Shown here: piece by piece, positions 1-64,000 of the stretch
Position numbering within the stretch: position 1 is the stretch's first letter
Layout of the letters: each line of letters opens with the position of its first letter
DNA from: Thermoanaerobaculia bacterium
GTDB taxonomy: Bacteria > Acidobacteriota > Thermoanaerobaculia > Multivoradales > J023
DNA length: 64,000 nucleotides
Direction of reading: 5' to 3'
Assembly (NCBI GenBank): GCA_030431255.1
Contig: JAUIJL010000022.1
Location: 83,583-147,582, forward strand
Notes under the pieces: model-generated
What the model saw: only the letters and a program-made list of their open reading frames with translations
Told to the model about the DNA's origin: nothing
Database searches by the model: none
Translations under genes and position numbers: made by a program

Positions 1-644
1 CACGCCACGGCCAGCAGATCCAAACCGACGGCCCCTGGGAAGTGAAGGGCCGGCAGATTCTCTTCACCAGCCCCGAGGGAAGGCTTTCTTCCGTTCGCTT
101 GAGCGAGATCGACCTGGAGGCCAGCGAGCTGGCGACCCACCCGCCCCCCGAGCCCGAAAAAGTCGTTGAGCCCGAGCCCGCCCCCGAGCCTAAGGAACCG
201 ATCCTGGTGCTCACCGACAAGGATATCGGCGGATTTGACCGAGACACCTTCCTCGGCACGATCGTCCTCGAGGTTAACGACGTCCTGCGATCTGTGGACG
301 ACATCGGATTGGTTCCCGAGGATCACCCCGACCTTCAGGCGGAAATCGACCGAATTACCCTGCTGGTCGATGAGCTGATGACCATGATCCAAGACTCGTG
401 CTCCGGTTATGAAACCCTGGACCAACCCGTAGAGCACGTTCAGGATGCCATGGAGTTCTTTCCCAGGGATCTCGAGAGCTGCGCGGAAGAGCTGGAAACC
501 CGAGGCAAAGAGTCGGCCGACCCGAAGCTTCGAGACGGCGCTCTCGAAATGGCCGGAAAGATGAAGAAGATGGCCAGAGAGTTTCAGGCCGATCCAGACG
601 CTTTCGTGGAGAAATACCAGAAGCTCGCCCAGCAGCAAGAGTAG
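1..644 (+). CDS. Acidic protein of unknown function, 5' end outside window
   Basis: The reading frame is open from the first in-frame codon of the window (position 3) to a TAG at 642-644, so the start lies to the left. The track places a start at a GTG (42), but upstream in-frame codons continue a sensible sequence (QTDGPWEVKGRQILF), so 42 is probably internal. The N-terminal part reads like a short beta-rich segment of the type found in bacterial secreted or envelope proteins (sequence-to-function is not known to me). It is followed by a Pro/Glu linker (PEPEKVVEPEPAPEPKEP) and a helical, acidic C-terminal half with many Glu and Lys. I do not recognise the family. It converges on the TPR gene at 665 with only 20 bases between the two stops. 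Confidence 0.7.
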   Translation, partial: RHGQQIQTDGPWEVKGRQILFTSPEGRLSSVRLSEIDLEASELATHPPPEPEKVVEPEPAPEPKEPILVLTDKDIGGFDRDTFLGTIVLEVNDVLRSVDDIGLVPEDHPDLQAEIDRITLLVDELMTMIQDSCSGYETLDQPVEHVQDAMEFFPRDLESCAEELETRGKESADPKLRDGALEMAGKMKKMAREFQADPDAFVEKYQKLAQQQE

Positions 645-664
645 GTCGCCTTCGGCCGAAGCCA

Positions 665-2551
665 CTAACCTTCGCTACCCTTATCGGCCTCCGCCAGGGC
701 GCGACGCAGCTTCTTGACTTGCCCGAGCTGCCAAGGTTGCACCGCCTTTTCCGACAGCCGATCCACCAATTCCCGAGCCTTGGCCGAGTCGCCGCTGTTG
801 ACCGCCGCAGCGGCCCGGTTGTAGAGGTCGATGAATCCGCGGTAGTCCCCCACCATCGAAAGCTTGTCGAGCTGCTCTTCGGCCTTTTCCTTGAGCCCAG
901 GATCTTGGGTGGTGCTCTGGATGCGGGCAAAAAGGGCGATAGCGTCGTCGGCTCGGCCCTTACGCACCCTCTGGGCCGCCTCACGGTAATCCATTTGCAA
1001 GAGGATCTCCTGGGCCCTGCCCAGGGTCCCGGCATCGACCCCGGCCGTCTTCAGACTCTCAAAGACCGTGTCCGCCTCGGTACGCTCACCCCGTCGGGCG
1101 TGGGTGAGCAAAAGGTTCAGGCCCAAGTCGGCGCGCTCGGGAAAGAATCCCAGCGCCCGCTGGAGCGCTTCGACACCGGCATCGGACGGTTCCGTCTGCA
1201 AACCGTAGGCATAACCCAGCTCGGCCCAGGCCTCGGCGAAGGCATCACTCTGCTCCACACTCTTGCGCAGGGATGCAATGGCCTGCTCGAGGGCTTGCTC
1301 TTGGGCTTCGTCCGCCGGTCGTTTTCCTTCCAAGGTCCGCAGCAGACTCTTGCCGTAGAGATAGGACGTGAGGAAGTCGCCGGAGCCTTGGGCCATCGCC
1401 TTGTGATAGTGCTCACGGGCGGCTTGGTCATTCCCCGCCGACTCCGCGAGGACACCGAGACCAGCAAGGGCCGGGCCGTAGCTCGGTTCCATCTCCAAGC
1501 TGCGCTCGAAGAATTTCGCGGCCTGAGATTCGCCCCCTTGAACCGCCCGGGCCGATAAATCACCGAGGTGATAGAGCACCTCGTGGGGTTTCAGCTCGAC
1601 GGATTTGAGAATCAACAGATCGAGCTGCTCTACCGGAATCTTCAGATAGGTCAGCTCTCCACGGCCGAAGTATTCTTCGAGCTGCGCATTCAAGGTATCG
1701 AGCTTCAGACCGAAAGCTTCCTCGAAGGAATGGGTCGTCGGCATACCCGCGGCCACCTTGGCGACGAATTGGGGGATTTGCTGCCGTTTGGATGGGCTAC
1801 CGTTCTCCAGGGATCGGTTGTGTAAAAAGTGAAAGAGGCCCCAGGACTGCCTGAAGTAGGTCTGCCGAACCATCTGCGGAATTTGGTCAAACGACTGCTC
1901 GTCCACCGTCATCAGCTGCACGGCGGGCACGAGCGGCTGATTGCGATAGCGGATCCACTGCAAATGCTCCTCGGACGGCAGGCCGAGCAACGCGTAATCC
2001 CCTTCAGTTTTGAAGGCGCTGTAAAACTCGGCCACTCCCTGCCGGAACCAATGGGGCAGATACGGATGCTCTTCGTGCAATCGATGGTGGATGTATTGCT
2101 TGTAGACGTAGCGGGTCGGCACGAAGTCCTCACCACCGACGACCACCGCGTAATTGCCGTGCTCATGGGGCACCAAATATCCGGCATTGGACGGCGCTCC
2201 GCCGAGCACCTCCATGGACGGGTCGTTCAAGGAGCCGTATCCCGAGCCGGGTTGACGGAACGGAGCCAGCGACGCCTCATCGCTGAAGACGTAGAAATAG
2301 CTGGGCAACGGCGATTCCCGATGGGAGCTGGGTGCCAGCACCTGCAGGGCGTGATGCAGCCGCTCGAGATCCGCACCGACCTGACGACCGACCTCACCGC
2401 CCGACTGGCTGAGGATGGTGAAATGGGCGGTTTCGACCCGAGCCCAATTACCGCTCTCGGGCTGGGCAACGGCGGGCCATGCCCACAAGAAGGTCACAAA
2501 GAAGACCGTTAGGGTGGCTGCACTGACTCCAAAACGGCTGCATTTCTTCAT
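665..2551 (-). CDS. Secreted TPR-repeat protein with peptidase-MA-like N-terminal region
   Basis: The 628-residue product begins with a clear signal peptide (MKKCSRFG, a hydrophobic stretch, then AVAQP), so it should be periplasmic or secreted. Residues 35-300 resemble the DUF1570/peptidase-MA-like module found ahead of TPRs, with the phrase TAHFTILSQSG and a segment LPHWFRQGVAEFYSAF. That segment lacks the HExxH of active gluzincins, so protease activity is doubtful. From about residue 330 the sequence becomes degenerate 34-residue helical TPR units (for example AAKFFERSLEMEPSYGPALAGLGVLAE), which usually hold protein partners. The start ATG follows a purine-rich stretch. The gene stands alone on its strand. 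The general class is clear and the specific role is unknown. Confidence 0.85.
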   Translation of the reverse strand: MKKCSRFGVSAATLTVFFVTFLWAWPAVAQPESGNWARVETAHFTILSQSGGEVGRQVGADLERLHHALQVLAPSSHRESPLPSYFYVFSDEASLAPFRQPGSGYGSLNDPSMEVLGGAPSNAGYLVPHEHGNYAVVVGGEDFVPTRYVYKQYIHHRLHEEHPYLPHWFRQGVAEFYSAFKTEGDYALLGLPSEEHLQWIRYRNQPLVPAVQLMTVDEQSFDQIPQMVRQTYFRQSWGLFHFLHNRSLENGSPSKRQQIPQFVAKVAAGMPTTHSFEEAFGLKLDTLNAQLEEYFGRGELTYLKIPVEQLDLLILKSVELKPHEVLYHLGDLSARAVQGGESQAAKFFERSLEMEPSYGPALAGLGVLAESAGNDQAAREHYHKAMAQGSGDFLTSYLYGKSLLRTLEGKRPADEAQEQALEQAIASLRKSVEQSDAFAEAWAELGYAYGLQTEPSDAGVEALQRALGFFPERADLGLNLLLTHARRGERTEADTVFESLKTAGVDAGTLGRAQEILLQMDYREAAQRVRKGRADDAIALFARIQSTTQDPGLKEKAEEQLDKLSMVGDYRGFIDLYNRAAAAVNSGDSAKARELVDRLSEKAVQPWQLGQVKKLRRALAEADKGSEG

Positions 2552-2767
2552 CGATCAAATCTCCCCATGGAAACAAGTAGCTCGCGTTTCAGCTCTACGC
2601 AAAGGTCATTCGAAAATTCGTTGAGGGCTGAGCTCTTCTCGCCGTCTGATGTCCCACACTGAGGCCCCGGGCAGGTTCTGGGCCGAAGATAAACGGGGTT
2701 ATGGGTGAGAGGATCTTCCGGATCGCCGCGTCTTGCTCAACGACTCACCATCCTTGAGGAGCCCCCC

Positions 2768-4232
2768 GTGCACAGAATTCCCGACCCGTTTCCGCTGCTC
2801 GTTCTCACATTCCTCCTCGCGGCCGCCCCCGCGCGGCCGGGGCAGGGCTCCATTTTCACCGATGGCTTCGAGTCTGGAGACACCTCTCCGCCTGGTCCCA
2901 AACTTTCGGCGGCCCCGAGCCCTCCTGTGCCCAGGGTCCGACCATCGTCGATGAACGGACGGGCGATCTCGGCCCGGCGCCCAACGGCCCCTACGACGAC
3001 ATCGCCTGCGTGGAAGTCCGCAACGACACGGACTTGCTTCGGGATCGGGAAGTCGCCTTTTCGAGCATTCCCATCCCCCGGAGTCTGAACCTGCTCGACA
3101 CCTCCGAGCTCGTTCTGCTCGGACCGGGAGACCGGAGATTGGCCGCCCAATTCAGCGTCATCTCCCGCTGGGCCTCCACGGTCGACGACACGAGCGCTCC
3201 CATTCGGTGGCTGCAGATCGCCGTCCGCCCTCGGGTCGAAGCCCAGCAATCCACATTTTATGCCCTCCGCCGCTATCCAGGGGTCGGGGCGGCGGCTGAC
3301 CCCTGGGCGCTGACGGTCCAGGCCGAAAACGATCTCTGGCGGGTTTCGACGGGTCTCGCCGACTACCTGCTCGACCCCGACGATCCGGCCCTCATCCAAA
3401 GCATCACCGTCGACCTGAACGACGACGGCATCGGCCTCGCCAACGTTTATCAACATCAACCCGGTGCCGGCCCGCGCCTGGACTTCGATCCCGGCCGGGA
3501 CGATATGACCTGCCCAAGGCCCAAGAAGACCAACGGCAGCCCTTCCTGAATCAGGTCGACATCACCCGTCAGGTCATCCAACACTTCGAGATGCTCGCCA
3601 ATTGCGCGGAATTCGTGCCCGGCGCCGAGGGTGCCGAGTGTCAGACCCGGCTACTGGAAGTCATCGACGAGCTGGCCCGGGACAATCTCAAGGCGGGCAT
3701 CCTTTGCCAGGGTGACCTGCCCTCGAACGTCAGCTGCGGCGGCCCCCAGCGGTTCATGGTCGCTGCACTCTTCTACCACTTCTTCCACCGCTACCTGCTC
3801 AATTGGGGCGACGTCGACGGCTTGATCCAACGGGCGTTGGTGGGTGATGCCCTCAACTACTACCGACAGGGCATGCCAAAGGCGGCCGGAGGCGTGGAGA
3901 TCGACCCCAACGGAGAGTGGGCGGCGCTTTTGGATTGCCCTTTGATCAACGGTGGCACGGACGTCGGCACCTGCTCTTGAATCCAAGTCGACGGCACCGA
4001 CCTGCTCTGGCACAACAAGGCCCACACCGTGGCGCTCATCTTGATGGCCCACGATCTGGATCCTTCGATCGGCCTTTGCCAAATCGGCCGCAACGCCCTG
4101 GATCACCCTTCCACAACCGTGGGCTGGAGCGACAACCGGCTCAACGACGCCGGATGGTGGAAGGGCGCGGCCCAGCAGATGCAAGGGGCCGTCTTCGGGG
4201 TCGGCCTCTACGACGTCTGCTCCGACCCTTAA
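2768..4232 (+). pseudogene. Broken gene for a secreted protein with N-terminal IFxDGFESG motif
   Basis: A GTG at 2768 has a good ribosome site (GAGGAG, about 7 bases upstream) and encodes a signal peptide followed at once by SIFTDGFESGDT. The frame then breaks. Removing a duplicated TC at about 2885-2888 restores the expected DTSAWS and joins the frame of the 3010-3549 ORF. A second shift near 3500 (one base missing, restoring GRDRYDLPKAQ) moves to the frame of 3591-3980. An in-frame TGA at 3978 interrupts a frame that otherwise continues to a TAA at 4230-4232. The three pieces are thus one gene of about 488 codons with two indels and one nonsense codon. The body has no family I recognise. 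Decay or several assembly errors would both explain it; three lesions in 1.5 kb, with intact neighbours, favours decay. Confidence 0.75.
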
Positions 4233-4255
4233 GCTGTCGAGCCGTGACCGACGTC

Positions 4256-5119
4256 TCAGTCGTCACTGCCGTAGGAGATCTCCATATTTCGCGCTCGCCA
4301 TCCGGCCAGCGCCAGCACCGCCGCCGTGAGCAAAAGGACCCCGGGCACGGAAACCCACGCCGGAATCGGATCCGCTTGAATCGCGAAGGCGCCGGCGGCC
4401 ACCGGCACCGGCAGCAGGGAATTCAGATAGAAGATCACGCTCAGCTTCTTCAACAAGGACGGCAAGAACGGGTTGATGAATTCCCACGCCCACAGCAGGA
4501 CCGCGACGCTCACCGGGTTCTTGAACAACTGGCCGGCCAGCTGAAAGATCGCCCCATAACCGATGCAGGCCAAGACGGCGATGCTGACATAGGTGATGAG
4601 ATGGCCGAGCCCCGGCCCGCTGAAGAGGTATCGTCCGAGCTCACCCAAACCCCATGGGCTCATGGTCAACAGATAAAGCGTCGTGGTGCCCACGGCAAAA
4701 ACGCCGGTCACCGCGATCAGAGCGGCAACGTATTTGCCGGCCACCAACACCTCACGGCGAATGGGCGATAGGAAGTAATAGTGCAGGCTCTTTTCGAGGA
4801 TCTCACCCCGGAACAAGCTCATGAAAAGGATCAAGCAGCTGAGAAAGATGGACGTGCTGAGGTAGCCTTGGAAAACAAAGGCATACACCCTCGACGCGTC
4901 GATCGGTCCGCTCAACGCGAGCTTGTCCGGCACGGGAGAGGCCGCCCACAGGGCCATGATCCCCACCGGTGCGAAAGCCAAGAAGTAGAGAGCGAAGGCC
5001 CGCCGCGAAAAGAGCTGATTGCGCAGCTCCATGCGCAAAATGCCCACGATCTGACGCCCCACCAAGCCCCAGTCGACTCCACCCGCGGGGCTCGCCTCGG
5101 TCATATGTGTGGCGCTCAT
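4256..5119 (-). CDS. ABC-2 type transporter permease
   Basis: The 287-residue product is an integral membrane protein with about six hydrophobic segments (first near residues 42-60, last near 255-275) separated by short loops, as in ABC-2 permeases of the NatB/NosY kind. It is the last gene of a four-gene minus-strand operon (ATPase, permease, ATPase, permease). Its ATG overlaps the stop of the upstream ATPase by four bases (ATGA), implying translational coupling. Such permeases pair with a cytoplasmic ATPase to export ions, lipids, peptides or antibiotics. The substrate cannot be read from the sequence. Confidence 0.85.
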   Translation of the reverse strand: MSATHMTEASPAGGVDWGLVGRQIVGILRMELRNQLFSRRAFALYFLAFAPVGIMALWAASPVPDKLALSGPIDASRVYAFVFQGYLSTSIFLSCLILFMSLFRGEILEKSLHYYFLSPIRREVLVAGKYVAALIAVTGVFAVGTTTLYLLTMSPWGLGELGRYLFSGPGLGHLITYVSIAVLACIGYGAIFQLAGQLFKNPVSVAVLLWAWEFINPFLPSLLKKLSVIFYLNSLLPVPVAAGAFAIQADPIPAWVSVPGVLLLTAAVLALAGWRARNMEISYGSDD

Positions 5120-6114
5120 AACCCCTCTCCTTCGTTTTCGATCAAGTAAGCATAGACCGCGCGCACGTCGCTGTCGGCCACGGAAATGGTTTCGATATCC
5201 AGGCTCTTGTCGAGCACCAGCTGGTTCATGAAGCGATAGAAATCACCCGCGTTGGCGGTGCGTACCATCACCCCTTGGCGGTCATCGTGCAGGGAGACCT
5301 CCACCGCCACTTCCTGGGCGAAGAGAGCGCCGGCTACCTCGGTGGCCTTATTGCATCGCAGCAGCACTTGAATCGGCCGCTCGTGCATCTCCTCACGCAC
5401 GTCGTTGACGCCGCCTTCGGCCACCACATAACCGCCCGAAAGCAGCAAGACCCGGTCGGAGATCATGTCGACCTCGTGCAGGATGTGGCTCGAGATGATC
5501 ACGTGACATCCGTCCTCCGCCAGGGCCTTGAAGATGTCGATGACCTCGGAGCGGGCCATGGGGTCCAGGCCGTTCAAGGGCTCGTCGAGCACCATCACCC
5601 GCGGCCCGTGGGCCAGTGCCTGGGCCATTCGGATCCGCTGGCGCATGCCTTTCGAGTAGCCACCCATCTTGCGCTCGGCGGCTTCTCGCAAGCCGACTCG
5701 GTCGATCGCTTGCCAGGCCAACCGGTCGGCGTCGGCATGGCCGTGGCCGTGGACCCGGAGATAGGAATACACGAATTGGTAACCGCTCAGGGTCGCCGGA
5801 AACGAGTCGAATTGGGTCAGATATCCCACATGGTGAAAGAGCTGCTCCGGTCGATTTGTGGGCGCGCCCAACACCCGAATCTCGCCCTCCGTGGGGTGCA
5901 AGAGCCCGGTCATGAGGTTCATCAGGGTGGATTTGCCGGAGCCGTTGGGTCCCACCAAACCGGTGATGCCCGGCCCGAGCCGCAGGCTCACCCGGTTGAT
6001 CCCGAGCACCTCGCCGTAGAACTTCGACACATTGTCGAAAACCACCGCTTCCCCGTCGGGCAAGGGACCCTCGGGATCGAAACCCACGGTTGAGGTCTGT
6101 GTTTCGTTGGCCAT
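5116..6114 (-). CDS. ABC transporter ATP-binding protein
   Basis: The 332-residue protein is a CcmA/NatA-type ABC ATPase. It shows Walker A (GPNGSGKST, about residue 55), the signature helix (YSKGMRQRIRMAQAL, in place of LSGGQ), Walker B with D-loop (VMVLDEPLNGLDP) and the switch His (ISSHILHEVD). About 100 residues after the nucleotide-binding domain form a regulatory tail typical of ABC-2 exporters. Start and stop codons overlap the neighbours on both sides (TGATG with the permease at 6114, ATGA with the permease at 5119), so the four genes are surely one transcript. It most likely energises one of the two adjacent permeases. Confidence 0.92.
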   Translation of the reverse strand: MANETQTSTVGFDPEGPLPDGEAVVFDNVSKFYGEVLGINRVSLRLGPGITGLVGPNGSGKSTLMNLMTGLLHPTEGEIRVLGAPTNRPEQLFHHVGYLTQFDSFPATLSGYQFVYSYLRVHGHGHADADRLAWQAIDRVGLREAAERKMGGYSKGMRQRIRMAQALAHGPRVMVLDEPLNGLDPMARSEVIDIFKALAEDGCHVIISSHILHEVDMISDRVLLLSGGYVVAEGGVNDVREEMHERPIQVLLRCNKATEVAGALFAQEVAVEVSLHDDRQGVMVRTANAGDFYRFMNQLVLDKSLDIETISVADSDVRAVYAYLIENEGEGL

Positions 6115-6977
6115 CAGCTCACCACCTCATAGGCTCGGATTTTGCGGTTCAGCATGTAGAGGAACCCGCCCCAATAGAGCAGAAGCACCACCGACGCCGA
6201 AAAGACCGACGTCTCGAGGCCCGAGTCCACGCCCAGCAGACTCGCCCAGAGCACGAAGATCACCTTGATCAGGTTCAGCAGGTCGCCGACCTCGGTGCGG
6301 AAGAGCAAGTTGATGGTGGAGCCGAAGAACAAACCGCCCAGGAGCACCAAGAACATGGCAAAGGCGGCCACCGGTCGCCAGCGAACCCAGGCGGAAATCG
6401 CCAAGGACATCAGGGAAAGGGTGAGGATCCAGATCCAAGAACCGACGAACATGCCGAAGACCAAACGTAGATTGTCCGCCAGCCAGCCCCAACCGACGAA
6501 GCTCGCCTGCATGGTGACCAAAAGCAGGCCCACCACCCAGGTGATCGCCGATAGGACGATCGCCAACACCGTGGTTTTGCCGACCACGTATTCGACCCTG
6601 GAAAAGGGACGGCTGAGGTAGAGGGGCAACCCGTTGTTCGATAAATCTCGCGAGACTAAACCCGGGCCGATAAAGAGCGAGAGAAAGAACGCATACCAGG
6701 CCTGGACTTGCAGGAAGGTAAAGAAGAAATCAGCGTCGATCTTCAGAAACTGGGTGATGTCGAGGTTGGGAAAGAGGGCCAAGAAGTCGGCATTGTTGGA
6801 AAGATAGATGACCGCGCAACACCACAGCGGGAAGACGAAGCAGAGAACCAAGAAGGCCAGCATCCACTTGCTGGCAAAGACTTCCCTGAAGGCATACTTC
6901 GGCAAGATCAAGAAGCGGGTCGAGGTGGACGTCAGCGGCCCTTGGTAACGGGAATAAGTGCGTTCGTAAACGGCCAT
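6114..6977 (-). CDS. ABC-2 type transporter permease
   Basis: This 287-residue protein has an amphipathic N-terminal region (YERTYSRYQGPLT) then about six transmembrane helices, beginning with MLAFLVLCFVFPLWCCAVIYL. The segment SRDLSNNGLPLYLSRPFSRVEYVVGK is the conserved ABC-2 loop between the first membrane helices, which contacts the ATPase. It lies two bases downstream of the 305-residue ATPase and shares one base of its stop with the ATG of the second ATPase. Together with the other operon members it may form either two homodimeric exporters or one heteromeric complex; the sequence does not distinguish these. Confidence 0.87.
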   Translation of the reverse strand: MAVYERTYSRYQGPLTSTSTRFLILPKYAFREVFASKWMLAFLVLCFVFPLWCCAVIYLSNNADFLALFPNLDITQFLKIDADFFFTFLQVQAWYAFFLSLFIGPGLVSRDLSNNGLPLYLSRPFSRVEYVVGKTTVLAIVLSAITWVVGLLLVTMQASFVGWGWLADNLRLVFGMFVGSWIWILTLSLMSLAISAWVRWRPVAAFAMFLVLLGGLFFGSTINLLFRTEVGDLLNLIKVIFVLWASLLGVDSGLETSVFSASVVLLLYWGGFLYMLNRKIRAYEVVS

Positions 6978-6979
6978 GA

Positions 6980-7897
6980 TCAGCCCTCCCTCATGGCTTT
7001 GTCGAAGATGTCCTGCAGGGAGTCCTTCTTATAGTCCAGATGACGAATTTGGACGTTGTGCTCGCTGGCCAGCTCATAGAGGTTGCGCACTTTCCGCTCC
7101 GGGGGCATGATCATCTTGACCCGCCGTCGGCCGTGTTGCTCGCATTGGATATCCAAGCTGCGGGCCCCCTCCACAAAGCGCTCCGCGGCGCCGATGATCT
7201 CCAGCTCGAGGAATTTGCGATTGGCGCTGCGCTCCTCTTCCAAGTTGCAGTAGTAGGCAATCTCACCCCCCTTGAGGATCAAGACCTCCTCACAGCATTC
7301 CTCCACGTCCCGCAAGAGATGGGAAGAGAGGATGAGATTGACCTCGCCGGCGTCGCGGATTTCCTTGATCAACCGGATCATGCGCTCTCGGCCCGGTGGA
7401 TCCAGGCCGTTGGTGGGCTCGTCCAAGAACAACAGCCGGGGACCGTGCACTAGGGCTTGTGCCAGCTTCGCCCGCTGCTTCATGCCCAAGGAATAAGTTT
7501 CCAAGGGCCGATAGCGAGCCTCGCCGAGGCCGACGAAGTAGAGGGCCTCGTGGGTGCGCTCCAACGCCTGCTTGGCCGGTAGACCGGAGAGCTCGGCCAT
7601 CATGCGGACGAAACGCACGGCGCTCATGCCCGAGATGAAGGCGTCGCGCTCGGGCATATAACCCACCAACGAGCGGGCCTCCTTCTGCTCCGTGCGCAAG
7701 TCCTTGCCGAAGATGCGAGCGCTGCCCGAAGCCGGCTTGTAAAAACCCAAAAGGGTATGGATCAAAGTGGTCTTGCCGGCACCGTTGGGCCCGAGCAAAC
7801 CGATCGCCCGACCCGTGAACGAGCCGGTGACTTGTTTGAGGGCTTCGAAGTTGCCGAAACGCACTGTGAGGTCGTCGAGCTGGATGACGGGATCCAT
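6980..7897 (-). CDS. ABC transporter ATP-binding protein, first gene of operon
   Basis: The 305-residue ATPase contains Walker A (GPNGAGKTT, about residue 36), the signature region [18 protein letters not shown], Walker [14 protein letters not shown] and the switch His in [11 protein letters not shown]. After residue 215 there is a C-terminal extension ending [18 protein letters not shown], typical of drug- and NatA-type ABC-2 ATPases. It opens the four-gene operon, so the promoter should lie between 7898 and the hairpin at 8163. The second ATPase of the operon is clearly homologous but not a recent copy. Confidence 0.92.
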
Positions 7898-8265
7898 GGT
7901 CGCTCCTCGGTCGAGGCGCTCGAGCGAGTGGCTCGATCGCCGGGAAATTCTCCGACGGCGGGGTCGGTGACGGTTTCGTTGAACGGCTGCGTCAGTTTAT
8001 CCGCGATGCCCGCCGACGGGTGGGTCTCCACGGCAATCCAACAAGTCTTCATGGCAAGCCGGAGCTTCACAGAAAGCCGGGCGGCTTCACAGGAATCCAC
8101 AGCCTGATGCCTCTTCTTACGTGTTTTAGGTCTATTTTGTTCCTGGCCAAAAAATATTTTTCGCCCAATAAAAAGACCCGGTGTTGTCCACCGGGTCTTT
8201 TTATTGGGCCGTCCTGTAAGGAGCTCGCAAGCTCCCCTCCAGGTTGGCCGGCTCACCCGCTCAGA
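7898..8265. other. Intergenic region upstream of ABC operon
   Basis: This 368-base region separates the start of the ABC operon from the end of the FecR-type gene, both on the minus strand. It holds the strong hairpin described separately and an AT-rich stretch at about 8110-8175 that may contain the ABC operon promoter. I could not settle on a convincing -35/-10 pair. The 164-residue ORF across it (7762-8256, minus) has no recognisable content and overlaps the ATPase, so it is not called. Confidence 0.5.
8163..8209 (-). terminator. Strong hairpin, probable terminator of the FecR-type gene
   Basis: The arms 8163-8183 and 8189-8209 are perfect reverse complements (21 bp, arm GCCCAATAAAAAGACCCGGT plus one pair) with a 5-base loop. 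Each arm carries an A5/T5 run inside the stem, so transcripts from either strand would end with a U-run. It sits just after the stop of the 8266-10809 gene and before the ABC operon, consistent with termination of the ECF/FecR transcript. Confidence 0.85.
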
Positions 8266-10809
8266 TCACGAGTAGCCCTGGATCAGGTCGGCGAAGAGCG
8301 TCTCCAAACCGGCCGGGTTCTTGAGACCCATGGCCCGCAGGAGCAATGACGTCAACACGTCGCCGTCGCTGCCGGCCGCCAGCACGATGCGTTTCTCCTC
8401 ACCGTAGGCATATCCCAGCATCGGCTTGGCATCACCCTTGAGCGACTCCAACGCCGCCTGCTGCTCGTCGGTCAGGCTGCCGCTCGCCAGCTTCTCGGCC
8501 ACCGTCTGCATGACGCTCGACAGATCTTGGTAGACCAACGCCGAGAAGTTGTTGCGACCGTCCTGGGGCAGAAGGGCCCCGAACTTCGACGACTCGGTGA
8601 TGGAATAACCGGACTCCTTATAACGGATCGCCTGATCCAGGATCGCCCGATTCGGAGCCATCAACATATAGCCCTCGAAGAAGGTGTAATGGACGTCCGT
8701 GATCTTCGCCGGCAGGGTGTACAAGGTCCGACCGTTCATCTCGGTCTGCTCGAGCACCAGGGCTTCCTCGCCCTTCTCGGCCAAGTGGGTATTCGCCTCG
8801 GCCAATGCCTGCTCGAGAGCCCATTGCAATCGAGCCGGATCGTAGATCTCGACGATGACTTTCCACGAAGGCGTGGGCAGCAAGGGACCGTCGAGGGCGA
8901 AGACCATCTCTCCCCCGATGGAAGCGGCGAGGTCGTCGCGGACGGAGAAGCCGAACCGCTCCTCGGCCTCGCGCAAGCCCTCGGGCACGCTACCGGCGAT
9001 CGAGAAGACGTCGTCGAGCATGGCCGCCGGATCCTTGAACACCACACCGGTCACCAATTTGGCTTCCGGGGAGACGAACTCCAGGCCGACCATGGGCGCC
9101 GGGGCCGCGAGCCAGGAAGCGATGCCCTGGCGAACCTCTTGGAAGGTGGCCGACGCGCGATGGTGCGACACACCGCCCAAGGTCTTCTGCTCGAGGAGCA
9201 AATGCTGAGCGTTGTCGATACCCAGCTGGGCGAGCTTGGCGCTGGCCTCCTCACCGCCGTCCTCACTCTCGGCTTGGGGGGCGATCATGTTGTCGAAGAC
9301 GTTCTCCAGATCGACCGCCACGATGTATTCCGTGCCCTCGTTGTAGAGGGCGGCGATGCTCTCGTAGAACGGAGTGCCGACGAACGGATTGTCGCCACCG
9401 TCCAAGAGCAGGGTCGCGACCTGCCGCAAGCGATCGGCGCTATTGGACGCCACCGCCTTACCACCTTCATAGAACCAGATGTACAGGTTCTCACCCTGGT
9501 CGCCCACGTTGCGCGGGTCCTCGACGAAGATCGGGCCATCGATTTCGGCGTCGGGATGCTCACCGGCGATCTCCGCCAGCTTCTCCTCGATATATCGGCG
9601 CAGACCGTCCGCGTCGGTGACCTCCGCCAGCGCCACCACACCGCCGACCTCGTTGTCCTCGAGAAAACCGCCCACCGCCACCTCGTCCCCGAGGTAGGAG
9701 CCGAGCTGCTCGAACGCGGCGACCACCTCGTCGACGTGCTCTTGGAAATCGCCGGCCGCTTCATTGGCCCACCACTCCGCGAGCTCGGGGCTCTCGGCCA
9801 AACGCTCCTGCAACACCTGATGGGTCTCGCTCACCGTGTTGGCGACGTTCGGCGCCGCGGCGTAGAGCACGGTGTCCTCGGGCATCAGATCGAGCAAACC
9901 ACTGGTGTAGCGCAGCTCGCGGGAGATCCGCTGATCGAGCTCACGGCGCAGATCGGAGTATTGACGCAGAATCTTGATGTAGTCGTCGGCGTTCTGGCTC
10001 CAAGCGATTTCGTCGGCCACCTTGAGCGGCGCCAACAATCGGTGGGTGGTCACCTGGTCACCGGGCAGCAAGACATCTTGATCTCCGCCGTGGTCGACCT
10101 TGACCTCACCTTCGATCACCGAGACCCGCGAGCCTTTGGTGCCATGGTTGACCGAGAAGATGGTTCCCACCACCGACACCAAGCAGTCGTCGGTGGCCAC
10201 GTAAAGGTGGCGATTCCGCTGTTTAGCGGCCTCGACGATGATGTTGCCGTGACCCAAATCGAGGGTCGTTCCTTTGCGTCCCTCATCGATCGACATCTCC
10301 GAGCGAGGCGCCAGCTCCACCAGGGAGCCGTCGGTCAAGCGCACCACGGCGCCGCCTTCGCGGCTGGTGCGAATCACGTCGCCTTCTTGGATCTCGGTGC
10401 CGATCTCAAGGGGGATCTGAGCGGATTCCGTGACCCGGAACAGCTGACCGTCGACGGTTTTCACCGTGGCGCTCGGGCCGTGGGGCCAGAATTCACGAAC
10501 CAGGAATTGAGCGACGCCGATGGTCGCCAGCAGCACCGCGGCCAAGGCCCACAGGCGGGTCTTCGACGGACGGCGCGAGGCGATATCGATGACATCGCTA
10601 TCGTCGTCGGAATAGTCGATCATGGGATCGTCTTCACGCACGATCTTCATGCCCCGACGGGCGTTGTGCTTGCCGGCCAGCTGGGCCCAAACGCGATTCG
10701 CGGCTTGGGACACCACCACGGGATCCGGCTCGCTTTCACGAATTTGAGTCGCTCCTCGATCGAGAATCTCGTCGACGGCGTCTCGCTTCTCCATCTCTGA
10801 ATGTTCCAT
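8266..10809 (-). CDS. FecR-domain membrane protein with large DUF3352-like C-terminal region, probable anti-sigma factor
   Basis: This 847-residue protein has a cytoplasmic N-terminus of about 85 residues ([14 protein letters not shown]), one transmembrane helix ([19 protein letters not shown], about 87-105), then a FecR beta domain ([14 protein letters not shown] to about residue 250, with [21 protein letters not shown]). The remaining 550 or so residues resemble DUF3352-type proteins ([16 protein letters not shown], repeated alpha/beta modules). Its ATG overlaps the stop of the ECF sigma gene (TGATG), the classical arrangement of sigma and anti-sigma factor. Known FecR-type proteins hold the sigma factor at the membrane and respond to an envelope signal. 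The very large outer domain suggests that signal sensing or a second function resides there; that part is inference. Confidence 0.8.
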
Positions 10810-11357
10810 CAGTTATCTCCTACGAACGAGCGGATCTCATCTTTAACTTGTGCGCGGGCGCGGTGTAACGCGACCCCTACCGCCGTTTGGCTCATGCCCA
10901 TCAGCTCGGCGATCTCGCGGTTGGAAACCCCTTCAAGAAAGCGGAGCGTGAAGATTTCGGCGGCTTTTTCCGACAAACCCAACACCGCCTGGCGAAGGCC
11001 GCGGCGAAGCTCTTGATCCTGCTGTCGATTCTCCGGCGAATCGACTCGGCTACCCTCGGGCTGGACATCCAAATCGTCCAGTGCGATCGAGCGCTTGCGG
11101 GATCGGGCGCGCATCAAATCGAGGCCGGCATTGACGGCCGCGCGATGCAAATAGGCGCCCGGATTCGGGTCGAGCTGCATTTCGTGTTGGCGTTTGAGCA
11201 GTCGCAAAAAAACGGTTTGCAATACGTCTTCGGCGTCTTGGGCGCTGCCGGTCACACGGTAGGCCGCGGCAAAGACCTTGCCGTGGTATCGCTGGAAAAT
11301 ATCGTCCAGCTCCGTCGACGGCGCGGGAAGTGTTTCTGTGGGATTGGCGACGAGCAC
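10809..11357 (-). CDS. ECF-type RNA polymerase sigma factor
   Basis: The 182-residue product has sigma region 2 (YHGKVFAAAYRVTGSAQDAEDVLQTVFLRLLK, residues 24-55) and region 4 (LGLSEKAAEIFTLRFLEGVSNREIAELMGMSQTAVGVALHRAR, about 127-170), with no regions 1 or 3. This is the ECF layout. It is co-translated with the FecR-type membrane protein, presumably its regulator. The stretch RSRKRSIALDDLD between regions 2 and 4 is a normal linker. Its regulon is not visible; autoregulation of the pair is usual for this class. Confidence 0.93.
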   Translation of the reverse strand: MLVANPTETLPAPSTELDDIFQRYHGKVFAAAYRVTGSAQDAEDVLQTVFLRLLKRQHEMQLDPNPGAYLHRAAVNAGLDLMRARSRKRSIALDDLDVQPEGSRVDSPENRQQDQELRRGLRQAVLGLSEKAAEIFTLRFLEGVSNREIAELMGMSQTAVGVALHRARAQVKDEIRSFVGDN

Positions 11358-11516
11358 GTATTCTCTCCTTTGTCGAAGCCCTCGCTCCTTTTCGGAGCTT
11401 CGCTCTTTTGGAGCTTTACTGGCGGGAAGGGCTCACCTCGGGTGGCTACAACAAGGAAACGTCCGGGCCCGCGAGTTATTACACCGAGCTTTCGAGAAAC
11501 TTTCGGCTGAAAGACC

Positions 11517-13010
11517 TTAGACCGCAGCCGCTGTTTGCGATCGGCGCGGGCGACGCTGGAAGGCGGGGTAGAGGCCGAGCCAGGTCATGTAGACGTAACC
11601 TTGGAGGAAGAGCCAGAGGAAGGGGAGGGAAAGCCACATCTGGAAGTGGACGGCGGCGGTGAAGCAGCCGATGAAGTAGAGGGCGAGGCCCGCTTCGATG
11701 TAGAAGCTCAGGTTCTTGCGCAATTTGTAGACTTTGTCGCCCCAGCCGTCTTGGGTGTTTTCGATGGCGTATTTCGGGGTGCGGTGGAAGATTCCGCCGT
11801 CTTCGAATAGGCCGGACCACACCGCTCGGGTGTTGTTGACGGACAAGCCGATGCCGACGGCCATCAGGGCGGGCATTTGCAGCAGCGAGCGCCACCAGGG
11901 TGCGCCGTCTCGTTTTTGGCTGGTGATGAAGAAGATCACCACGGAAAGGGTGGCGGCGGCGAAGAGGGGCAGGTCGAAGGCGAGCAGCTTCCAGGCTTCG
12001 TCACCGCGACGCAGATACATGGCGGGGAAGACCAGGACCGAGAGGCCGAGCATCAACAAATAGGTGAAGTTGGCCGTCAGGTGCACGAAGGCCTCGAATT
12101 TTGCGTGCAGCGGCAACGGTGATTTGAGCACCCGGGCCAACAGCTTGCGGCCGGTTTGGATGGAGCCTTTGGCCCAGCGGTGCTGTTGGCTTTTGTAGGC
12201 GTTGATCTCGGCCGGCAGCTCCGCCGGCACCACCACGTCGGGCAAGTAGCAGAATTTCCAACCCGCCAGCTGGGAGCGATAGGAGAGGTCGAGATCCTCG
12301 GTGAGGGTGTCGTGCTCCCAGCCCCCCGCGTCCTCGATCGCCTGACGACGCCAGATGCCGGCGGTGCCGTTGAAGTTGAACAGACAACCCGAGCGATGGC
12401 GGGCGGTGTGCTCGACCACGAAGTGGCCGTCGAGCAGGATGGCTTGGACCCGAGTCAGAAGCGAATAGGCTCGGTTCAAATGACCCCAGCGGCATTGCAC
12501 CATGCCGAGCTCGGGATCTTGAAAATAGGGAACGCTTTGGCGCAGAAACTCGGGTTGGGGCACGAAATCGGCGTCGAAGACCGCCAGCAGCTCGCCTTTC
12601 GCCACGTGCAGACCTGCTTCCAGCGCCCCGGCCTTAAAACCCTCGCGATCCTCCCGGTGCACATGGTGGATATCGACACCCTGACGCCGCCACGCTTTCA
12701 CCACGTCGGCGACCAACTCGCGGGTTTCGTCGGTGGAGTCGTCCAGCACCTGGATCTCCAACAGCCGGCGCGGATACTCTAAGGCGCAGACCGCATCTAT
12801 CAACCGGCGGGCCACGTACATTTCATTGAAGATCGGCAGCTGGACCGTCACCCTCGGCCACGCATCCATGTGCTCAGGCATCTGTGGACCCCGCCCTCGG
12901 GATCGCCAATAACCGACCACCAGGAAGAATCGGTGCAGGCCGTAAGCCGCTAAGACTCCCAGGATCGTGTAATAGAGTGCCAGGATCGAGATCTCAATCC
13001 ATTCGCTCAT
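11517..13010 (-). CDS. Family 2 glycosyltransferase, membrane bound
   Basis: The ORF is open from 13109, but residue 34 (ATG at 13010, MSEWIEISILALYY) begins a natural membrane protein, giving 497 residues. An N-terminal helix is followed by a GT2 catalytic domain with DDSTDET, the DxD-type site in LLAVFDADFVPQ, TEDLDLSYR and the QxxRW-like motif SQQHRWAKGS. Several C-terminal transmembrane helices follow. This matches the processive or cellulose-synthase-like/glucomannan 4-beta-mannosyltransferase type of inner-membrane GT2, which moves a sugar from a nucleotide donor to a growing polymer or lipid. The start lies only eight bases from the divergent mannosyltransferase start. Acceptor and sugar are unknown. 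Confidence 0.88.
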   Translation of the reverse strand: MSEWIEISILALYYTILGVLAAYGLHRFFLVVGYWRSRGRGPQMPEHMDAWPRVTVQLPIFNEMYVARRLIDAVCALEYPRRLLEIQVLDDSTDETRELVADVVKAWRRQGVDIHHVHREDREGFKAGALEAGLHVAKGELLAVFDADFVPQPEFLRQSVPYFQDPELGMVQCRWGHLNRAYSLLTRVQAILLDGHFVVEHTARHRSGCLFNFNGTAGIWRRQAIEDAGGWEHDTLTEDLDLSYRSQLAGWKFCYLPDVVVPAELPAEINAYKSQQHRWAKGSIQTGRKLLARVLKSPLPLHAKFEAFVHLTANFTYLLMLGLSVLVFPAMYLRRGDEAWKLLAFDLPLFAAATLSVVIFFITSQKRDGAPWWRSLLQMPALMAVGIGLSVNNTRAVWSGLFEDGGIFHRTPKYAIENTQDGWGDKVYKLRKNLSFYIEAGLALYFIGCFTAAVHFQMWLSLPFLWLFLQGYVYMTWLGLYPAFQRRPRRSQTAAAV

Positions 13011-13018
13011 CAGTGCAG

Positions 13019-14512
13019 ATGCTCCTATCCTTCGATCGCGACCCCGGGCCTCCGGACGACTCCCCCGGGAACACCGGTTCGGGATCCCTCGGGTTGGCGC
13101 CCGCGGCATATTTGGCGCCGATCGTCTTGTGGTCCGCCCACGTGGCTCTTTGGCAGATCCACGATTTAGCGTCCCACCCGTGGTGGACGATCACCTGCCT
13201 AGCTGTTGGCTTCGTGGCCTTCGCGGTGACCATGGTCCGTTTCGAGTCGCGCATCAAGATGGCACATTTAATCATCTTTGCCGCGCTGCTCAGGATCCCG
13301 CTCTTGCCGTTGCCTCCGACCCTCTCCGACGACGCGCTGCGATATGTCTGGGACGGCCGGGTCGTGTCGGCGGGATTCAATCCATACCTCACAGCTCCAG
13401 AGCACGAATCGCTCGCTGAGCTTCGGGACGAGCGGTGGCGGATCATGCCGCACAAGGAAGTCCCGACGGTATACCCGCCCCTCGCCCTCGGGCTCTTCGC
13501 CCTGGGCGCTTTGGCGCCGGACCCGGTGTTGGGGATCAAGATTCTACTCGTTTTCATCGATTTGCTGGCCTGTGCTTTACTTTTTGCCTTGGCTCGCCGA
13601 ATCGGAGCTCCACCGGGGCGAGCCGCCTGGTACGCCTGGAATCCCCTCGTGGTGCTGGAAGTGGCCGGACAAGGGCACATCGACGCGCTGATGGTAGCCT
13701 GCATGATCGCCGCCGTGCTCTGTATTGGTGCCAAGAGGCCGATCGCCGCCGGGATGGCGACCGTCGGCGGGATTGCCGCCAAGCTGGTGCCGCTGGTGTT
13801 GATCTTGGTGTGGGCTCGGACCCACCTGGTGCCACGGGTTGAAGCCGGTGGAGAGCGGGGCCGCGCCCTGCAATATCTGATGGCGGTGGCGGTCTTCTCG
13901 ATGTTGATCTTCCTGCCCGTGGCCGTGAGCACCGGCTTGCCTCCCGGGCTCGTGACCTACGGAGTGTCGTGGGAATTCAACGGTCCCCTTTACGAGCCTT
14001 TGTGGCGGGCCGTGGACTATCTTGATCCCATCGATGAGATCAAAGGCGGAATCGATCGCCTCAAGGGTCGGCTCGGAGATACGACGGGTCATGATTTCTG
14101 GAATCGGTTCTATCCGTTCGTCTACCCGCAGCTCCTGGCCAAGCTGCTGCTGGCCGCCGGATTCGGTCTGGCTTGGCTGTGGTACCTGATCCGTGCGCGT
14201 TCCGCGGGCACGGTCGCGGGACAGGTGTTGGGCGCGGTGATTCTCTGCACGGCCACGGTTTACCCCTGGTATTTGCTTTGGGTCTTGCCGTGGGCGGCTC
14301 TCTACCGGCATCGGGCTTGGCTCACGGTATCCGGCCTGGCGCTCTTGTCCTACTTGCCCCAACATGACCCCCATCTGGAGCTTTTCCCTTGGGTTTGGGG
14401 CTGCATTTGGATTCCCTTCTTCATCCTTTTGTGTCTCCACCGAAATGATTGGCTCCCTCAGCACGATCGCCCGTCCCCCCAAACGCCCCAACCGACGGTG
14501 GATCCCTCATGA
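13019..14512 (+). CDS. GT-C type polyprenyl-phosphate mannosyltransferase-like membrane protein
   Basis: I start this gene at the ATG at 13019 (MLLSFDRDPG) rather than the track start at 12884, which would run 127 bases into the divergent glycosyltransferase. The 497-residue product is very hydrophobic, with about ten helices. It has the early acidic pair SDDALRYVWDGRV after the second helix, the GT-C hallmark for dolichol- or polyprenol-phosphate sugar donors, and WNPLVVLEVAGQGHIDALMVA, typical of DUF2029/GT87-like mannosyltransferases. The stop overlaps truA by four bases (ATGA). It may act together with the divergent GT2 in building a surface glycan. Confidence 0.8.
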   Translation: MLLSFDRDPGPPDDSPGNTGSGSLGLAPAAYLAPIVLWSAHVALWQIHDLASHPWWTITCLAVGFVAFAVTMVRFESRIKMAHLIIFAALLRIPLLPLPPTLSDDALRYVWDGRVVSAGFNPYLTAPEHESLAELRDERWRIMPHKEVPTVYPPLALGLFALGALAPDPVLGIKILLVFIDLLACALLFALARRIGAPPGRAAWYAWNPLVVLEVAGQGHIDALMVACMIAAVLCIGAKRPIAAGMATVGGIAAKLVPLVLILVWARTHLVPRVEAGGERGRALQYLMAVAVFSMLIFLPVAVSTGLPPGLVTYGVSWEFNGPLYEPLWRAVDYLDPIDEIKGGIDRLKGRLGDTTGHDFWNRFYPFVYPQLLAKLLLAAGFGLAWLWYLIRARSAGTVAGQVLGAVILCTATVYPWYLLWVLPWAALYRHRAWLTVSGLALLSYLPQHDPHLELFPWVWGCIWIPFFILLCLHRNDWLPQHDRPSPQTPQPTVDPS

Positions 14513-15279
14513 CCCATCGGCTGATCATCTCCTACGACGGCCTGCGCTATGCCGGATGGCAGCGTCAGCTCAATGCCGTCGCCGTTCAACAGGTGATTGA
14601 GGAAGCCCTCGGCGAGGTCTTCGGCTCGGAGCTTCGAATCCACGGCGCGGGTCGAACCGACGCCGGGGTCCACGCCCGCGGTCAAGTGGCGCACCTGGAG
14701 CTGCCCAGGCCATTCCCGGCCAAGGGCTTAGTCCATGCCACAAACCACCGGCTGCCTTCGGATATACGAATCTTGGGGGCTGATCGGATGCCTGAGGGTT
14801 TTCATGCCCGTAAGTCCGCCCTGGCCAAGATGTACGTGTACCGGGTTCAACATACGCGGGTCGCCTCACCCCTCGACGCCCCATGGTCGATGGTGATCGG
14901 ACGACCACTGGCCCAGGAGCCCGTCCGCCGAGCGCTGGAAGCCCTGCCCGGACGGCACGACTTTTCCGCCTTTGCTTTGGCAGGCGGCAGCCACGGCCAG
15001 CCCTGGCGACGGCTCTTGGCGGCGACCCTGGATGTCCGTGGGTCTGAGTGGGTATTTCGTTTTGTCGGCGAAGGATTCTTGCGCGGCATGGTGCGAGCCC
15101 TCACCGGCACCTTGGTGGAGATCGGCTTGGGGGAGCGCCCGGCGTCGGACATGGCGCGGCTGCTCAGCCCAGGTCACGCACGGGGCGACGCCGGCTTTTC
15201 GGCCGACGCCAAAGGCCTTTGCCTGGAAAAGGTCTTCTATCCGCCGGGTCTCGAGCCGATCGAGAGCTATCGTCCGTGA
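14509..15279 (+). CDS. truA: tRNA pseudouridine(38-40) synthase TruA
   Basis: The start at 14509 (ATG within ATGA) gives MTHRLIISYDGLRYAGWQRQ, the standard TruA N-terminus, 256 residues. The catalytic Asp lies in GAGRTDAGVHA (about residue 50). FVGEGFLRGMVRALTGTLVEIG near the C-terminus is the conserved RNA-binding and active-site segment. The enzyme isomerises uridines 38-40 in the anticodon arm. It is translationally coupled to the upstream mannosyltransferase and followed by uppS after 33 bases, so it probably sits in a mixed envelope/translation operon. Confidence 0.96.
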   Translation: MTHRLIISYDGLRYAGWQRQLNAVAVQQVIEEALGEVFGSELRIHGAGRTDAGVHARGQVAHLELPRPFPAKGLVHATNHRLPSDIRILGADRMPEGFHARKSALAKMYVYRVQHTRVASPLDAPWSMVIGRPLAQEPVRRALEALPGRHDFSAFALAGGSHGQPWRRLLAATLDVRGSEWVFRFVGEGFLRGMVRALTGTLVEIGLGERPASDMARLLSPGHARGDAGFSADAKGLCLEKVFYPPGLEPIESYRP

Positions 15280-15312
15280 TACGCCCACATCCTGTGGTAC
15301 TTTACGCCCGAC

Positions 15313-16152
15313 ATGGGGACCCGTAAGCCACCGGATTTTGCCCATCTCGCCGAGGCCGGCACGGCCGCCGAGATGTGGGTGAAGCGCCTCGATTTCGAGC
15401 GCCTGCCGCGCCATGTGGCGGTGATCATGGACGGCAACGGTCGCTGGGCTCAGGGTCGCAGCCGACCGCGGGTTCAAGGGCATAAGGCGGGCATCGAAGC
15501 CGTGCGCGACACCGTCGAGTCGGCGGCTCGGCTCGGCTTGGACGCCCTGACCCTCTACGCCTTTTCCACCGAGAATTGGAATCGTCCACGCCACGAGGTT
15601 TGGACCTTGATGAATCTGCTGCGGGAATACCTGCGGCGCGATCTCCAGGTCTTGCAACGCAACCGGATCCAGCTCCGGGTGATCGGACGCCGGGAGCCCC
15701 TCGACCCGGGCTTGCTCAACGAGCTGGACAAAGCGGTCGAAGCCACCGCGGGTGGTGATCGCATGACCCTCAACGTGGCGATCAACTACTCCGGACGATG
15801 CGAGATCGTGGATGCCTGTCGCCGGATCGTCCAGGATTGGGCCGGTGGCAAACCCGTCGATATCGACGAAAAGACCTTGGGCCAATACCTCTACACCGCG
15901 GGTCAACCGGACCCGGATTTGCTGATCCGAACCTCGGGCGAGATGAGGATCAGCAACTTCTTGCTTTGGCAGCTGGCCTACACCGAAATCTTCGTCACCC
16001 AGAAGCTCTGGCCGGACTTCCGCCGAGCCGACCTCTACGAGGCGATTTGCGACTTCCAACGCCGTGACCGCCGCTACGGCAAAGTCAAAGTGCTCGACGA
16101 GCCGGGAACGGAAACCATAGGACCTACTGAAGCCGAAGGGGCTGTGGGATGA
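15313..16152 (+). CDS. uppS: Isoprenyl transferase (undecaprenyl diphosphate synthase)
   Basis: The 279-residue cis-prenyltransferase has the catalytic Asp in AVIMDGNGRWA (about residue 40), the FSTENWNRP motif, NVAINYSGR, and the C-terminal DLLIRTSGEMRISNFLLWQLAYTE that defines the family. It makes the C55 carrier lipid for peptidoglycan and surface polysaccharide. It overlaps cdsA by four bases (ATGA), a very common uppS-cdsA pairing. The N-terminus is about 20 residues longer than E. coli UppS, and an internal start cannot be excluded. Confidence 0.96.
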   Translation: MGTRKPPDFAHLAEAGTAAEMWVKRLDFERLPRHVAVIMDGNGRWAQGRSRPRVQGHKAGIEAVRDTVESAARLGLDALTLYAFSTENWNRPRHEVWTLMNLLREYLRRDLQVLQRNRIQLRVIGRREPLDPGLLNELDKAVEATAGGDRMTLNVAINYSGRCEIVDACRRIVQDWAGGKPVDIDEKTLGQYLYTAGQPDPDLLIRTSGEMRISNFLLWQLAYTEIFVTQKLWPDFRRADLYEAICDFQRRDRRYGKVKVLDEPGTETIGPTEAEGAVG

Positions 16153-17021
16153 GCGAGGACGGATCCACCGAAGCGGGCGCGGTTAAGAAATCCTCCTTGG
16201 CCCGTCGTTTGGTCACCGGGATTCTCGGCGCCGCCGTGGCGGTGACGCTGATCCTGAGCGTGCCACCAGCGGTTGGTTTCGTCATTTGGTTGGCGGTCTT
16301 CGCCTGGGCGGCGGCGGAATTCGTGCACCTCGCCCGTCGCTTTGCGCCCACCGCTCCCCTCGGCGGCCTTTGGTTGTGGATCCCCTCGGCGGCTTTCGCC
16401 GGATTTTTCATCCTACGGCCCCCTGGATTGACCGGGGATCCGGTGGCGTTGATGGTCGTCGCGTTTGCACCCGTGGCCGTGGCCGCCATCGGCTGTCTTC
16501 TCTCCTCACACGACATGCGCGACGCCGCGATCGGCATGGGTTTGACCGCCTTCGCCATCCCCTATTTCGCCCTGCCCAGCTTGGCGCTCTATCGCCTGCA
16601 TTTGGTGGATCGCTGGGTGGTCTTCTTGTTGCTCGCCATCGTCGCCCTTGGGGATACGGCGGCTTATTTCTTCGGCAAGGCCTACGGCCGGCACAAATTG
16701 GCGCCGATGATCAGCCCGAAGAAGACCTTGGAAGGGTCCGTGGCCGGCTTTGCCGCGGCGATCCTCGCCACGGCTATTTGGAGCCAGGTGCGCCTCGGAG
16801 AGGTTCGCCCCGCGCTCTTGGCCCTCGCCGCCGTCACCGCGGTTTCCGCACAGCTCGGCGACTTGGTGGAGTCGGTGGTCAAACGGGGCGCCGGGGTCAA
16901 AGACTCGGGTCGCGCCCTGCCCGGCCACGGCGGCTTCTACGACCGCCTCGACGCGATGTTGTTGGCCGCTCCCACTTTCGCCCTCGGCCTATGGATCGTC
17001 GGCTTCGAGCTGGTGATCTAA
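16149..17021 (+). CDS. cdsA: Phosphatidate cytidylyltransferase
   Basis: This 290-residue polytopic protein carries the CdsA signature near its C-terminus (SVVKRGAGVKDSGRALPGHGGFYDRLDA) and, earlier, ALGDTAAYFFGKAYGRHKLAP and SPKKTLEGSVAG. It converts phosphatidate and CTP to CDP-diacylglycerol at the inner membrane. It is co-translated with uppS and ends against the convergent TorD-like gene, stop to stop. Confidence 0.96.
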   Translation: MSEDGSTEAGAVKKSSLARRLVTGILGAAVAVTLILSVPPAVGFVIWLAVFAWAAAEFVHLARRFAPTAPLGGLWLWIPSAAFAGFFILRPPGLTGDPVALMVVAFAPVAVAAIGCLLSSHDMRDAAIGMGLTAFAIPYFALPSLALYRLHLVDRWVVFLLLAIVALGDTAAYFFGKAYGRHKLAPMISPKKTLEGSVAGFAAAILATAIWSQVRLGEVRPALLALAAVTAVSAQLGDLVESVVKRGAGVKDSGRALPGHGGFYDRLDAMLLAAPTFALGLWIVGFELVI

Positions 17022-17879
17022 CTAACCCCCCGCCTCGCGCGCCAGAGATTCTAAAAGCTCCACCGCCACGTCCCGTCGTCGGCGCCAGAGCTCGCCGACC
17101 CGCCCCGTCCACTCGGGCATCTCTTCCTGACCTCGACCGTGCGTCGCCAACCAGCCCAGCACAGCGGACGGATCCTGCGACATCAGAGCTCGCAACACGA
17201 ATCGCCGCTCCCCGGCTCGCACCGCCAGCCCCAGCTCATGGCCCGCCCGCCTCAGATCGTCACGGGTCAGAATCCAGCCGCTGCGGGCCGGTGCCAATAA
17301 CGATCCAATCCACGGGTCGGCACCTTCGCGCCGTGGGTCGATCAACGATGGGGACTGCCGCAGACACAAGGGCTCGCGGTCCAATGGACCGAGATGCCCC
17401 GCTTCCCTCTGGAGGGCTTCCAAAAGGAGCCCCGCCCATTGCACATAGAAATCGTCTCGGGCGGTACGGATCACCGCGGCCAGGAACAACGGCAGCCAGC
17501 TGATCAAATGCTCCCAAAGAAACGCTCGACGAGCCCGACGCCATGCCGATTCAGCGGATCCGTCGCCATCCCCCTCCGCCTCTTCGTCGCGTATGCACAG
17601 CTCCGCGTAGGTCGACAGCAAGACCGCCAAATGGTCGGGCTCGTCCGGGGCTTGTCGGCCCATCGCCCGCCAGAATCCAGCGATCCGGTCTCGACCTTCG
17701 CCGCCGACCATACCTTCTGGCCCCAAATAGACCGAGGCGTAGGGATAGAGCTGAAAAACGAAAAGGTCGCTGTGATCCGCGGGTGACGGCAGGGGCCCGA
17801 GCTCCAAGGCCTCGGCCGCGGTCACGAGAGCAGCATCGGGAACCTCGACGAGCGCACCTAGGGTTTTGAAGATTTCCAT
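17022..17879 (-). CDS. TorD/DmsD-family molybdoenzyme chaperone
   Basis: The 285-residue all-helical protein contains the features of the TorD family: FQLYPYASVYLGPEGMVGGE near residue 42, then DRIAGFWRAMG, PDEPDHLAVLLSTYAEL (the E/DxDHL-like core) and FLWEHLISWLPLFLAAV. Members bind immature cytosolic apo-molybdoenzymes, protecting them until cofactor insertion. The likely client is the molybdopterin oxidoreductase at 24522-27449, 7 kb away and on the same strand, although the two are not in one operon. The C-terminal 80 residues, rich in Arg and Trp, extend beyond the usual 200-residue TorD core. The start has a GAGG site 6-7 bases upstream. Confidence 0.8.
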   Translation of the reverse strand: MEIFKTLGALVEVPDAALVTAAEALELGPLPSPADHSDLFVFQLYPYASVYLGPEGMVGGEGRDRIAGFWRAMGRQAPDEPDHLAVLLSTYAELCIRDEEAEGDGDGSAESAWRRARRAFLWEHLISWLPLFLAAVIRTARDDFYVQWAGLLLEALQREAGHLGPLDREPLCLRQSPSLIDPRREGADPWIGSLLAPARSGWILTRDDLRRAGHELGLAVRAGERRFVLRALMSQDPSAVLGWLATHGRGQEEMPEWTGRVGELWRRRRDVAVELLESLAREAGG

Positions 17880-17916
17880 CTGGCCTCAGCTGGGGGTTTG
17901 ATCACGGCACCCGAAG

Positions 17917-19362
17917 TCAATAGGCAGGGGTCACAGCGGCGCCCGCAAGGATCTCACGAAGACGCAACAGCCCTCGCTCCAAATCTTCCCAGCTCGGCAG
18001 GCCGATCGACAGCCTAACCGCATGGGGAATACCGTGGCGACCGACGGCAAAGGCACCGGCGCCGATGACGACCACCTCCCGCTCCCTGGCCGCAGCCACA
18101 AATTCATCGGTGGTCCACGGCTCGGGCAGCTCCAACCACACTTGGTAGCCCAGAGGATGGCGAAGCATGCGGCAGCCGTCGAGACCAGGTCTGTCAAGCA
18201 CCTCAGTGCCGGGCACCTCAGAACCCAGCATCTCAGAACCCAGCAGACCTGGCCCCAACAGACGGGTCACGAGCTCTTGGCGCTTGCGGGTTTGTCGACG
18301 CTTGGCCTCGATCAACCGATCCGCGGTGCCGTCCTCCAACCAGCGGGTCGACACCTCCACCATCAGCGGCGGTGGCATCCACATGCTGGTGTGAATCCCG
18401 GTCAACAGCCGGGGCCGAAGCTCGTCCGGAGCGACGATGAAACCCGTCCGCAGACCCGGTGCCAGGCATTTCGCAAGGCTCGATAAGTAGATGGTGCGAT
18501 CCGGAGCAAAGCTCGCGATGGGAGGCGGCACTTCCGGCAGCAAAAACCCGTGCACGTCGTCTTCCATGATCCACAGCTTGTGCTCGCGGGCAATCAGCGC
18601 CAGCTCCCGTCGCCGCTGCTCCGATTGGGTCGCGCTGGTGGGGTTCTGTAGGGTCGGCACCACGTACAAACCCGACGGACGGGGCTCCTGTCGACACAGC
18701 CTATCGACTGCTTCGGGACACATGCCTTCGTCGTCGAGCTCGACACCCCGCAAGCGAATCCCCAGGGCGCGGGCCTGGCTCTTGATCGACGGATAGGTCA
18801 GCTCGCCGGTGAGCACCACCTCGCCCGGGCGGAACATCGAGGCCAGCGTCACGTTCAAGCCGTGCTGCGAGCCTGCGGTTACCAAGACTCGCTCGGGCCG
18901 GACCTCGAGGCCCAAACGCCCAATCCACTCGGCCGCCACAGACCTCTGACGAGGGTTGGCGGTTTCCGCGTCGTATTCCAGAAGCCGTCCAATGCTCGGA
19001 TCCGCGGCGATCCGGCTCAAGCTTTCGGCAAGCATTTGACCCTCTTCGGGCACGATCACCGGCAGGCTCAGGCTGAGATCGATGGATTCCGGCTCCCCGG
19101 ACGCTTCCGGCCAAGGGTCCCTCGACACCGCGCCGCGCACGAAGGTGCCTCGCCCCACCTCGCCGGTGGTCAAGCCGCGACGCTCCGCTTCCGCATAACC
19201 CCGGCTCACGGTGCCGATGGTCACCCCGAGGGCTCGGGCAAGCCGACGGTGGGTCGGTAGACGATCTCCGGCCCGCAACACCCCGTCCGCCAAATCTCGG
19301 GCGATGGCGTCGGCGATGCCTTGGTAGCGGGGCGATCGGTCGTCGAGAGTAGGTTGCCACAT
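17917..19362 (-). CDS. MocR-type transcriptional regulator (GntR HTH fused to aminotransferase domain)
   Basis: Residues 1-75 are a GntR winged helix (QGIADAIARDLADGVLRAGDRLPTHRRLARALGVTIGTVSRGYAEAERRGL). Residues 100-470 are a class I aminotransferase domain with the PLP lysine in SSLAKCLAPGLRTGF. I choose the ATG at 19362 (MWQPTLDD); in-frame starts also exist at 19371 and 19392. It is transcribed divergently from a group II PLP decarboxylase, the standard place for a MocR target. Between the PLP domain's large and small parts an odd repeat, GSEML-GSEVP-GTEVL, is encoded by three 15-base units. The effector is probably PLP or an amino acid related to the decarboxylase substrate. Confidence 0.9.
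   Translation of the reverse strand: MWQPTLDDRSPRYQGIADAIARDLADGVLRAGDRLPTHRRLARALGVTIGTVSRGYAEAERRGLTTGEVGRGTFVRGAVSRDPWPEASGEPESIDLSLSLPVIVPEEGQMLAESLSRIAADPSIGRLLEYDAETANPRQRSVAAEWIGRLGLEVRPERVLVTAGSQHGLNVTLASMFRPGEVVLTGELTYPSIKSQARALGIRLRGVELDDEGMCPEAVDRLCRQEPRPSGLYVVPTLQNPTSATQSEQRRRELALIAREHKLWIMEDDVHGFLLPEVPPPIASFAPDRTIYLSSLAKCLAPGLRTGFIVAPDELRPRLLTGIHTSMWMPPPLMVEVSTRWLEDGTADRLIEAKRRQTRKRQELVTRLLGPGLLGSEMLGSEVPGTEVLDRPGLDGCRMLRHPLGYQVWLELPEPWTTDEFVAAAREREVVVIGAGAFAVGRHGIPHAVRLSIGLPSWEDLERGLLRLREILAGAAVTPAY
18198..18242 (+). repeat. 15-bp in-frame minisatellite inside the MocR gene (3 units)
   Basis: Three 15-base units (GCACCTCAGTGCCGG, GCACCTCAGAACCCA, GCATCTCAGAACCCA) lie head to tail and encode five-residue repeats in the regulator. 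A degenerate fourth unit follows. The CTCAG core recurs in other repeats of this window (46682, 48499). Confidence 0.8.
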
Positions 19363-19414
19363 TGTCACCATGACAATATTAAGAATTGACACCCTTCATG
19401 TCAACATCTATAAA
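19361..19414. promoter_or_regulatory. Overlapping divergent promoters and palindromic operators of MocR and decarboxylase
   Basis: On the plus strand TTGACA (19386-19391) and TATAAA (19409-19414) are 17 bases apart, a near-consensus promoter for the decarboxylase. On the minus strand TTGACA (19404-19399) and TAATAT (19381-19376) are also 17 apart, serving the regulator. The two -35 boxes are the arms of one palindrome, TTGACA-N7-TGTCAA. A second perfect dyad, ATTGTCA-CCA-TGACAAT (19361-19377), covers the regulator start. All four half-sites contain TGACA or TGTCA. A protein bound here would cover both promoters. Confidence 0.75.
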
Positions 19415-19501
19415 TACAATGGTCTCAATCCAGCAGAGGCAAAACCCGCAACACATGCCAACTCTTCGAATCCGCACCCAGCCGACCTTCTAGGAGGCCC
19501 C

Positions 19502-21034
19502 ATGGACCACTCACTTTCCCAACATCCACCGGCTGAGCCGGCATCTTTGACATCCCCGGACCTCCCCGATTCGGGGGCCCCCCGTCCCGAGCTGACCCTC
19601 GACCCGGAGGATTGGTCGAAGGTGCGCCAATCGGCTCATCGGGCTCTCGACGCGGTGCTCGACTATCAAATGCATATCCGCCGACGGCCCACCTGGCAGC
19701 CGGTGCCGGATTCGGCAGAGGATCTGCTGGCCACCCCGGCACCAGAGAAAGGTTTGGGAGCCGACACGGTGATCGACGACATGCTCGAGCACGTCATGCC
19801 CTTCCCCGCCGGCCATGCTCATCCGCGTTTCTGGGGCTGGGTCTGCGGCACCGGGACGCCGATAGGCATGATTTCCGACATGCTGGCCGCCGGCATCAAC
19901 GCCAGCTCGGGCACCTTCAACGACGCCCCCACTCGCGTCGAAGCCCAGGTGTTGCATTGGATGCGCGACCTCTTCGACTTTCCAGAGGGCGCCAGCGGCA
20001 TTGTGACCAGCGGCGGGTCGGTGGCCAATATGATCGGGCTGGTGGTCGGCCGGGATGCGATCCTGGGCGACTTCGTGCGCGAACAAGGTCTAGCCGCGTC
20101 GGATCGCCGGCCCGCGATCTACGCCTCACGGCAAGTTCATTCCTCGATCGACAAGGGCATGCAGATGCTCGGCCTCGGGCTCGACAATTTGCGCAAAGTG
20201 GCGGTGGACCGTCACTACCGAATGGACGTCGAGGCCCTGGAACGTCAGATCGAAAAAGACCGTGCCGATGGTTTGGCCCCATGCGCCATCGTCGCCAGCG
20301 CGGGCACCGTCAATACCGGCGCGATCGACGATTTGGAAGCCATCGCCGCCGTCGCCCGGCGTCACGGCCTGTGGTTCCACGTCGACGGTGCCATCGGCGC
20401 GCTGGCGGTCATGTCTCCCAACCTGCGGCCCCGATTCAAAGGCATCGAGCTGGCGGACTCCCTGGCCTTCGACTTTCACAAATGGCTCTACGTGCCCTAT
20501 GAAGCCGGCTGTATCTTGATCCGAGACGGTGACCTGCATCGCCGCAGCTTTCGGGTCGCCGCCAGCTACCTGGAGCCGCCGCCCCGCGGCCTGGGCGCCC
20601 TCGTCGACTCTTCCAACATCCGCGGCCCGCAGCTCTCTCGGGGATTCAAAGCCCTCAAGATCTGGGCCCAAATCCGCGAGCACGGGTTGGAAAAGCTGGG
20701 CCGTCTGCACGACCAAAACGTCGCGCAAATCCAATACCTGGCAGAGCTCATCGACCACGAAACGAGACTCGAGCGCATGGCACCCTCACCCCTGAACATT
20801 CTCTGCTACCGCTACCTGCCGACCTCCGTCCCCGAGCCCGAATGGGACGGAATCAACGCAGAAATCCTCATGCGACTACAAGAGCAGGGCATCGCCGTGC
20901 CTTCGAGCACTCGCCTCGACGGCAAATTCGCCCTGCGGGTCGCCAACACCAACCAGCGCAGCCGGCGGGAAGATTTCGAGCTCCTGGTGCGGGAAAGTGT
21001 CCGCTTGGGTCGAGAGATCGAGGCTGAGGCCTAA
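19502..21034 (+). CDS. Group II pyridoxal-dependent decarboxylase
   Basis: The ATG at 19502 follows an AGGAGG site (19492-19497), giving 510 residues; the track start at 19370 lies upstream of the promoter -35. Fold-type I PLP motifs are present: TSGGSVANMIGL, ASRQVHSSIDKG, HVDGAIGAL (Asp to the pyridine nitrogen) and SFDFHKWLYVPYEAG with the PLP lysine. The overall length and order match aromatic-L-amino-acid/tyrosine decarboxylases and related glutamate decarboxylase-like enzymes. The substrate is unknown; by context with the divergent MocR regulator it is an amino acid. The last codon overlaps the convergent HAD gene by four bases. Confidence 0.88.
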   Translation: MDHSLSQHPPAEPASLTSPDLPDSGAPRPELTLDPEDWSKVRQSAHRALDAVLDYQMHIRRRPTWQPVPDSAEDLLATPAPEKGLGADTVIDDMLEHVMPFPAGHAHPRFWGWVCGTGTPIGMISDMLAAGINASSGTFNDAPTRVEAQVLHWMRDLFDFPEGASGIVTSGGSVANMIGLVVGRDAILGDFVREQGLAASDRRPAIYASRQVHSSIDKGMQMLGLGLDNLRKVAVDRHYRMDVEALERQIEKDRADGLAPCAIVASAGTVNTGAIDDLEAIAAVARRHGLWFHVDGAIGALAVMSPNLRPRFKGIELADSLAFDFHKWLYVPYEAGCILIRDGDLHRRSFRVAASYLEPPPRGLGALVDSSNIRGPQLSRGFKALKIWAQIREHGLEKLGRLHDQNVAQIQYLAELIDHETRLERMAPSPLNILCYRYLPTSVPEPEWDGINAEILMRLQEQGIAVPSSTRLDGKFALRVANTNQRSRREDFELLVRESVRLGREIEAEA

Positions 21035-21699
21035 CCCGAAACCGTCAACCCCAACACCTCCGACCAGCTGGGATCGGCGAAGTGAGGAATCCAGCGCCGC
21101 CACTTTCCTTGGAGCCGTGGACCGACGGCGACGAATCCCCAGTCCAGCTCGGAGGAGGCCTTTAGGTCCCAGGGGCCGTCGCCGATGTAGGTGACCTTGG
21201 GTGAAGCTTCCGTTTCGCCGGGGGCGAGCGAGCTCAGGCACGCCCGCATGATGCCGATCCGTTGGTGGTGGTGGTCGGCGGTGAAGATGGGGATCGACTC
21301 GGTCGGAAAACCCGCCGAGCGCAGCTTCATCGCGGCGGTGTGCCCCCATCCTCCGGTGGCCAAACCCACCCGGACCTTCGGATCACGGATCAGACGGGCC
21401 ATGGCGCCGACAGCTCCCGGCAGGGGGCGACAGGGCTCCTCGGCCAGACGGTCCGCCACCAGCTCGCCGAAGCGGGCTCGGGCCGCGGCGATCGGCTCGG
21501 CCACCGACGGATGCTCGACACCTTTCTCGCGCAGAATTTGCCGCAGAATGCCCGGATCGGTGACGTCGGTGTATTCGCTCCAATCCGAGCGGAATTGGAC
21601 GCTGCCGAGCACCTCTTGAACCGCCTGACGATAGAGCTTCGAATCGAGCCCGGTGCTGTCGATCAACGTGCCGTCGATATCGAAAATGAGAATGGTCAT
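21031..21699 (-). CDS. HAD-family hydrolase, copy 1
   Basis: The 222-residue protein has HAD motif I (FDIDGTLIDSTG), motif II in GLATGGWGHTA, and motifs III/IV in KVTYIGDGPWDLKAS, with a helical cap inserted after motif I. This is the phosphoglycolate phosphatase-like subfamily, so it is probably a phosphatase of a small metabolite. It is almost identical to the gene at 22712-23383 but lacks five residues in the loop before motif IV and has a short different C-terminal tail (TVSG). Its end overlaps the stop of the decarboxylase. Confidence 0.9.
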   Translation of the reverse strand: MTILIFDIDGTLIDSTGLDSKLYRQAVQEVLGSVQFRSDWSEYTDVTDPGILRQILREKGVEHPSVAEPIAAARARFGELVADRLAEEPCRPLPGAVGAMARLIRDPKVRVGLATGGWGHTAAMKLRSAGFPTESIPIFTADHHHQRIGIMRACLSSLAPGETEASPKVTYIGDGPWDLKASSELDWGFVAVGPRLQGKWRRWIPHFADPSWSEVLGLTVSG

Positions 21700-21702
21700 A
21701 GG
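21049..21702. repeat. Near-identical direct repeat, copy A (HAD gene)
   Basis: From CCCCAACACCTCC (21049) to CATAGG (21702) the DNA matches 22718-23386 almost base for base. The exceptions are scattered substitutions and a variable patch near 21195 where copy B has 15 extra bases. The match ends abruptly at both edges. Confidence 0.85.
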
Positions 21703-22018
21703 TTCTCCCGCCCCGGCCGAAGCGATTTGAGCTGCGTGTCCGCGAAAGGGTATCTCGCTTCAGCGCGAGACCCAAACCGCCTGGCCGGGCACCCCTGTGG
21801 GCCGAATTCGAAATGCCTGGCACCACCTGTGGCCATAGCTCTCCCTTCTTCGGGTCCTTCCACAAACATCGAGCTCTCGCGTTGTCGCTACAAGGAAATT
21901 GCGACAAATCTGCGATTTCTGGCTCAGAACGATTCCCGCGTCGGGCTTCCGCCACAAAGTCGAAGATCTTCGTGAGTCTCATGTTGACTTCGTCCACAAC
22001 GAACCCTAGATTCTCACA
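21700..22018. other. Intergenic region between HAD copy 1 and hypothetical gene
   Basis: This 319-base stretch is less GC-rich than its surroundings. It contains a perfect 7-bp dyad, TTGTCGC-N12-GCGACAA (21882-21907), and the promoter listed at 21984. The long minus-strand ORF across it (21383-22417) has no recognisable content and overlaps two better genes. I see no other gene. Confidence 0.5.
21984..22012 (+). promoter_or_regulatory. Candidate promoter of the hypothetical gene at 22019
   Basis: TTGACT (21984-21989) and TAGATT (22007-22012) are 17 bases apart. The start ATG at 22019 lies 6 bases after the -10 box and has no ribosome site, so a transcript from here would be leaderless. Confidence 0.5.
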
Positions 22019-22675
22019 ATGTTCACCTTGGGACTTGCCATGTCGGTAGGCGCGGGATTGCTTGTGGCCTGGTTTCTCATCTATTTGAGGAGAAGCCGGG
22101 AAGCAAAAACGTCGGTTTCGGCCTTGGCCCAGAGTCTTAAAGATCAACCCATCAAAGCCATAGGAGAGATTCTCAGCGCCGCAGAGCATCTTGACAGCGT
22201 TCAATTCGAGAGAGTTGCCAAAAGAAGCAATCTGTTTCGAGCCGTGAGATCTCAAATCGGCCTGCTTCTTTCTACGGCCGAGGGACGTGAGGCCCTTGCC
22301 CGTTTCTATTTGAACCGCACCGTTAGCGGCCGACGGCCCCCAGAACTCACATTCTGGGACCGAGCAGCGGTTTTCGACCCTGAACGTATTGGAGGGATCG
22401 TCGATATCTTTGCCCACTGCCCGGACGACTCACCCGCTCACGAGCTCGGAATAGGTCTGTTGACAGCTCAAAAAGGTGTCCCAAACGATCTTTCCGAATG
22501 GGCTTACCAATACACCTTGAAATCACTGGAACAGCGGCCAGAGAGCATCCCTCGTCGGACGCTAGCTCTTGGCGTAGGTCGCTGGCATTACGGAAATGTC
22601 AGGAGGAATGGGAGGCCTACGATTTACGACGAGGAAGCAATGCAAAACGACATCATGACTCGGGCAGGACGTTAG
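22019..22675 (+). CDS. Hypothetical protein with N-terminal membrane anchor
   Basis: The 218-residue protein starts with one transmembrane helix (LGLAMSVGAGLLVAWFLIYL) followed by RRSR, so the remaining 195 residues should be cytoplasmic. The body is predicted mixed alpha/beta with no motif I recognise (notable phrases: LARFYLNRTVSGRRPPELTFW, FDPERIGGIVDIFAHCP). Its codon use and GC are a little lower than in neighbouring genes. It lies precisely between the two copies of the HAD gene, so it may have been carried in, or bracketed, when the duplication formed. Confidence 0.65.
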   Translation: MFTLGLAMSVGAGLLVAWFLIYLRRSREAKTSVSALAQSLKDQPIKAIGEILSAAEHLDSVQFERVAKRSNLFRAVRSQIGLLLSTAEGREALARFYLNRTVSGRRPPELTFWDRAAVFDPERIGGIVDIFAHCPDDSPAHELGIGLLTAQKGVPNDLSEWAYQYTLKSLEQRPESIPRRTLALGVGRWHYGNVRRNGRPTIYDEEAMQNDIMTRAGR

Positions 22676-22711
22676 TTTCTCGACTCATTTTTCCCTGTGG
22701 GACTGTCTTTC

Positions 22712-23383
22712 CTAAAGCCCCAACACCTCCGACCAGCTGGGATCGGCGAAGTGAGGAATCCAGCGCCGCCACTTTCCTTTGAGCCGTGGACCGACGGCGA
22801 CGAATCCCCAGTCCAGCTCGGAGGAGGCTTTCAGGTCCCAAGGGCCGTCGCCGATGTAAACGACCTTCGTGGAGCCCGGATCGGCGGAACCCGCCGCGGC
22901 TTCGGGGGCGAGTGAGCTCAGGCACGCCTGCATGATGCCGATTCGCTGGTGGTGGTGGTCGGCGGTAAAGATGGGGATCGACTCGGTCGGAAATCCCGCC
23001 GAGCGCAGCTTCATCGCGGCGGTGTGCCCCCATCCTCCGGTGGCCAAACCCACCCGGACCTTCGGATCACGGATCAGACGGGCCATGGCGTCGACAGCTC
23101 CCGGCAGGGGGCGACAGGGCTCCTCGGCCAGACGGTCCGCCACCAGCTCGCCGAAGCGGGCTCGGGCCGCGGCGATCGGCTCGGCCGACGACGGATGCTC
23201 GACACCTTTCTCGCTCAAGATCTGCCGCAGAATGCCCGGATCGGTGACGTCGGTGTATTCGCTCCAATCCGAGCGGAATTGGACGCTGCCGAGCACCTCT
23301 TGAACCGCCTGACGATAGAGCTTCGAATCGAGCCCGGTGCTGTCGATCAACGTGCCGTCGATATCGAAAATGAGAATGGTCAT
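22712..23383 (-). CDS. HAD-family hydrolase, copy 2
   Basis: I start at the ATG at 23383, which follows an AGGAGG site and matches copy 1, rather than the track start at 23443. The 223-residue protein is nearly identical to the product of 21031-21699: FDIDGTLIDSTG, ATGGWGHTA and VVYIGDGPWDLKAS all persist. Differences cluster in one loop (PEAAAGSADPGSTKV against PGETEASPKV), where this copy is five residues longer. Both copies look intact, so either relaxed selection is very recent or dosage or specificity is maintained. Confidence 0.9.
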   Translation of the reverse strand: MTILIFDIDGTLIDSTGLDSKLYRQAVQEVLGSVQFRSDWSEYTDVTDPGILRQILSEKGVEHPSSAEPIAAARARFGELVADRLAEEPCRPLPGAVDAMARLIRDPKVRVGLATGGWGHTAAMKLRSAGFPTESIPIFTADHHHQRIGIMQACLSSLAPEAAAGSADPGSTKVVYIGDGPWDLKASSELDWGFVAVGPRLKGKWRRWIPHFADPSWSEVLGL

Positions 23384-23386
23384 AGG
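22718..23386. repeat. Near-identical direct repeat, copy B (HAD gene)
   Basis: Partner of 21049-21702 in the same orientation. The pair encloses the hypothetical gene at 22019-22675 and could recombine to delete it. Confidence 0.85.
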
Positions 23387-23511
23387 GCCCCTCCTGATCC
23401 ACCTAGTTGGAAGCCTAGCTAGCAGTGGCTCGCCCTGCCCCAACGGCTGACTGGCCGAGTCAACTTGTGGCTATATTTGACACATTCTGTTGCCCATGCC
23501 AAGCTGCTGCG

Positions 23512-23865
23512 ATGAGCACTCGTCAAACCCTCAACGTCTCCCTTCCACCTAGTCAAGACCGGTTTGTCCGCGGACAGGTGGACAGCGGCCGCTACCGGAC
23601 GGCCAGCGAGGTCGTCCGGCAGGCCCTCCGTTTGATGGAGCAAATAGAGCACCGCCGGATGCTGGAAAAATGGATCGTCGCGGAGCTCTCCGCGGAAGAA
23701 GAGGCCGCTCTACCTCAGGAGCTAAAAGACCGAGCCCGGGCCCATTTCTCAGATTTGGTCGATGAGAGCCTGCAGGCCGGGAAGAAAGACGGGTGGATAG
23801 ATGGTAATACCGCCATGGCCGGGCTTCGCTCACGTCTTGAGGCCCGATTCAAGAAGAATTCATGA
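23512..23865 (+). CDS. ParD-like (CopG/RHH) antitoxin, apparently without toxin
   Basis: The start at 23512 gives MSTRQTLNVSLPPSQDRFVRGQVDSG, a ParD ribbon-helix-helix N-terminus; the track start at 23425 is too long. The helix pair RYRTASEVVRQALRLMEQIEHRR is the dimer core. Residues 50-117 form an acidic tail for toxin binding, longer than in most ParD proteins. An ATG overlapping the stop (ATGA) opens a frame MTDRW, the usual position and beginning of parE, but this frame stops after 13 codons. The toxin is therefore missing or reduced to its first codons. Confidence 0.8.
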   Translation: MSTRQTLNVSLPPSQDRFVRGQVDSGRYRTASEVVRQALRLMEQIEHRRMLEKWIVAELSAEEEAALPQELKDRARAHFSDLVDESLQAGKKDGWIDGNTAMAGLRSRLEARFKKNS

Positions 23866-23880
23866 CGGACCGATGGCCCC

Positions 23881-24335
23881 CTACTGCTTGATGCCGAAGT
23901 AGGCGTATCCCGCGCCGACGGCGATGCCCAACCAGCTCTGGCCCAGATCTGCGAGCGGCGGTAGGACGCCCGGTTCGACCGTCAGGTATCCGAAGATGAA
24001 GGCGGCGAGCCCGGCGGCGAGCCACACCGTGAGGTAGAGGCCGGTCACGATTTGCAGCAGGCCTTTGCGAGCTTCCGCGCGCTCACGGGATCTACCCAGC
24101 GGGCGGCGGGGGCCTCTCCCGGTTTGGTGACCGCCAGCTCGGCGATGACCAGCGCCGAGACCAAGCCACCGATCAACGCCAAGGAAGATGACATTCGGTC
24201 GTTGAAGTCCGCCGCGGTCAGATCTGTGCATGAGGCGTCGGCCACACAATCGGCGACCTGAATGCCCTTGGTGACCAGGTAGACGTAGATGGAGAGCAAT
24301 ACGACCGTGATCACCGCGCTGAACACCGCTTTCAT
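23881..24335 (-). pseudogene. Small membrane protein gene with frameshift in a G/C homopolymer
   Basis: The ATG at 24335 has a GGAGG site and begins MKAVFSAVITVVLLSIYVYLV, a membrane helix. A second hydrophobic segment, SSSLALIGGLVSALVIAELAV, follows. This frame ends at 24045, but the overlapping frame carries two further helices (LTVWLAAGLAAFIFGYL and SWLGIAVGAGYAYFG) and ends at 23881. Losing one base in the run of five G (plus strand 24108-24112) would account for the change; repairing it gives a four-helix protein of about 150 residues with a positively charged loop. Pseudogene, phase-variable gene or sequencing error are all possible. Confidence 0.6.
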
Positions 24336-24521
24336 AGCAACCTCCAAAGGAGAGACGGCGCCGCTCGATCCCAACTTTCACCATGCCTGGAGCCCATCCA
24401 GCGCCGCGGCGGGATCGTCTGAAAGACGAGTCGTCTTTGTGCAAGCGCCCCGCGGTTTTTCGTTCTACATTGTGGCCTCCAGCCTACCACCCGCGGGAGA
24501 GAGCGCAAGCTAGCGCGTTTC

Positions 24522-27449
24522 CTAATCGTCGTCGGGTAGGGCGTAGGCCACCCGATTCGGACGCAGGGGACGCAACATCCAATGGGGTCGACGGCTGCCG
24601 TCGGGAGAGACGGAGCGCGCGGATCGGGTCTTGCCCATCCACGCCTCGAACGCTTCCTTGGACTTTTGGGTGTCGACGAAAACGTCGCCATAGCGGTCGC
24701 CGGGCAATGCGTTCTTTACCCGCACCGCCTGATGCCAGCAGTGCATTCCCGAGAGGGGATCAGGGTGCACGGCAAAGGTGAGGTTTTGATGCACGCCGAC
24801 GTCGCTCCACCAGATTCGGCGGGTATCGGGGTCGGAAGACTCCCACGGACCGGCCCCCTTCAACCGGGTCAGCTGCCACTCCTTGCCCTCTGGATCAGAT
24901 CCCTTTGAGTCCAATTCGACCGTCGCCATGAGCTGCTTCTGACCTTCCTCGGAATGACCTTGGAGACGCCATCTACCCATGTGATGGCTGCACGCGACCA
25001 CCCCGGGTTTGATGCCCTCGGTGACCCACGCTTTGACCACGAAATGGCCGATCTCCGTTTCCACCCGCACCAAATCTCCGGTGCTCAACCCACCGAGGGA
25101 GTCGGCGTCCCTCGGATGAATCCACAAGGGATTGGTGTGGGCGATTTCGTCCAACCACTTGGCGTTGGCGCTGCGGGTGTGGATTTGGATCGGCACCCGG
25201 AAGGTGGAGATCAAAACCTTGCGGTCCCCGAGCTTTTCGGGATGCACGTGGCTCTTGAGGTAGGTGGGAATGGCGGCGTCGGCCCAACCCCAAGTCGCTA
25301 GGGTCGGGGAGTAGAACTCGAGCCGTCCCGAGGGGGTGGGGAAACCGCGGTGGATCACCCCGTCGATTTCCACTCCCACCGGCCGCCGCCCTTCGGCGTC
25401 GGCTTCGGGCGCCCCCGTGGGCACGACATTGGGGCTTGCGGGCTTGGCAGCGCGGGTGTAGACCCGGTCGTAAGCACCTCGTCCGACGTCCTCCAACTCT
25501 TCGGTGGGAACAATCTCTTCGTAAATCGGCCCCACGGACGACGCCACCTCATAGGCGCCGTAGCGACGCATATATTCGAGGGGTCTCAGGCCTTCGGCAG
25601 CCGCCTTCTCCGGTAGGCCGGGTAGGGAATGCTCAAAGATATGACCGTAGTATTCGTCCACCGACAGCCGCTCACCGGGGTTTTCCTTCGATTCCGCGAA
25701 GCCGCGGATACCCTTAGAGCCGTCGGGATCGAGCCGCCAGGTGAGGTCGAGCCAGAACTCGTTTTCTTCCCAAACCTCACCGGGATTCACCTGCCGGGTA
25801 TCGGTCACCGGCTCACCCGCCCGCTCCCGCGCCGCCCGCAGCACCGGCTGGCGGAAGCCTACCCAGCGGGCGTTGTGGGTTTCGTAGGAATGGATATCGT
25901 GCCGCTCGGAGGAATGACCCATGGGCAACACGTAGTCGGCAAAGTAGGCGCTCTCATTCCACGTGGGCGTCAATGCCACATGCAGGCCAACTTTCTCCTC
26001 GTTCAACAACATCTCGATCCACGAAAAGCCGTCGGGATTGGTCCACACCGGGTTGTAGACCCGGGTGAAGTAGACGTCGAGCTTGCCGCGCCCTTCGTTG
26101 ACGAAATGGGGCAAGAGGATCGATAGCTCGTATTGGGAGAGGGGGAATTCCTGGGGCCAGCTGAGATCGTTCCAGACGTCCGGATGTCGCGGTGAGTGGA
26201 TCGGCTTGGCGACGAATTTATTCCACGCGTTGAGGGACGTGCCCCCTTCCGTGGCCACCGAGCCCATCAATGCGTTGAGCATGAAAAGGGTGCGAGAGAC
26301 CTGCCAGCCTCCCTCGTTTCCGGACGACGCGCTTCGCCAGTTGTGAGTCGCCAGCCGGGTGCCGGAGGTCGCGACAATCCTGGCGACCTCTTCGATCACC
26401 GCGGCGTCGACCCCGGATTCTTGCTCGGCGAACGTGAAGGTATAACCCTCGTACAGCGCTTTCAGCATGCGCTCGAAGCTCTCGAAGGTCGGGTCGAGAT
26501 CCGGATGCTCGGCTTCCAGGTACTCCTGCCAATTCCACCATCGCCGCACGAAGTCTTGGTTGTAGAGATCGTGTTGGATCAAATAGTTGGCGATCGCCAG
26601 CATCACCGCCGCTTCCGAGCCCGGTTGAGTCGCCAGCCAATGGTCCGCGTGGGTGGCGGTATTGGAGAGGCGGGTGTCGAGCACGATCAGCTTGGCACCG
26701 TTTTGCTTGGCCTCGATGATGCGCTGGGCGTGGGGATTGAAATAATGCCCGGTTTCGAGATGGGAGCTGATCAGCAGGATCACCCTAGCGTTGGCGTGAT
26801 CCGGGCTCGGACGGTCCATGCCGGCCCAGAATTGATAACCGGCCCGCGCTCCGGACGAGCAGATATTGGTGTGGGAGTTGTGGCCGTCGACCCCCCAATT
26901 GGCGAGGATCCGCTCGGTGAAGCCGTCCTCACCGGGTCGACCCACGTGGTACATGACCTCGTTGTGCCGCCCCTCGTCGATGGCGGTGCCGATGCGAGCC
27001 GCCAAGTCGTCCATGACCTCATCCCAGCTGACCTGAGCCCATTTGCCCTCGCCGCGGGCACCCACCCGCTTCAATGGGTGCAGGATGCGATCGGGATCGG
27101 TGATTTGATTGAGGGTCGCGGGTCCCTTGGCGCAATTGCGACCGCGGGATCCGGGATGTTCGGGATTGCCTTCGAATTTGCGGACCTCGAAGGATTCTTT
27201 GTCGATGTAAGCCAATAGGCCGCAGGCCGACTCACAATTAAAACAGGTGGTCGGCACCAGAGTGTAGCGCTTTTCCACCCGCTCCGGCCAGGCCTTGGAA
27301 TCGAGCTCCACCCAATCGTCCCAGCGTTCTTTGGGCGGAAACGCCGCCAGGTGAACCCGGCTCGCTCCGGGATAGAAGGTTTCTCCCCGGCTCTCGGTCT
27401 CGGCGCGGGCTGCGCTCACGCGCTCGTTCAGCTGCTGAATCTTGCTCAT
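24522..27449 (-). CDS. Molybdopterin oxidoreductase, catalytic subunit, cytosolic
   Basis: I start at the ATG at 27449 (MSKIQQLNERV); the track start at 27536 would only add residues lacking a signal. The 975-residue protein has the N-terminal [4Fe-4S] motif CFNCESACG with a fourth Cys in GRNCAKGP, the bis-MGD domains of the DMSO reductase family, and a C-terminal cofactor-binding domain (GDLVRVETEIGHFVVKAWVTEGI). HTNICSSGARAGYQFW offers a Cys as probable Mo ligand, as in polysulfide/thiosulfate/tetrathionate-type enzymes. No twin-arginine signal is present, so it should act in the cytosol, unlike most relatives, but like SoeA sulfite dehydrogenase. It lies 40 bases downstream of its FeS/membrane partner. 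The substrate is unknown; sulfur oxyanions are a reasonable guess. Confidence 0.9.
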   Translation of the reverse strand: MSKIQQLNERVSAARAETESRGETFYPGASRVHLAAFPPKERWDDWVELDSKAWPERVEKRYTLVPTTCFNCESACGLLAYIDKESFEVRKFEGNPEHPGSRGRNCAKGPATLNQITDPDRILHPLKRVGARGEGKWAQVSWDEVMDDLAARIGTAIDEGRHNEVMYHVGRPGEDGFTERILANWGVDGHNSHTNICSSGARAGYQFWAGMDRPSPDHANARVILLISSHLETGHYFNPHAQRIIEAKQNGAKLIVLDTRLSNTATHADHWLATQPGSEAAVMLAIANYLIQHDLYNQDFVRRWWNWQEYLEAEHPDLDPTFESFERMLKALYEGYTFTFAEQESGVDAAVIEEVARIVATSGTRLATHNWRSASSGNEGGWQVSRTLFMLNALMGSVATEGGTSLNAWNKFVAKPIHSPRHPDVWNDLSWPQEFPLSQYELSILLPHFVNEGRGKLDVYFTRVYNPVWTNPDGFSWIEMLLNEEKVGLHVALTPTWNESAYFADYVLPMGHSSERHDIHSYETHNARWVGFRQPVLRAARERAGEPVTDTRQVNPGEVWEENEFWLDLTWRLDPDGSKGIRGFAESKENPGERLSVDEYYGHIFEHSLPGLPEKAAAEGLRPLEYMRRYGAYEVASSVGPIYEEIVPTEELEDVGRGAYDRVYTRAAKPASPNVVPTGAPEADAEGRRPVGVEIDGVIHRGFPTPSGRLEFYSPTLATWGWADAAIPTYLKSHVHPEKLGDRKVLISTFRVPIQIHTRSANAKWLDEIAHTNPLWIHPRDADSLGGLSTGDLVRVETEIGHFVVKAWVTEGIKPGVVACSHHMGRWRLQGHSEEGQKQLMATVELDSKGSDPEGKEWQLTRLKGAGPWESSDPDTRRIWWSDVGVHQNLTFAVHPDPLSGMHCWHQAVRVKNALPGDRYGDVFVDTQKSKEAFEAWMGKTRSARSVSPDGSRRPHWMLRPLRPNRVAYALPDDD

Positions 27450-27489
27450 CGTGATCCTCGAAAAAAACCAATCTTCAGGGCTGATGCTT

Positions 27490-29034
27490 TTACGCCAGCG
27501 GCACGCTTTGACCGGCCTGTACGTAGGCGTGCTCAAAGGCCAGCAAACCGAGCAGCGCGGGTACCGCCGCCACCGGACCGATCACCGGCGCCGCCACGGC
27601 GATCAGCCCCAGGACGATGCCCACTTTGTAGAAAGCACCGTATCGACCGGAGGTCATCTCATGGTGGGCCAATCGGGCATGGGCGCTGACGTGGGGCAAG
27701 GTGCTTTCTCCCCAAACCATCAGCAGGTGGGCCGCGCTGGAAATCGCCAAGATTCGGCCGAGCATCGGCACCAACCCGGGCTCGACGAACATCGCCACGG
27801 GCAGAAGGGCCGCGGAGCCGGCCAAGGCGGCCTGCACCAGCAGGTGAGCCGGCAGCAGAGGGTTCTGCCAAAGGTCCCGGGCCTTGGCTTGAGCGAAGAG
27901 GTATGCGGTGTAGACCGCGGTCATCGCCGCCAAGGGCACACCCACCACCGTCAAGGGTCCGAAGAAGCTTCCACCGGCGATCCCCGCCACGAAATGCACG
28001 GCCAACACCAAGCTATAGCCGGCGATGATGAACGCCCCCTTGACCAACCAGCTCTGCCATTGGGGACGGGTGAAGATGAAGAAGAATCGTTTGGGCTGCT
28101 CGAGATCGCTGATCAACAAACCGCCGGTGATCGCCAAGAACAGGCCCGCGACGACCGGAGTGAGGGTGCTCCACAATGGGCCGCCCGCATCGGCCTGACC
28201 GGTGAGCGCCAGCAGCGCCATCACCAGGTAGACGCCCGACGCCACCCCTTTGGTCAAGGTGTAGAGGCTGACCCGCCAATCCCACGGAGCCTTGTGGCTG
28301 ACGTCGTAGGAAAGCACCGCCGCGGCCGATGAGTTGTGGGCGTCGGGATGCCCCGCGCCGACCTCGTGGTCGCCCTGGGGCTGCTCGCTCCACATGTAGA
28401 GCCCGCCGTCGGGCCGACGGGCGGCCAAGGGATCGAGGGTCGCTTGATGGGCGCCGCGGTAGTAGAGCTTGGGGCGGGTATCTTTTTCCGGCCGACGCAC
28501 CGCCACCGGCTGGCGATTCACCATGTTGGCCACCCGCGACTCGGGATCGTTCAAATCGCCGATCAGGATCGCTTGGGTCGGGCAGACGGTGACGCAAGCC
28601 GGCTCGAGACCGACATCGACCCGATGGGCGCAGAAATTACACTTCTCCGCGCTGTGGTCTTCGGGATTGATGAAGATCGCATCGTAGGGGCAGGCGGCGA
28701 TGCACGCCTTACAGCCGATGCACGCCTTCTTGTCGAAGTCCACGATGCCGTCCGACCGGCGATACATGGCGCTGGTGGGGCAGGCGACCGTGCACGGTGC
28801 GTCTTCACACTGATTGCATCGGGTGACTTGGAAGGCGCGCCGCGCTTGGGGAAAGACCCCCACGTCCACGGACTTCACGTAGGTGCGGGTCACCCCGATG
28901 GGAACCTCGTTCTCCGACTTACAGGCGGTGGTGCACGCGTGGCAGCCAATACAGCTGGCATGGTCGATGACCTTGCCCCACCGAATAGGGCTCGGCTCAC
29001 CGTGGCCCGCGACCGCGGATCCCGGATCGGTCAT
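27490..29034 (-). CDS. Fused iron-sulfur and NrfD/DmsC-type membrane anchor subunit
   Basis: The ATG at 29034 has an AGGAG site, giving 514 residues. Residues 20-165 hold four Cys groups of the DmsB/PsrB type (CIGCHACTTAC, CNQCEDAPCTVACP, CIGCKACIAACP, CNFCAHRVDVGLEPACVTVCP), enough for four [4Fe-4S] clusters. After a linker, about eight or nine transmembrane helices from residue 250 onward form an NrfD/DmsC-like quinone-reactive anchor. In most systems these are separate proteins; here they are one chain. It would pass electrons between the cytosolic molybdoenzyme and the quinone pool. There is no Tat signal, in keeping with a cytosolic catalytic subunit. Confidence 0.9.
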   Translation of the reverse strand: MTDPGSAVAGHGEPSPIRWGKVIDHASCIGCHACTTACKSENEVPIGVTRTYVKSVDVGVFPQARRAFQVTRCNQCEDAPCTVACPTSAMYRRSDGIVDFDKKACIGCKACIAACPYDAIFINPEDHSAEKCNFCAHRVDVGLEPACVTVCPTQAILIGDLNDPESRVANMVNRQPVAVRRPEKDTRPKLYYRGAHQATLDPLAARRPDGGLYMWSEQPQGDHEVGAGHPDAHNSSAAAVLSYDVSHKAPWDWRVSLYTLTKGVASGVYLVMALLALTGQADAGGPLWSTLTPVVAGLFLAITGGLLISDLEQPKRFFFIFTRPQWQSWLVKGAFIIAGYSLVLAVHFVAGIAGGSFFGPLTVVGVPLAAMTAVYTAYLFAQAKARDLWQNPLLPAHLLVQAALAGSAALLPVAMFVEPGLVPMLGRILAISSAAHLLMVWGESTLPHVSAHARLAHHEMTSGRYGAFYKVGIVLGLIAVAAPVIGPVAAVPALLGLLAFEHAYVQAGQSVPLA

Positions 29035-29280
29035 TTGCACTCTCCTGGCCCGAGGGCCCTCACAGACAGATAAAAATAAGGACGGTTGAGCGTAGCCAGG
29101 GGCGGGGAGCGTGTCAAATACCTTTGCCGTTCCTCGGTGGGCGACATCACGACTTTGCACGACACTTCGGGATGGACGAGCACCTGAGCCGTCTCGTAAA
29201 CCTCAGCGACCGTCTTCCCAACCGCTCCCGAGCTGAAAAACCGCTTCTCGTGGGCTCTCGAAGCCGAAGATTGGAATCCA

Positions 29281-31116
29281 TTGAGTCGACTCGACCAGTC
29301 CCTCCGCGACCTGCTGACCCACCGTCGACTGCCGGTAGTGTCGGCGGTTCTGGCCATGCTGCTGTGCACGCCCGCGATCGACATCGGTTTCTTCTTGGAC
29401 GACTACATCCACCAAGCCGCGCTGACCCAGCCCGAGGAGCTGCCGGAGATCCACGCGTCTCCGGATCGGCTCTTTGAGTTCGTTTCCGCCGGCAAGAAGG
29501 TTCTCTCGGACTCCATGCCCTGGTGGGCGTCGGAGGACTTGAAGCTCGCCTTCTGGCGGCCCATTTCCGGGGCAAGCCATTGGTTGGACCATCATCTGTG
29601 GCCGGACAGCCCGCGCTGGATGCACATCCACTCGTTGCTGTGGCTCGGTCTGACGGCCTTCCTCGCCGCCCTCGCGTTCCGCCGGATCCTCGGCGATACG
29701 ACTTGGGTCGCAGGTTTGGCGGCCCTGCTCTTCGCGGTCGACGATGTCCACGCTTGGCCGGCTATGTGGATCGCCAACCGCAACGCTCTGCTTTCCGTGG
29801 CCTGGGCGTTGCTGAGCTTGGTGTCCTACGACGCCTGGCGTCGTCAAGGTCGAAGATGGGGGGCCGTCGCCACGCCGTTCTTTCTCTTGTTGGCGGTTCT
29901 GAGCGGCGAGTCGGCGGTGGCCGGAGGCGCCTATCTCCTGGCCTACGCGCTGACGTTGGAGCCCGGACCGTGGCGTCGGCGCCTGCTGCCGTTGCTGCCT
30001 TCGGCGCTGGTCGGGGTTGTTTGGTTGGCGATTTACAAATGGCTGGGATTCGGCGCTCGGGGCTCCTCCGCCTACCTAGACCCGCTGACCAACCCCTTTC
30101 AATTCCTCGGCGGGCTCATCGAGCGCCTGCCGATGCTGATGCTCGGGCTGTGGACCCCGATGCCGGCGGATGGCTATTTGCTGACCTCAGCCGATGGGCA
30201 GAGGTGGATGTGGGTCCTGGCGGTGGGATTGATGCTCGTGATCGTCGCGCTTTGCACACCCATGGTGCTCAATGATCGCCGAGCACGGTTCTTCGCCTTG
30301 GGGCTCATCGGATCGCTGATCCCCGCCTGCATTATCTTCCCGATGAATCGGCAGCTGCTCTTCGCCGGATTCGCCACCTCGGGTCTGTTGGCGCTCTTCG
30401 TCGAGAACGTTCAAAAGCGCCGAGCTGCAAGCCGAAAAACCGTTAGGTGGGGTACGCGCTTGGCCACGGTGACGGTCCTCGGGGTGCATCTGGTGCTCGC
30501 ACCACTGATTCTGCTCGGCACCCCTTCCCAGCTACATCTGCTGGCCAGACTCATGGACCGCGCGGTTCTCAGCCTGCCCGACGACGCGAGCATCCACGAC
30601 CAGAGGTTGATCGTCGTCCACGCCCCGGGCCATGTATTCACCAGCGGGTCCAAGGTCATGCAGGTCTTACGCGGCCGACCCACGCCCCGAGATCTTCTCG
30701 TGCTCTCGGGCACCATTTGGAGCCTCGAGATCGAGCGTTTGGACGATCATTCGCTGGTAGCTCGACCGGACGGTGGGTTCATGCCACCCGCTGGCCACGA
30801 TCCCACCGGCACGGGCGGGCACCTCAACCAGATGCGGGCCTTTGCCGGTTTCGACCTCATTTTTCAAGACTCGGGACGTCGGTCTAAGGTGGGAGATCGA
30901 TTCACTAGGCCGGGCGTCGAGATTGAGATCACCGCGCTGACCGAGGAGGGTCGTCCCGGCGAGGCGACTTTTCGATTTGATCGATCCTTGGAGGATCCCA
31001 ATCTGCGGTGGGTGCGTTGGCAGGACGGGATCTTCGTGCCCTTTGCGCTTCCACAGGTCGGAGAGTCGGTCACCATGCCGGCTCCGAGACTGTTCCCAGG
31101 AAAAAACGATCACTAG
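29281..31116 (+). CDS. Polytopic membrane protein, GT-C glycosyltransferase-like
   Basis: The 611-residue product has 10-11 transmembrane helices over residues 15-420 and a soluble C-terminal domain of about 190 residues. The phrase IDIGFFLDDYIHQA after the first helix is an acidic pair in the first periplasmic loop, as in GT-C enzymes of the ArnT/PMT/TMTC kind. The C-terminal part (VVHAPGHVFTSG) is unlike known GT-C tails. The track start is a TTG at 29281 with no good ribosome site, so the true start could be a GTG about 57 bases further on. It is divergent from the FeS/NrfD gene and convergent with the helicase gene. Confidence 0.7.
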   Translation: MSRLDQSLRDLLTHRRLPVVSAVLAMLLCTPAIDIGFFLDDYIHQAALTQPEELPEIHASPDRLFEFVSAGKKVLSDSMPWWASEDLKLAFWRPISGASHWLDHHLWPDSPRWMHIHSLLWLGLTAFLAALAFRRILGDTTWVAGLAALLFAVDDVHAWPAMWIANRNALLSVAWALLSLVSYDAWRRQGRRWGAVATPFFLLLAVLSGESAVAGGAYLLAYALTLEPGPWRRRLLPLLPSALVGVVWLAIYKWLGFGARGSSAYLDPLTNPFQFLGGLIERLPMLMLGLWTPMPADGYLLTSADGQRWMWVLAVGLMLVIVALCTPMVLNDRRARFFALGLIGSLIPACIIFPMNRQLLFAGFATSGLLALFVENVQKRRAASRKTVRWGTRLATVTVLGVHLVLAPLILLGTPSQLHLLARLMDRAVLSLPDDASIHDQRLIVVHAPGHVFTSGSKVMQVLRGRPTPRDLLVLSGTIWSLEIERLDDHSLVARPDGGFMPPAGHDPTGTGGHLNQMRAFAGFDLIFQDSGRRSKVGDRFTRPGVEIEITALTEEGRPGEATFRFDRSLEDPNLRWVRWQDGIFVPFALPQVGESVTMPAPRLFPGKNDH

Positions 31117-31135
31117 ATCCTCGAAAACGCCAAAA

Positions 31136-31371
31136 CTGGACGGGTCCTAGTTAGATCTCATCCAGAAATGGAACTTCGAGCCAACGTGAGGCTGGGTGGA
31201 CCGAGGACGGAAACGAAGCTTGTCTGAGCGGCACAGCCTATGAATCGGCTTAAGCTCCACCACATCAGCAATTTATGGCGGCTCCTCAGCGGTGGCGCGA
31301 GCTCGTAGTGACGCCCGCAGGCCACCCAGCCGACACCCTGCGAGCCCATTTCTGGACGGAACCTAGTTAGA
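31136..31371. repeat. Palindromic, MITE-like element between convergent genes
   Basis: Inner core: the ends TCCAGAAATGG (31161-31171) and CCATTTCTGGA (31346-31356) are perfect 11-bp inverted repeats. GGCTGGGTGG (31190-31199) and CCACCCAGCC (31322-31331) extend the pairing inward. The core is flanked by an imperfect direct repeat, CTGGACGG-xx-CCTAGTTAGA (31136-31155 and 31352-31371, 18 of 20 identical). There is no ORF inside. The right flank runs into the last codons of the helicase gene. It could be a small transposable relic, a structured RNA or a two-way terminator. Confidence 0.6.
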
Positions 31372-33754
31372 GCACGTCCAAGTTGGCGTATTTGGCGATC
31401 AGCTTGCGACGACCCACGCTGTCGAAGTACACGATGAGCTTGGCGGAGTCGCCCTTGCCTTCGATTTGAAGCACCTTGCCGATGCCCAATTTGGCGTGAC
31501 GGACACGGGCTCCTTTACGCAGGGGACCACCCTTCGGGGTTTCCGGCATGAACGGCAGCTTGAGGTTCTTCGGTCCCTCGGAGGCCGCCACTTCTTCGGG
31601 GGACAAGCCCTTGGTGGCGTCCTTCTTGCCGAAGAACGACAAGACATCTTTGGCAGACGTTGAGCTGCCCGACGACGAGCCACCGCCATAATTGGAGCCG
31701 CCATAATCGGAGCCGCCGTAGCTGGAGCCGCCGCCGTAGCCGGACCGGGAGCCGTAACCCCGAGCACCGCCTCGGCCGTAGCCGGATGCCGACGCGAAGA
31801 GCTCCGGGCTTTGCTCGACCACCATTTGATCGGCGGGCACCTCCGCCAAAAATCGCGACTCGTTCTGATCCTGATAGGTCCCGGCCACCCGTCGGCGTCT
31901 GCAAGTGGTGAGGAAAAGTCGTTGCTTGGCCCGGGTCATGCCCACGTAGAGCAACCTCCGCTCCTCCTCTAAATCGTCGGGGTTGGATTGGGAGTTGAAG
32001 TGGGGCAGCAGCCCTTCTTCCAGGCCGGTCAGCACCACGGCCCCGTATTCCAAGCCCTTGGCGGCGTGCAGGGTCATGATCGACACTCCGCCCGCTCCCA
32101 GGCCGTCGGTGTCGCTGGTCAAGGCCACGTGGTCGAGGAACGCCGACAACACGTCCTCGACATCGGAGGCGTAGGCATTCTTCTCCGTGAATTCCTGGGC
32201 CGACGACAACAGCTCTTGGATGTTTTCGACCCGTGCTTGATCGTCTTCGTTGCGGCTCGTGTCGTATTGGTCCAAATAGGCCGTGGAGTCGAGGATCTGG
32301 CGCAACACAGCGGGCAAGGGCAGGTCCTCCGCCAGCTGCCGCAGGTCAGCGATCAAATCGCGGAACCGTCGCAGGGCGTTGGCGCTGCGAGCCGGGAACG
32401 CCTCGCCGATGAAAGCGTCATTCTGCAAGGCCTGCCATTGGCTGATGGACTGACGCTGGGCCAGCTCCCGAAGCTTGTTTTGGGTGGTTTTGCCGATTCC
32501 GCGGGTCGGACGGTTGAGCACCCGCTCGAAGGAAAGCTGGTCGTCGGGATTGCGCATCAGGCGCAGATAGGCCACCAGATCTTTGATTTCCGCTCGCTCG
32601 TAAAAGCGCACGCCCGCAACCAAGGTGTAGGGAATGGTTCGACGCAAGAACGCATCTTCAAGCGCGCGGGTCTGAGCGTTGGTGCGCACCAAAACCGCCA
32701 TCTCACCGAAACCGAGCTCGCTTTCGAGCCCTTTGAGGGTGTTGGCCACCCAGCGAGCCTCGTCCTGCTCGTCCCGCGCCCGATAGAGCAGCAGTTTCTC
32801 GCCGTCGCCGGAGTCGGTCCAGAGGGTTTTGCCGCGGCGCATTTCGTTGTTGGCCACCACCGCGCCGGAGGCGTCGAGAATCCGTTGGGTGGAGCGGTAA
32901 TTCTGCTCCAGCTTGCGCACCACAGCGCCTTCGAAAGTCCGTTCGAAGCCGAGGATGTTGCCCAGCTCGGCGCCACGCCAACGGTAGATGCCTTGGTCCT
33001 CGTCACCCACCGCGGTGAGCTGGGCGTGAGGGCCGCAAAGCTCCTCGATCATCGACAGTTGGGCGTGGTTGGTGTCCTGAAACTCGTCCACCAGGAGATA
33101 GCGATATTTGTTGTGCAGCCGACGGCGGATGCCCTCTTGCCCCCGCAGGAGCTCCACGGTCAGGCGGATCATGTCGTCGAAATCCACCGCCCCGGCTTCC
33201 CGCAGGGCCGCTTGGTAGTGCTGGTACACCTTGGCCACCCGCTTGCTGAAGAAGTCGTCGGCCTCGCGGTCGTATTTTGCCGGGCTGAGCAGCTGGTTTT
33301 TGGCGCCGCTGATCGCCCCGAGCACCGCCTGGGGACGGAAGGAATCCTCGGGCACCCCCGACGACTTCATCGCCCGCTTGAGCAGGGTCAGCTGGTCGGA
33401 GGTGTCGAGGATGGCGAAATCCCGCGGCAGCCCGACTTTGGCGCCGTAGATCCTCAGCAGGCGCAAAGCAAAGCGATGAAAGGTGCCGACGAAGGCCCGC
33501 AGGGGATAGATGCCGATCAGCTCTTCAATGCGCGAGCGCATCTCCGCCGCGGCTTTGTTGGTGAAGGTCACCGCCGCGATGTGCTCGGGATAGACCCCCT
33601 TTTCCTGCACCAGCCAGGCCACCCGATAGGTGATCACCCTCGTTTTGCCCGAGCCGGCTCCGGCGAGCACCAATTGGGGCCCGCGTCCTTCGTGGGTCGC
33701 GGCCTCGAGCTGTTCTGGATTGAGGGTGGCGGGGAAATCGATCGCCGACGGCAT
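31367..33754 (-). CDS. pcrA: UvrD/PcrA-type superfamily 1 DNA helicase
   Basis: The ATG at 33754 lies two bases past the glmS stop and gives 795 residues. SF1A motifs are clear: QLEAATHEGRGPQLVLAGAGSGKTRVITYRVA (Q motif and Walker A), AVTFTNKAAAEMRSR (Ia), LVDEFQDTN (II), VGDEDQGIYRWRGAE (III), LEQNYRST (IV), SIMTLHAAKGLEY (V) and LLYVGMTRAKQRL (VI). A low-complexity Gly/Tyr/Ser stretch (about residues 665-705, built on YGG units) separates the motor from a PcrA-type C-terminal Tudor-like domain (ARVRHAKLGIGKVLQIEGKGD) that binds RNA polymerase in known homologues. It functions in repair and replication-transcription conflict. The symbol is by family; uvrD is equally acceptable. Confidence 0.93.
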   Translation of the reverse strand: MPSAIDFPATLNPEQLEAATHEGRGPQLVLAGAGSGKTRVITYRVAWLVQEKGVYPEHIAAVTFTNKAAAEMRSRIEELIGIYPLRAFVGTFHRFALRLLRIYGAKVGLPRDFAILDTSDQLTLLKRAMKSSGVPEDSFRPQAVLGAISGAKNQLLSPAKYDREADDFFSKRVAKVYQHYQAALREAGAVDFDDMIRLTVELLRGQEGIRRRLHNKYRYLLVDEFQDTNHAQLSMIEELCGPHAQLTAVGDEDQGIYRWRGAELGNILGFERTFEGAVVRKLEQNYRSTQRILDASGAVVANNEMRRGKTLWTDSGDGEKLLLYRARDEQDEARWVANTLKGLESELGFGEMAVLVRTNAQTRALEDAFLRRTIPYTLVAGVRFYERAEIKDLVAYLRLMRNPDDQLSFERVLNRPTRGIGKTTQNKLRELAQRQSISQWQALQNDAFIGEAFPARSANALRRFRDLIADLRQLAEDLPLPAVLRQILDSTAYLDQYDTSRNEDDQARVENIQELLSSAQEFTEKNAYASDVEDVLSAFLDHVALTSDTDGLGAGGVSIMTLHAAKGLEYGAVVLTGLEEGLLPHFNSQSNPDDLEEERRLLYVGMTRAKQRLFLTTCRRRRVAGTYQDQNESRFLAEVPADQMVVEQSPELFASASGYGRGGARGYGSRSGYGGGSSYGGSDYGGSNYGGGSSSGSSTSAKDVLSFFGKKDATKGLSPEEVAASEGPKNLKLPFMPETPKGGPLRKGARVRHAKLGIGKVLQIEGKGDSAKLIVYFDSVGRRKLIAKYANLDVL

Positions 33755-33756
33755 GT

Positions 33757-35583
33757 TTACTCCACAGTGACGCTCTTGGCCAGATTTCGAGGCTGATCCA
33801 CGTCGCAACCCAACCGCACACCGATGTAATAGGCCAGGAGCTGCAAGGGAATGACGTTGACCACGGGCTGCAGGATGGCCGACAGGCGGGGCACGCGGAT
33901 GATTTCATCGGCGAATTCCGACATCTCGCCCGGATCCCGATCGGTCACCGCGATCACTCGGCCGTCCCGGGCTTTCACCTGCTGCATGTTGCTCTGGACT
34001 TTCTCCGCCACCTTGTCGCCGGTGGCGATGGCGACCGTCGGCAGATCCTCGTCGATCAACGCGATGGGCCCGTGCTTCATCTCGCCTGCGGGATAACCCT
34101 CGGCGTGGATGTAGGAGATCTCCTTGAGCTTGAGGGCCCCCTCGAGGGCGATCGGATAATTGATGCTGCGGCCGAGATAGAGGAAATCCTGGGCCCGGTG
34201 ATAACGCTTGGCGATGGCCTTGACCTGGGCTTCGGTCTCCAAAGCCTCGGCCACCGCTTGGGGCAGGTGAGCCAGCTCCGAGAGGCGCGACGGATCGAGC
34301 TCGATGCCGCGGACTTGGCAGAGGTAGAGGGCCAGGAGGTAGAGGGCTTCGAGCTGGGTGGTGAAGGCCTTGGTGGACGCCACACCGATTTCGGGCCCGG
34401 CATGGGTGTAGATCACCCCGTCGCTGATGCGGGTCGCTTGGCTGCCGACCACGTTGCAGACCGCCAAAAGATGCCCGCCTCGCTCCCGGGCCGCTTCCAT
34501 GGCGGCCAAGGTGTCGGCCGTTTCGCCGCTCTGGGAAATGCCCACCGCCAGCACCCGATTATCGACGATCGGATCTCGGTAGCGATATTCCGATCCGTAG
34601 TCCACGGCCACCGGAATTCTGGCCAGAGCCTCGATCATGAATTTGCCCACCAGGGCGGAATGCCAGGAGGTGCCGCAGGCCAAGAGGTGGATGCGCTCGA
34701 TCTTGCGCAGGGTGGCTTCGTCGAGATCGATGGCGTCGAGGATCACCTTGCCGGATTCGAAATCCACCCGACCCGCCAGGGTGTCTTGCAGCGCCTGGGG
34801 TTGCTCATGGATCTCCTTGAGCATGAAGTGCTTGTAACCGCCTTTTTCGATCTGCACCGGATCCCAGTGAAGGCGTTGGACTTTGCGCTCGACCTCGTTG
34901 CCGTCACCGTCCCAAATCTTGTAGCCGTCGGTGCGTAGAAGGGCCGTGTCACCGTTCTCCAAGAAGATCACGTCTTGGGTGTAGCTCAGCAACGCCGCCG
35001 GATCCGACGCCAAAAACATCTCGTCTTGGCCGACGCCGATCAATAGGGGCGGGCCCTGACGCCCCATGGCGATTTCCCGCTGCCCGGAGGCGGTGCTGAC
35101 CGCCGCGAACGCGTACATGCCGTCGAGCTCGACACAAGTGGCCTGCAAGGCAGCGATCAAATCCTCGCCGCTACCCAGGTGATCGGCGATCAAATTGGCC
35201 ACCACCTCGGTGTCCGTATCCGAGGAGAAGGTGAAGCCCTTTTCCGTCAGCTTGTGTTTCAGCGGCAGAAAATTCTCGATGATTCCGTTGTGGATCAACG
35301 CCACCTTGCCGGTGGAGTCGATCATCGGGTGGGCATTGCGCTCCGACGGTGGGCCGTGAGTGGCCCAGCGGGTATGCCCGAGGCCGAAGCTGCCGGCCGC
35401 GCTGTGTCCATTCAGCTTCTCTTTGAGATTGCCCAGCTTGCCCTCGGCCTTGACCGTTTCCAGCTGGTCGCCGACGACCACGATGCCGGCGGAGTCGTAA
35501 CCCCGATATTCAAGACGCTGCAAGCCGTCGATCAAGAAGGGGACGACGTCTCGGTGTCCCACATAACCCACGATGCCACACAT
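33757..35583 (-). CDS. glmS: Glutamine--fructose-6-phosphate aminotransferase (isomerizing)
   Basis: The 608-residue GlmS begins MCGIVGYVG with the catalytic Cys2 of the class II glutaminase domain, followed by HTRWATHG. Two SIS domains follow (ISQSGETADTLAA, GPEIGVASTKAFTTQ), and the chain ends QPRNLAKSVTVE, the conserved catalytic C-terminus. It makes glucosamine-6-phosphate, feeding GlmU 18 bases upstream in the same operon. I see no room for a glmS ribozyme between the two genes. Confidence 0.97.
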   Translation of the reverse strand: MCGIVGYVGHRDVVPFLIDGLQRLEYRGYDSAGIVVVGDQLETVKAEGKLGNLKEKLNGHSAAGSFGLGHTRWATHGPPSERNAHPMIDSTGKVALIHNGIIENFLPLKHKLTEKGFTFSSDTDTEVVANLIADHLGSGEDLIAALQATCVELDGMYAFAAVSTASGQREIAMGRQGPPLLIGVGQDEMFLASDPAALLSYTQDVIFLENGDTALLRTDGYKIWDGDGNEVERKVQRLHWDPVQIEKGGYKHFMLKEIHEQPQALQDTLAGRVDFESGKVILDAIDLDEATLRKIERIHLLACGTSWHSALVGKFMIEALARIPVAVDYGSEYRYRDPIVDNRVLAVGISQSGETADTLAAMEAARERGGHLLAVCNVVGSQATRISDGVIYTHAGPEIGVASTKAFTTQLEALYLLALYLCQVRGIELDPSRLSELAHLPQAVAEALETEAQVKAIAKRYHRAQDFLYLGRSINYPIALEGALKLKEISYIHAEGYPAGEMKHGPIALIDEDLPTVAIATGDKVAEKVQSNMQQVKARDGRVIAVTDRDPGEMSEFADEIIRVPRLSAILQPVVNVIPLQLLAYYIGVRLGCDVDQPRNLAKSVTVE

Positions 35584-35601
35584 TGGCTTCTCCCTGATGC
35601 T

Positions 35602-37056
35602 CTAATCTTTTTTGGAACCGTCGGCCTTGGGACCTCGGGTTTTGCGACCTTGGGCGCGGGTCTTCTTATGCTCTGCCCAGCCAGGGATATTCCGCTGACG
35701 GGCCCGGCCGACACCGAGGGCGCCATCGGGCACATCGTCGGTGATCACGGATCCAGCGGCGGTCGTCGCCTCGTCTCCCACCCGCACCGGGGCGATCAAC
35801 ATGGTGTCGCTGCCGACGAAAGACCGCTTTCCGATTTCGGTTCGGTGCTTGTTGACCCCATCGTAATTGCAGGTCACGACACCGGCGCCGATATTCGAAT
35901 CCTCGCCGACATCGGCATCTCCCACATAGGCGAGGTGGTTGGCTTTCGCGCTCTGGCCGAGCCGAGCATTTTTGATTTCCACGAAGTTGCCCACGCGAGC
36001 ACCGGTCTGCAAGAGCGATGCCGGGCGAAGCCGAGCGAAGGGTCCGACGTTGCAGTCCGTCTCCACCTCGGCCTGATCGAGAATGCTGTAGGGATGCAGC
36101 TGCACCGAGTCGGCAACCTGGGAGTCCCGGACCCAACACCCTTGGTGGATCACGCAATCTTCCCCCACCTGGGTGTGTCCAAAAAGCGACACCCCACCGT
36201 GGATCACCGTATCGGCACCGATACGCACGGAGGGCTCAATAGAAGTGGTGGCGGGGTCGAGCAAAGTCACCCCATCCGCCATCAAAGACTCGTGGTGGCG
36301 TTCGATCAACACCCGATGGACCTTGGCCAGGTCTCGGCGATCATTGATGCCCAATGCTTCGTCGGCGTCTTCGAGCCGTACCACCTCCACGCCCCCGCTC
36401 TCGGCAGAGGCAGCGGCCGAGCCGAGGGCATCGGTTAGGTAGAGCTCGCCTTGGGCATTGTCGGTCGAAAGCTGCCTGAGGTAGTCGAAGACCGATGGCG
36501 CGGGCATGGCGTATAGGCCGGCGTTGATCAATCGGATCTCGAGCTGCTCTGGACTGGCATCCGCGGCTTCGACGATCCGCTCCAGTCGATGGCCGTCCGC
36601 CAAGACCCGGCCGAGGCGACCGGGCTCATCGAGCTCGGCGGCGGCCATTGCACCCCAGCCCCGCTCGGCGGCCTCGGCCAACCCGTTCAAAGTGGAAGCT
36701 CGCACCCCGGGAACGTCACCGTTGAGCACCAAGAGCGTGACCTCCTCGGTGGTGCCGGCTTCGCCGACCAGATGGGGCTCAGCTTGGGCCAGGGCGTGGC
36801 CGGTGCCGAGCTGTTGCTCCTGGGTTACCCAGACGATGTCGTCCTGGTCGGCAAAGGCTGCCTTCAAAAGCTCGCTTTGGTGCCCCACCACCACCAAGCA
36901 GCGCTCGCACCCAGCCTCTCGCGCCGCGTTGATCACCCAGTGGAGCATGGGTCTCCCGGCGACCTCGAAGAGGGGCTTGGGGTATTTCGATCGCATGCGG
37001 GTGCCTTTTCCGGCAGCCAGCACCACCGCGACCCGCCGTTTGGAAGACTGGCTCAT
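35602..37056 (-). CDS. glmU: Bifunctional N-acetylglucosamine-1-phosphate uridyltransferase/glucosamine-1-phosphate acetyltransferase
   Basis: The ATG at 37056 follows an AGGAG site, giving 484 residues. The N-terminal uridyltransferase has VVLAAGKGTRMRSKYPKPL and a central VLNGDVPGV. The C-terminal part is a left-handed beta-helix of hexapeptide repeats with GARVGNFVEIKNARLGQSAKANHLAYVGDADVG and SFVGSDTMLIAPVRVG, the acetyltransferase site. It ends with a basic tail (KKTRAQGRKTRGPKADGSKKD) longer than usual. Together with GlmS it supplies UDP-GlcNAc for peptidoglycan and LPS. Confidence 0.96.
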   Translation of the reverse strand: MSQSSKRRVAVVLAAGKGTRMRSKYPKPLFEVAGRPMLHWVINAAREAGCERCLVVVGHQSELLKAAFADQDDIVWVTQEQQLGTGHALAQAEPHLVGEAGTTEEVTLLVLNGDVPGVRASTLNGLAEAAERGWGAMAAAELDEPGRLGRVLADGHRLERIVEAADASPEQLEIRLINAGLYAMPAPSVFDYLRQLSTDNAQGELYLTDALGSAAASAESGGVEVVRLEDADEALGINDRRDLAKVHRVLIERHHESLMADGVTLLDPATTSIEPSVRIGADTVIHGGVSLFGHTQVGEDCVIHQGCWVRDSQVADSVQLHPYSILDQAEVETDCNVGPFARLRPASLLQTGARVGNFVEIKNARLGQSAKANHLAYVGDADVGEDSNIGAGVVTCNYDGVNKHRTEIGKRSFVGSDTMLIAPVRVGDEATTAAGSVITDDVPDGALGVGRARQRNIPGWAEHKKTRAQGRKTRGPKADGSKKD

Positions 37057-37070
37057 CGGCTCTCCTATCT

Positions 37071-38069
37071 TCAATCGCCGACACGCGGCTCGTGGGCCAA
37101 CCCCAGCACGGCTCGCCCCAATTTCAAAGGATCGTGTCGAATCAGGTCCTGATCGCCCAAGAGCAAGTCTTCTTCGATCACCTCGACCCCTAGTGTACGA
37201 AGAATTTCCGGGTCCGACTCGATCCAGTGGGAACCGGTATCGGAATAGCGTTGCAACAGGCGGCCCTCCGGCCTGGAGCGATCCACCAAGACGATGTCCA
37301 CCAGCTCGGGGTCTACATGCTTTTGAACCGCTTGCAAGTGATCGACCGCGGATAGGTGGTCCGTTTCTCCCGGCTGGGTCATCAAATTCATGACCAGAAC
37401 CACCCGCGCACCACTTCGCCGCACGGCATTGCGAATGCCGGGGATCAAGAGGTTCGGCAAGATCGAGGTGTACAAGGAGCCCGGCCCCAGCACCACCAAA
37501 TCGGCGGTTTCCAAAGCATCCACTGCCGGAGAAAAGGCGGGGGCCGAAGCCGGCTCCAGGTGGAGCGACTCCATGGGCTCACCGGATCGGCCGACAGCGG
37601 ACTCTCCTTCGTAGACTCGACCGGACCGACCCGCACCGCGCAAACGCACATCCTGAAGGGTGGCCGGCAGGATTCTGCCGCGCACCGAGAGAATCTGCTC
37701 CGCCGTCAAGATGGCTTGGTAGAAATCACCAGTGACACCGGTCAACGCGGTCAGGAATAGGTTGCCGAACGAGTGCCCGGAAAGCCCCTTGCCGTTGGGA
37801 AATCGATATTGGAACAACCTGGAGAGCAGGGCTTCATCGTCCGCCAGAGCGACGATGCAATTGCGGATATCTCCCGGGGGTAAGACCCCCAGCTCCCGCC
37901 GCAATCGCCCGGACGACCCGCCGTCGTCGGCCACGGTGACCACCGCCGTCAGCTGCTCCGCACGCTCGACGAGATGTTTCAATCCGCGCAGCAACACCGC
38001 TAGACCGGAGCCGCCACCGATGACGACCACCGAGGTCTCGCGATCGGGATGACCTTTGAGCCTTGCCAT
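37071..38069 (-). CDS. YvcK/CofD-like gluconeogenesis factor
   Basis: The protein (332 residues from the ATG at 38069; a 12-residue longer form starts at 38105) opens with VVVIGGGSGLAVLLRGLK and carries VVTVADDGGSSGRLRRELGVLPPGDIRNC, then GHSFGNLFLTAL and VVLGPGSLYTSILPNLL. These are hallmarks of the YvcK branch of the CofD/2-phospho-L-lactate transferase fold. In other bacteria YvcK binds UDP-GlcNAc and influences carbon flow and cell-wall synthesis by adjusting GlmS. Its position directly upstream of glmU and glmS fits that role well. Confidence 0.92.
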   Translation of the reverse strand: MARLKGHPDRETSVVVIGGGSGLAVLLRGLKHLVERAEQLTAVVTVADDGGSSGRLRRELGVLPPGDIRNCIVALADDEALLSRLFQYRFPNGKGLSGHSFGNLFLTALTGVTGDFYQAILTAEQILSVRGRILPATLQDVRLRGAGRSGRVYEGESAVGRSGEPMESLHLEPASAPAFSPAVDALETADLVVLGPGSLYTSILPNLLIPGIRNAVRRSGARVVLVMNLMTQPGETDHLSAVDHLQAVQKHVDPELVDIVLVDRSRPEGRLLQRYSDTGSHWIESDPEILRTLGVEVIEEDLLLGDQDLIRHDPLKLGRAVLGLAHEPRVGD

Positions 38070-38222
38070 AGGATTCGACCGCTCCGGTGGATGAGTAACG
38101 GCCAAGCGGCCCGCTCTACACGGCCATAATGCAGGGTCGGCCTTTGGCCAGACCGCGGAGCCTTGGGCCGTAGAGCTTCAGGAAGCGCGGGCGCCTCGAC
38201 GCCCGATCCAACGGAGCCGGCC

Positions 38223-38771
38223 TCAGGAAATCGGCGATCCCGCAGCGGATGGGTCGGCGGCCGGCGATGCGCCGGCCGACGATCCGGCGGAGGAGGAGCT
38301 TGACCCGGACTGCGGAGGATTGATCAAGGCGGTGAACCCTTCTTGACCGCGCAGACTTTGGAAATCCGGGTCGTGGAAAGCGTGAACCCGGTTCTTCGGC
38401 TCCGACTTAATCGCCTTCTCAAGCAGCAACAGGGCCTTTTCTCCTTTGCCGGCGAGCGCTTCGATGGAAGCCTTGAGGTAGACGAATTTCTCATCATCGG
38501 AGCCGTCTTGCTCGCACAGCCTCATCGCTTCGTCCAATTGGCCGTCGTTCTTCTTGAGCACTGCGGCCAAGAACAGGTCCTCGACGCTTTCGTCCTGGCT
38601 CAAGTGGCTGCGGCACATGGCAAGAAATTGACGCGCCCGGTCTCGCAGGTGGCGACCGTCGGTTTCCGCGATCACTTTTTCGAAGCGTTCGGCGGCGGAG
38701 TTGAGATCTTTCTCGCCCAAGAGCTTCATGCCCTCGGCAAAGTCTTCAAGGCTGGTATCGGTCTCGGACAT
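38223..38771 (-). CDS. TPR-like helical repeat protein
   Basis: From the ATG at 38771 the protein has 182 residues. Residues 1-135 are helical hairpins of TPR type (FAEGMKLLGEKDLNSAAERFEKVIAET, LFLAAVLKKNDGQLDEAMRLCEQ), and the last 40 residues are a Ser/Ala/Pro-rich disordered tail. No signal peptide is visible. It is eight bases downstream of the MglA GTPase gene, so it probably belongs to the MglA/MglB operon and may act as an adaptor of the polarity system. Confidence 0.8.
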   Translation of the reverse strand: MSETDTSLEDFAEGMKLLGEKDLNSAAERFEKVIAETDGRHLRDRARQFLAMCRSHLSQDESVEDLFLAAVLKKNDGQLDEAMRLCEQDGSDDEKFVYLKASIEALAGKGEKALLLLEKAIKSEPKNRVHAFHDPDFQSLRGQEGFTALINPPQSGSSSSSAGSSAGASPAADPSAAGSPIS

Positions 38772-38779
38772 GCTGAATA

Positions 38780-39364
38780 TCACCTCTTGCGCAGCTCGAC
38801 GAGAATCTGCTTGGCCACGGATTTCAGAGTGTCGAATACTCCGTTTCCTTGCGGGGCCACCGCCTCGAAAGTCGGCTCGCGTTTGTAATTGAGAACGCGA
38901 TAAAGCTCGTCGACCGGCATGGCGTTGGGAAGGTCTCGTTTGTTGAATTGCAGCGCATAGGGCAGCGACTTCAGGTCGAGACCGTGTTGTTTTAAGTTCG
39001 TTTCCAAGTTGCGGATCGACTCAATATTCGATTCCATCCGCTCTTCTTGGCTATCGGCGACGAAAATCACCCCGTCCGCGCCTTTGAGGATCAATTTTCG
39101 GCTGGCATCGTAAAACACCTGGCCGGGCACGGTGTAGAGGTGAAAACGCGTCGTAAAACCTCGGATCGTTCCCAGATCCAAAGGCAAGAAATCGAAGAAA
39201 AGGGTGCGGTCCGTTTCCGTGGCCAGGGAAATCATCTTGCCCTTGGCGTCAGGAGACGTCTTGCTGTAAATGTACTGCAGATTCGTCGTTTTGCCGCCGA
39301 GCCCGGGGCCGTAATAGACGATCTTACAGTTGATTTCCTTAGCCGCGTAATTGATGAACGTCAT
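38780..39364 (-). CDS. mglA: MglA-family small GTPase
   Basis: The 194-residue GTPase has the MglA P-loop [15 protein letters not shown], the switch region [34 protein letters not shown] with the family-specific VPGQ, and NKRDLP for guanine specificity. MglA in its GTP form sits at a cell pole and directs motility or polarity machinery, and MglB (next gene upstream) is its activating protein. Its presence does not prove gliding; many non-motile lineages keep it. Confidence 0.96.
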
Positions 39365-39376
39365 AGCGAGTGCCGA

Positions 39377-39871
39377 TTAATCGCTGAAAAGGGCGTCGAT
39401 ATCGTCGTCGGTGATTTCGGAGAACGGTGTTTGGTGGGGGCCTTCAACCGGTCCGGCGCTGGCTTTTTGAGCCATCTGCTCGAAGATCTGATCGAATTCC
39501 GCGGCCGCGCGCTTCACCCGCAGCCTTACCAAACCGAGCGAAGAACGCTCATCGAAAATCACCAACAGGATGGCCCGTTTGGCGACGATCGAGATGTGAA
39601 TGTGGTCTCGCTCCCCCTCGTGGAAGAGCACTGAGAACTCCCGTTCTCCGATCAACTTCGCCAAGCTGTCCGTGGCGGCGACGTTGCCGGCGGTGAGTGA
39701 GGCCAACGACGTCGTGTCGAATTGGTCCACATCTCCATCGGCGGCCATCTGCTGACCGTTCTTGTCGATCAAAAACACGGCGCGGGCGTTTGAATCGTGG
39801 CGAAGGCGCTTGAGCACCTCCTCCAGCTGATGGATTTCTTCTTCGTACAGTACGAGATCCATAGATGCCAT
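39377..39871 (-). CDS. mglB: MglB-family roadblock/LC7 protein
   Basis: I start at the ATG at 39871 (MASMDLVLYEEE), which has a GAGG site seven bases away; a second ATG lies three codons on. Residues 10-130 form a roadblock/LC7 fold (EVLKRLRHDSNARAVFLIDKNGQQMAADG, VAATDSLAKLIGE), and the tail ends with an acidic ITDDDIDALFSD. The protein is the GTPase-activating partner of MglA and is encoded just ahead of it. Confidence 0.94.
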   Translation of the reverse strand: MASMDLVLYEEEIHQLEEVLKRLRHDSNARAVFLIDKNGQQMAADGDVDQFDTTSLASLTAGNVAATDSLAKLIGEREFSVLFHEGERDHIHISIVAKRAILLVIFDERSSLGLVRLRVKRAAAEFDQIFEQMAQKASAGPVEGPHQTPFSEITDDDIDALFSD

Positions 39872-39967
39872 TAGGTTACCTCGTCGCGGGTAAGCCGAAG
39901 GTATAGCACAGCCGTTCCGGGCCGTCAAAACCTACGACCCCCGCCAAACCGGCGGAGGCTGGGGGCG

Positions 39968-40441
39968 TCAGCGGAAGAATCGCCAACCCGTCAATATGTC
40001 CGCTTCCTTCAAGATCAATTGATTGTTGCTCAGGCGGTGGCTCAGGGGTACCGGACGACAGCCGCCTGTCCCCGTGTTGACCTCGGTTAACCGCGAGGCG
40101 GTATCGCATTTGTTGTTTACCATCCAATCGCCTTCGTGACGGAACCCACGCTTGCGCTTGTAGTCGGTTTCAGAAGCATCAAAAGCCACCTGGATGGTAC
40201 CGTCTTTGTCGCGGCCGACAAAGAACTTGACCTCTTGGTTCCCCGCGTTCAAGAAGCGGTAGTACCGTACTTGCCGTGCTTCGAGGTCCGAGATCTCAAT
40301 TCTAACCAGGCCGTCACGATCCGGGGATACGCGCTCATAACGAGCGGCATGCCCCCCGGACAGCGCAAAATCGGCTGTTAGGATCAGACCCGTGGCGAGC
40401 ACGATCAGGATTAGACCGTGGATCGGTCGAAAGCGTCTCAT
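39968..40441 (-). CDS. DUF2318-like membrane-anchored protein lacking its usual cysteines
   Basis: The protein (157 residues from the ATG at 40441) has an N-terminal anchor or signal (HGLILIVLATGLILTADFALSGG). A DUF2318-like domain follows: VRYYRFLNAGNQEVKFFVGRDKDGTIQVAFDASETDY, YKRKRGFRHEGDWMVNN, and GGCRPVPL near the end. As I recall the family, the positions here occupied by FDASETDY and MVNNKCD usually carry CxxC pairs that bind metal. Only one or two Cys remain, so the metal site is probably lost. The start overlaps no other gene, but a divergent GGDEF gene begins close by. Confidence 0.65.
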   Translation of the reverse strand: MRRFRPIHGLILIVLATGLILTADFALSGGHAARYERVSPDRDGLVRIEISDLEARQVRYYRFLNAGNQEVKFFVGRDKDGTIQVAFDASETDYKRKRGFRHEGDWMVNNKCDTASRLTEVNTGTGGCRPVPLSHRLSNNQLILKEADILTGWRFFR

Positions 40442-40504
40442 TCCTTTATCATTCTGAATCATTCAGCGGTCGGCATCAAGCTCTCGGACGTTTCGATTGG
40501 CGGT

Positions 40505-42511
40505 ATGCTCGATTTCGTGCTGCCGTGGAACGGCCGGCCGAAGCAGTCGGTGGGACGTGGATCGCGGAACGAAGACGTCATTAGCCCAGGGGGACGAAGC
40601 GTGCTCGATCACGCGGGCCAATCATCGCACGAGACCACCACCCAGAATCAAGGTGGTGGGCGCCGAGACAGAGCGAAAGGCGCTGAACAGCTAGTGGCCG
40701 CCGTGTTGCCGTCGGCCTTGGTGATTCTGTTGCTCCTGCTCGCCACCGGATCACCAAAGCTGGCTCCCAACGGATGGTTGGCCGACCCCTGGCAGGCTTT
40801 GGCCTGGATCCTGGTCGGGACCATGGCCGCGTTGCATCGACCACTGTCGAGACACGCCGCCCCGGCCGCTTCGCCCGCGGGGGAAGCCGCGACTTTAGGG
40901 CTCGGCGCTATGGTGCTGCCCGCCGTGATGGCGGAGTCGGGGGCTGTGCCCGCCGCCTTGGTGGCCGGTGCCGTGCTGATCACTTCCGAGGCCGCCCTAC
41001 AAGCTCTCGCGGCTCGCCTGGGCGGTACGGACAACGCCCTGGGTCGTCTCCTGCCGGCGCTGGAAAGAGCCGTTCTTTTCGCCTTTTCGACCCTGATCGT
41101 CGGCACGGCGCTCTCGGTTCCCCAGGTCGGGGCCTGGCCCTCCCACTTCCTCGCCCTCGCCTCGGCGCTGCTCTTCACGCTGATTCCAGCGGCCTCGATC
41201 GCGGCCTTGGCCCGGGTGCGATCGAGAGAATTCTCGGCTCGAGACGCACTGCCACCGATGGCGCTCGACTTTGCCGGATGGATCATCGGCTGGATGTTGG
41301 TTTCCTTGTTGAGCGTCCCGGTGGCCGCTAATCCGGAGCTCGGTGACGCACCTGCAGGGACCTTCCGGCTCGGTGCCGGCGGCCTGGGCGGACAAGGTGG
41401 CCTGGGAGGACAGTGGGTATGGTGGATATTGGCGTTGCTGGCAGCCGAGGCCGCCCGCAACGCTGTCTTGCGAGGGCTCTCCGACCATCGTGTGGGCCAT
41501 TTCGAACGCCTTCGGGAAGCCCACGAGCGTATTTTGTCGGAAACCTCGGGCATGGGTGACATCGCCCAGCAGGTGCTGGTGGAATGTCGCAACATCCTGC
41601 CCGTCCAATGGTTCCAATTCGAGCTTCTGGAAGAAGGTGGGGTAGGAGCCGAAGAGGACTATTGGCAGAGCTGGGCCGCCGGCCCCGACGGCCTCTTGGT
41701 GGAAGGGCGACCGAAGCCGCCGAGCCGCCCCAGCATGTTGCCCGGCATCCACCGACGTGCCGACTGGCGGGTAGTCGAACGACAGCTGGTGCGCACCAAC
41801 CCCGACGACGGCGAGGTGTTGCTGGCCCGGCTGCGGCTTTGGTGCGATCCACGGCGGATCGAGTCCGGGGCCGAAGACCTCCTAGATACGCTGATTCCGC
41901 AGATGGCCAGCTCGGTGCACCGGGCCATGCTCGACCGGGAAGCCAAGCTCGATCCCCTGACCGGAGTGCCGGTGCGTCGGGTGCTGGAAAGCAGCATGCA
42001 GAGAGCCTACCGGCGGTGCATTGAAGACGGTGTGCCCATGGCGGTGATCATGTGTGACATCGATTTCTTCAAAAAGGTCAACGACACCCACGGCCACGCC
42101 GCCGGAGACGAGGCTCTCAAGCTGGTGGCCGCGACCCTCGACAGCCAGCGACGAGACAACGATCTTTGTTGTCGCTACGGTGGCGAGGAATTCACCATTC
42201 TTTTGGAAAGAACCCACGGCGACGACGCTCTCCGGCTGGCGGAACGATTGCGCCAGGCCGTTGAGATGCTGCATTTCGAATTTGAAGGCCGCCACATTCC
42301 CCTGACCTTGAGCCTAGGCGTGGCGTCGTTTCCGGAGCTGCACATCAAAACCGTCAGCGAGCTCCTACTGCTGGCGGACGAAGCTCTGTACGAAGCCAAG
42401 GAGAGCGGCCGCAATCAGTGCATGTTGCACATTGGAAACGGAGCATTCCGCCCTCCCGCGGGAGCCCGTCGCCAGGAGTCCTCAACCATCATCTCCAGAC
42501 CCAATCTATGA
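40505..42511 (+). CDS. GGDEF diguanylate cyclase with multi-helix membrane domain
   Basis: The ORF is open from 40418. An ATG at 40505 avoids running into the divergent gene, but a GTG at 40601 is as likely. After an N-terminal disordered stretch there are about seven transmembrane helices (residues 60-330), a soluble region of some 150 residues that could be a degenerate GAF-type sensor, and a C-terminal GGDEF domain: DPLTGVPVRRVLESSM, MCDIDFFKKVNDTHGHAAGDEAL and the active-site loop RYGGEEF. It synthesises c-di-GMP. The MglAB polarity genes lie on the other strand nearby, so a link to surface behaviour is possible but unproven. Confidence 0.85.
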   Translation: MLDFVLPWNGRPKQSVGRGSRNEDVISPGGRSVLDHAGQSSHETTTQNQGGGRRDRAKGAEQLVAAVLPSALVILLLLLATGSPKLAPNGWLADPWQALAWILVGTMAALHRPLSRHAAPAASPAGEAATLGLGAMVLPAVMAESGAVPAALVAGAVLITSEAALQALAARLGGTDNALGRLLPALERAVLFAFSTLIVGTALSVPQVGAWPSHFLALASALLFTLIPAASIAALARVRSREFSARDALPPMALDFAGWIIGWMLVSLLSVPVAANPELGDAPAGTFRLGAGGLGGQGGLGGQWVWWILALLAAEAARNAVLRGLSDHRVGHFERLREAHERILSETSGMGDIAQQVLVECRNILPVQWFQFELLEEGGVGAEEDYWQSWAAGPDGLLVEGRPKPPSRPSMLPGIHRRADWRVVERQLVRTNPDDGEVLLARLRLWCDPRRIESGAEDLLDTLIPQMASSVHRAMLDREAKLDPLTGVPVRRVLESSMQRAYRRCIEDGVPMAVIMCDIDFFKKVNDTHGHAAGDEALKLVAATLDSQRRDNDLCCRYGGEEFTILLERTHGDDALRLAERLRQAVEMLHFEFEGRHIPLTLSLGVASFPELHIKTVSELLLLADEALYEAKESGRNQCMLHIGNGAFRPPAGARRQESSTIISRPNL

Positions 42512-42578
42512 CCCCCCTGGATCTTCTTCATGGGGGCCCATGCTCCGAAGGCGAGCCCACTTCAGCTATGATCTGCGT

Positions 42579-43592
42579 ATGAGATTCAGGGCCAAACCAT
42601 CGTTATTCGGAGCCGCGATCACCGCCGCCCTCCTGCTGTTGACGGCCCTACCGCCCGTCGCGGCCCAAGATGCGGTGAGGATGGCGATGGAAGCCTTCGA
42701 CACCGAGGCTCAAATCGAGGTTCGCGGCCTGAGCCCGTCTCAAGCAGAGCCCGCGATTCGCGCGGCGCTGGCCGAGATCTACGGAATCCAACAGTTGCTC
42801 GACCCTGCCCAAACCGAGGGTTTCGGAGTCGCCTTCCTGGAAGCCAACGCCGGCAAATGGACGACCGTCGACCCGAGGCTCGGCGAGCTACTGGCCAGAG
42901 GCTTACAGTACTGCCTCTGGTCCGGCGGCTCCTACAGCCCCTTAGGCGGTGAGCTCGAGCGGCTGTGGAAGCTTCGAGATCAAACCGGCGAAGGCCCTGA
43001 GCCGTCGGATCTGCACCGCGCCGTGCAGCGGGCGGAATGCGAGCGTTTAGAGGTGGAAACCGGCTCCTCGATCCGTGTTCGAATCCCCGAAGGCAGCAAG
43101 ATCGCCACCTCTAGCATCGAGAAGGGGTTCGCCATCGACAAGGCCTTCGAGACCCTGCTGCGCCACGGCGCCACCAACGCATTCGTTGAGATCGGACACG
43201 TGGTCCGAGGAGTGGGTGGAGGCCCCGACGGCAACGGCTGGTTGGTGGCGGTTCCAGGGCATCGCAAGACCCGCGACCCTCTGGACCAATTCTGGCTGGC
43301 CAACCAAAGCCTGGCGGTGGTTCGAAAAGGCAAAGGGCGACGACTCGATCACCGCAAGGGCGTTCCCAGCATCGGGGTAGTGCAAATCGCCTCGGTTTCC
43401 GAGCTGGCCATCGACACCGAGATTCTGGCCCACCTCCTATTCGTGGTCGGCTCTCCCGAAGGCCAACGCCTGTTGGGTTATTTGAATCCGAGACCCTCGG
43501 TGTTTTGGCTTCTCGGCAACGATGTCGGGACCCCCCTGGAATCCCAATACCATTGGTCCCAGCTCTCCCGTCCCCGAAGGCCGAGCTTCTAG
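42579..43592 (+). CDS. ApbE-like protein with signal peptide, motifs degenerate
   Basis: From the ATG at 42579 the 337-residue protein has a signal peptide (FGAAITAALLLLTALPPVAAQD). The core follows the ApbE (FAD:protein FMN transferase) order: IEVRGLSPSQAEPAIRAALAEIYGIQQLLD, a central KGFAIDKAFETLLRHGATNAFVEIGHVVRGVGG and a late SELAIDTEILAHLLFVVGSPEGQRLL. The typical GGD after VEIG and the DPRTG motif are altered or missing. The flavin-transfer activity is therefore doubtful, and an FAD-binding or structural role is possible. Its start lies 67 bases past the GGDEF gene. Confidence 0.65.
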   Translation: MRFRAKPSLFGAAITAALLLLTALPPVAAQDAVRMAMEAFDTEAQIEVRGLSPSQAEPAIRAALAEIYGIQQLLDPAQTEGFGVAFLEANAGKWTTVDPRLGELLARGLQYCLWSGGSYSPLGGELERLWKLRDQTGEGPEPSDLHRAVQRAECERLEVETGSSIRVRIPEGSKIATSSIEKGFAIDKAFETLLRHGATNAFVEIGHVVRGVGGGPDGNGWLVAVPGHRKTRDPLDQFWLANQSLAVVRKGKGRRLDHRKGVPSIGVVQIASVSELAIDTEILAHLLFVVGSPEGQRLLGYLNPRPSVFWLLGNDVGTPLESQYHWSQLSRPRRPSF

Positions 43593-43934
43593 CCGCCACT
43601 CTCAATCGATCGGTTCAATCGATCGGTCGTCACCCAACCGATCCGCAGTCGTCCCCGCTGAGCCGAGAAGCACCACTTGGCTGCGCCGCCATTCGTCCGG
43701 CCGGTCGGTCGGGAATCACGCCAAAAACGACGACAAACCGAGAGGATTGGCGCGCCGTTCAACTCCACGGCGAACTGCAAATCAAAATCTGAACACTCTT
43801 TTCGTACAATCTCCGGCTGCCCCTACACTGTCCAATGCTCGAACGACGCTGATCCATCTCGGTGCATCCGAGAACGGACCCGAAACAGCGGCCAACAGAC
43901 TTTGCAATGGTGGACTCTGCAAGGGAGATTCAGG
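43593..43934. other. Intergenic region before the small coiled-coil gene
   Basis: This 342-base region contains a 13-bp tandem duplication (TCAATCGATCGGT, 43602-43627) and a possible -10 box TACAAT (43805-43810) with no convincing -35 box. Track ORFs here are composed of shadow-like sequence. Nothing else is apparent. Confidence 0.45.
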
Positions 43935-44192
43935 GTGACTACGGTGTCCGATATCGGCAATGGGCTCGATGTCCTGGCCGAAATTCTAGAACGATGGGAG
44001 CGCAAGCTGCGCCAGCTGACCGAAGAGCTGGAAGGGGCCGAATATGCGGCCGAGACCGACGAGGCGCTGAATTTGGAGGCGGTGGTCCAGAGTCGCATCT
44101 CCGCTGCCCTCGACGACGAGATGCGACCCGTGATCGAAACATTGAAAGACCTCGCGAGCTTGATCGAGAAGGAAAACCCCAAACCCAATTGA
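43935..44192 (+). CDS. Small acidic helical protein of unknown function
   Basis: The track ORF begins at 43677, but the GTG at 43935 has a GGGAG site seven bases upstream and begins the well-behaved part (VTTVSDIGNGLDVLAEILERWERKL). The 85-residue product is almost entirely helical, with heptad-like spacing and many Glu, suggesting a short coiled coil. It has no signal peptide and no motif I know. A strong two-way terminator follows. Confidence 0.6.
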   Translation: MTTVSDIGNGLDVLAEILERWERKLRQLTEELEGAEYAAETDEALNLEAVVQSRISAALDDEMRPVIETLKDLASLIEKENPKPN

Positions 44193-44214
44193 GCTCGCGA
44201 GTCAGCTGGGCAAG

Positions 44215-44243
44215 AAAAAAGGGCGCCGTTCAGGCGCCCTTTT
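44215..44243. terminator. Bidirectional rho-independent terminator
   Basis: GGGCGCC-GTTCA-GGCGCCC (44221-44239) is a perfect 7-bp GC stem, preceded by six A and followed by TTTT, so it can end transcripts of both the small plus-strand gene and the minus-strand gltA. Confidence 0.9.
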
Positions 44244-44280
44244 CCTTCGGCTCGCGATCCCCGGGGACCAGCCCGCTCGA

Positions 44281-45555
44281 TCACCGCTCGGCAAGTGGAA
44301 CGAACTCACGCTCCGTTGCACCAACGTAGATCTGGCGAGGTCGGTTGATCCGCGCACTGGGATCACGGCGCAGCTCTTTCCAATGGGCCAGCCAGCCCGG
44401 CATTCTGCCCAAGGCGAACATCACCGTGAACATATTCACCGGAATGCCCATGGCGCTGTAGATGATGCCGCTGTAGAAATCCACGTTGGGATAGAGGCGC
44501 CGCTCCACAAAGTACTCGTCCTCCAGGGCAACCCGCTCGAGGTTTTTGGCGATTTCCAGCAACGGATCGTCGATGCCCAGCTCTTCGAGCACATCGTCGG
44601 CCGCCTTCTTGAGGATCCGAGCGCGGGGATCGAAGTTCTTGTAGACCCGGTGGCCGAAACCCATGAGGCGGAAGTTGTCGTCCTTATCTTTGGCCTTGTC
44701 GACGAACTTTTGGTAGCCGCCGCCGTCGTCCTGGATCATGCGCAGCATCTCGATCACCTTCTGGTTGGCCCCACCGTGGAGGGGGCCCCAAAGGGCGCAG
44801 ATGCCGGCGGCGATCGACGCATAGATGTTCGCACCGGAAGAGCCCACCATGCGAACCGTGGAGGTCGAGCAATTCTGCTCATGATCGGCGTGCAGAATGA
44901 GCAACATGTTGAGCGCCCGCTCCAACACCGGATTCACCTCGTAGGGCTCGGCCGGAACGGCGAACATCATATTCAAGAAACGGGCCGTGTAGGAAAGGTC
45001 GTTTCGCGGATACATGAACGGTTGGCCGATGGACTTCTTATAAGAGAAAGCCGCGATGGTGATCGCCTTGGCCAGCAACCGCGTGATGTTGAGGTCCAGG
45101 TTTGCTTCGAGATTCGCGCCCGGATAATAGGAGGATAGTGAAGCCACCATCGAGGAGAGGATCGCCATGGGATGGGCCGTGGGCGGGTATCCCTCGAAGA
45201 ACTTCTTCATGTCCTCGTGCAACATGCTGTGGTAGGTCAGCCCTTCGTCGAATTCCTCCAGCTCGGAGGCGGTGGGCAAATCCCCATTGAGCAAAAGGTA
45301 GGAAATCTCGGAGAACGTGGCCTCTTCGGCAATGGCCTCGATGGGATATCCACGATAGCGCAGGATGCCTTTCTCTCCGTCGATGAAGGTGATGCCGCTG
45401 GTGCAGCTGCCGGTGTTGCCGTAGCCCGGGTCGAGGGTGATGCCTTTCGATTGGGCGCGCAGCTTGCTGATGTCGATTCCTACCTCGCCCTCCGATCCGA
45501 CCACGGTCGGTAACTCATACTCCTTGCCGTCAAACTGCAGCTTGGCTGAGGCCAT
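44281..45555 (-). CDS. gltA: Citrate synthase
   Basis: The 424-residue enzyme has the type II pattern: N-terminal beta region, then HADHEQNCSTSTVRMVGSSG (His of the oxaloacetate site), GPLHGGANQ (catalytic His) and FGHRVYKNFDPRA. It condenses acetyl-CoA and oxaloacetate in the TCA cycle. It stands alone between the terminator at 44221 and a 193-base upstream gap that should contain its promoter. Confidence 0.97.
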   Translation of the reverse strand: MASAKLQFDGKEYELPTVVGSEGEVGIDISKLRAQSKGITLDPGYGNTGSCTSGITFIDGEKGILRYRGYPIEAIAEEATFSEISYLLLNGDLPTASELEEFDEGLTYHSMLHEDMKKFFEGYPPTAHPMAILSSMVASLSSYYPGANLEANLDLNITRLLAKAITIAAFSYKKSIGQPFMYPRNDLSYTARFLNMMFAVPAEPYEVNPVLERALNMLLILHADHEQNCSTSTVRMVGSSGANIYASIAAGICALWGPLHGGANQKVIEMLRMIQDDGGGYQKFVDKAKDKDDNFRLMGFGHRVYKNFDPRARILKKAADDVLEELGIDDPLLEIAKNLERVALEDEYFVERRLYPNVDFYSGIIYSAMGIPVNMFTVMFALGRMPGWLAHWKELRRDPSARINRPRQIYVGATEREFVPLAER

Positions 45556-45748
45556 CTGTATCTCCTAATGTCGAAATCGACACAACTTGCATTGAAGCGG
45601 AATGTACCGCGCGCTGGGGGCGAGCGACGGGCCGCCCAGTGAAGAGCTTGGACGCGCGCGGCGCGTAGAGGGCCTGCCGGATGTAGACACACAGCTTAGC
45701 TGGTGGATTTCAAGGGACTTTCCGGGGGCCGCACCGAATAGCGGAAGT

Positions 45749-46432
45749 TTATCCTTTTGTCGAGTCTAGTCGCAAGAAATTGCCCTGCCGCAAAGCGGCA
45801 TCGGCGATCCACTCCCGGGCACGATCTAAATCTTCAGGGTGATTGAGGTTCGAGAAGAGGGCACTGGACCCGAGAGCCCCCGTCCCTCGAGCATCGAGCC
45901 AATCGTCGAGCCAATCTCGACTATGAATTCGACGCACATCGAGACCCGGATTCCCCTCCGCTAGATCCCGTAGGGAATATTTTCCCCGAGCAGCCCGCTC
46001 TTTCAGATGCCGAAGGGCCTCGGCCCGGTATATAGCACAAGCCGGCTCAAGCCCCCGGTCCGTGATCGGCACCACCCAGTCTCCGGATTGCCACGACAAG
46101 AAATGCAGGAAGGCCGCCGGCACGAAGGGTTGATCGCAAGCCAGTGTCAGCAGTGGGCGCCCCGGCATGTGCTCGGCCGCCCCCAATAGACCCGCCACCG
46201 GACCGGCTCCGGGGCCGTCGCTCACGGAGACGGCGCCCGGCAGCAGCCCGCGACCGGCATCGGCCACCAGCCACGTCTCACAGACTGCGGATATACGGTC
46301 CGCTGCCCATTGCAGCAGACCTCTTCCGTCGCCGAAGGGCAAGCTGACGAAATTCTTGTCGCGCCCCATACGTCGCGACTGCCCTCCGGCTAGGATCACG
46401 CCGACCACAGGTGGGTTGGACGATCGGCTCAC
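45749..46432 (-). CDS. mobA: Molybdenum cofactor guanylyltransferase
   Basis: The start is a GTG at 46432 overlapping the stop of the cold-shock gene (GTGA). The 227-residue nucleotidyltransferase has VGVILAGGQSRRMGRDKNFV at the N-terminus, the signature for binding GTP, and TLACDQPFVPAAFL with the catalytic Asp. It adds GMP to molybdopterin, producing the bis-MGD cofactor needed by DMSO reductase-family enzymes such as that at 24522-27449. Its coupling to a cold-shock protein gene is unexpected. Confidence 0.93.
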   Translation of the reverse strand: MSRSSNPPVVGVILAGGQSRRMGRDKNFVSLPFGDGRGLLQWAADRISAVCETWLVADAGRGLLPGAVSVSDGPGAGPVAGLLGAAEHMPGRPLLTLACDQPFVPAAFLHFLSWQSGDWVVPITDRGLEPACAIYRAEALRHLKERAARGKYSLRDLAEGNPGLDVRRIHSRDWLDDWLDARGTGALGSSALFSNLNHPEDLDRAREWIADAALRQGNFLRLDSTKG

Positions 46433-46815
46433 AGGGGGACGACTCGATGGGCGAACGGACCTCCCGGCCCGACGGCTTTTTCGAAACGCACGCGATCCCC
46501 CGAAGCCAACGGCTTCCGGGTCACGACGTTGGAATGGTGGACGAAGATCTCCCTTTCGGTCTCACCACAGGCCGTCGGCCGGTTCCGAGAAACCTCCTCG
46601 ACACACGAAGGCATTTCAACAGGAGAATTCTCGATGAAGCCGTAGCCCTTGGCCGGGCTGAACCACTTGACGACCCCTACCGAGGTGCGGCCGGCTGAGG
46701 TGCGGCCGGCTGAGGTGCGGCCGGCTGAGGTGCGGCCGGCTGAGGTGCGGCCGGCTGAGGTGCTGCTGGATAGCGGCTCCGCGCGCGACGGACAGTGGTT
46801 GGGCGTTGCGGTCAT
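46429..46815 (-). CDS. Cold-shock domain protein with repeats and a loop insertion
   Basis: From the ATG at 46815 the protein has 128 residues. The first 25 are Ser/Pro-rich, then come five copies of TSAGR from a 15-bp tandem repeat. After these the cold-shock fold starts, GVVKWFSPAKGYGFIEN, which includes RNP1 (KGYGFIE). RNP2 (IFVHHSNV) appears about 27 residues later instead of the usual 6-8. The inserted stretch (PVEMPSCVEEVSRNRPTACG) breaks the loop joining the two nucleic-acid motifs. The ending FEKAVGPGGPFAHRVVPL is normal. Translation is coupled to mobA. Confidence 0.8.
   Translation of the reverse strand: MTATPNHCPSRAEPLSSSTSAGRTSAGRTSAGRTSAGRTSAGRTSVGVVKWFSPAKGYGFIENSPVEMPSCVEEVSRNRPTACGETEREIFVHHSNVVTRKPLASGDRVRFEKAVGPGGPFAHRVVPL
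46682..46756 (+). repeat. 15-bp tandem repeat, five units, in the cold-shock gene
   Basis: GAGGTGCGGCCGGCT is repeated five times without change, followed by a degenerate sixth unit. It encodes (TSAGR)5 on the minus strand. The perfect identity implies recent expansion, and copy number is probably variable. Confidence 0.95.
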
Positions 46816-46920
46816 GGTGATGTCCTCTGAATTCGGTCGCTGACTAGACAACGACCCTGCCTCTTCCAACAAGCCACCGGACCTCGGTATTTCAGTCGAC
46901 GTTTTCCGCACACACGAACA

Positions 46921-46947
46921 AAGCCCGCCGTTGGGAACGGCGGGCTT
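46921..46947 (-). terminator. Rho-independent-like hairpin after the tRNA-Leu gene
   Basis: AAGCCCGCCGTT-GGG-AACGGCGGGCTT is a perfect 12-bp stem with a 3-base loop. It lies after the 3' end of the tRNA on the minus strand and upstream of the cold-shock gene. The T-run is short, so efficiency is uncertain. Confidence 0.8.
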
Positions 46948-47014
46948 AAATATGCAGCTGGGTGGTGAGCTCCGGCTGCGAAGGTCTGGCGGAAGACCTG
47001 ATGTTGGGAAGTAT

Positions 47015-47101
47015 TGGTGCCGAAGGTCGGACTCGAACCGACACGGGTTTTACCCCACACGGCCCTCAACCGTGCGCGTCTACCAATTCCGCCACTTCGG
47101 C
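47015..47101 (-). tRNA. tRNA-Leu (anticodon GAG)
   Basis: On the minus strand the acceptor arm GCCGAAG pairs with CTTCGGC, followed by A and an encoded CCA. The anticodon arm CACGG-TTGAGGG-CCGTG gives GAG, reading CUC/CUU. A long variable arm (about 15 bases) and GGTTCGAGTCC in the T arm confirm a class II leucine tRNA. It lies downstream of secG, a common position for tRNA-Leu. Confidence 0.97.
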
Positions 47102-47141
47102 GAGGAGCGAGATTCTATTCAGAAGCCAGTGAGCTTGGCAA

Positions 47142-47178
47142 GCAAAAAGGCGGGAATTTTTACCTCCCGCCTTTTTGC
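47142..47178 (-). terminator. Terminator between secG and tRNA-Leu
   Basis: GCAAAAAGGCGGGA and TCCCGCCTTTTTGC are perfect 14-bp reverse complements around a 9-base loop, with a T5 run in the arm. It would end the gap-pgk-tpiA-secG transcript. Confidence 0.85.
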
Positions 47179-47204
47179 CGGCGAGTCACCGGATCGGCTC
47201 GCGA

Positions 47205-47275
47205 TCAGCCGTTTGGCGGTCAGCCGTTTGGCGGTCAGCCGTCCGACTCAGCCGTTTGGCGGTCAGCCGTCCGAC
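47205..47275 (+). repeat. 13/15-bp tandem repeats at the 3' end of secG
   Basis: The units TCAGCCGTTTGGCGG (15) and TCAGCCGTCCGAC (13) alternate in the order 15-15-13-15-13. The secG stop lies within the last 13-mer, so repeat change can alter the protein's end and the terminator distance. Confidence 0.9.
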
Positions 47276-47778
47276 TCAGCCGGCTCGGCCGTCGCATCGT
47301 CGGCGCCAGGATCATCGGCGGGTGCCGGCTCCGGCGTGTCGGGGGAGTCCCCGGCAGTCGTCTCGGCTTCGCCGGCATCGGCTGCGCCGGTATCGTCGAC
47401 CACTGCGTCATCGCCGGCCACGGCGTCGTCGGCAGCAGGCTCTTCGCCTTCGACGTCCGTGGGCAGCGCACCCTCGGCTTCCTCGACCGCCTGCTCGGCC
47501 TCAGCCGTTGCGGCGGCTTCGGGCAGGTCGCTGAAGACCTCACTGCTGTCCTCACGGGTTTGCAACACACCGATGAAGAGCGTGGTGACGATGAAGGCAA
47601 TGAACGAGCCGACCGTCATCTTGTGCAGAACGGTCGCGGCACCTCGGGCGCCAAACGCGGTCTGGGTGCCACCGCCGCCGAAAACGGAAAGGTCGGCACC
47701 TTTGCCTTGTTGTAGAAGAACCACGGCGATCAAGAAAAAGCAGATCAACACGTGGAGCGTGTAAACCAAGAAAGTCAT
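47263..47778 (-). CDS. secG: Preprotein translocase subunit SecG with long acidic tail
   Basis: The first 75 residues are normal SecG: helix LVYTLHVLICFFLIAVVLLQQGKGADL, the GGGGTQTAFGARG loop and a second helix (GSFIAFIVTTLFIGVL). A tail of about 95 residues made almost only of Ala, Glu, Asp, Pro and Thr follows, more than doubling the family length. SecG assists SecYE in protein export. The gene follows tpiA after 68 bases, the classical gap-pgk-tpiA-secG order. Confidence 0.93.
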   Translation of the reverse strand: MTFLVYTLHVLICFFLIAVVLLQQGKGADLSVFGGGGTQTAFGARGAATVLHKMTVGSFIAFIVTTLFIGVLQTREDSSEVFSDLPEAAATAEAEQAVEEAEGALPTDVEGEEPAADDAVAGDDAVVDDTGAADAGEAETTAGDSPDTPEPAPADDPGADDATAEPAESDG

Positions 47779-47846
47779 GTCGGTTTTCCTCCGGAGTCGT
47801 CACCCGCGAATCGGGCGACCTGGCGTGGCCCAGGGACAGAAATTCC

Positions 47847-48632
47847 CTAGGGCGCGGAGCGGGCGCAAGAGCGCATCATAGCCGAGAATTTTTCTGAGTC
47901 AAGACTTGCGCCGCCGACTAGGAAGCCGTCGATATCGTTTTCGGCGTAGAGCTCGTCCACATTTTCGGGTTTGGCCGAGCCTCCATAGAGGATTCTGACC
48001 TGGGATGCCCGCTCTGCGCCGAGCATGTCACCCAACAAGCGACGCAGGAAGGCATGGGCCTCCTGGGCCATCTCCGGAGTCGCGGTCTCTCCCGTGCCGA
48101 TGGCCCAAACCGGCTCGTAGGCGAGCTCGAAGCTTCCGGAAGATCCGTCGAGCGCGGCGGTAACTTGACGCTTCAGCACGTCGAGGGTCTGCCCCTGGGA
48201 CCGCTCCTCACGGGTCTCGCCGACACAGACCAAGGGAATCAGGCCCGCCTCTTGAGCGGCCTTGACCTTGAGACCGATCCATTCGTCGGACTCGCCGTGA
48301 TCTCGACGTCGCTCACTATGGCCGCACAGCACCCAGGAACAGCCGGCGTCGACGAGCTGGGCCGCCGAAACGTCACCGGTGTGGGCGCCTGACGCTTTCG
48401 GATGCACATCTTGGCCACCCACGGACGCGACGCCGCCGGCAAGGCCCGCGGCTACCGTGTCCAAAAGGGGAAACGAGGGGAAGACCAACACCTCTACGCG
48501 GTCGGCTGAGACGCGATCGGCCGGGGCGCGGTCGGCCTCATTCAGACCGCGCAGCTGCTCACAGAAGGACGCGGCCTCGGCGCGCAGCATATTCATTTTC
48601 CAATTGGCGGCGAGAATCGGTGTTCGAGCCAT
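47847..48632 (-). CDS. tpiA: Triosephosphate isomerase
   Basis: From the ATG at 48632 (the track uses a TTG six bases earlier) the enzyme has 261 residues. Catalytic residues are visible: Lys in AANWKMN, His in LCGHSERR, Glu in AYEPVWAIGTG, and the phosphate loop GGSAKPEN. A short repeat, ADRAPADRVSADRVE, encoded by 15-bp units, is inserted after the first helix (about residues 35-48). It interconverts DHAP and GAP and follows pgk after two bases. Confidence 0.96.
   Translation of the reverse strand: MARTPILAANWKMNMLRAEAASFCEQLRGLNEADRAPADRVSADRVEVLVFPSFPLLDTVAAGLAGGVASVGGQDVHPKASGAHTGDVSAAQLVDAGCSWVLCGHSERRRDHGESDEWIGLKVKAAQEAGLIPLVCVGETREERSQGQTLDVLKRQVTAALDGSSGSFELAYEPVWAIGTGETATPEMAQEAHAFLRRLLGDMLGAERASQVRILYGGSAKPENVDELYAENDIDGFLVGGASLDSEKFSAMMRSCARSAP
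48499..48543 (+). repeat. 15-bp degenerate repeat inside tpiA (3 units)
   Basis: Units GCGGTCGGCTGAGAC, GCGATCGGCCGGGGC and GCGGTCGGCCTCATT encode the repeated ADR(V/A) residues. The first, rotated, is CTGAGACGCGATCGGC, 12 of 16 identical to the cold-shock gene unit CTGAGGTGCGGCCGGC. Confidence 0.65.
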
Positions 48633-48634
48633 GA

Positions 48635-49834
48635 TCAACCTTCCCCTTTCGAAAGGGCTACCACGCCCGGAAGCGTTTTGCCGGCCAACAAATCCAGGGA
48701 CGCGCCACCGCCGGTAGACACATGGCTGAGCTGCCCGGCCAACCCGGCGCGACGTACCGCGGCCACGGTTTCACCGCCGCCGATCACGGTGAATCCGCTG
48801 CATTGTTTCAACCCCTCGGCCACCGCCGACGTTCCCGCGTCGAACGGCGGTTTTTCGAATACGCCCAGCGGGCCGTTCCAGAAAAGAGTGCCCGCGTCGG
48901 CACAAGCTTCCACAAAGGCCTGGCGAGTCTGCTCGCCGACGTCCACCGCCAGAGTGCCCGCGGGAATGGCATCCGCGGCCACGGTCTCCACCTGCGTGGG
49001 ATGGGCAAAGTCGTCGGTCACGACCACATCCGTGGGCAGCAGAACCCGGGTCTTGCCGGCTTCAGCCCGACGCAGGATGTCGCCCGCGAGCTCCACCCGT
49101 TCCTTTTCCACCAATGAGCTCGCCATGTCGAAACCGCGAGCGGCGAGGAACGTGTTGGCCATGCCGCCGCCCAGCAACAATACGTCGAGACGCGGCAGCA
49201 GATTCTCCAGGGTGTCGATTTTGCCCTCGATTTTGGCGCCGCCCAAAATGCCGACGAACGGGCGTTTCGGCGATTCCAACAGTGAGCCCAAGGCTTCCAC
49301 CTCACGGGCCAGCAGTCGCCCCGCCGCCTTGGCCGGAATCCGCTCCGCCAGGCCCACCACCGAGGCATGGGCTCGGTGGGCGGTGCCGAAGGCGTCGAGC
49401 ACGAAGGTGTCCGCAAGCGACGCCAGCTCGTCGGCGAAATCGGGATCGTTCTGGGTCTCCCCGGCATGGAAACGCAGGTTCTCCAACAGCAAGAGGTCGC
49501 CGTTCTTCAACGCCGACACCGCCGTCTGAGCCGCCTCGCCGACACAATCCTCGGCGAAAGCCACGGGTTTGCCGATCAAGCCGGAGAGCGTGGACACCAC
49601 GGGCCTCAAGCTGAATTCCGGCTTGGGCTCGCCTTTGGGCCGACCGCAGTGGGAGGCCAGAACTACCCGAGCTCCCGCCTCGACCAGCTCTCGTAGGGTC
49701 GGCAAGGCCTCTTCCAAGCGAGTGGCGTCGGCGACTTTGCCGTCGGCAAGGGGCACATTGAAATCGACCCGAACCAGCACTCGTTGACCGGAGATCTGTG
49801 AAGGCTCGAGGTCGTCTAGGGTTAAAAGACTCAT
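48635..49834 (-). CDS. pgk: Phosphoglycerate kinase
   Basis: The start at 49834 (ATG in an ATGA overlap with gap, AGGAG upstream) gives 399 residues. RVLVRVDFNVPLADGKV is the N-terminal signature, ASHCGRPKG binds 3-phosphoglycerate, GGAKIEGKIDTLENLL and the late GGGETVAAVRRAG form the nucleotide site. It transfers phosphate from 1,3-bisphosphoglycerate to ADP. It is translationally coupled to gap. Confidence 0.97.
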   Translation of the reverse strand: MSLLTLDDLEPSQISGQRVLVRVDFNVPLADGKVADATRLEEALPTLRELVEAGARVVLASHCGRPKGEPKPEFSLRPVVSTLSGLIGKPVAFAEDCVGEAAQTAVSALKNGDLLLLENLRFHAGETQNDPDFADELASLADTFVLDAFGTAHRAHASVVGLAERIPAKAAGRLLAREVEALGSLLESPKRPFVGILGGAKIEGKIDTLENLLPRLDVLLLGGGMANTFLAARGFDMASSLVEKERVELAGDILRRAEAGKTRVLLPTDVVVTDDFAHPTQVETVAADAIPAGTLAVDVGEQTRQAFVEACADAGTLFWNGPLGVFEKPPFDAGTSAVAEGLKQCSGFTVIGGGETVAAVRRAGLAGQLSHVSTGGGASLDLLAGKTLPGVVALSKGEG

Positions 49835-50841
49835 GGGAAGCTCTCTCCTATTTGGGTTACCAAATCCGCCAGGCGGTGGGCGTAACCCCATTCATTGTCA
49901 TACCAAGCTGTGACCCGAAGCATCGACGGGCCCACCCGTTGAATCAATCCGAGGTCGACGATCGCCGAATAGGGCTCGCCGATGTAGTCGCTCGAGACTA
50001 GGGGCTCATCGCTGACCGCCAACAACCCTTTGAGGCGTCCTTCAGCGGCCCCACGGAAGCTCGCGCACACCACCTCTTCGGTAATCGGCTTGCGCACCCG
50101 CACCACCAAATCCAAGAGGGCGACGTTGGCGGTCGGCACCCGCACGGCGATGCCCTCTATCCGCCCCCGCAAGCCCGGTAAAAGCTGCTGGGCCGCCCAC
50201 GGTGCCGCGGTGTGGGTGGGCACGATATTCACGGCCGCGGCCCGTCCCCGACGGGGGTCCGCGTGGTTGCCGTCGACCAGATTCTGATTCCCGGTGTAGC
50301 TGTGGACCTCGTTCATCAAGGCGTGCTCGACCCCGAATTCGCGATCGAGCACGTCCAATAAGAGCACGAGGCAATTCGTGGTGCACGACGCGTTGCTGAC
50401 CACATGGTGGAGCTCGGGATCGTAGACCGGTCCATCGAGCCCCCGGCACATCATCAGGTCCGCGTCCTCGGAAATGGCGCTGACCACAACTTTCTCGGGG
50501 CCATTCGGCCTCAAATGCGCCGCTGCCCGCGCCCGCGTAGTGGATGTCCCCGTGGCATCGACCACCAGCCGTGCACCGACGTCTTGCCAAGGAATGTCCG
50601 ACGGCTCCGGCTGCTGAAACACCTGCACGGGCCGATCGTCGAACATCAATCGATCCCCATCCACCTCTACCTTCGCCGCAAATCGGCCGTGGATGGAATC
50701 ACGTTTCAACAGACGGGCGAGGGTCGACGGATCGGCCAGATCGTTCACCGCCACGAGCTCGAGATCGTTCCGGAAGTGGGCGATGCGGGTCAGCGCTCGG
50801 CCGATGCGGCCAAGGCCGTTGATGGCAAAAGGAATCGGCAT
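49831..50841 (-). CDS. gap: Glyceraldehyde-3-phosphate dehydrogenase
   Basis: The 336-residue protein has the NAD site INGLGRIGRALTR, the catalytic SNASCTTNC, HSYTGNQNLVDG, and a late WYDNEWGYAHR. In the phosphate-binding segment the usual STGAAKA reads HTAAPWA, a noticeable departure, although neighbouring residues are standard. It heads the glycolytic gap-pgk-tpiA series and lies divergent to the histidine kinase gene across 338 bases. Confidence 0.95.
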   Translation of the reverse strand: MPIPFAINGLGRIGRALTRIAHFRNDLELVAVNDLADPSTLARLLKRDSIHGRFAAKVEVDGDRLMFDDRPVQVFQQPEPSDIPWQDVGARLVVDATGTSTTRARAAAHLRPNGPEKVVVSAISEDADLMMCRGLDGPVYDPELHHVVSNASCTTNCLVLLLDVLDREFGVEHALMNEVHSYTGNQNLVDGNHADPRRGRAAAVNIVPTHTAAPWAAQQLLPGLRGRIEGIAVRVPTANVALLDLVVRVRKPITEEVVCASFRGAAEGRLKGLLAVSDEPLVSSDYIGEPYSAIVDLGLIQRVGPSMLRVTAWYDNEWGYAHRLADLVTQIGESFP

Positions 50842-51179
50842 GGAAACAACCGTGGGACGGACTACCGTTGGAAGTGGGGAATGATGGAGCTCGACAGCAG
50901 TGTCGCTCTATTCGTAATTTAACATTGAAGCCGAGGACGAGCCATATGACCCATTCGTGACAGCCTGCGTGGCTCGGCCTGGCGGCCCGGCCTTCGCGGC
51001 CCGGCCTACGCGGCCCGGCCTTCGCGGCCCGGCCTAATTCTTGCTTGTGGATAGTTGGGCGTTCAGAAGACTCGGCTTCGTGGCGACCCGAGATGACCGT
51101 GATCTCGACATCGAGCCCATGAAACCTGTCCGCGAAACCATGTTGGGCATTCAAAGATCGGCTGAAACGGAATCCATCC
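50842..51179. other. Intergenic region between gap and histidine kinase gene
   Basis: This divergent spacer should hold the promoters of the glycolytic operon (minus) and the two-component operon (plus). Its middle is taken up by the GC-rich 14-bp tandem repeat listed separately. I see no convincing promoter boxes. Confidence 0.5.
50983..51038 (+). repeat. 14-bp GC-rich tandem repeat, four units
   Basis: GCGGCCCGGCCTTC is repeated four times, with T/A changes at position 13 and an A in place of the final C of the last unit. It is intergenic and non-coding. Confidence 0.95.
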
Positions 51180-52835
51180 ATGACACTTCGCCTTCGTCTC
51201 TTTCTCGCTTTCGGTACTTTCATCGCCTTCTTTGTGCTCGCACAGTGGTGGCTGGTTCGGACCTTGACCCGGGATCTCGCCCAAGAAACGGACTTCTTGG
51301 CGATGTTTGTCGGTGCCTCGGTGGCACAGGTCCTAACCGTCGACCTCGACTGCGAGGGCTCCGACGACCCGGATTGCGCCCGTACTCTCGACCTGTCCGA
51401 GGTGCTGGGTCCGAATGTGGTCGAGACCACGGCCGTCCAATGGCACGATCTTTCCGATGGCGACCCAGCCCGGGAGGCCGGAGCTCACGTCGAGCAGCGG
51501 GTCCATCCTAAAGGTCCGATTCTCGCCGAGGAACGTCGCGTGGTCCGGGTGATCAGGCATTCCGAAGGCGACGACGAGCAGGTCGAGGGCGATTCCCAGC
51601 AGTGGGTGGAGGAAGTTCGCAAACGCGTGCAGCGCGACCACGAGCACGGAGAGCACGTGGTGCGAATGAGGGTGACCGAGGGACACGGCAACGAGCCGAT
51701 TATCGAGCACATCGGGGGCCCGCACGGAGATCACGACATCAGCTTGCGCGTGGGCCGCAGCTCCGGCTCCAGGGTGCTTTTCGTCGAGCAACCCGATCAG
51801 GTAGCCCAGGTGCCTATCCCCAGCCCCGGCAAGGAGGCGTTGCAGCGTTTTCAAAGCCGTTTATGGCTCGGCAGCGCGGCCCTGACCCTTCTGGGTCTGG
51901 CGCTGGCGGCCCTGTTGTCTCACCGTGTTTCCGCACCACTCCGCCGCTTGGCGGCTGCGGCGTCCGAGCTAGGAGACGGCGCCCTCGGCACCCAAGTGGA
52001 GCACGCCGGTGGGGATCGAGAGATCCGCGGAACCCTTCAAGCCTTCAATCACATGTCGGAACGCTTGGCTCAGCTCGAAACCGAGCGACGGCGCCTGGAA
52101 GCCGTCAAACATATGGGGGAGCTCGGCGACGTCGCTCGGGGGCTCGCCCACACCCTACGCAATCCCTTGAACGCCCTGGGATTGTCCGTCGAGGAGCTGG
52201 CTCGATCCCAGGACAGTGGCGACACCGAGGAGCCGGAAGCCGTGGGACAGGTCTTAGCAGAATCCGCCCGTCGCCAGATTCGACGGATCGATCGAGGGAT
52301 CCGATCCTTCTTGCTGCTGGCCAGCCAAGGGGGCGATTCCGACGAGGTGATCGCGGATCGGGTCGATATCGCGGAGCTGGTGCGGGATGTCGCCCTCGAA
52401 GCCATCCAAGACGTGGCGGGCAGGGTGCATCTCGACCTACATATCGACCCCGACCTCCAGGCCGAGCAAGAGGCCGTCGAGCCGGAGCTGCGGGCGGTGG
52501 TTCAAGCCCTGGTGGTGAACGCCCTGGAAGCCAGCCCCGACGGCGCCACGGTCGACGTCTACCTGGATCGCGCGCAGGGCGACGGGAATCGGCTGATCCT
52601 GCAAGTCGACGATCAGGGCCCGGGATTGTCGCCGGAAATTCGTGATCGACTCTTCACCCCGCATCTTTCCACCAAACCCAACGGCTCGGGCATGGGCCTC
52701 TTCTTGGCCCATCGGATCGCGGGCCACCGCTACGACGGCCGCTTGGAGCTCATCGACCGCGAATCGGGAGGCCTGCGGGCGGAGCTCGAATTCGGTCCCC
52801 GCGGCAACCTCGGCACCGGAGAATCAGGCATATGA
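51180..52835 (+). CDS. Sensor histidine kinase
   Basis: The 551-residue protein has an N-terminal helix (LFLAFGTFIAFFVLAQWWLV), a periplasmic region of about 190 residues rich in His, Asp and Glu (PEGDDEQVEGD, HGEHVVRM, GGPHGDHD), a second helix (LGSAALTLLGLALAALL), HAMP, a HisKA helix with the phosphoacceptor in ARGLAHTLRNPLNALG, and an HATPase domain with N box (ALVVNALEAS) and G boxes (DDQGPGLS, GSGMGLFLAHRI). It phosphorylates the NtrC-type regulator encoded next, with which it overlaps by four bases (ATGA). The His/acid-rich sensor region suggests metal ions as the signal; that is inference. Confidence 0.93.
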   Translation: MTLRLRLFLAFGTFIAFFVLAQWWLVRTLTRDLAQETDFLAMFVGASVAQVLTVDLDCEGSDDPDCARTLDLSEVLGPNVVETTAVQWHDLSDGDPAREAGAHVEQRVHPKGPILAEERRVVRVIRHSEGDDEQVEGDSQQWVEEVRKRVQRDHEHGEHVVRMRVTEGHGNEPIIEHIGGPHGDHDISLRVGRSSGSRVLFVEQPDQVAQVPIPSPGKEALQRFQSRLWLGSAALTLLGLALAALLSHRVSAPLRRLAAAASELGDGALGTQVEHAGGDREIRGTLQAFNHMSERLAQLETERRRLEAVKHMGELGDVARGLAHTLRNPLNALGLSVEELARSQDSGDTEEPEAVGQVLAESARRQIRRIDRGIRSFLLLASQGGDSDEVIADRVDIAELVRDVALEAIQDVAGRVHLDLHIDPDLQAEQEAVEPELRAVVQALVVNALEASPDGATVDVYLDRAQGDGNRLILQVDDQGPGLSPEIRDRLFTPHLSTKPNGSGMGLFLAHRIAGHRYDGRLELIDRESGGLRAELEFGPRGNLGTGESGI

Positions 52836-54229
52836 GCCACGACCTCGCCACCCACCGTTCATCGAAAATCGACGACACCGCAACGGCCGTTCGAATCCTG
52901 GTGGTGGAGGACGATCGTGATCAGCGCCGGCTGGTGGGCGCGATCCTCGAATCCCAGGGTTATCAAGTGTCCACGGCCGCGGAGCTGGAGTCGGCCCGTG
53001 GGGCCCTGGCCTCGGGCGCCGTGGACCTGGTGCTTTCGGATTGGAAGCTGCCGGACGGCAACGGCACCGAGCTCTTGACCCTGATTCGGGAGCAGCACCC
53101 CGAAACCGCCTTCATTATGGTCACCGCCTACGGCACCATCGCGCGGGCCGTGGAGGCGATCCGCCTCGGCGCCGACGACTACCTCGCCAAACCCTTTGAG
53201 CGCCAAGCCTTGCTGCTGTCCCTGGAAAAGGTGCTGAAATCCCGTCGCCTGGAGGACGAAAACCGCCGGTTGACCGAAGCCCTCACGGAACGGGATCGAT
53301 TGGTGGATTTGGTCGGCCGGGCCCCTTGTATGCAGCGCCTTTACCAGCGGGTCGAGAAGCTGGCGGGCACCGAGGCCACGGTGCTCTTGACCGGCGAAAG
53401 CGGCACCGGCAAGGAGCTGGCCGCCAGAGCCTTGCACGCCCTCTCCCGACGGGCCGATCGAGCTTTTGTGGCGGTCAATTGCGCTGCCATTCCAGAAGGT
53501 TTGGTGGAGTCTGAGCTCTTCGGGGTGGAAAAGGGAGCCTTCACGGGAGCGGACCGAGGACGTCCGGGTCGGCTGGAATCCGCGGACGGTGGCACCCTCT
53601 TTTTGGATGAAATCGGCGAGCTACCCCTGCTCATGCAACCCAAGCTCTTGAGAGCGCTGCAAGAAGGTCGTATCACCCGGGTGGGCGACCAGCGCGAGCG
53701 GGAGGTGAACCTGAGAATCATTGCCGCCACCAACCGCGACCTGGCCCAAGAGGTCGAGGAGGGTCGTTTCCGGGAGGATCTCTACTATCGCCTCAACGTC
53801 GTGCCTCTCAACATGCCGCCCCTGCGCGACCGACGAGACGACATCCCCCTGCTGGTGGACCATTTCGCCCGTCGAGCCACCCGCCGGCACGGGGTGTCCG
53901 TGGATCCGTTCTCCGGCGCGGTGATGAAACGATTGCTGGACCATCCATGGCCCGGCAACGTCCGTGAGCTGGGCAACACCGTGGAGCGGTTGGTGTTGCT
54001 GGCGGAAGACGGCCGGGTTTCCGTAGACGACCTGCCGGCGGAGCGGGAGAGCCGACAGGACGGTGGATTCAAAGTGCCGCCGGAAGGTTTGTCCTGGGAG
54101 CAACACGAGAAAGATTGTTTGCGCCAAGCCCTGGAGCACACCGCGGGCAACCGCACTCGAGCCGCCAAGCTCCTGAGCTTGCCCTACAAAGCCTTCCTCT
54201 ACCGGTTAGAGAAATACAGCCTAGCCTAA
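52832..54229 (+). CDS. Sigma-54-dependent NtrC-family response regulator
   Basis: The 465-residue regulator has a receiver domain (residues 20-140: VVEDDRD acidic pair, phosphoacceptor Asp in LVLSDWKLPDG, Thr in MVTAYG, Lys in LAKPF), an AAA+ domain with Walker A GESGTGKE, the sigma-54 contact loop GAFTGA, Walker B (GGTLFLDEIGELPL) and an R-finger region, and a C-terminal Fis-type HTH (AGNRTRAAKLLSLPYKAFLYRLEKY). It is coupled to the histidine kinase. A -24/-12 promoter stands 114 bases past its stop, an obvious target. Confidence 0.96.
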   Translation: MSHDLATHRSSKIDDTATAVRILVVEDDRDQRRLVGAILESQGYQVSTAAELESARGALASGAVDLVLSDWKLPDGNGTELLTLIREQHPETAFIMVTAYGTIARAVEAIRLGADDYLAKPFERQALLLSLEKVLKSRRLEDENRRLTEALTERDRLVDLVGRAPCMQRLYQRVEKLAGTEATVLLTGESGTGKELAARALHALSRRADRAFVAVNCAAIPEGLVESELFGVEKGAFTGADRGRPGRLESADGGTLFLDEIGELPLLMQPKLLRALQEGRITRVGDQREREVNLRIIAATNRDLAQEVEEGRFREDLYYRLNVVPLNMPPLRDRRDDIPLLVDHFARRATRRHGVSVDPFSGAVMKRLLDHPWPGNVRELGNTVERLVLLAEDGRVSVDDLPAERESRQDGGFKVPPEGLSWEQHEKDCLRQALEHTAGNRTRAAKLLSLPYKAFLYRLEKYSLA

Positions 54230-54342
54230 CAGCTGCGCAAAAGGGGAAGGATGTCCCGAAATGGGGAATTGGGTTCGAGCCCGTTGTTGGTTTTTCGCCC
54301 TATGAGCCGGTCCCGAGACAGACGAAGATGGGCGGAAGCGGC

Positions 54343-54358
54343 CGGCACACCCTTTGCT
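54343..54358 (+). promoter_or_regulatory. Sigma-54 (-24/-12) promoter
   Basis: CGGCAC-ACCCT-TTGCT has GG at 54344-54345 and GC at 54356-54357, exactly 12 bases apart as in the consensus GGCAC-N5-TTGC. It lies 139 bases ahead of the secreted-protein ATG at 54497. Two GTCCCGARA words (54253 and 54310) upstream may be activator sites; that is tentative. Confidence 0.75.
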
Positions 54359-54496
54359 CTATAACCTGATGAACGGGCAATTCCTGTTTCTTTCGAGGTC
54401 ACGAGCCGTGACGACGGCGAAGGATCGCAACGACCCGAAATCAAACGACGAACCCACATCAGACAGCTCATTCCGACAACTCGTTAGGAGACTTCC

Positions 54497-55189
54497 ATGA
54501 AAGCTCAGCTCATTTCCGCCGTGACCGCCATCGCCATGCTTTGCGCCTTGACCGCCCAGATCGAGGCCGACGAGCCCGTGGTGGTGAAAAAAGAAAAGGT
54601 CAAGGTCATCGTGGCCGGCGACGACTCCGAGCCCCAAGTCGTGCAATTGAACGGCGACGATCTAGAAATCGGTGAGAGTCGCCAAATCTTCACGGACGAC
54701 GGCAAAGAAATCGTCGTTTCCCGCTCCGAAGAGGGCCTCGAGGTCTCCGTCGATGGCGAAACCATCGACATCGGCGCGCTGCACGGTGCCCATGGGCACG
54801 ACGGCAACATCCAAGTGCACCACAAGGTCATCGAGCATCTGGCCGATGGCGACGCCAAAGCCATGGTCTTTGTCGGCAAAGGCGGGCATGAGGTCGACAT
54901 CGAGCAGATCGTCGCCGATCACGGCGGCAAAGCCCATCGGGTCTTCATCTCCAAGGACGGAGAGACCGTCGATCTCGAAGGCATCGACTCCTTGAAATGG
55001 ACGGGTCATCCCCGGGTGCAAATCCTCGGCGCGGGCCTCGGCGAGCACCTCGAAGAGTCCGGCGCCTTCGACAACCTGTCCGACGAGCAGCGCCAGAAAA
55101 TTCTCGATGCCATCGACTCCTACCACGAGTCCGTTCATGTCGACACCCGGGTGATGGTCCTCGACACCGACGATTCCGACGTCCACTAG
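54497..55189 (+). CDS. Secreted acidic protein, probable sigma-54-regulated target
   Basis: The ATG at 54497 has an AGGAG site. The 230-residue product has a signal peptide ending near QIEADEP. The body is beta-rich and acidic with many His (LHGAHGHDGNIQVHH, EHLADGDAK, GGHEVDIEQIVADHGGKAH), and the end is helical (FDNLSDEQRQKILDAIDSY). I do not know the family. His- and Asp-rich composition resembles that of the upstream kinase sensor domain, suggesting a periplasmic metal-binding or envelope-stress role; that is inference from composition only. Confidence 0.8.
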   Translation: MKAQLISAVTAIAMLCALTAQIEADEPVVVKKEKVKVIVAGDDSEPQVVQLNGDDLEIGESRQIFTDDGKEIVVSRSEEGLEVSVDGETIDIGALHGAHGHDGNIQVHHKVIEHLADGDAKAMVFVGKGGHEVDIEQIVADHGGKAHRVFISKDGETVDLEGIDSLKWTGHPRVQILGAGLGEHLEESGAFDNLSDEQRQKILDAIDSYHESVHVDTRVMVLDTDDSDVH

Positions 55190-55366
55190 GTCTCGCCCAG
55201 AAGACCTCGCACCAAGGCGTTCCCATCCCGTGAACGCCTTTAGTCATAGGAGTTTGCATGGCTCGACCCAGTGGTGTAAGCTATCGGGCCGAGACTCCGA
55301 AAAACGAACCTCATAGGCATCCGCTCATAAGCAGCGTGCCAACCGAGATCCACGGGAGATCCAGAC

Positions 55367-55915
55367 ATGATCCCACGGTGCAAGATTCCTCAACAGCCGG
55401 CCCAGATCCTCCGGGTCTTTGCCCTGGTCGTGGCTTTGGTCATGATCGCGGGTTCCGCGAGCGCCGCGCTGTTCACCGTCACCATGACCAACGGCACCAG
55501 CTTCGAGACTCGCTACCGCCCACTTCAAGCGGATTGGGACGAGAACCAAGTCATGGTCATGACCGACAAAGGCAATTGGATCGCTCTGCCGAAGAACGAA
55601 ATCGCCGACGTGGAATCGCGCGCCGAGGTCTCCGGTTACGGCTACCAGCTCAACACCACGACCGTATTCTTGGGTTGGAGCCCGAACGATGTCGCCGATG
55701 ACGGGGACGAAGGGGACGACGAGGACGGCGAAGGAGGCGAGGGCGGCACCAAACCGCCGGGCGCCGGTGGCGACCAAGAGGAGCCGCCGATTGAATACGG
55801 AGACGAGGAAGAAGATTCCGGCGTGACCTTCGAGCAATTCCTCGACGTACCAGACGAAGGTGAGGCTCTCGGCGGTGGCATCAGCCTGGATTCCGGCATC
55901 GACAACGACAACTGA
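55367..55915 (+). CDS. Secreted acidic protein of unknown function
   Basis: The 182-residue protein has a signal peptide (ILRVFALVVALVMIAGSASAA) and a short beta domain (LFTVTMTNGTSFETRYRPLQADWDENQVMVMTDKGNWIALPKNEI) resembling small TonB-dependent or lipoprotein-associated beta folds. Then comes a very acidic linker (DDGDEGDDEDGEGGEGG) and an acidic tail. The start has a GGGAG site. It lies 177 bases after the previous secreted protein and before a terminator, so the two may share a transcript or have separate promoters. Confidence 0.75.
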   Translation: MIPRCKIPQQPAQILRVFALVVALVMIAGSASAALFTVTMTNGTSFETRYRPLQADWDENQVMVMTDKGNWIALPKNEIADVESRAEVSGYGYQLNTTTVFLGWSPNDVADDGDEGDDEDGEGGEGGTKPPGAGGDQEEPPIEYGDEEEDSGVTFEQFLDVPDEGEALGGGISLDSGIDNDN

Positions 55916-55949
55916 ATCCGTGATTCCGCTTTCGTAGCCTCGGCTCGGC

Positions 55950-55976
55950 AAAGCCGCTCCCAACGGGGGCGGCTTT
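55950..55976 (+). terminator. Rho-independent terminator
   Basis: AAAGCCGCTCCC-AAC-GGGGGCGGCTTT forms a 12-bp stem with one wobble and ends in TTT, 34 bases after the acidic protein's stop. Confidence 0.8.
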
Positions 55977-56078
55977 CTCACGTTGGCCTCTTTTAATACG
56001 TGCAGATCTCAGTCCGTGCAGTTCGTAAGGACCGCAGCCGTCCCGCGTGTCTCTGTTCAACCCAAGAGCGTGTAATCC

Positions 56079-56855
56079 ATGACGATGCAGCTACTTCGCC
56101 TCGGGCCCGAGGGTTTTTATGCCCTCCGCGACGACAGCGGCAAGGTGCGGTATCTGCACTCCGACCCGTTCGTAGATCCACCGGGCAGCTGGGAGCTGGG
56201 CAGGGTGGTGGTCGACGCCGAGCAGGTCCCTCTGCTCGTGCCCGTGCACCCGGGAAAGATCGTCGGAATCGGGAGGAACTACGTAAACCACGCCAAAGAG
56301 CTGGACAATCCCATTCCCGAGGAGCCTTTGGTATTCCTCAAAGCCCAGTCGTCGGTCATCGGCCCCTCTGCTCCCGTAATTCTGCCGCCCGAGAGCGCAC
56401 GGGTCGATTTCGAAGGGGAGATCGCCGTCATCTTGAAGCAGGAGCTTTATCGGGCAGATCGAGAGCAGGCTGAGCGGGCCGTTCTCGGGGTGACCGCGGC
56501 CTGCGATGTCACCGCCCGGGATTTGCAGCGCAAAGACGCCACCTTCGCCCGGGCAAAATCCTTCGACACCTTCTGCCCCCTCGGGCCGAGCATTTTGCTC
56601 AACCCACCCCTGGATGAGCTCCGCCTGACCACCCGAATCAACGGCGAGATCCGCCAACAAGGCAACAGCCGAGACATGATCTTCGACATTCCCGCGCTGA
56701 TCAGCTACGTCTCCAACATCATGTCCCTGCTGCCGGGCGATGTCATCCTCACGGGCACCCCCGAGGGGGTCGGACCGTTGAGGGCTGGGGACACGATCGA
56801 GGTGCAGGTGCAAGATCTCACGCCCTTGAGCAATCCCGTCGAGCAGCAGTCGTGA
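56079..56855 (+). CDS. Fumarylacetoacetate hydrolase-family protein
   Basis: The 258-residue protein has the FAH fold signatures: GIGRNYVNHAKEL, the metal-binding DFEGEIAVIL, ARDLQRKDATFARAKSFDTFCPLGP and GDVILTGTPEGVGP. Such enzymes cleave or tautomerise C-C bonds in 2-oxo acid intermediates (acylpyruvate hydrolase, oxaloacetate tautomerase/decarboxylase). The length fits the single-domain class. Its stop overlaps the next gene by four bases (GTGA). Confidence 0.92.
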   Translation: MTMQLLRLGPEGFYALRDDSGKVRYLHSDPFVDPPGSWELGRVVVDAEQVPLLVPVHPGKIVGIGRNYVNHAKELDNPIPEEPLVFLKAQSSVIGPSAPVILPPESARVDFEGEIAVILKQELYRADREQAERAVLGVTAACDVTARDLQRKDATFARAKSFDTFCPLGPSILLNPPLDELRLTTRINGEIRQQGNSRDMIFDIPALISYVSNIMSLLPGDVILTGTPEGVGPLRAGDTIEVQVQDLTPLSNPVEQQS

Positions 56856-57139
56856 CGTCTCAGATGAGCAAGACCGCCCGGTGGCGTCTGGCGATGATGA
56901 TTCTCGGACTGGCAGCGTGGGCGTTCTGTCGTTTCTATTTTCAGTACCCTTGGCAGCTCGCGCTGCTGACCGCATTCGCTTTGATTGCTTTGGCCTATTC
57001 CGCCCGCCGTACCTACTATGAGCAGCGTCGCCTCTACAGGGCCGAGCCCTCGTGGGAATTCGGCGAGGAGGACGAGGAATCTTCCACTTCGCCAGAGTCA
57101 GCCGAGACCGACGATTCGCCTTCCGAAACGAGCCCTTGA
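56852..57139 (+). CDS. Small membrane protein with acidic Ser-rich tail
   Basis: The GTG at 56852 overlaps the FAH stop. The 95-residue product has two membrane helices (MMILGLAAWAFCRFYF and LALLTAFALIALAYSA), then a basic turn (RRTYYEQRRLYR) and a tail rich in Glu, Ser, Thr and Asp. The family is unknown to me. Its final 106 bases overlap a gene on the opposite strand. Confidence 0.65.
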   Translation: MTSQMSKTARWRLAMMILGLAAWAFCRFYFQYPWQLALLTAFALIALAYSARRTYYEQRRLYRAEPSWEFGEEDEESSTSPESAETDDSPSETSP

Positions 57140-57330
57140 TCCCTAGAATTTGCCGTTCGAGCCGCCGACCATGGGAAGATGACCACTACGGCTAGGAGCA
57201 AGAGGTGGACCGCCCCCCCGCCCACCCAGCCGATCAAGAGCAGCAGGAGCCATAACGACAACCCTGTCGCAGCCGTCCACAGACGTTTTTCCACGGTCTT
57301 AGTTTTTTCCGTCGACACCTCTACCGCCAT
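57034..57330 (-). CDS. Lmo0937/DUF5670-like small membrane protein with extended tail
   Basis: Residues 15-55 (RLWTAATGLSLWLLLLLIGWVGGGAVHLLLLAVVVI) match the pattern of the tiny Lmo0937-like membrane proteins (LWT-x-LWLLG-x-GG-x-IHLLL). Those proteins stop soon after, but this one continues for about 40 Ser/Glu-rich residues that are antisense to the tail of the 56852 gene. Either the normal stop has been lost or the tail is real. Confidence 0.6.
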   Translation of the reverse strand: MAVEVSTEKTKTVEKRLWTAATGLSLWLLLLLIGWVGGGAVHLLLLAVVVIFPWSAARTANSRDQGLVSEGESSVSADSGEVEDSSSSSPNSHEGSAL

Positions 57331-57429
57331 CGCTCAGCTCGATCCTTTTTCCCAACCCGTTCCAGCAGTCACCGCGATTCTTGTGGTCCGAGACTACCAC
57401 CCAACTTGTTTTCTAGAGCCTGCCAACCC

Positions 57430-57933
57430 ATGCCCGACGACACCCAGCATTCTCCCTCTTCGCCGCTAACGGGCCCGCTCTCGTTCGCCGTCCTGCTCAC
57501 CCTTATGCTCGTCACCCTGTCCGGTTGCTTCGGACCCGGAGATTCGGGCTCCGGCGACCCTTCGGAAACCGTCGACGTGCCGCCGGCTCTTGAGATCCCA
57601 ACGGAAAACGACGAGGTCGCGGCCCCGCGAGCGGTCGAAGAGGTGGCTGGACTAATGCCGTCTAATTTTCCCGAGGACCTACCCCTGCACAGGCCCTCGA
57701 GCTTGGTGAATTTCGGGGATGACGACAAGGGGGCTTGGGTCGAGCTTTTGAGCGACGACCCGCCGATTCACGTGGAGCAGACGCTCACCAATCGCTTGCG
57801 CGCCGGCGGCTGGTCCATGAATCCGATGGGTAGCGCGAAGAATCGCACCTTCGAGCTTCGCCGCAGCGGCCACGTCGCCAAGCTGATCATCCGTGAGAGC
57901 GGCCCGGGCACCCTCTTCCGCTACGAATATTGA
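57430..57933 (+). CDS. Lipoprotein of unknown function
   Basis: From the ATG at 57430 (167 residues) a signal peptide leads to the lipobox LVTLSGC, so the mature protein should be lipid-anchored. A Pro/Glu-rich linker is followed by a globular part of about 85 residues (MPSNFPEDLPLHRPSSLVNF, VEQTLTNRLRAGGWSMNPMG) with an alpha/beta look, similar to small envelope domains that occur in such lipoproteins. No partner is evident. It converges on the XPB-like helicase gene. Confidence 0.8.
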   Translation: MPDDTQHSPSSPLTGPLSFAVLLTLMLVTLSGCFGPGDSGSGDPSETVDVPPALEIPTENDEVAAPRAVEEVAGLMPSNFPEDLPLHRPSSLVNFGDDDKGAWVELLSDDPPIHVEQTLTNRLRAGGWSMNPMGSAKNRTFELRRSGHVAKLIIRESGPGTLFRYEY

Positions 57934-57957
57934 CCCACCAAGATCCGGCGAGCGTCC

Positions 57958-59328
57958 TCAACGCTGATACGCACCGTGTTGGCGGCGTCGCTCCGAAACG
58001 TATTCCTCGGCGGTATTCTCCGCCACCAGCTCGTAGAGCACGGCCTGCTTGTCCTTGGCGCGTCGGAGGATTCGACCCAAGCGCTGAACGTGCTCCCGGA
58101 CGCTACCGCTTCCGGACAACACCACACCCACATTGGCCGCGGGCACATCCACCCCTTCGTTCAAAACCCGTGAGGTGACCAAGAACGGCAGCCTGCCTAC
58201 GTTGAAGCTCGACAGAATCTCGTGCCGTTCTTTGACCTTGGTTTGATGGGTGATCGAAGGAATCAAAAAGCTGCGGGAGATTTTGTAGACCGTGGCGTTG
58301 TCGCTAGTGAAGATCAACACCCGATCCATGCGGTGCCTGTGCAAGAGATCTTGCAAGGCCCTCAGCTTGGCCCCCGAAGCCTGGGCGATCGCCTTTTGGG
58401 CTCGATAGGCCAGAAACGCTCGGCGTCCTCGCTCACTGCGGGAGGTCGCCTGCAAGAAGCGCTGCCAGCCCGCCGGCGAGCCGAGCCGGATGCCCTCTTC
58501 GTAAACGAATTGACGGTAGATCTCCCGTTGCTCCGCGTATTCTTCCTGCTCTTGCTCCGAGAGACGAACTTGCAGGCGCACCGTCTCGTATTCCGAGAGA
58601 AATTCTCCCGCCAGCTCGCCGATCTCGCGACGATAGACAAACGGCCCGATCAACCGCTCTAGACGGGTCTCGCCTCCGTCTTCCCGCTCCGGAGTGGCGG
58701 TCAGGCCGAGGCGGAAGGGCGCCAGCGACAGCTCGGCGGCCAGGGAATAAGTGGGCCCCGGCAGATGGTGGCATTCGTCGAAGACCAAGAGGGCGAATCG
58801 ATTGCCGAGTCGCTCCATGTGGATGTAGGCGGAGTCGTACGTGGTGACGGTGAGATCTCGGACCTCATAGTGGCCACCGCCCACCAAGCCGATCTCCCGA
58901 TCGAAGGCGGATTTCAACACCGCGTACCATTGATGCATCAAGTCCAGGGTCGGTGTCACCACCAGGGCCGCCCGACGCAATCGCTCGAAAATCATCTGCG
59001 CGACAAAGGTCTTTCCCGCCCCCGTCGGCAGCACCACCACGCCGCGGCGACGAATCATCCAGGCGGCCACCGCTTCGGCTTGGTAGGGGAAGGGGTCGCG
59101 GATTTCCCGGCTTTTCAAATCCAGCTCATCAAAGCCACCGGCCCGATTGTCGACCTCGACGTCGGACCGATGCAGGAAGGTCAGGACCTCCCGATACCGA
59201 TAGGCCTGGGCTCGCAGGCGACCGACTCGACTGTCGTAAATGCAGCCCAAACGCTGGAGACCCTCGCGAATCTCATCGTCGGCGTTGTGGATCAGCAGGG
59301 TCCCTTGGTCGAATTCCAGCCGGAGCAT
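57958..59328 (-). CDS. XPB-like superfamily 2 helicase
   Basis: The 456-residue protein has SF2 motifs: LPTGAGKTFVAQM (I), VTPTLDLMHQWY (Ia), FDECHHLP (II, DECH box), LGLTATPEREDGG (III with the XPB RED triplet) and later LVTSRVLNEGVDVP and RLGRILRR (V, VI). The N-terminal 80 residues resemble the damage-recognition domain of archaeal and bacterial XPB. The nuclease partner (Bax1/DUF790) found next to many bacterial XPB genes is not seen here. Likely role: DNA repair or transcription-linked DNA opening. Confidence 0.85.
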   Translation of the reverse strand: MLRLEFDQGTLLIHNADDEIREGLQRLGCIYDSRVGRLRAQAYRYREVLTFLHRSDVEVDNRAGGFDELDLKSREIRDPFPYQAEAVAAWMIRRRGVVVLPTGAGKTFVAQMIFERLRRAALVVTPTLDLMHQWYAVLKSAFDREIGLVGGGHYEVRDLTVTTYDSAYIHMERLGNRFALLVFDECHHLPGPTYSLAAELSLAPFRLGLTATPEREDGGETRLERLIGPFVYRREIGELAGEFLSEYETVRLQVRLSEQEQEEYAEQREIYRQFVYEEGIRLGSPAGWQRFLQATSRSERGRRAFLAYRAQKAIAQASGAKLRALQDLLHRHRMDRVLIFTSDNATVYKISRSFLIPSITHQTKVKERHEILSSFNVGRLPFLVTSRVLNEGVDVPAANVGVVLSGSGSVREHVQRLGRILRRAKDKQAVLYELVAENTAEEYVSERRRQHGAYQR

Positions 59329-59458
59329 AGCTTATCTTAATGGCTGCGGGCCGCCGACGCCGAGCCGCGATTTCCGTCGGCCTTGGTAGACGGCGTTCCT
59401 CAGCAGCTCTTCCGATATATTGGCGTGCCAGGATACGACGATCATTAGGAGCTCATCC

Positions 59459-61726
59459 GTGCTGAGATCTCAACCCTCCCCAGCCCCAAGGCCTCCGCGA
59501 TTTTCGGCCTGTCACGGGCGCGTCCGATCCAAGGCTGTTCAATCCAAGGCCGGGCTCTTGCTCTCGGTCTTGATCTGCGTGTTCTCTACCGGCCCGAGCC
59601 CGGCCTGGGCAGACTCCAAAACACCCGATGATCAGCAGCCCAATTCCGCTAGCTCGCAGCTCAGGAATCAGCGTCGCGCGGTAGGAACGGCCGAAAGGGT
59701 GAATTTCGCCCCGCACCCCGCGGGGCTGAGCGGCTTTCGAGCCGAACGACCTTGGCAGCACACCGTGAGCCGACCCGGCGCCGCGTTTCTCAAACCCCGC
59801 TTCACCCGAGTCGACTTGAAACCCGGCCATATCTTGCGAATCCTCGACGCTCAAGGGCGAGAAATCGAGAGTATCACCGGCCAGGGACCGAGCCTCGGCG
59901 AGTCCTTCTGGGGCCTTTCCGTGCCCGGAGACCAAATGACCCTGCGGCTCGACATGGCGAGCTCCAGAGACACCTACGAGCATCCGCCCTTTCGGCTCGA
60001 GCAGCTGGTAGTGGGAGACACCGAGGTGATGTCGTCCTTCTTGCCGTCGTGGACCGACCCTCAGCTACCCGCCGCCGCCAAGAGCATCTGCGAGCCCGCC
60101 GAATTCACGGACGCCATTTGCCACCAAGGAGACGGCCCCCGCTGGACCAACGCCCAAGCCACCGCCGGGATTTTGGAGATCGTCGGAGACCAAGCCTTTT
60201 TCTGCACCGGGGTCAACGTTTCGCCGCGGAACCTGGTGTTGACCACCGAAAGCTGCCTGGCCGACACGGCTGCGTGTGAAAACGCCGAATTCATCTTCGG
60301 TCATTATCGGGAATCCTGTGGCTCCGGTGACGTATCCCCGGCATGGCAGTCCTACCGCTGTTTGGAAACCGTGGCGTCCTCACCCTTCGACAACCAATGC
60401 GAGCCGGAAGCCGGGCGTTTGGATTTCTCCCTCCATCGCATCGACGGTGAAGCCGCCGTCACCTGGGGTTACGCAGACCCCGACCCGACGCCGCTCAGCT
60501 CCGGAGAAGGCCTCTACATTTTTCAGCACGCCGATGGTCGGCCCCTCGAGCTGAGCGAGGGCAGCGGCGCGGACGTGGTGGTGGACGGACAGACCCTTCG
60601 CTACTTCGGCTCCCTCGACACCGAAAGCTCCAGTGTCGGAGCGCCGGTCTTCCGCGATTCCGATGACCGCCTGGTGGCCCTGCACCATTGCGGCGGCTGC
60701 GCATCTCCGGGTTTGGGAAATCGGGGAGTGATGATGTCGGATATCGAGCCTTTGATCGCCCCGTTCCTATGTGAAGCCGGCGTGACCCTCGAGCCCATCG
60801 CGTCCGACGACTTCTCCCCCGTCTCCGGCAACGGCGACTCCGTGCTCGATCCCGGCGAGACCTGGCAGCTCGTCCCGCGCGTGCTCAACGCCGCTTGCAC
60901 CGCCAACGCCGGCACGATTACCGCCGATTTTCAGGCCAACGTCGGCTCCGTGCCGATCACCTTGCTCGATGCCACCTCGACTTTTGGGGATCTGAACGCC
61001 GGGGCTTCCGGAAACGGCACGCCGATTCGATTCACGGTCGGCGCGGGCCAAAGCTGCGACGGCGAAGTCGTCCTCGACCTGGTGTCGATCACCGCCAATG
61101 AAGGCGCCTTCTCCGGCGAGCCCGCCTACGCCTCAAAAGAAATCGGCGAGGTGCCCACGTCAACTTTGCTGAGCGAAGGCTTCGACAGCGGCATCCCCAT
61201 GACCTGGGCCGTCGACCACCAAGGGACCGGCGTGGGCGAGGGCTCCACTTGGACCACCGACGATCCGGGACAGCGAGACCTCTTCCCCTCGGCCTTCGCA
61301 ATCGTCGACTCGGAATTCCTCGGCCCCGGCCTGACCATGGACGAAAGCCTGATCACCCCGATCATCGACACCACGGGTTTTTCGAATCTCACCCTGAAAT
61401 TCGACCATCAATTCCGCTGGTTCAACGGCGAAATGGACGAAAAAGCCGACGTCGAGGTCCGCTCATCGGCCACCTCCGGTGCTTGGACCCAGGTCGTGAG
61501 ATTCCAGGGCGCAGACGCCCTCGGCTCCGAGCAAGCGGACCTCAGCGCCTCAGGCGCCGCCGACCTCCAGATCCGGTTCCGCTACTTCGATGCCGAATGG
61601 GAATGGTGGTGGGCAATCGACCAAGTCGAGCTGCTGGGTGACAACGGCAGAATGTGTTTCACCGGCATCTTCGCCGACGGATTCGAATCCGAGAACACCG
61701 CCGCCTGGAGCCGGACGGTTCCTTGA
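59459..61726 (+). CDS. Secreted trypsin-fold protein with altered catalytic triad and C-terminal IFxDGFESE motif
   Basis: The GTG at 59459 has an AGGAG site (the track TTG at 59420 does not), giving 755 residues with a signal peptide ending about AWADS. Residues 165-430 resemble lysyl-endopeptidase-type serine proteases: FFCTGVNVSPRNLVLTTESCLAD, DFSLHRIDG and SSVGAPVFRDSDDRLVALHHCGG. But the His (normally AAHC) reads TESC and the Ser (normally GxSG) reads SSVG, leaving only Asp. Then come a beta domain (GDSVLDPGETWQLVP), a MAM/jelly-roll-like region with EGFDSGIPMTWAVDHQG and the end CFTGIFADGFESENTAAWSRTVP. The closing motif probably directs secretion or anchoring. Protease activity is unlikely. 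Confidence 0.8.
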   Translation: MLRSQPSPAPRPPRFSACHGRVRSKAVQSKAGLLLSVLICVFSTGPSPAWADSKTPDDQQPNSASSQLRNQRRAVGTAERVNFAPHPAGLSGFRAERPWQHTVSRPGAAFLKPRFTRVDLKPGHILRILDAQGREIESITGQGPSLGESFWGLSVPGDQMTLRLDMASSRDTYEHPPFRLEQLVVGDTEVMSSFLPSWTDPQLPAAAKSICEPAEFTDAICHQGDGPRWTNAQATAGILEIVGDQAFFCTGVNVSPRNLVLTTESCLADTAACENAEFIFGHYRESCGSGDVSPAWQSYRCLETVASSPFDNQCEPEAGRLDFSLHRIDGEAAVTWGYADPDPTPLSSGEGLYIFQHADGRPLELSEGSGADVVVDGQTLRYFGSLDTESSSVGAPVFRDSDDRLVALHHCGGCASPGLGNRGVMMSDIEPLIAPFLCEAGVTLEPIASDDFSPVSGNGDSVLDPGETWQLVPRVLNAACTANAGTITADFQANVGSVPITLLDATSTFGDLNAGASGNGTPIRFTVGAGQSCDGEVVLDLVSITANEGAFSGEPAYASKEIGEVPTSTLLSEGFDSGIPMTWAVDHQGTGVGEGSTWTTDDPGQRDLFPSAFAIVDSEFLGPGLTMDESLITPIIDTTGFSNLTLKFDHQFRWFNGEMDEKADVEVRSSATSGAWTQVVRFQGADALGSEQADLSASGAADLQIRFRYFDAEWEWWWAIDQVELLGDNGRMCFTGIFADGFESENTAAWSRTVP

Positions 61727-61734
61727 AAGGGACA

Positions 61735-62157
61735 CTACTCAATCCCGAAAACAAACCTCACTCGTTCAGGGCTGCCCAACCTACCCGAGAGATAGTCCAT
61801 CAGGCCTATGACCAACAAGGCCGCAACGCTGAGCTCTTCTCGGCGAATATTTAGGTGGGCCAAGGCCAAGTGGATTTCCGAAGCGTTGAGCCAGCTGATC
61901 TGCTCACTGGAATAGGAGAAAAAAAGCTCTTCGTAAATTTGATCCGACATGGGAGTGGGAAGCCCACGAGGTCGGAATAGCGGACTCTCTCCTTCATTCG
62001 ACCTGAATCCTGAGATGGCAGCGAAGAAGCGGTAGTCTTTTCCACCCCGCAAATCCACGTAGCGATCAAGTGGGATGACCCGTCCGGTCTTCACCGAGAA
62101 CGGCTTTTCCAAAGTTCTGTCGTCGTATTCGAGAAAACCGTCGATGCCACTACCCAT
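61735..62157 (-). CDS. Putative immunity protein 2 of the RHS toxin locus
   Basis: From the ATG at 62157 (GGGAG site) the protein has 140 residues, no signal peptide and is acidic. It is clearly related to the product of 62150-62590: shared EYDD, PF-V, RGLPTPMS against RGLPDPVS, ISWLNASEIH against LSWVSHLELQ, and SPERVRFVFGI against GRERVRLLYCV. Its start overlaps the stop of that gene by eight bases. Small acidic cytosolic proteins following an RHS toxin gene are usually its immunity proteins. The GC content is lower than in the main chromosome. Confidence 0.65.
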   Translation of the reverse strand: MGSGIDGFLEYDDRTLEKPFSVKTGRVIPLDRYVDLRGGKDYRFFAAISGFRSNEGESPLFRPRGLPTPMSDQIYEELFFSYSSEQISWLNASEIHLALAHLNIRREELSVAALLVIGLMDYLSGRLGSPERVRFVFGIE

Positions 62158-62590
62158 GTTTCTCTCCCGGAACAACGCAGTACAACAGACGTACACGCTC
62201 TCTTCCCACCTGGAGCGCCAAGATCTTCATCGCCTTTAATAAGAGACCGGTTCCGATATCGACTTGTTCAGGATCAATCTGACATTCCCTCAGATGCTCT
62301 TGAAGCTCGAGATGCGAAACCCAGCTGAGGTGCGCCGCCTGAGACGACAACCTTTGTTTGAGCTCGCGTAGCGCCCATGGCGAGACGGGATCTGGTAGCC
62401 CTCTAGCAGGAAATGACCGCAGAAGCTTCAACAATAAGGGGCTGCATTCTTCGCGTAAAGCCCGATAAGAGGTGAATGGCAAAGCCTGGTCTGGCACCTT
62501 GAAAGGCCGCTCCCCTTCGTTGCCGCCACAGACTTCGTCGTACTCAATAACAGCCTCTAGAACATACAAGTCTTCTGGGAAGGTACTCAC
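62150..62590 (-). CDS. Putative immunity protein 1 of the RHS toxin locus
   Basis: The start is a GTG at 62590 overlapping the toxin stop (GTGA). The 146-residue acidic protein (STFPEDLYVLEAVIEYDE) is cytosolic by composition and paralogous to the next gene. Being co-translated with the toxin is the expected arrangement of a cognate immunity gene. No named immunity family is recognised by me. Confidence 0.7.
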   Translation of the reverse strand: MSTFPEDLYVLEAVIEYDEVCGGNEGERPFKVPDQALPFTSYRALREECSPLLLKLLRSFPARGLPDPVSPWALRELKQRLSSQAAHLSWVSHLELQEHLRECQIDPEQVDIGTGLLLKAMKILALQVGRERVRLLYCVVPGEKHG

Positions 62591-64000
62591 CTTTTCCAGC
62601 CTTTCATGGGCAGCACCCTAATGATTACGTTGTTCGTTTGCTGGATTTGCTTGAGAGTCCTGAGAAAAGACGGAGAGACTAGACCACTCCGGTTTTCGGG
62701 AATCGCTACGACTAAGACTCTCGCCTTAACTGCCGACCCAGGGATAGTAGGAAGATCTTGATGCGATTTTTTCGGCCGGAAGCTCGGATGCCTTCCAAGA
62801 TCATCCGCAACTTTGCTGATTTGGTGTAGAAGGTTTGAGGACTTGCGATTGGCTTGATAGGTCTTGAAGGAAGTCACGGTCCCATCGCGATAGTCGTCCA
62901 TATCCCGATACGCGGTTGCGTTTGCACCGAATTTGCGTTCAAGAAAGCCACCTGGTTCGTTCGGGCCAGCGGGAACGGCTTCGGAATTCCTTAGAATAGC
63001 CCTGATTCCTGAATCGACGAAGGCAAAAGCTAAGGCGGACAGTGCTCCAGCCAGCTCAATTCGAGCTTGATGATTTACGTAAAGTAGCGTGGCGCGACCG
63101 ATTGTAAGAACAGTGCTACGGTAGGCAGTGATTGCAACCGACTGAATGCCGGCAGCAACGCCACGGACTGCATTCGCAAAGGCCTGGCTTACCAGAGACT
63201 CGGCTCCGTTGGGGTCAACTCGATTCAGAGGATCCAACTCAGAGTAGACATAATCATTGAAGCTCAACGGGCGAAAACGCTCACCTTCCCACGGGTCGAC
63301 CGATCTAAATCGACCTGCCCCGAAATCCAGCCACCGTACCCGGTGGTATCCCAATCCCGCCGCCGACTTCGGCTGGCCAGTAAATCCATAATCCTGACTC
63401 GACACTCCCAAGCTTCTCCCGAACGCGGAGTAATCCAACCGCTCCACCATCCCGCCCAACGCATCCGTCAACCCGCGGACGCTCCCTAGGCCGTCTAAGT
63501 GGTAGTGAAGATCCTCGGATCCGGCACGGCTGAGGCCGAGCAATTGGTCGCCTGCTCGCACGTAGACCGCTTTAGGGTCTCCTGCGCGGAATTCCGTGAC
63601 GACATGACTCAGCCAACCGCTGTCGTCCACCAGATAGCCCGTGGTGTCGGTCTGACCGCCGACCGTCTCCGTGCTTTTCACCCGATTGCCGTTGACGTCG
63701 TAGGTGGTCTCGACTTTGACGCCTTTGGTGGTCTCCACTTCCAGTAGGCGATCCTCGGACCACCATTGATAGGACCGTCCCGGCTCCGGCCAGATCTCCG
63801 GCTGTTTCTTGATCCGACCGCCGCGATCCCACTCGACCCGCTGGCCGTTGTGTTGGACCATGCGGTCCCGGCTGTCGTACCGGGTATAACCAAAGGCACC
63901 GCACCGGAATCTTGAATTCCGAGCTTTTGTTGGGCTCTTGTAACCGAGCCCGGGGCAAAGGTGGGCAGAGGGAAAGAATTCAGAGTGGGAAGGATCGTTC
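62587..64000 (-). CDS. RHS-repeat polymorphic toxin, C-terminal part, runs off window edge
   Basis: The frame is open to the right edge, so the N-terminus is outside or lost. Residues upstream of the toxin show RHS/YD repeats (TRYDSRDRMVQHNGQRVEWD, YHLDGLGSVRGLTDALGG, FGRSLGVSSQDYGFTGQ) and the core end RWLDFGAGRFRSVDPW-x-NDYVYSELDPLNRVDPNGAES. The last 200 or so residues are the toxin. RDMDDYRDGTVTSFKTYQANRK resembles the D-x(n)-SxK segment of PD-(D/E)xK-type CdiA tRNA or DNA nuclease toxins. GC falls from here to 61735, as usual for exchangeable toxin modules. Upstream of FGYTRYD (about 63885) the frame is open but unlike RHS sequence. Confidence 0.8.
   Translation of the reverse strand, partial: NDPSHSEFFPSAHLCPGLGYKSPTKARNSRFRCGAFGYTRYDSRDRMVQHNGQRVEWDRGGRIKKQPEIWPEPGRSYQWWSEDRLLEVETTKGVKVETTYDVNGNRVKSTETVGGQTDTTGYLVDDSGWLSHVVTEFRAGDPKAVYVRAGDQLLGLSRAGSEDLHYHLDGLGSVRGLTDALGGMVERLDYSAFGRSLGVSSQDYGFTGQPKSAAGLGYHRVRWLDFGAGRFRSVDPWEGERFRPLSFNDYVYSELDPLNRVDPNGAESLVSQAFANAVRGVAAGIQSVAITAYRSTVLTIGRATLLYVNHQARIELAGALSALAFAFVDSGIRAILRNSEAVPAGPNEPGGFLERKFGANATAYRDMDDYRDGTVTSFKTYQANRKSSNLLHQISKVADDLGRHPSFRPKKSHQDLPTIPGSAVKARVLVVAIPENRSGLVSPSFLRTLKQIQQTNNVIIRVLPMKGWKR

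What the first reader, a model, noticed from the sequence alone, without database searches (positions are those of the whole stretch)
31136..31371. MITE-like palindromic element at a convergent gene junction
Seen: paired terminal repeats (11 bp and 10 bp blocks with matched spacing) enclosing about 195 bp without an ORF, flanked by a partial direct repeat of 20 bp that touches the helicase stop codon. This may be a non-autonomous mobile element, a structured RNA or a two-way terminator.
Basis: seen in the sequence. Interest (0 to 1): 0.5.

Follow-up and report, generated by a model that had tools for sequence, protein, structure and literature searches.

The report
Mobile DNA carrying conserved RNA hairpin
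Between two genes of an acidobacterium sits one of about 43 copies of a 209-base jumping element that carries no gene but a hairpin-forming core whose base pairing has been kept, through changing sequence, in at least nine related genomes.

Summary
The element is 31154-31362 (209 bp), with inverted ends GATCTCATCCAG / CTGGACGGAAC and a 7-bp duplicated target CTAGTTA (31147-31153, 31363-31369). The right copy overlaps the helicase stop codon. The genome (Acidobacteriota, probably Thermoanaerobaculia) holds 43 full copies. Four relatives lack the element at the helicase 3' end. So it is a MITE-like non-autonomous transposon; no mobilising transposase was found. Its 145-nt core (31190-31335) is unusual. 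A closing helix changes sequence between families but stays paired (11 of 11 pairs with two-sided changes). Fixed loop motifs and a middle of near-constant length (65-70 nt in 118 of 124 copies) are kept across genera. Nine of 40 genomes sampled in the order carry it, with 1 to at least 79 copies each, some in tandem arrays. Rfam has no match. Copies sit at gene ends, 19 in convergent against 3 in divergent gaps. Most likely: a DNA transposon family carrying a conserved structured RNA. Mobility is well supported; RNA-level function is inferred.

The parts
31147..31153 (+). left target-site duplication CTAGTTA
   Evidence: identical 7-mer at both ends; 7-bp duplications across copies 4.28/7 matched vs 3.15 +/- 0.20 in shuffled pairs, 0 of 5000 shuffles as high; coordinates
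31154..31362 (+). complete MITE-like element, 209 bp
   Evidence: 43 full-core copies in G000; copies with both ends readable mostly 209-213 bp, or 221-223 bp with a short internal insertion
31154..31165 (+). left terminal inverted repeat GATCTCATCCAG
   Evidence: consensus GRTYYCRTCCAG among copies; near-identical TIR TAGATCCCATCCAG 35 and 70 times in G003 and G006 vs 0 and 2 for the reversed control
31352..31362 (-). right terminal inverted repeat (CTGGACGGAAC on +)
31363..31369 (+). right target-site duplication CTAGTTA; last three bases are the helicase stop codon (TTA on +)
31190..31335 (+). conserved structured core (covariance model R2, 126 bits)
31190..31202 (+). 5' arm of closing helix P1
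   Evidence: 11 of 11 P1 pairs with changes on both sides, 92.7% of cells paired
31320..31331 (+). 3' arm of closing helix P1
31221..31229 (+). conserved motif TGTCTGAGC (consensus TGTYTGAGC)
   Evidence: several of its columns invariant in 53 diverse copies
31230..31296 (+). middle segment, 67 nt: variable sequence, near-constant length (65-70 nt in 118 of 124 copies)
31297..31303 (+). conserved motif GCGAGCT (consensus GCGAGYT)
   Evidence: GCGAG columns invariant in 53 diverse copies
31115..31146 (-). remnant: left end of a subfamily-B copy in reverse orientation, next to the same target site
   Evidence: matches left ends of B copies, e.g. L038, L039
31367..33808 (-). flanking gene: UvrD/PcrA helicase; its stop codon overlaps the right target duplication
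   Evidence: Pfam UvrD-helicase 8.7e-84; orthologues end at the same place without the element
29281..31116 (+). flanking convergent gene, 611 aa, no Pfam match

Best explanation
This is a non-autonomous DNA transposon (MITE-like element) that carries a conserved structured RNA-like domain. Shown: a 209-bp unit with about 12-bp inverted ends, a 7-bp target duplication with consensus CTAGCTA, many copies of nearly the same length, no gene inside, no element at the orthologous site in relatives, and a core whose closing helices keep pairing through compensatory changes while loop motifs and the middle length stay fixed. Inferred: a DDE-type transposase acting in trans recognises the ends and joins them to CTAG-rich sites with a 7-bp stagger. 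Such sites are rare and contain stop-codon triplets, and insertions at stop codons do little harm, so copies accumulate at 3' gene ends. A new copy can land in the duplicated site of an old one, giving neighbours that share one site, as here. Read-through transcription from the flanking genes would produce the hairpin, most likely from the + strand in the window orientation. There the conserved fold probably acts as an mRNA 3'-end structure or as a protein-bound small RNA that helps the element persist.
For: Copies. Target duplication and ends; same ends in another genus against a near-zero control. Shared sites: the window itself, G006 forward TIR pairs spaced 217 bp (C224, C518), i.e. 210 + 7, and the flanks of L092. 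Absence in four relatives. No ORF, no recurrent transposase-like neighbour gene. Deletion derivative keeping both ends: 92-bp copy L158. Covariation: 252 cells changed on both sides vs 82 +/- 8 shuffled, score 0.511 vs at most 0.112 when slid; the top 7 covarying column pairs of all are P1 pairs. Near-constant middle length. Strand: GU vs AC pairs 25:9. Insertion context: 19 convergent vs 3 divergent, Fisher p = 0.015 against the window's neighbour pairs.
Against: No transposase with matching ends was found, so trans mobilisation is inferred. No promoter, terminator or transcript evidence. Arm pairing could partly be kept by template switching between inverted repeats. The strand preference is modest, not corrected for relatedness, and minimum free energies do not differ significantly between strands (p = 0.16). 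Order-level copies (G012, G020, G025) show no obvious TIR, so the core may also spread in another way.
Confidence: 0.8

Rival explanations
1. An ordinary MITE: the hairpin is only a by-product of the inverted repeats, kept by template switching or by transposase binding at the DNA level, with no RNA function.
For: Ends and target duplications suffice for mobility; deletion derivatives without the core exist (L158); no transcript evidence.
Against: Core conserved across genera while the arms outside it diverge; loop motifs invariant in 53 diverse copies; middle length held at 65-70 nt; GU:AC 25:9; the core occurs without these TIRs in other families.
Confidence: 0.25
2. The core is a functional small RNA or protein-binding RNA in its own right (for example a guide or scaffold for an unknown protein), which has been picked up and spread by transposons.
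For: Covariation, near-constant middle length, tandem arrays (L076, L082), presence with and without TIRs, up to at least 79 copies per genome.
Against: No partner gene recurs next to copies; narrow distribution (3 of 396 genomes sampled in the phylum); no Rfam relative.
Confidence: 0.25
3. A bidirectional transcription terminator or 3'-end stabiliser between convergent genes, kept for the benefit of the flanking genes.
For: 19 convergent vs 3 divergent contexts and stop codons mostly within about 30 bp of the element ends; strong hairpin on both strands.
Against: No U-tract terminator at the element; absent at the same gene end in four relatives; target preference for CTAG alone could produce the location.
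Confidence: 0.15
4. A REP-type palindrome moved by a tyrosine transposase (RAYT), or an IS110 element remnant with its bridge RNA.
For: Palindromic, intergenic, arrays; the bridge RNA is also a structured RNA in a mobile element (PMC11208160).
Against: Far longer than REPs (20-40 bp, PMC3733652), TIRs and 7-bp target duplication, no recurrent neighbouring recombinase gene.
Confidence: 0.04

Closest known systems
Coxiella QMITE2, as summarised in the prokaryotic MITE review PMC10969869
   Same: Inverted ends, 7-9 bp direct repeats, a core of 113-145 bp, mostly in 3' untranslated regions, predicted stable transcript hairpin
   Different: Sequences were not aligned here; our core has covariation and motif conservation across genera and also occurs without the TIRs
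ERIC and Correia elements (PMC10969869)
   Same: Short multicopy palindromic non-autonomous elements; transcripts cleaved or destabilised by RNases in known cases; ERIC can sit at 3' gene ends
   Different: Here a 7-bp CTAGCTA-type duplication and a conserved core with internal-loop motifs and a middle of near-fixed length (about 67 nt)
REP / BIME sequences (PMC3733652)
   Same: Palindromic intergenic repeats, sometimes in arrays, 3'-end roles proposed
   Different: REPs are 20-40 bp, GTAG or CGTC tagged; this element is 209 bp with TIRs and target duplications
IS110 bridge RNA (PMC11208160)
   Same: Structured RNA with internal loops carried by a mobile element
   Different: IS110 elements encode their recombinase; our element has no gene, has TIRs and a 7-bp duplication

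Membership tests
MITE | short, gene-free element with terminal inverted repeats | tested here: met
   209 bp, TIRs, no ORF of note
MITE | target-site duplication | tested here: met
   7 bp, 4.28 vs 3.15 +/- 0.20 matches, 0 of 5000 shuffles
MITE | dispersed multicopy in the genome | tested here: met
   43 full-core copies
MITE | related autonomous element with the same ends | tested here: inconclusive
   none found by end BLAST, TIR pairs or the only DDE_Tnp_1 gene; other transposase families not searched
Known Rfam RNA family | covariance model match | tested here: not met
   no family at gathering score; only chance-level matches with E-value listing
Structured RNA | compensatory base-pair changes | tested here: met
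   252 two-sided cells vs 82 shuffled; slid controls 43-72
Structured RNA | it is transcribed and folds | not testable with these tools
   no expression data
REP/RAYT palindrome | 20-40 bp palindrome | tested here: not met
   209 bp with TIR and TSD
REP/RAYT palindrome | associated Y1 transposase gene | not tested
   Y1 family not searched; no recurrent neighbour gene
IS110 bridge RNA element | recombinase gene within the element | tested here: not met
   no gene inside, no recurrent neighbour
Intrinsic terminator | hairpin followed by a T run | tested here: not met
   none at the element

The most novel reading that the evidence does not exclude
The 145-nt core is a functional, protein-binding or regulatory non-coding RNA class specific to part of the Acidobacteriota. 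It is present in up to at least 79 copies per genome and spreads through more than one kind of mobile context (TIR elements and tandem arrays).
Probability: 0.25. Interest if true: 0.75.

Novelty: new variant of a known kind. Interest (0 to 1): 0.5.

Why it matters
Bacterial MITEs are usually treated as selfish palindromes. Here a family keeps a base-paired core, loop motifs and a near-fixed middle length across genera, with or without its transposon ends, so it may be a structured RNA whose survival strategy is mobility. The family gives dozens of natural insertions at gene ends, so its effect on 3' ends can be tested directly.

Tried and rejected
Autonomous partner: end BLAST, inverted TIR pairs at kilobase range, recurrent neighbour genes, and the DDE_Tnp_1 and Transposase_mut families; one DDE_Tnp_1 gene in 10.2 Mb, without matching ends. 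Hits outside Acidobacteriota from the DNA pattern (Lysobacterales L101, Planctomycetota L115, Bifidobacterium L140) gave no model match and were set aside as chance. The single viral-contig hit L224 shows no P1 arms around the motifs and looks like coding sequence, so it was also set aside. Rfam matches with E-value listing were chance-level. Paper searches found no earlier description. The first gene of the junction is not next to the helicase in relatives, so the full two-gene empty site could not be compared.

Full report
What is there. A 209-bp unit, 31154-31362, starts with GATCTCATCCAG and ends with CTGGACGGAAC, and is flanked on both sides by CTAGTTA. The right CTAGTTA contains the helicase stop codon. 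Directly to the left, 31115-31146 is the left end of a second, truncated copy of another subfamily in reverse orientation, sharing the same 7-bp site. The similarity between 31116-31133 and helicase codons is not part of the element: the helicase C-terminus is conserved in relatives that lack the element.

It is mobile. BLAST with the element finds about 40 main places in the 10.2-Mb genome, and a covariance model of the core finds 43 full copies. Among 32 copies with readable ends the two flanking 7-mers match at 4.28 of 7 positions, against 3.15 +/- 0.20 when left and right flanks are shuffled between copies (0 of 5000 shuffles as high). Eight copies match at all seven positions. The target consensus is CTAGCTA. 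Lengths are narrow: mostly 209-213 bp, or 221-223 bp with a short insertion. The same ends occur in another genus of the family, 35 and 70 times against 0 and 2 for the reversed control, including forward pairs 217 bp apart, as expected for neighbours sharing one 7-bp site. At the orthologous helicase 3' end four relatives have nothing. A deletion derivative that keeps both ends exists (L158, 92 bp).

The core is conserved and base paired. The middle 146 bases (31190-31335) form a closing helix P1, an internal loop, a short helix P2 and an inner loop with TGTYTGAGC and GCGAGYT. In 53 diverse copies from at least eight genomes, all 11 P1 pairs show changes on both sides, with 92.7% of cells paired. 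For the whole structure 252 cells changed on both sides, against 82 +/- 8 after shuffling and 43 to 72 when partners are slid. In a scan of all column pairs the top seven covarying pairs are P1 pairs. The stretch between the two motifs varies in sequence but is 65-70 nt in 118 of 124 copies; the exceptions are two of 72, one of 57 and three deletion forms of 4, 7 and 10 nt. G-U pairs outnumber A-C mismatches 25 to 9, which favours the + strand as the folded strand, though the count is not corrected for relatedness and minimum free energies do not differ significantly between strands. Pairing of the arms could in part be maintained by template switching, so RNA-level function is inferred, not shown.

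Distribution. Record titles of close hits name Acidobacteriota, one of them Thermoanaerobaculia. With the improved model 9 of 40 genomes sampled in the order have copies: 43, 52, 60, 79 (a lower bound, because only 79 candidates are scored per genome), 15, 18, 9, 4 and 1. In a phylum-wide sample of 396 only 3 had it, with stricter filters. Some genomes have tandem arrays of about 160-240 bp units (L076, L082, L083). Copies in the more distant genera keep the core but lack the recognisable TIRs. Rfam has no match.

Where copies sit. Using approximate gene calls, 19 copies lie between convergent genes, 3 between divergent ones, 18 between co-directional ones and 3 inside a called ORF; most adjacent stop codons are within about 30 bp of the element end. 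Window gene pairs are 14 convergent to 13 divergent, Fisher p = 0.015. CTAG is 4.5-fold rarer than expected in the window, so target choice plus avoidance of damage can explain the placement.

How it most likely works. A transposase acting in trans, probably DDE type because of the inverted ends and the fixed duplication, moves the element into CTAG-rich sites, which often contain stop codons. No such enzyme with matching ends was found; the genome has a single DDE_Tnp_1 hit, without the ends. Flanking genes would transcribe the copy, and the conserved fold probably acts at the mRNA 3' end or binds a protein. Architecturally it resembles QMITE2 of Coxiella and may work like ERIC or Correia elements (PMC10969869); what differs is the covarying, motif-bearing core that is also found without the transposon ends.

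Noticed in passing
L076 1728-2389 (G001); L082 1320-1848 (G025): Tandem arrays of the core, four units and three units, with conserved spacers
   Followed up: partly
L042 about 2545-2653 and L169 around 4068: Two composite copies in which part of the core is replaced by the same foreign filler sequence (...GGCCTTAGAGGCGCGCGTCGGA...)
   Followed up: no
G000 C43:114376-115227 (L230): Only one DDE_Tnp_1 transposase hit and no Transposase_mut hit in a 10.2-Mb genome
   Followed up: partly
window 1-64000: CTAG is strongly under-represented (49 observed, about 222 expected from base composition)
   Followed up: no
window 27490-29160, minus strand: 556-aa ORF that looks by eye like a fused iron-sulfur electron-transfer and membrane-anchor subunit
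   Followed up: no
window 29281-31116: 611-aa probable membrane protein without Pfam match; homologues in G002 and G003 and a paralogue in G000 C26
   Followed up: partly
L227 (G002 helicase): The G002 helicase orthologue shows one TGA inside the matched frame
   Followed up: no
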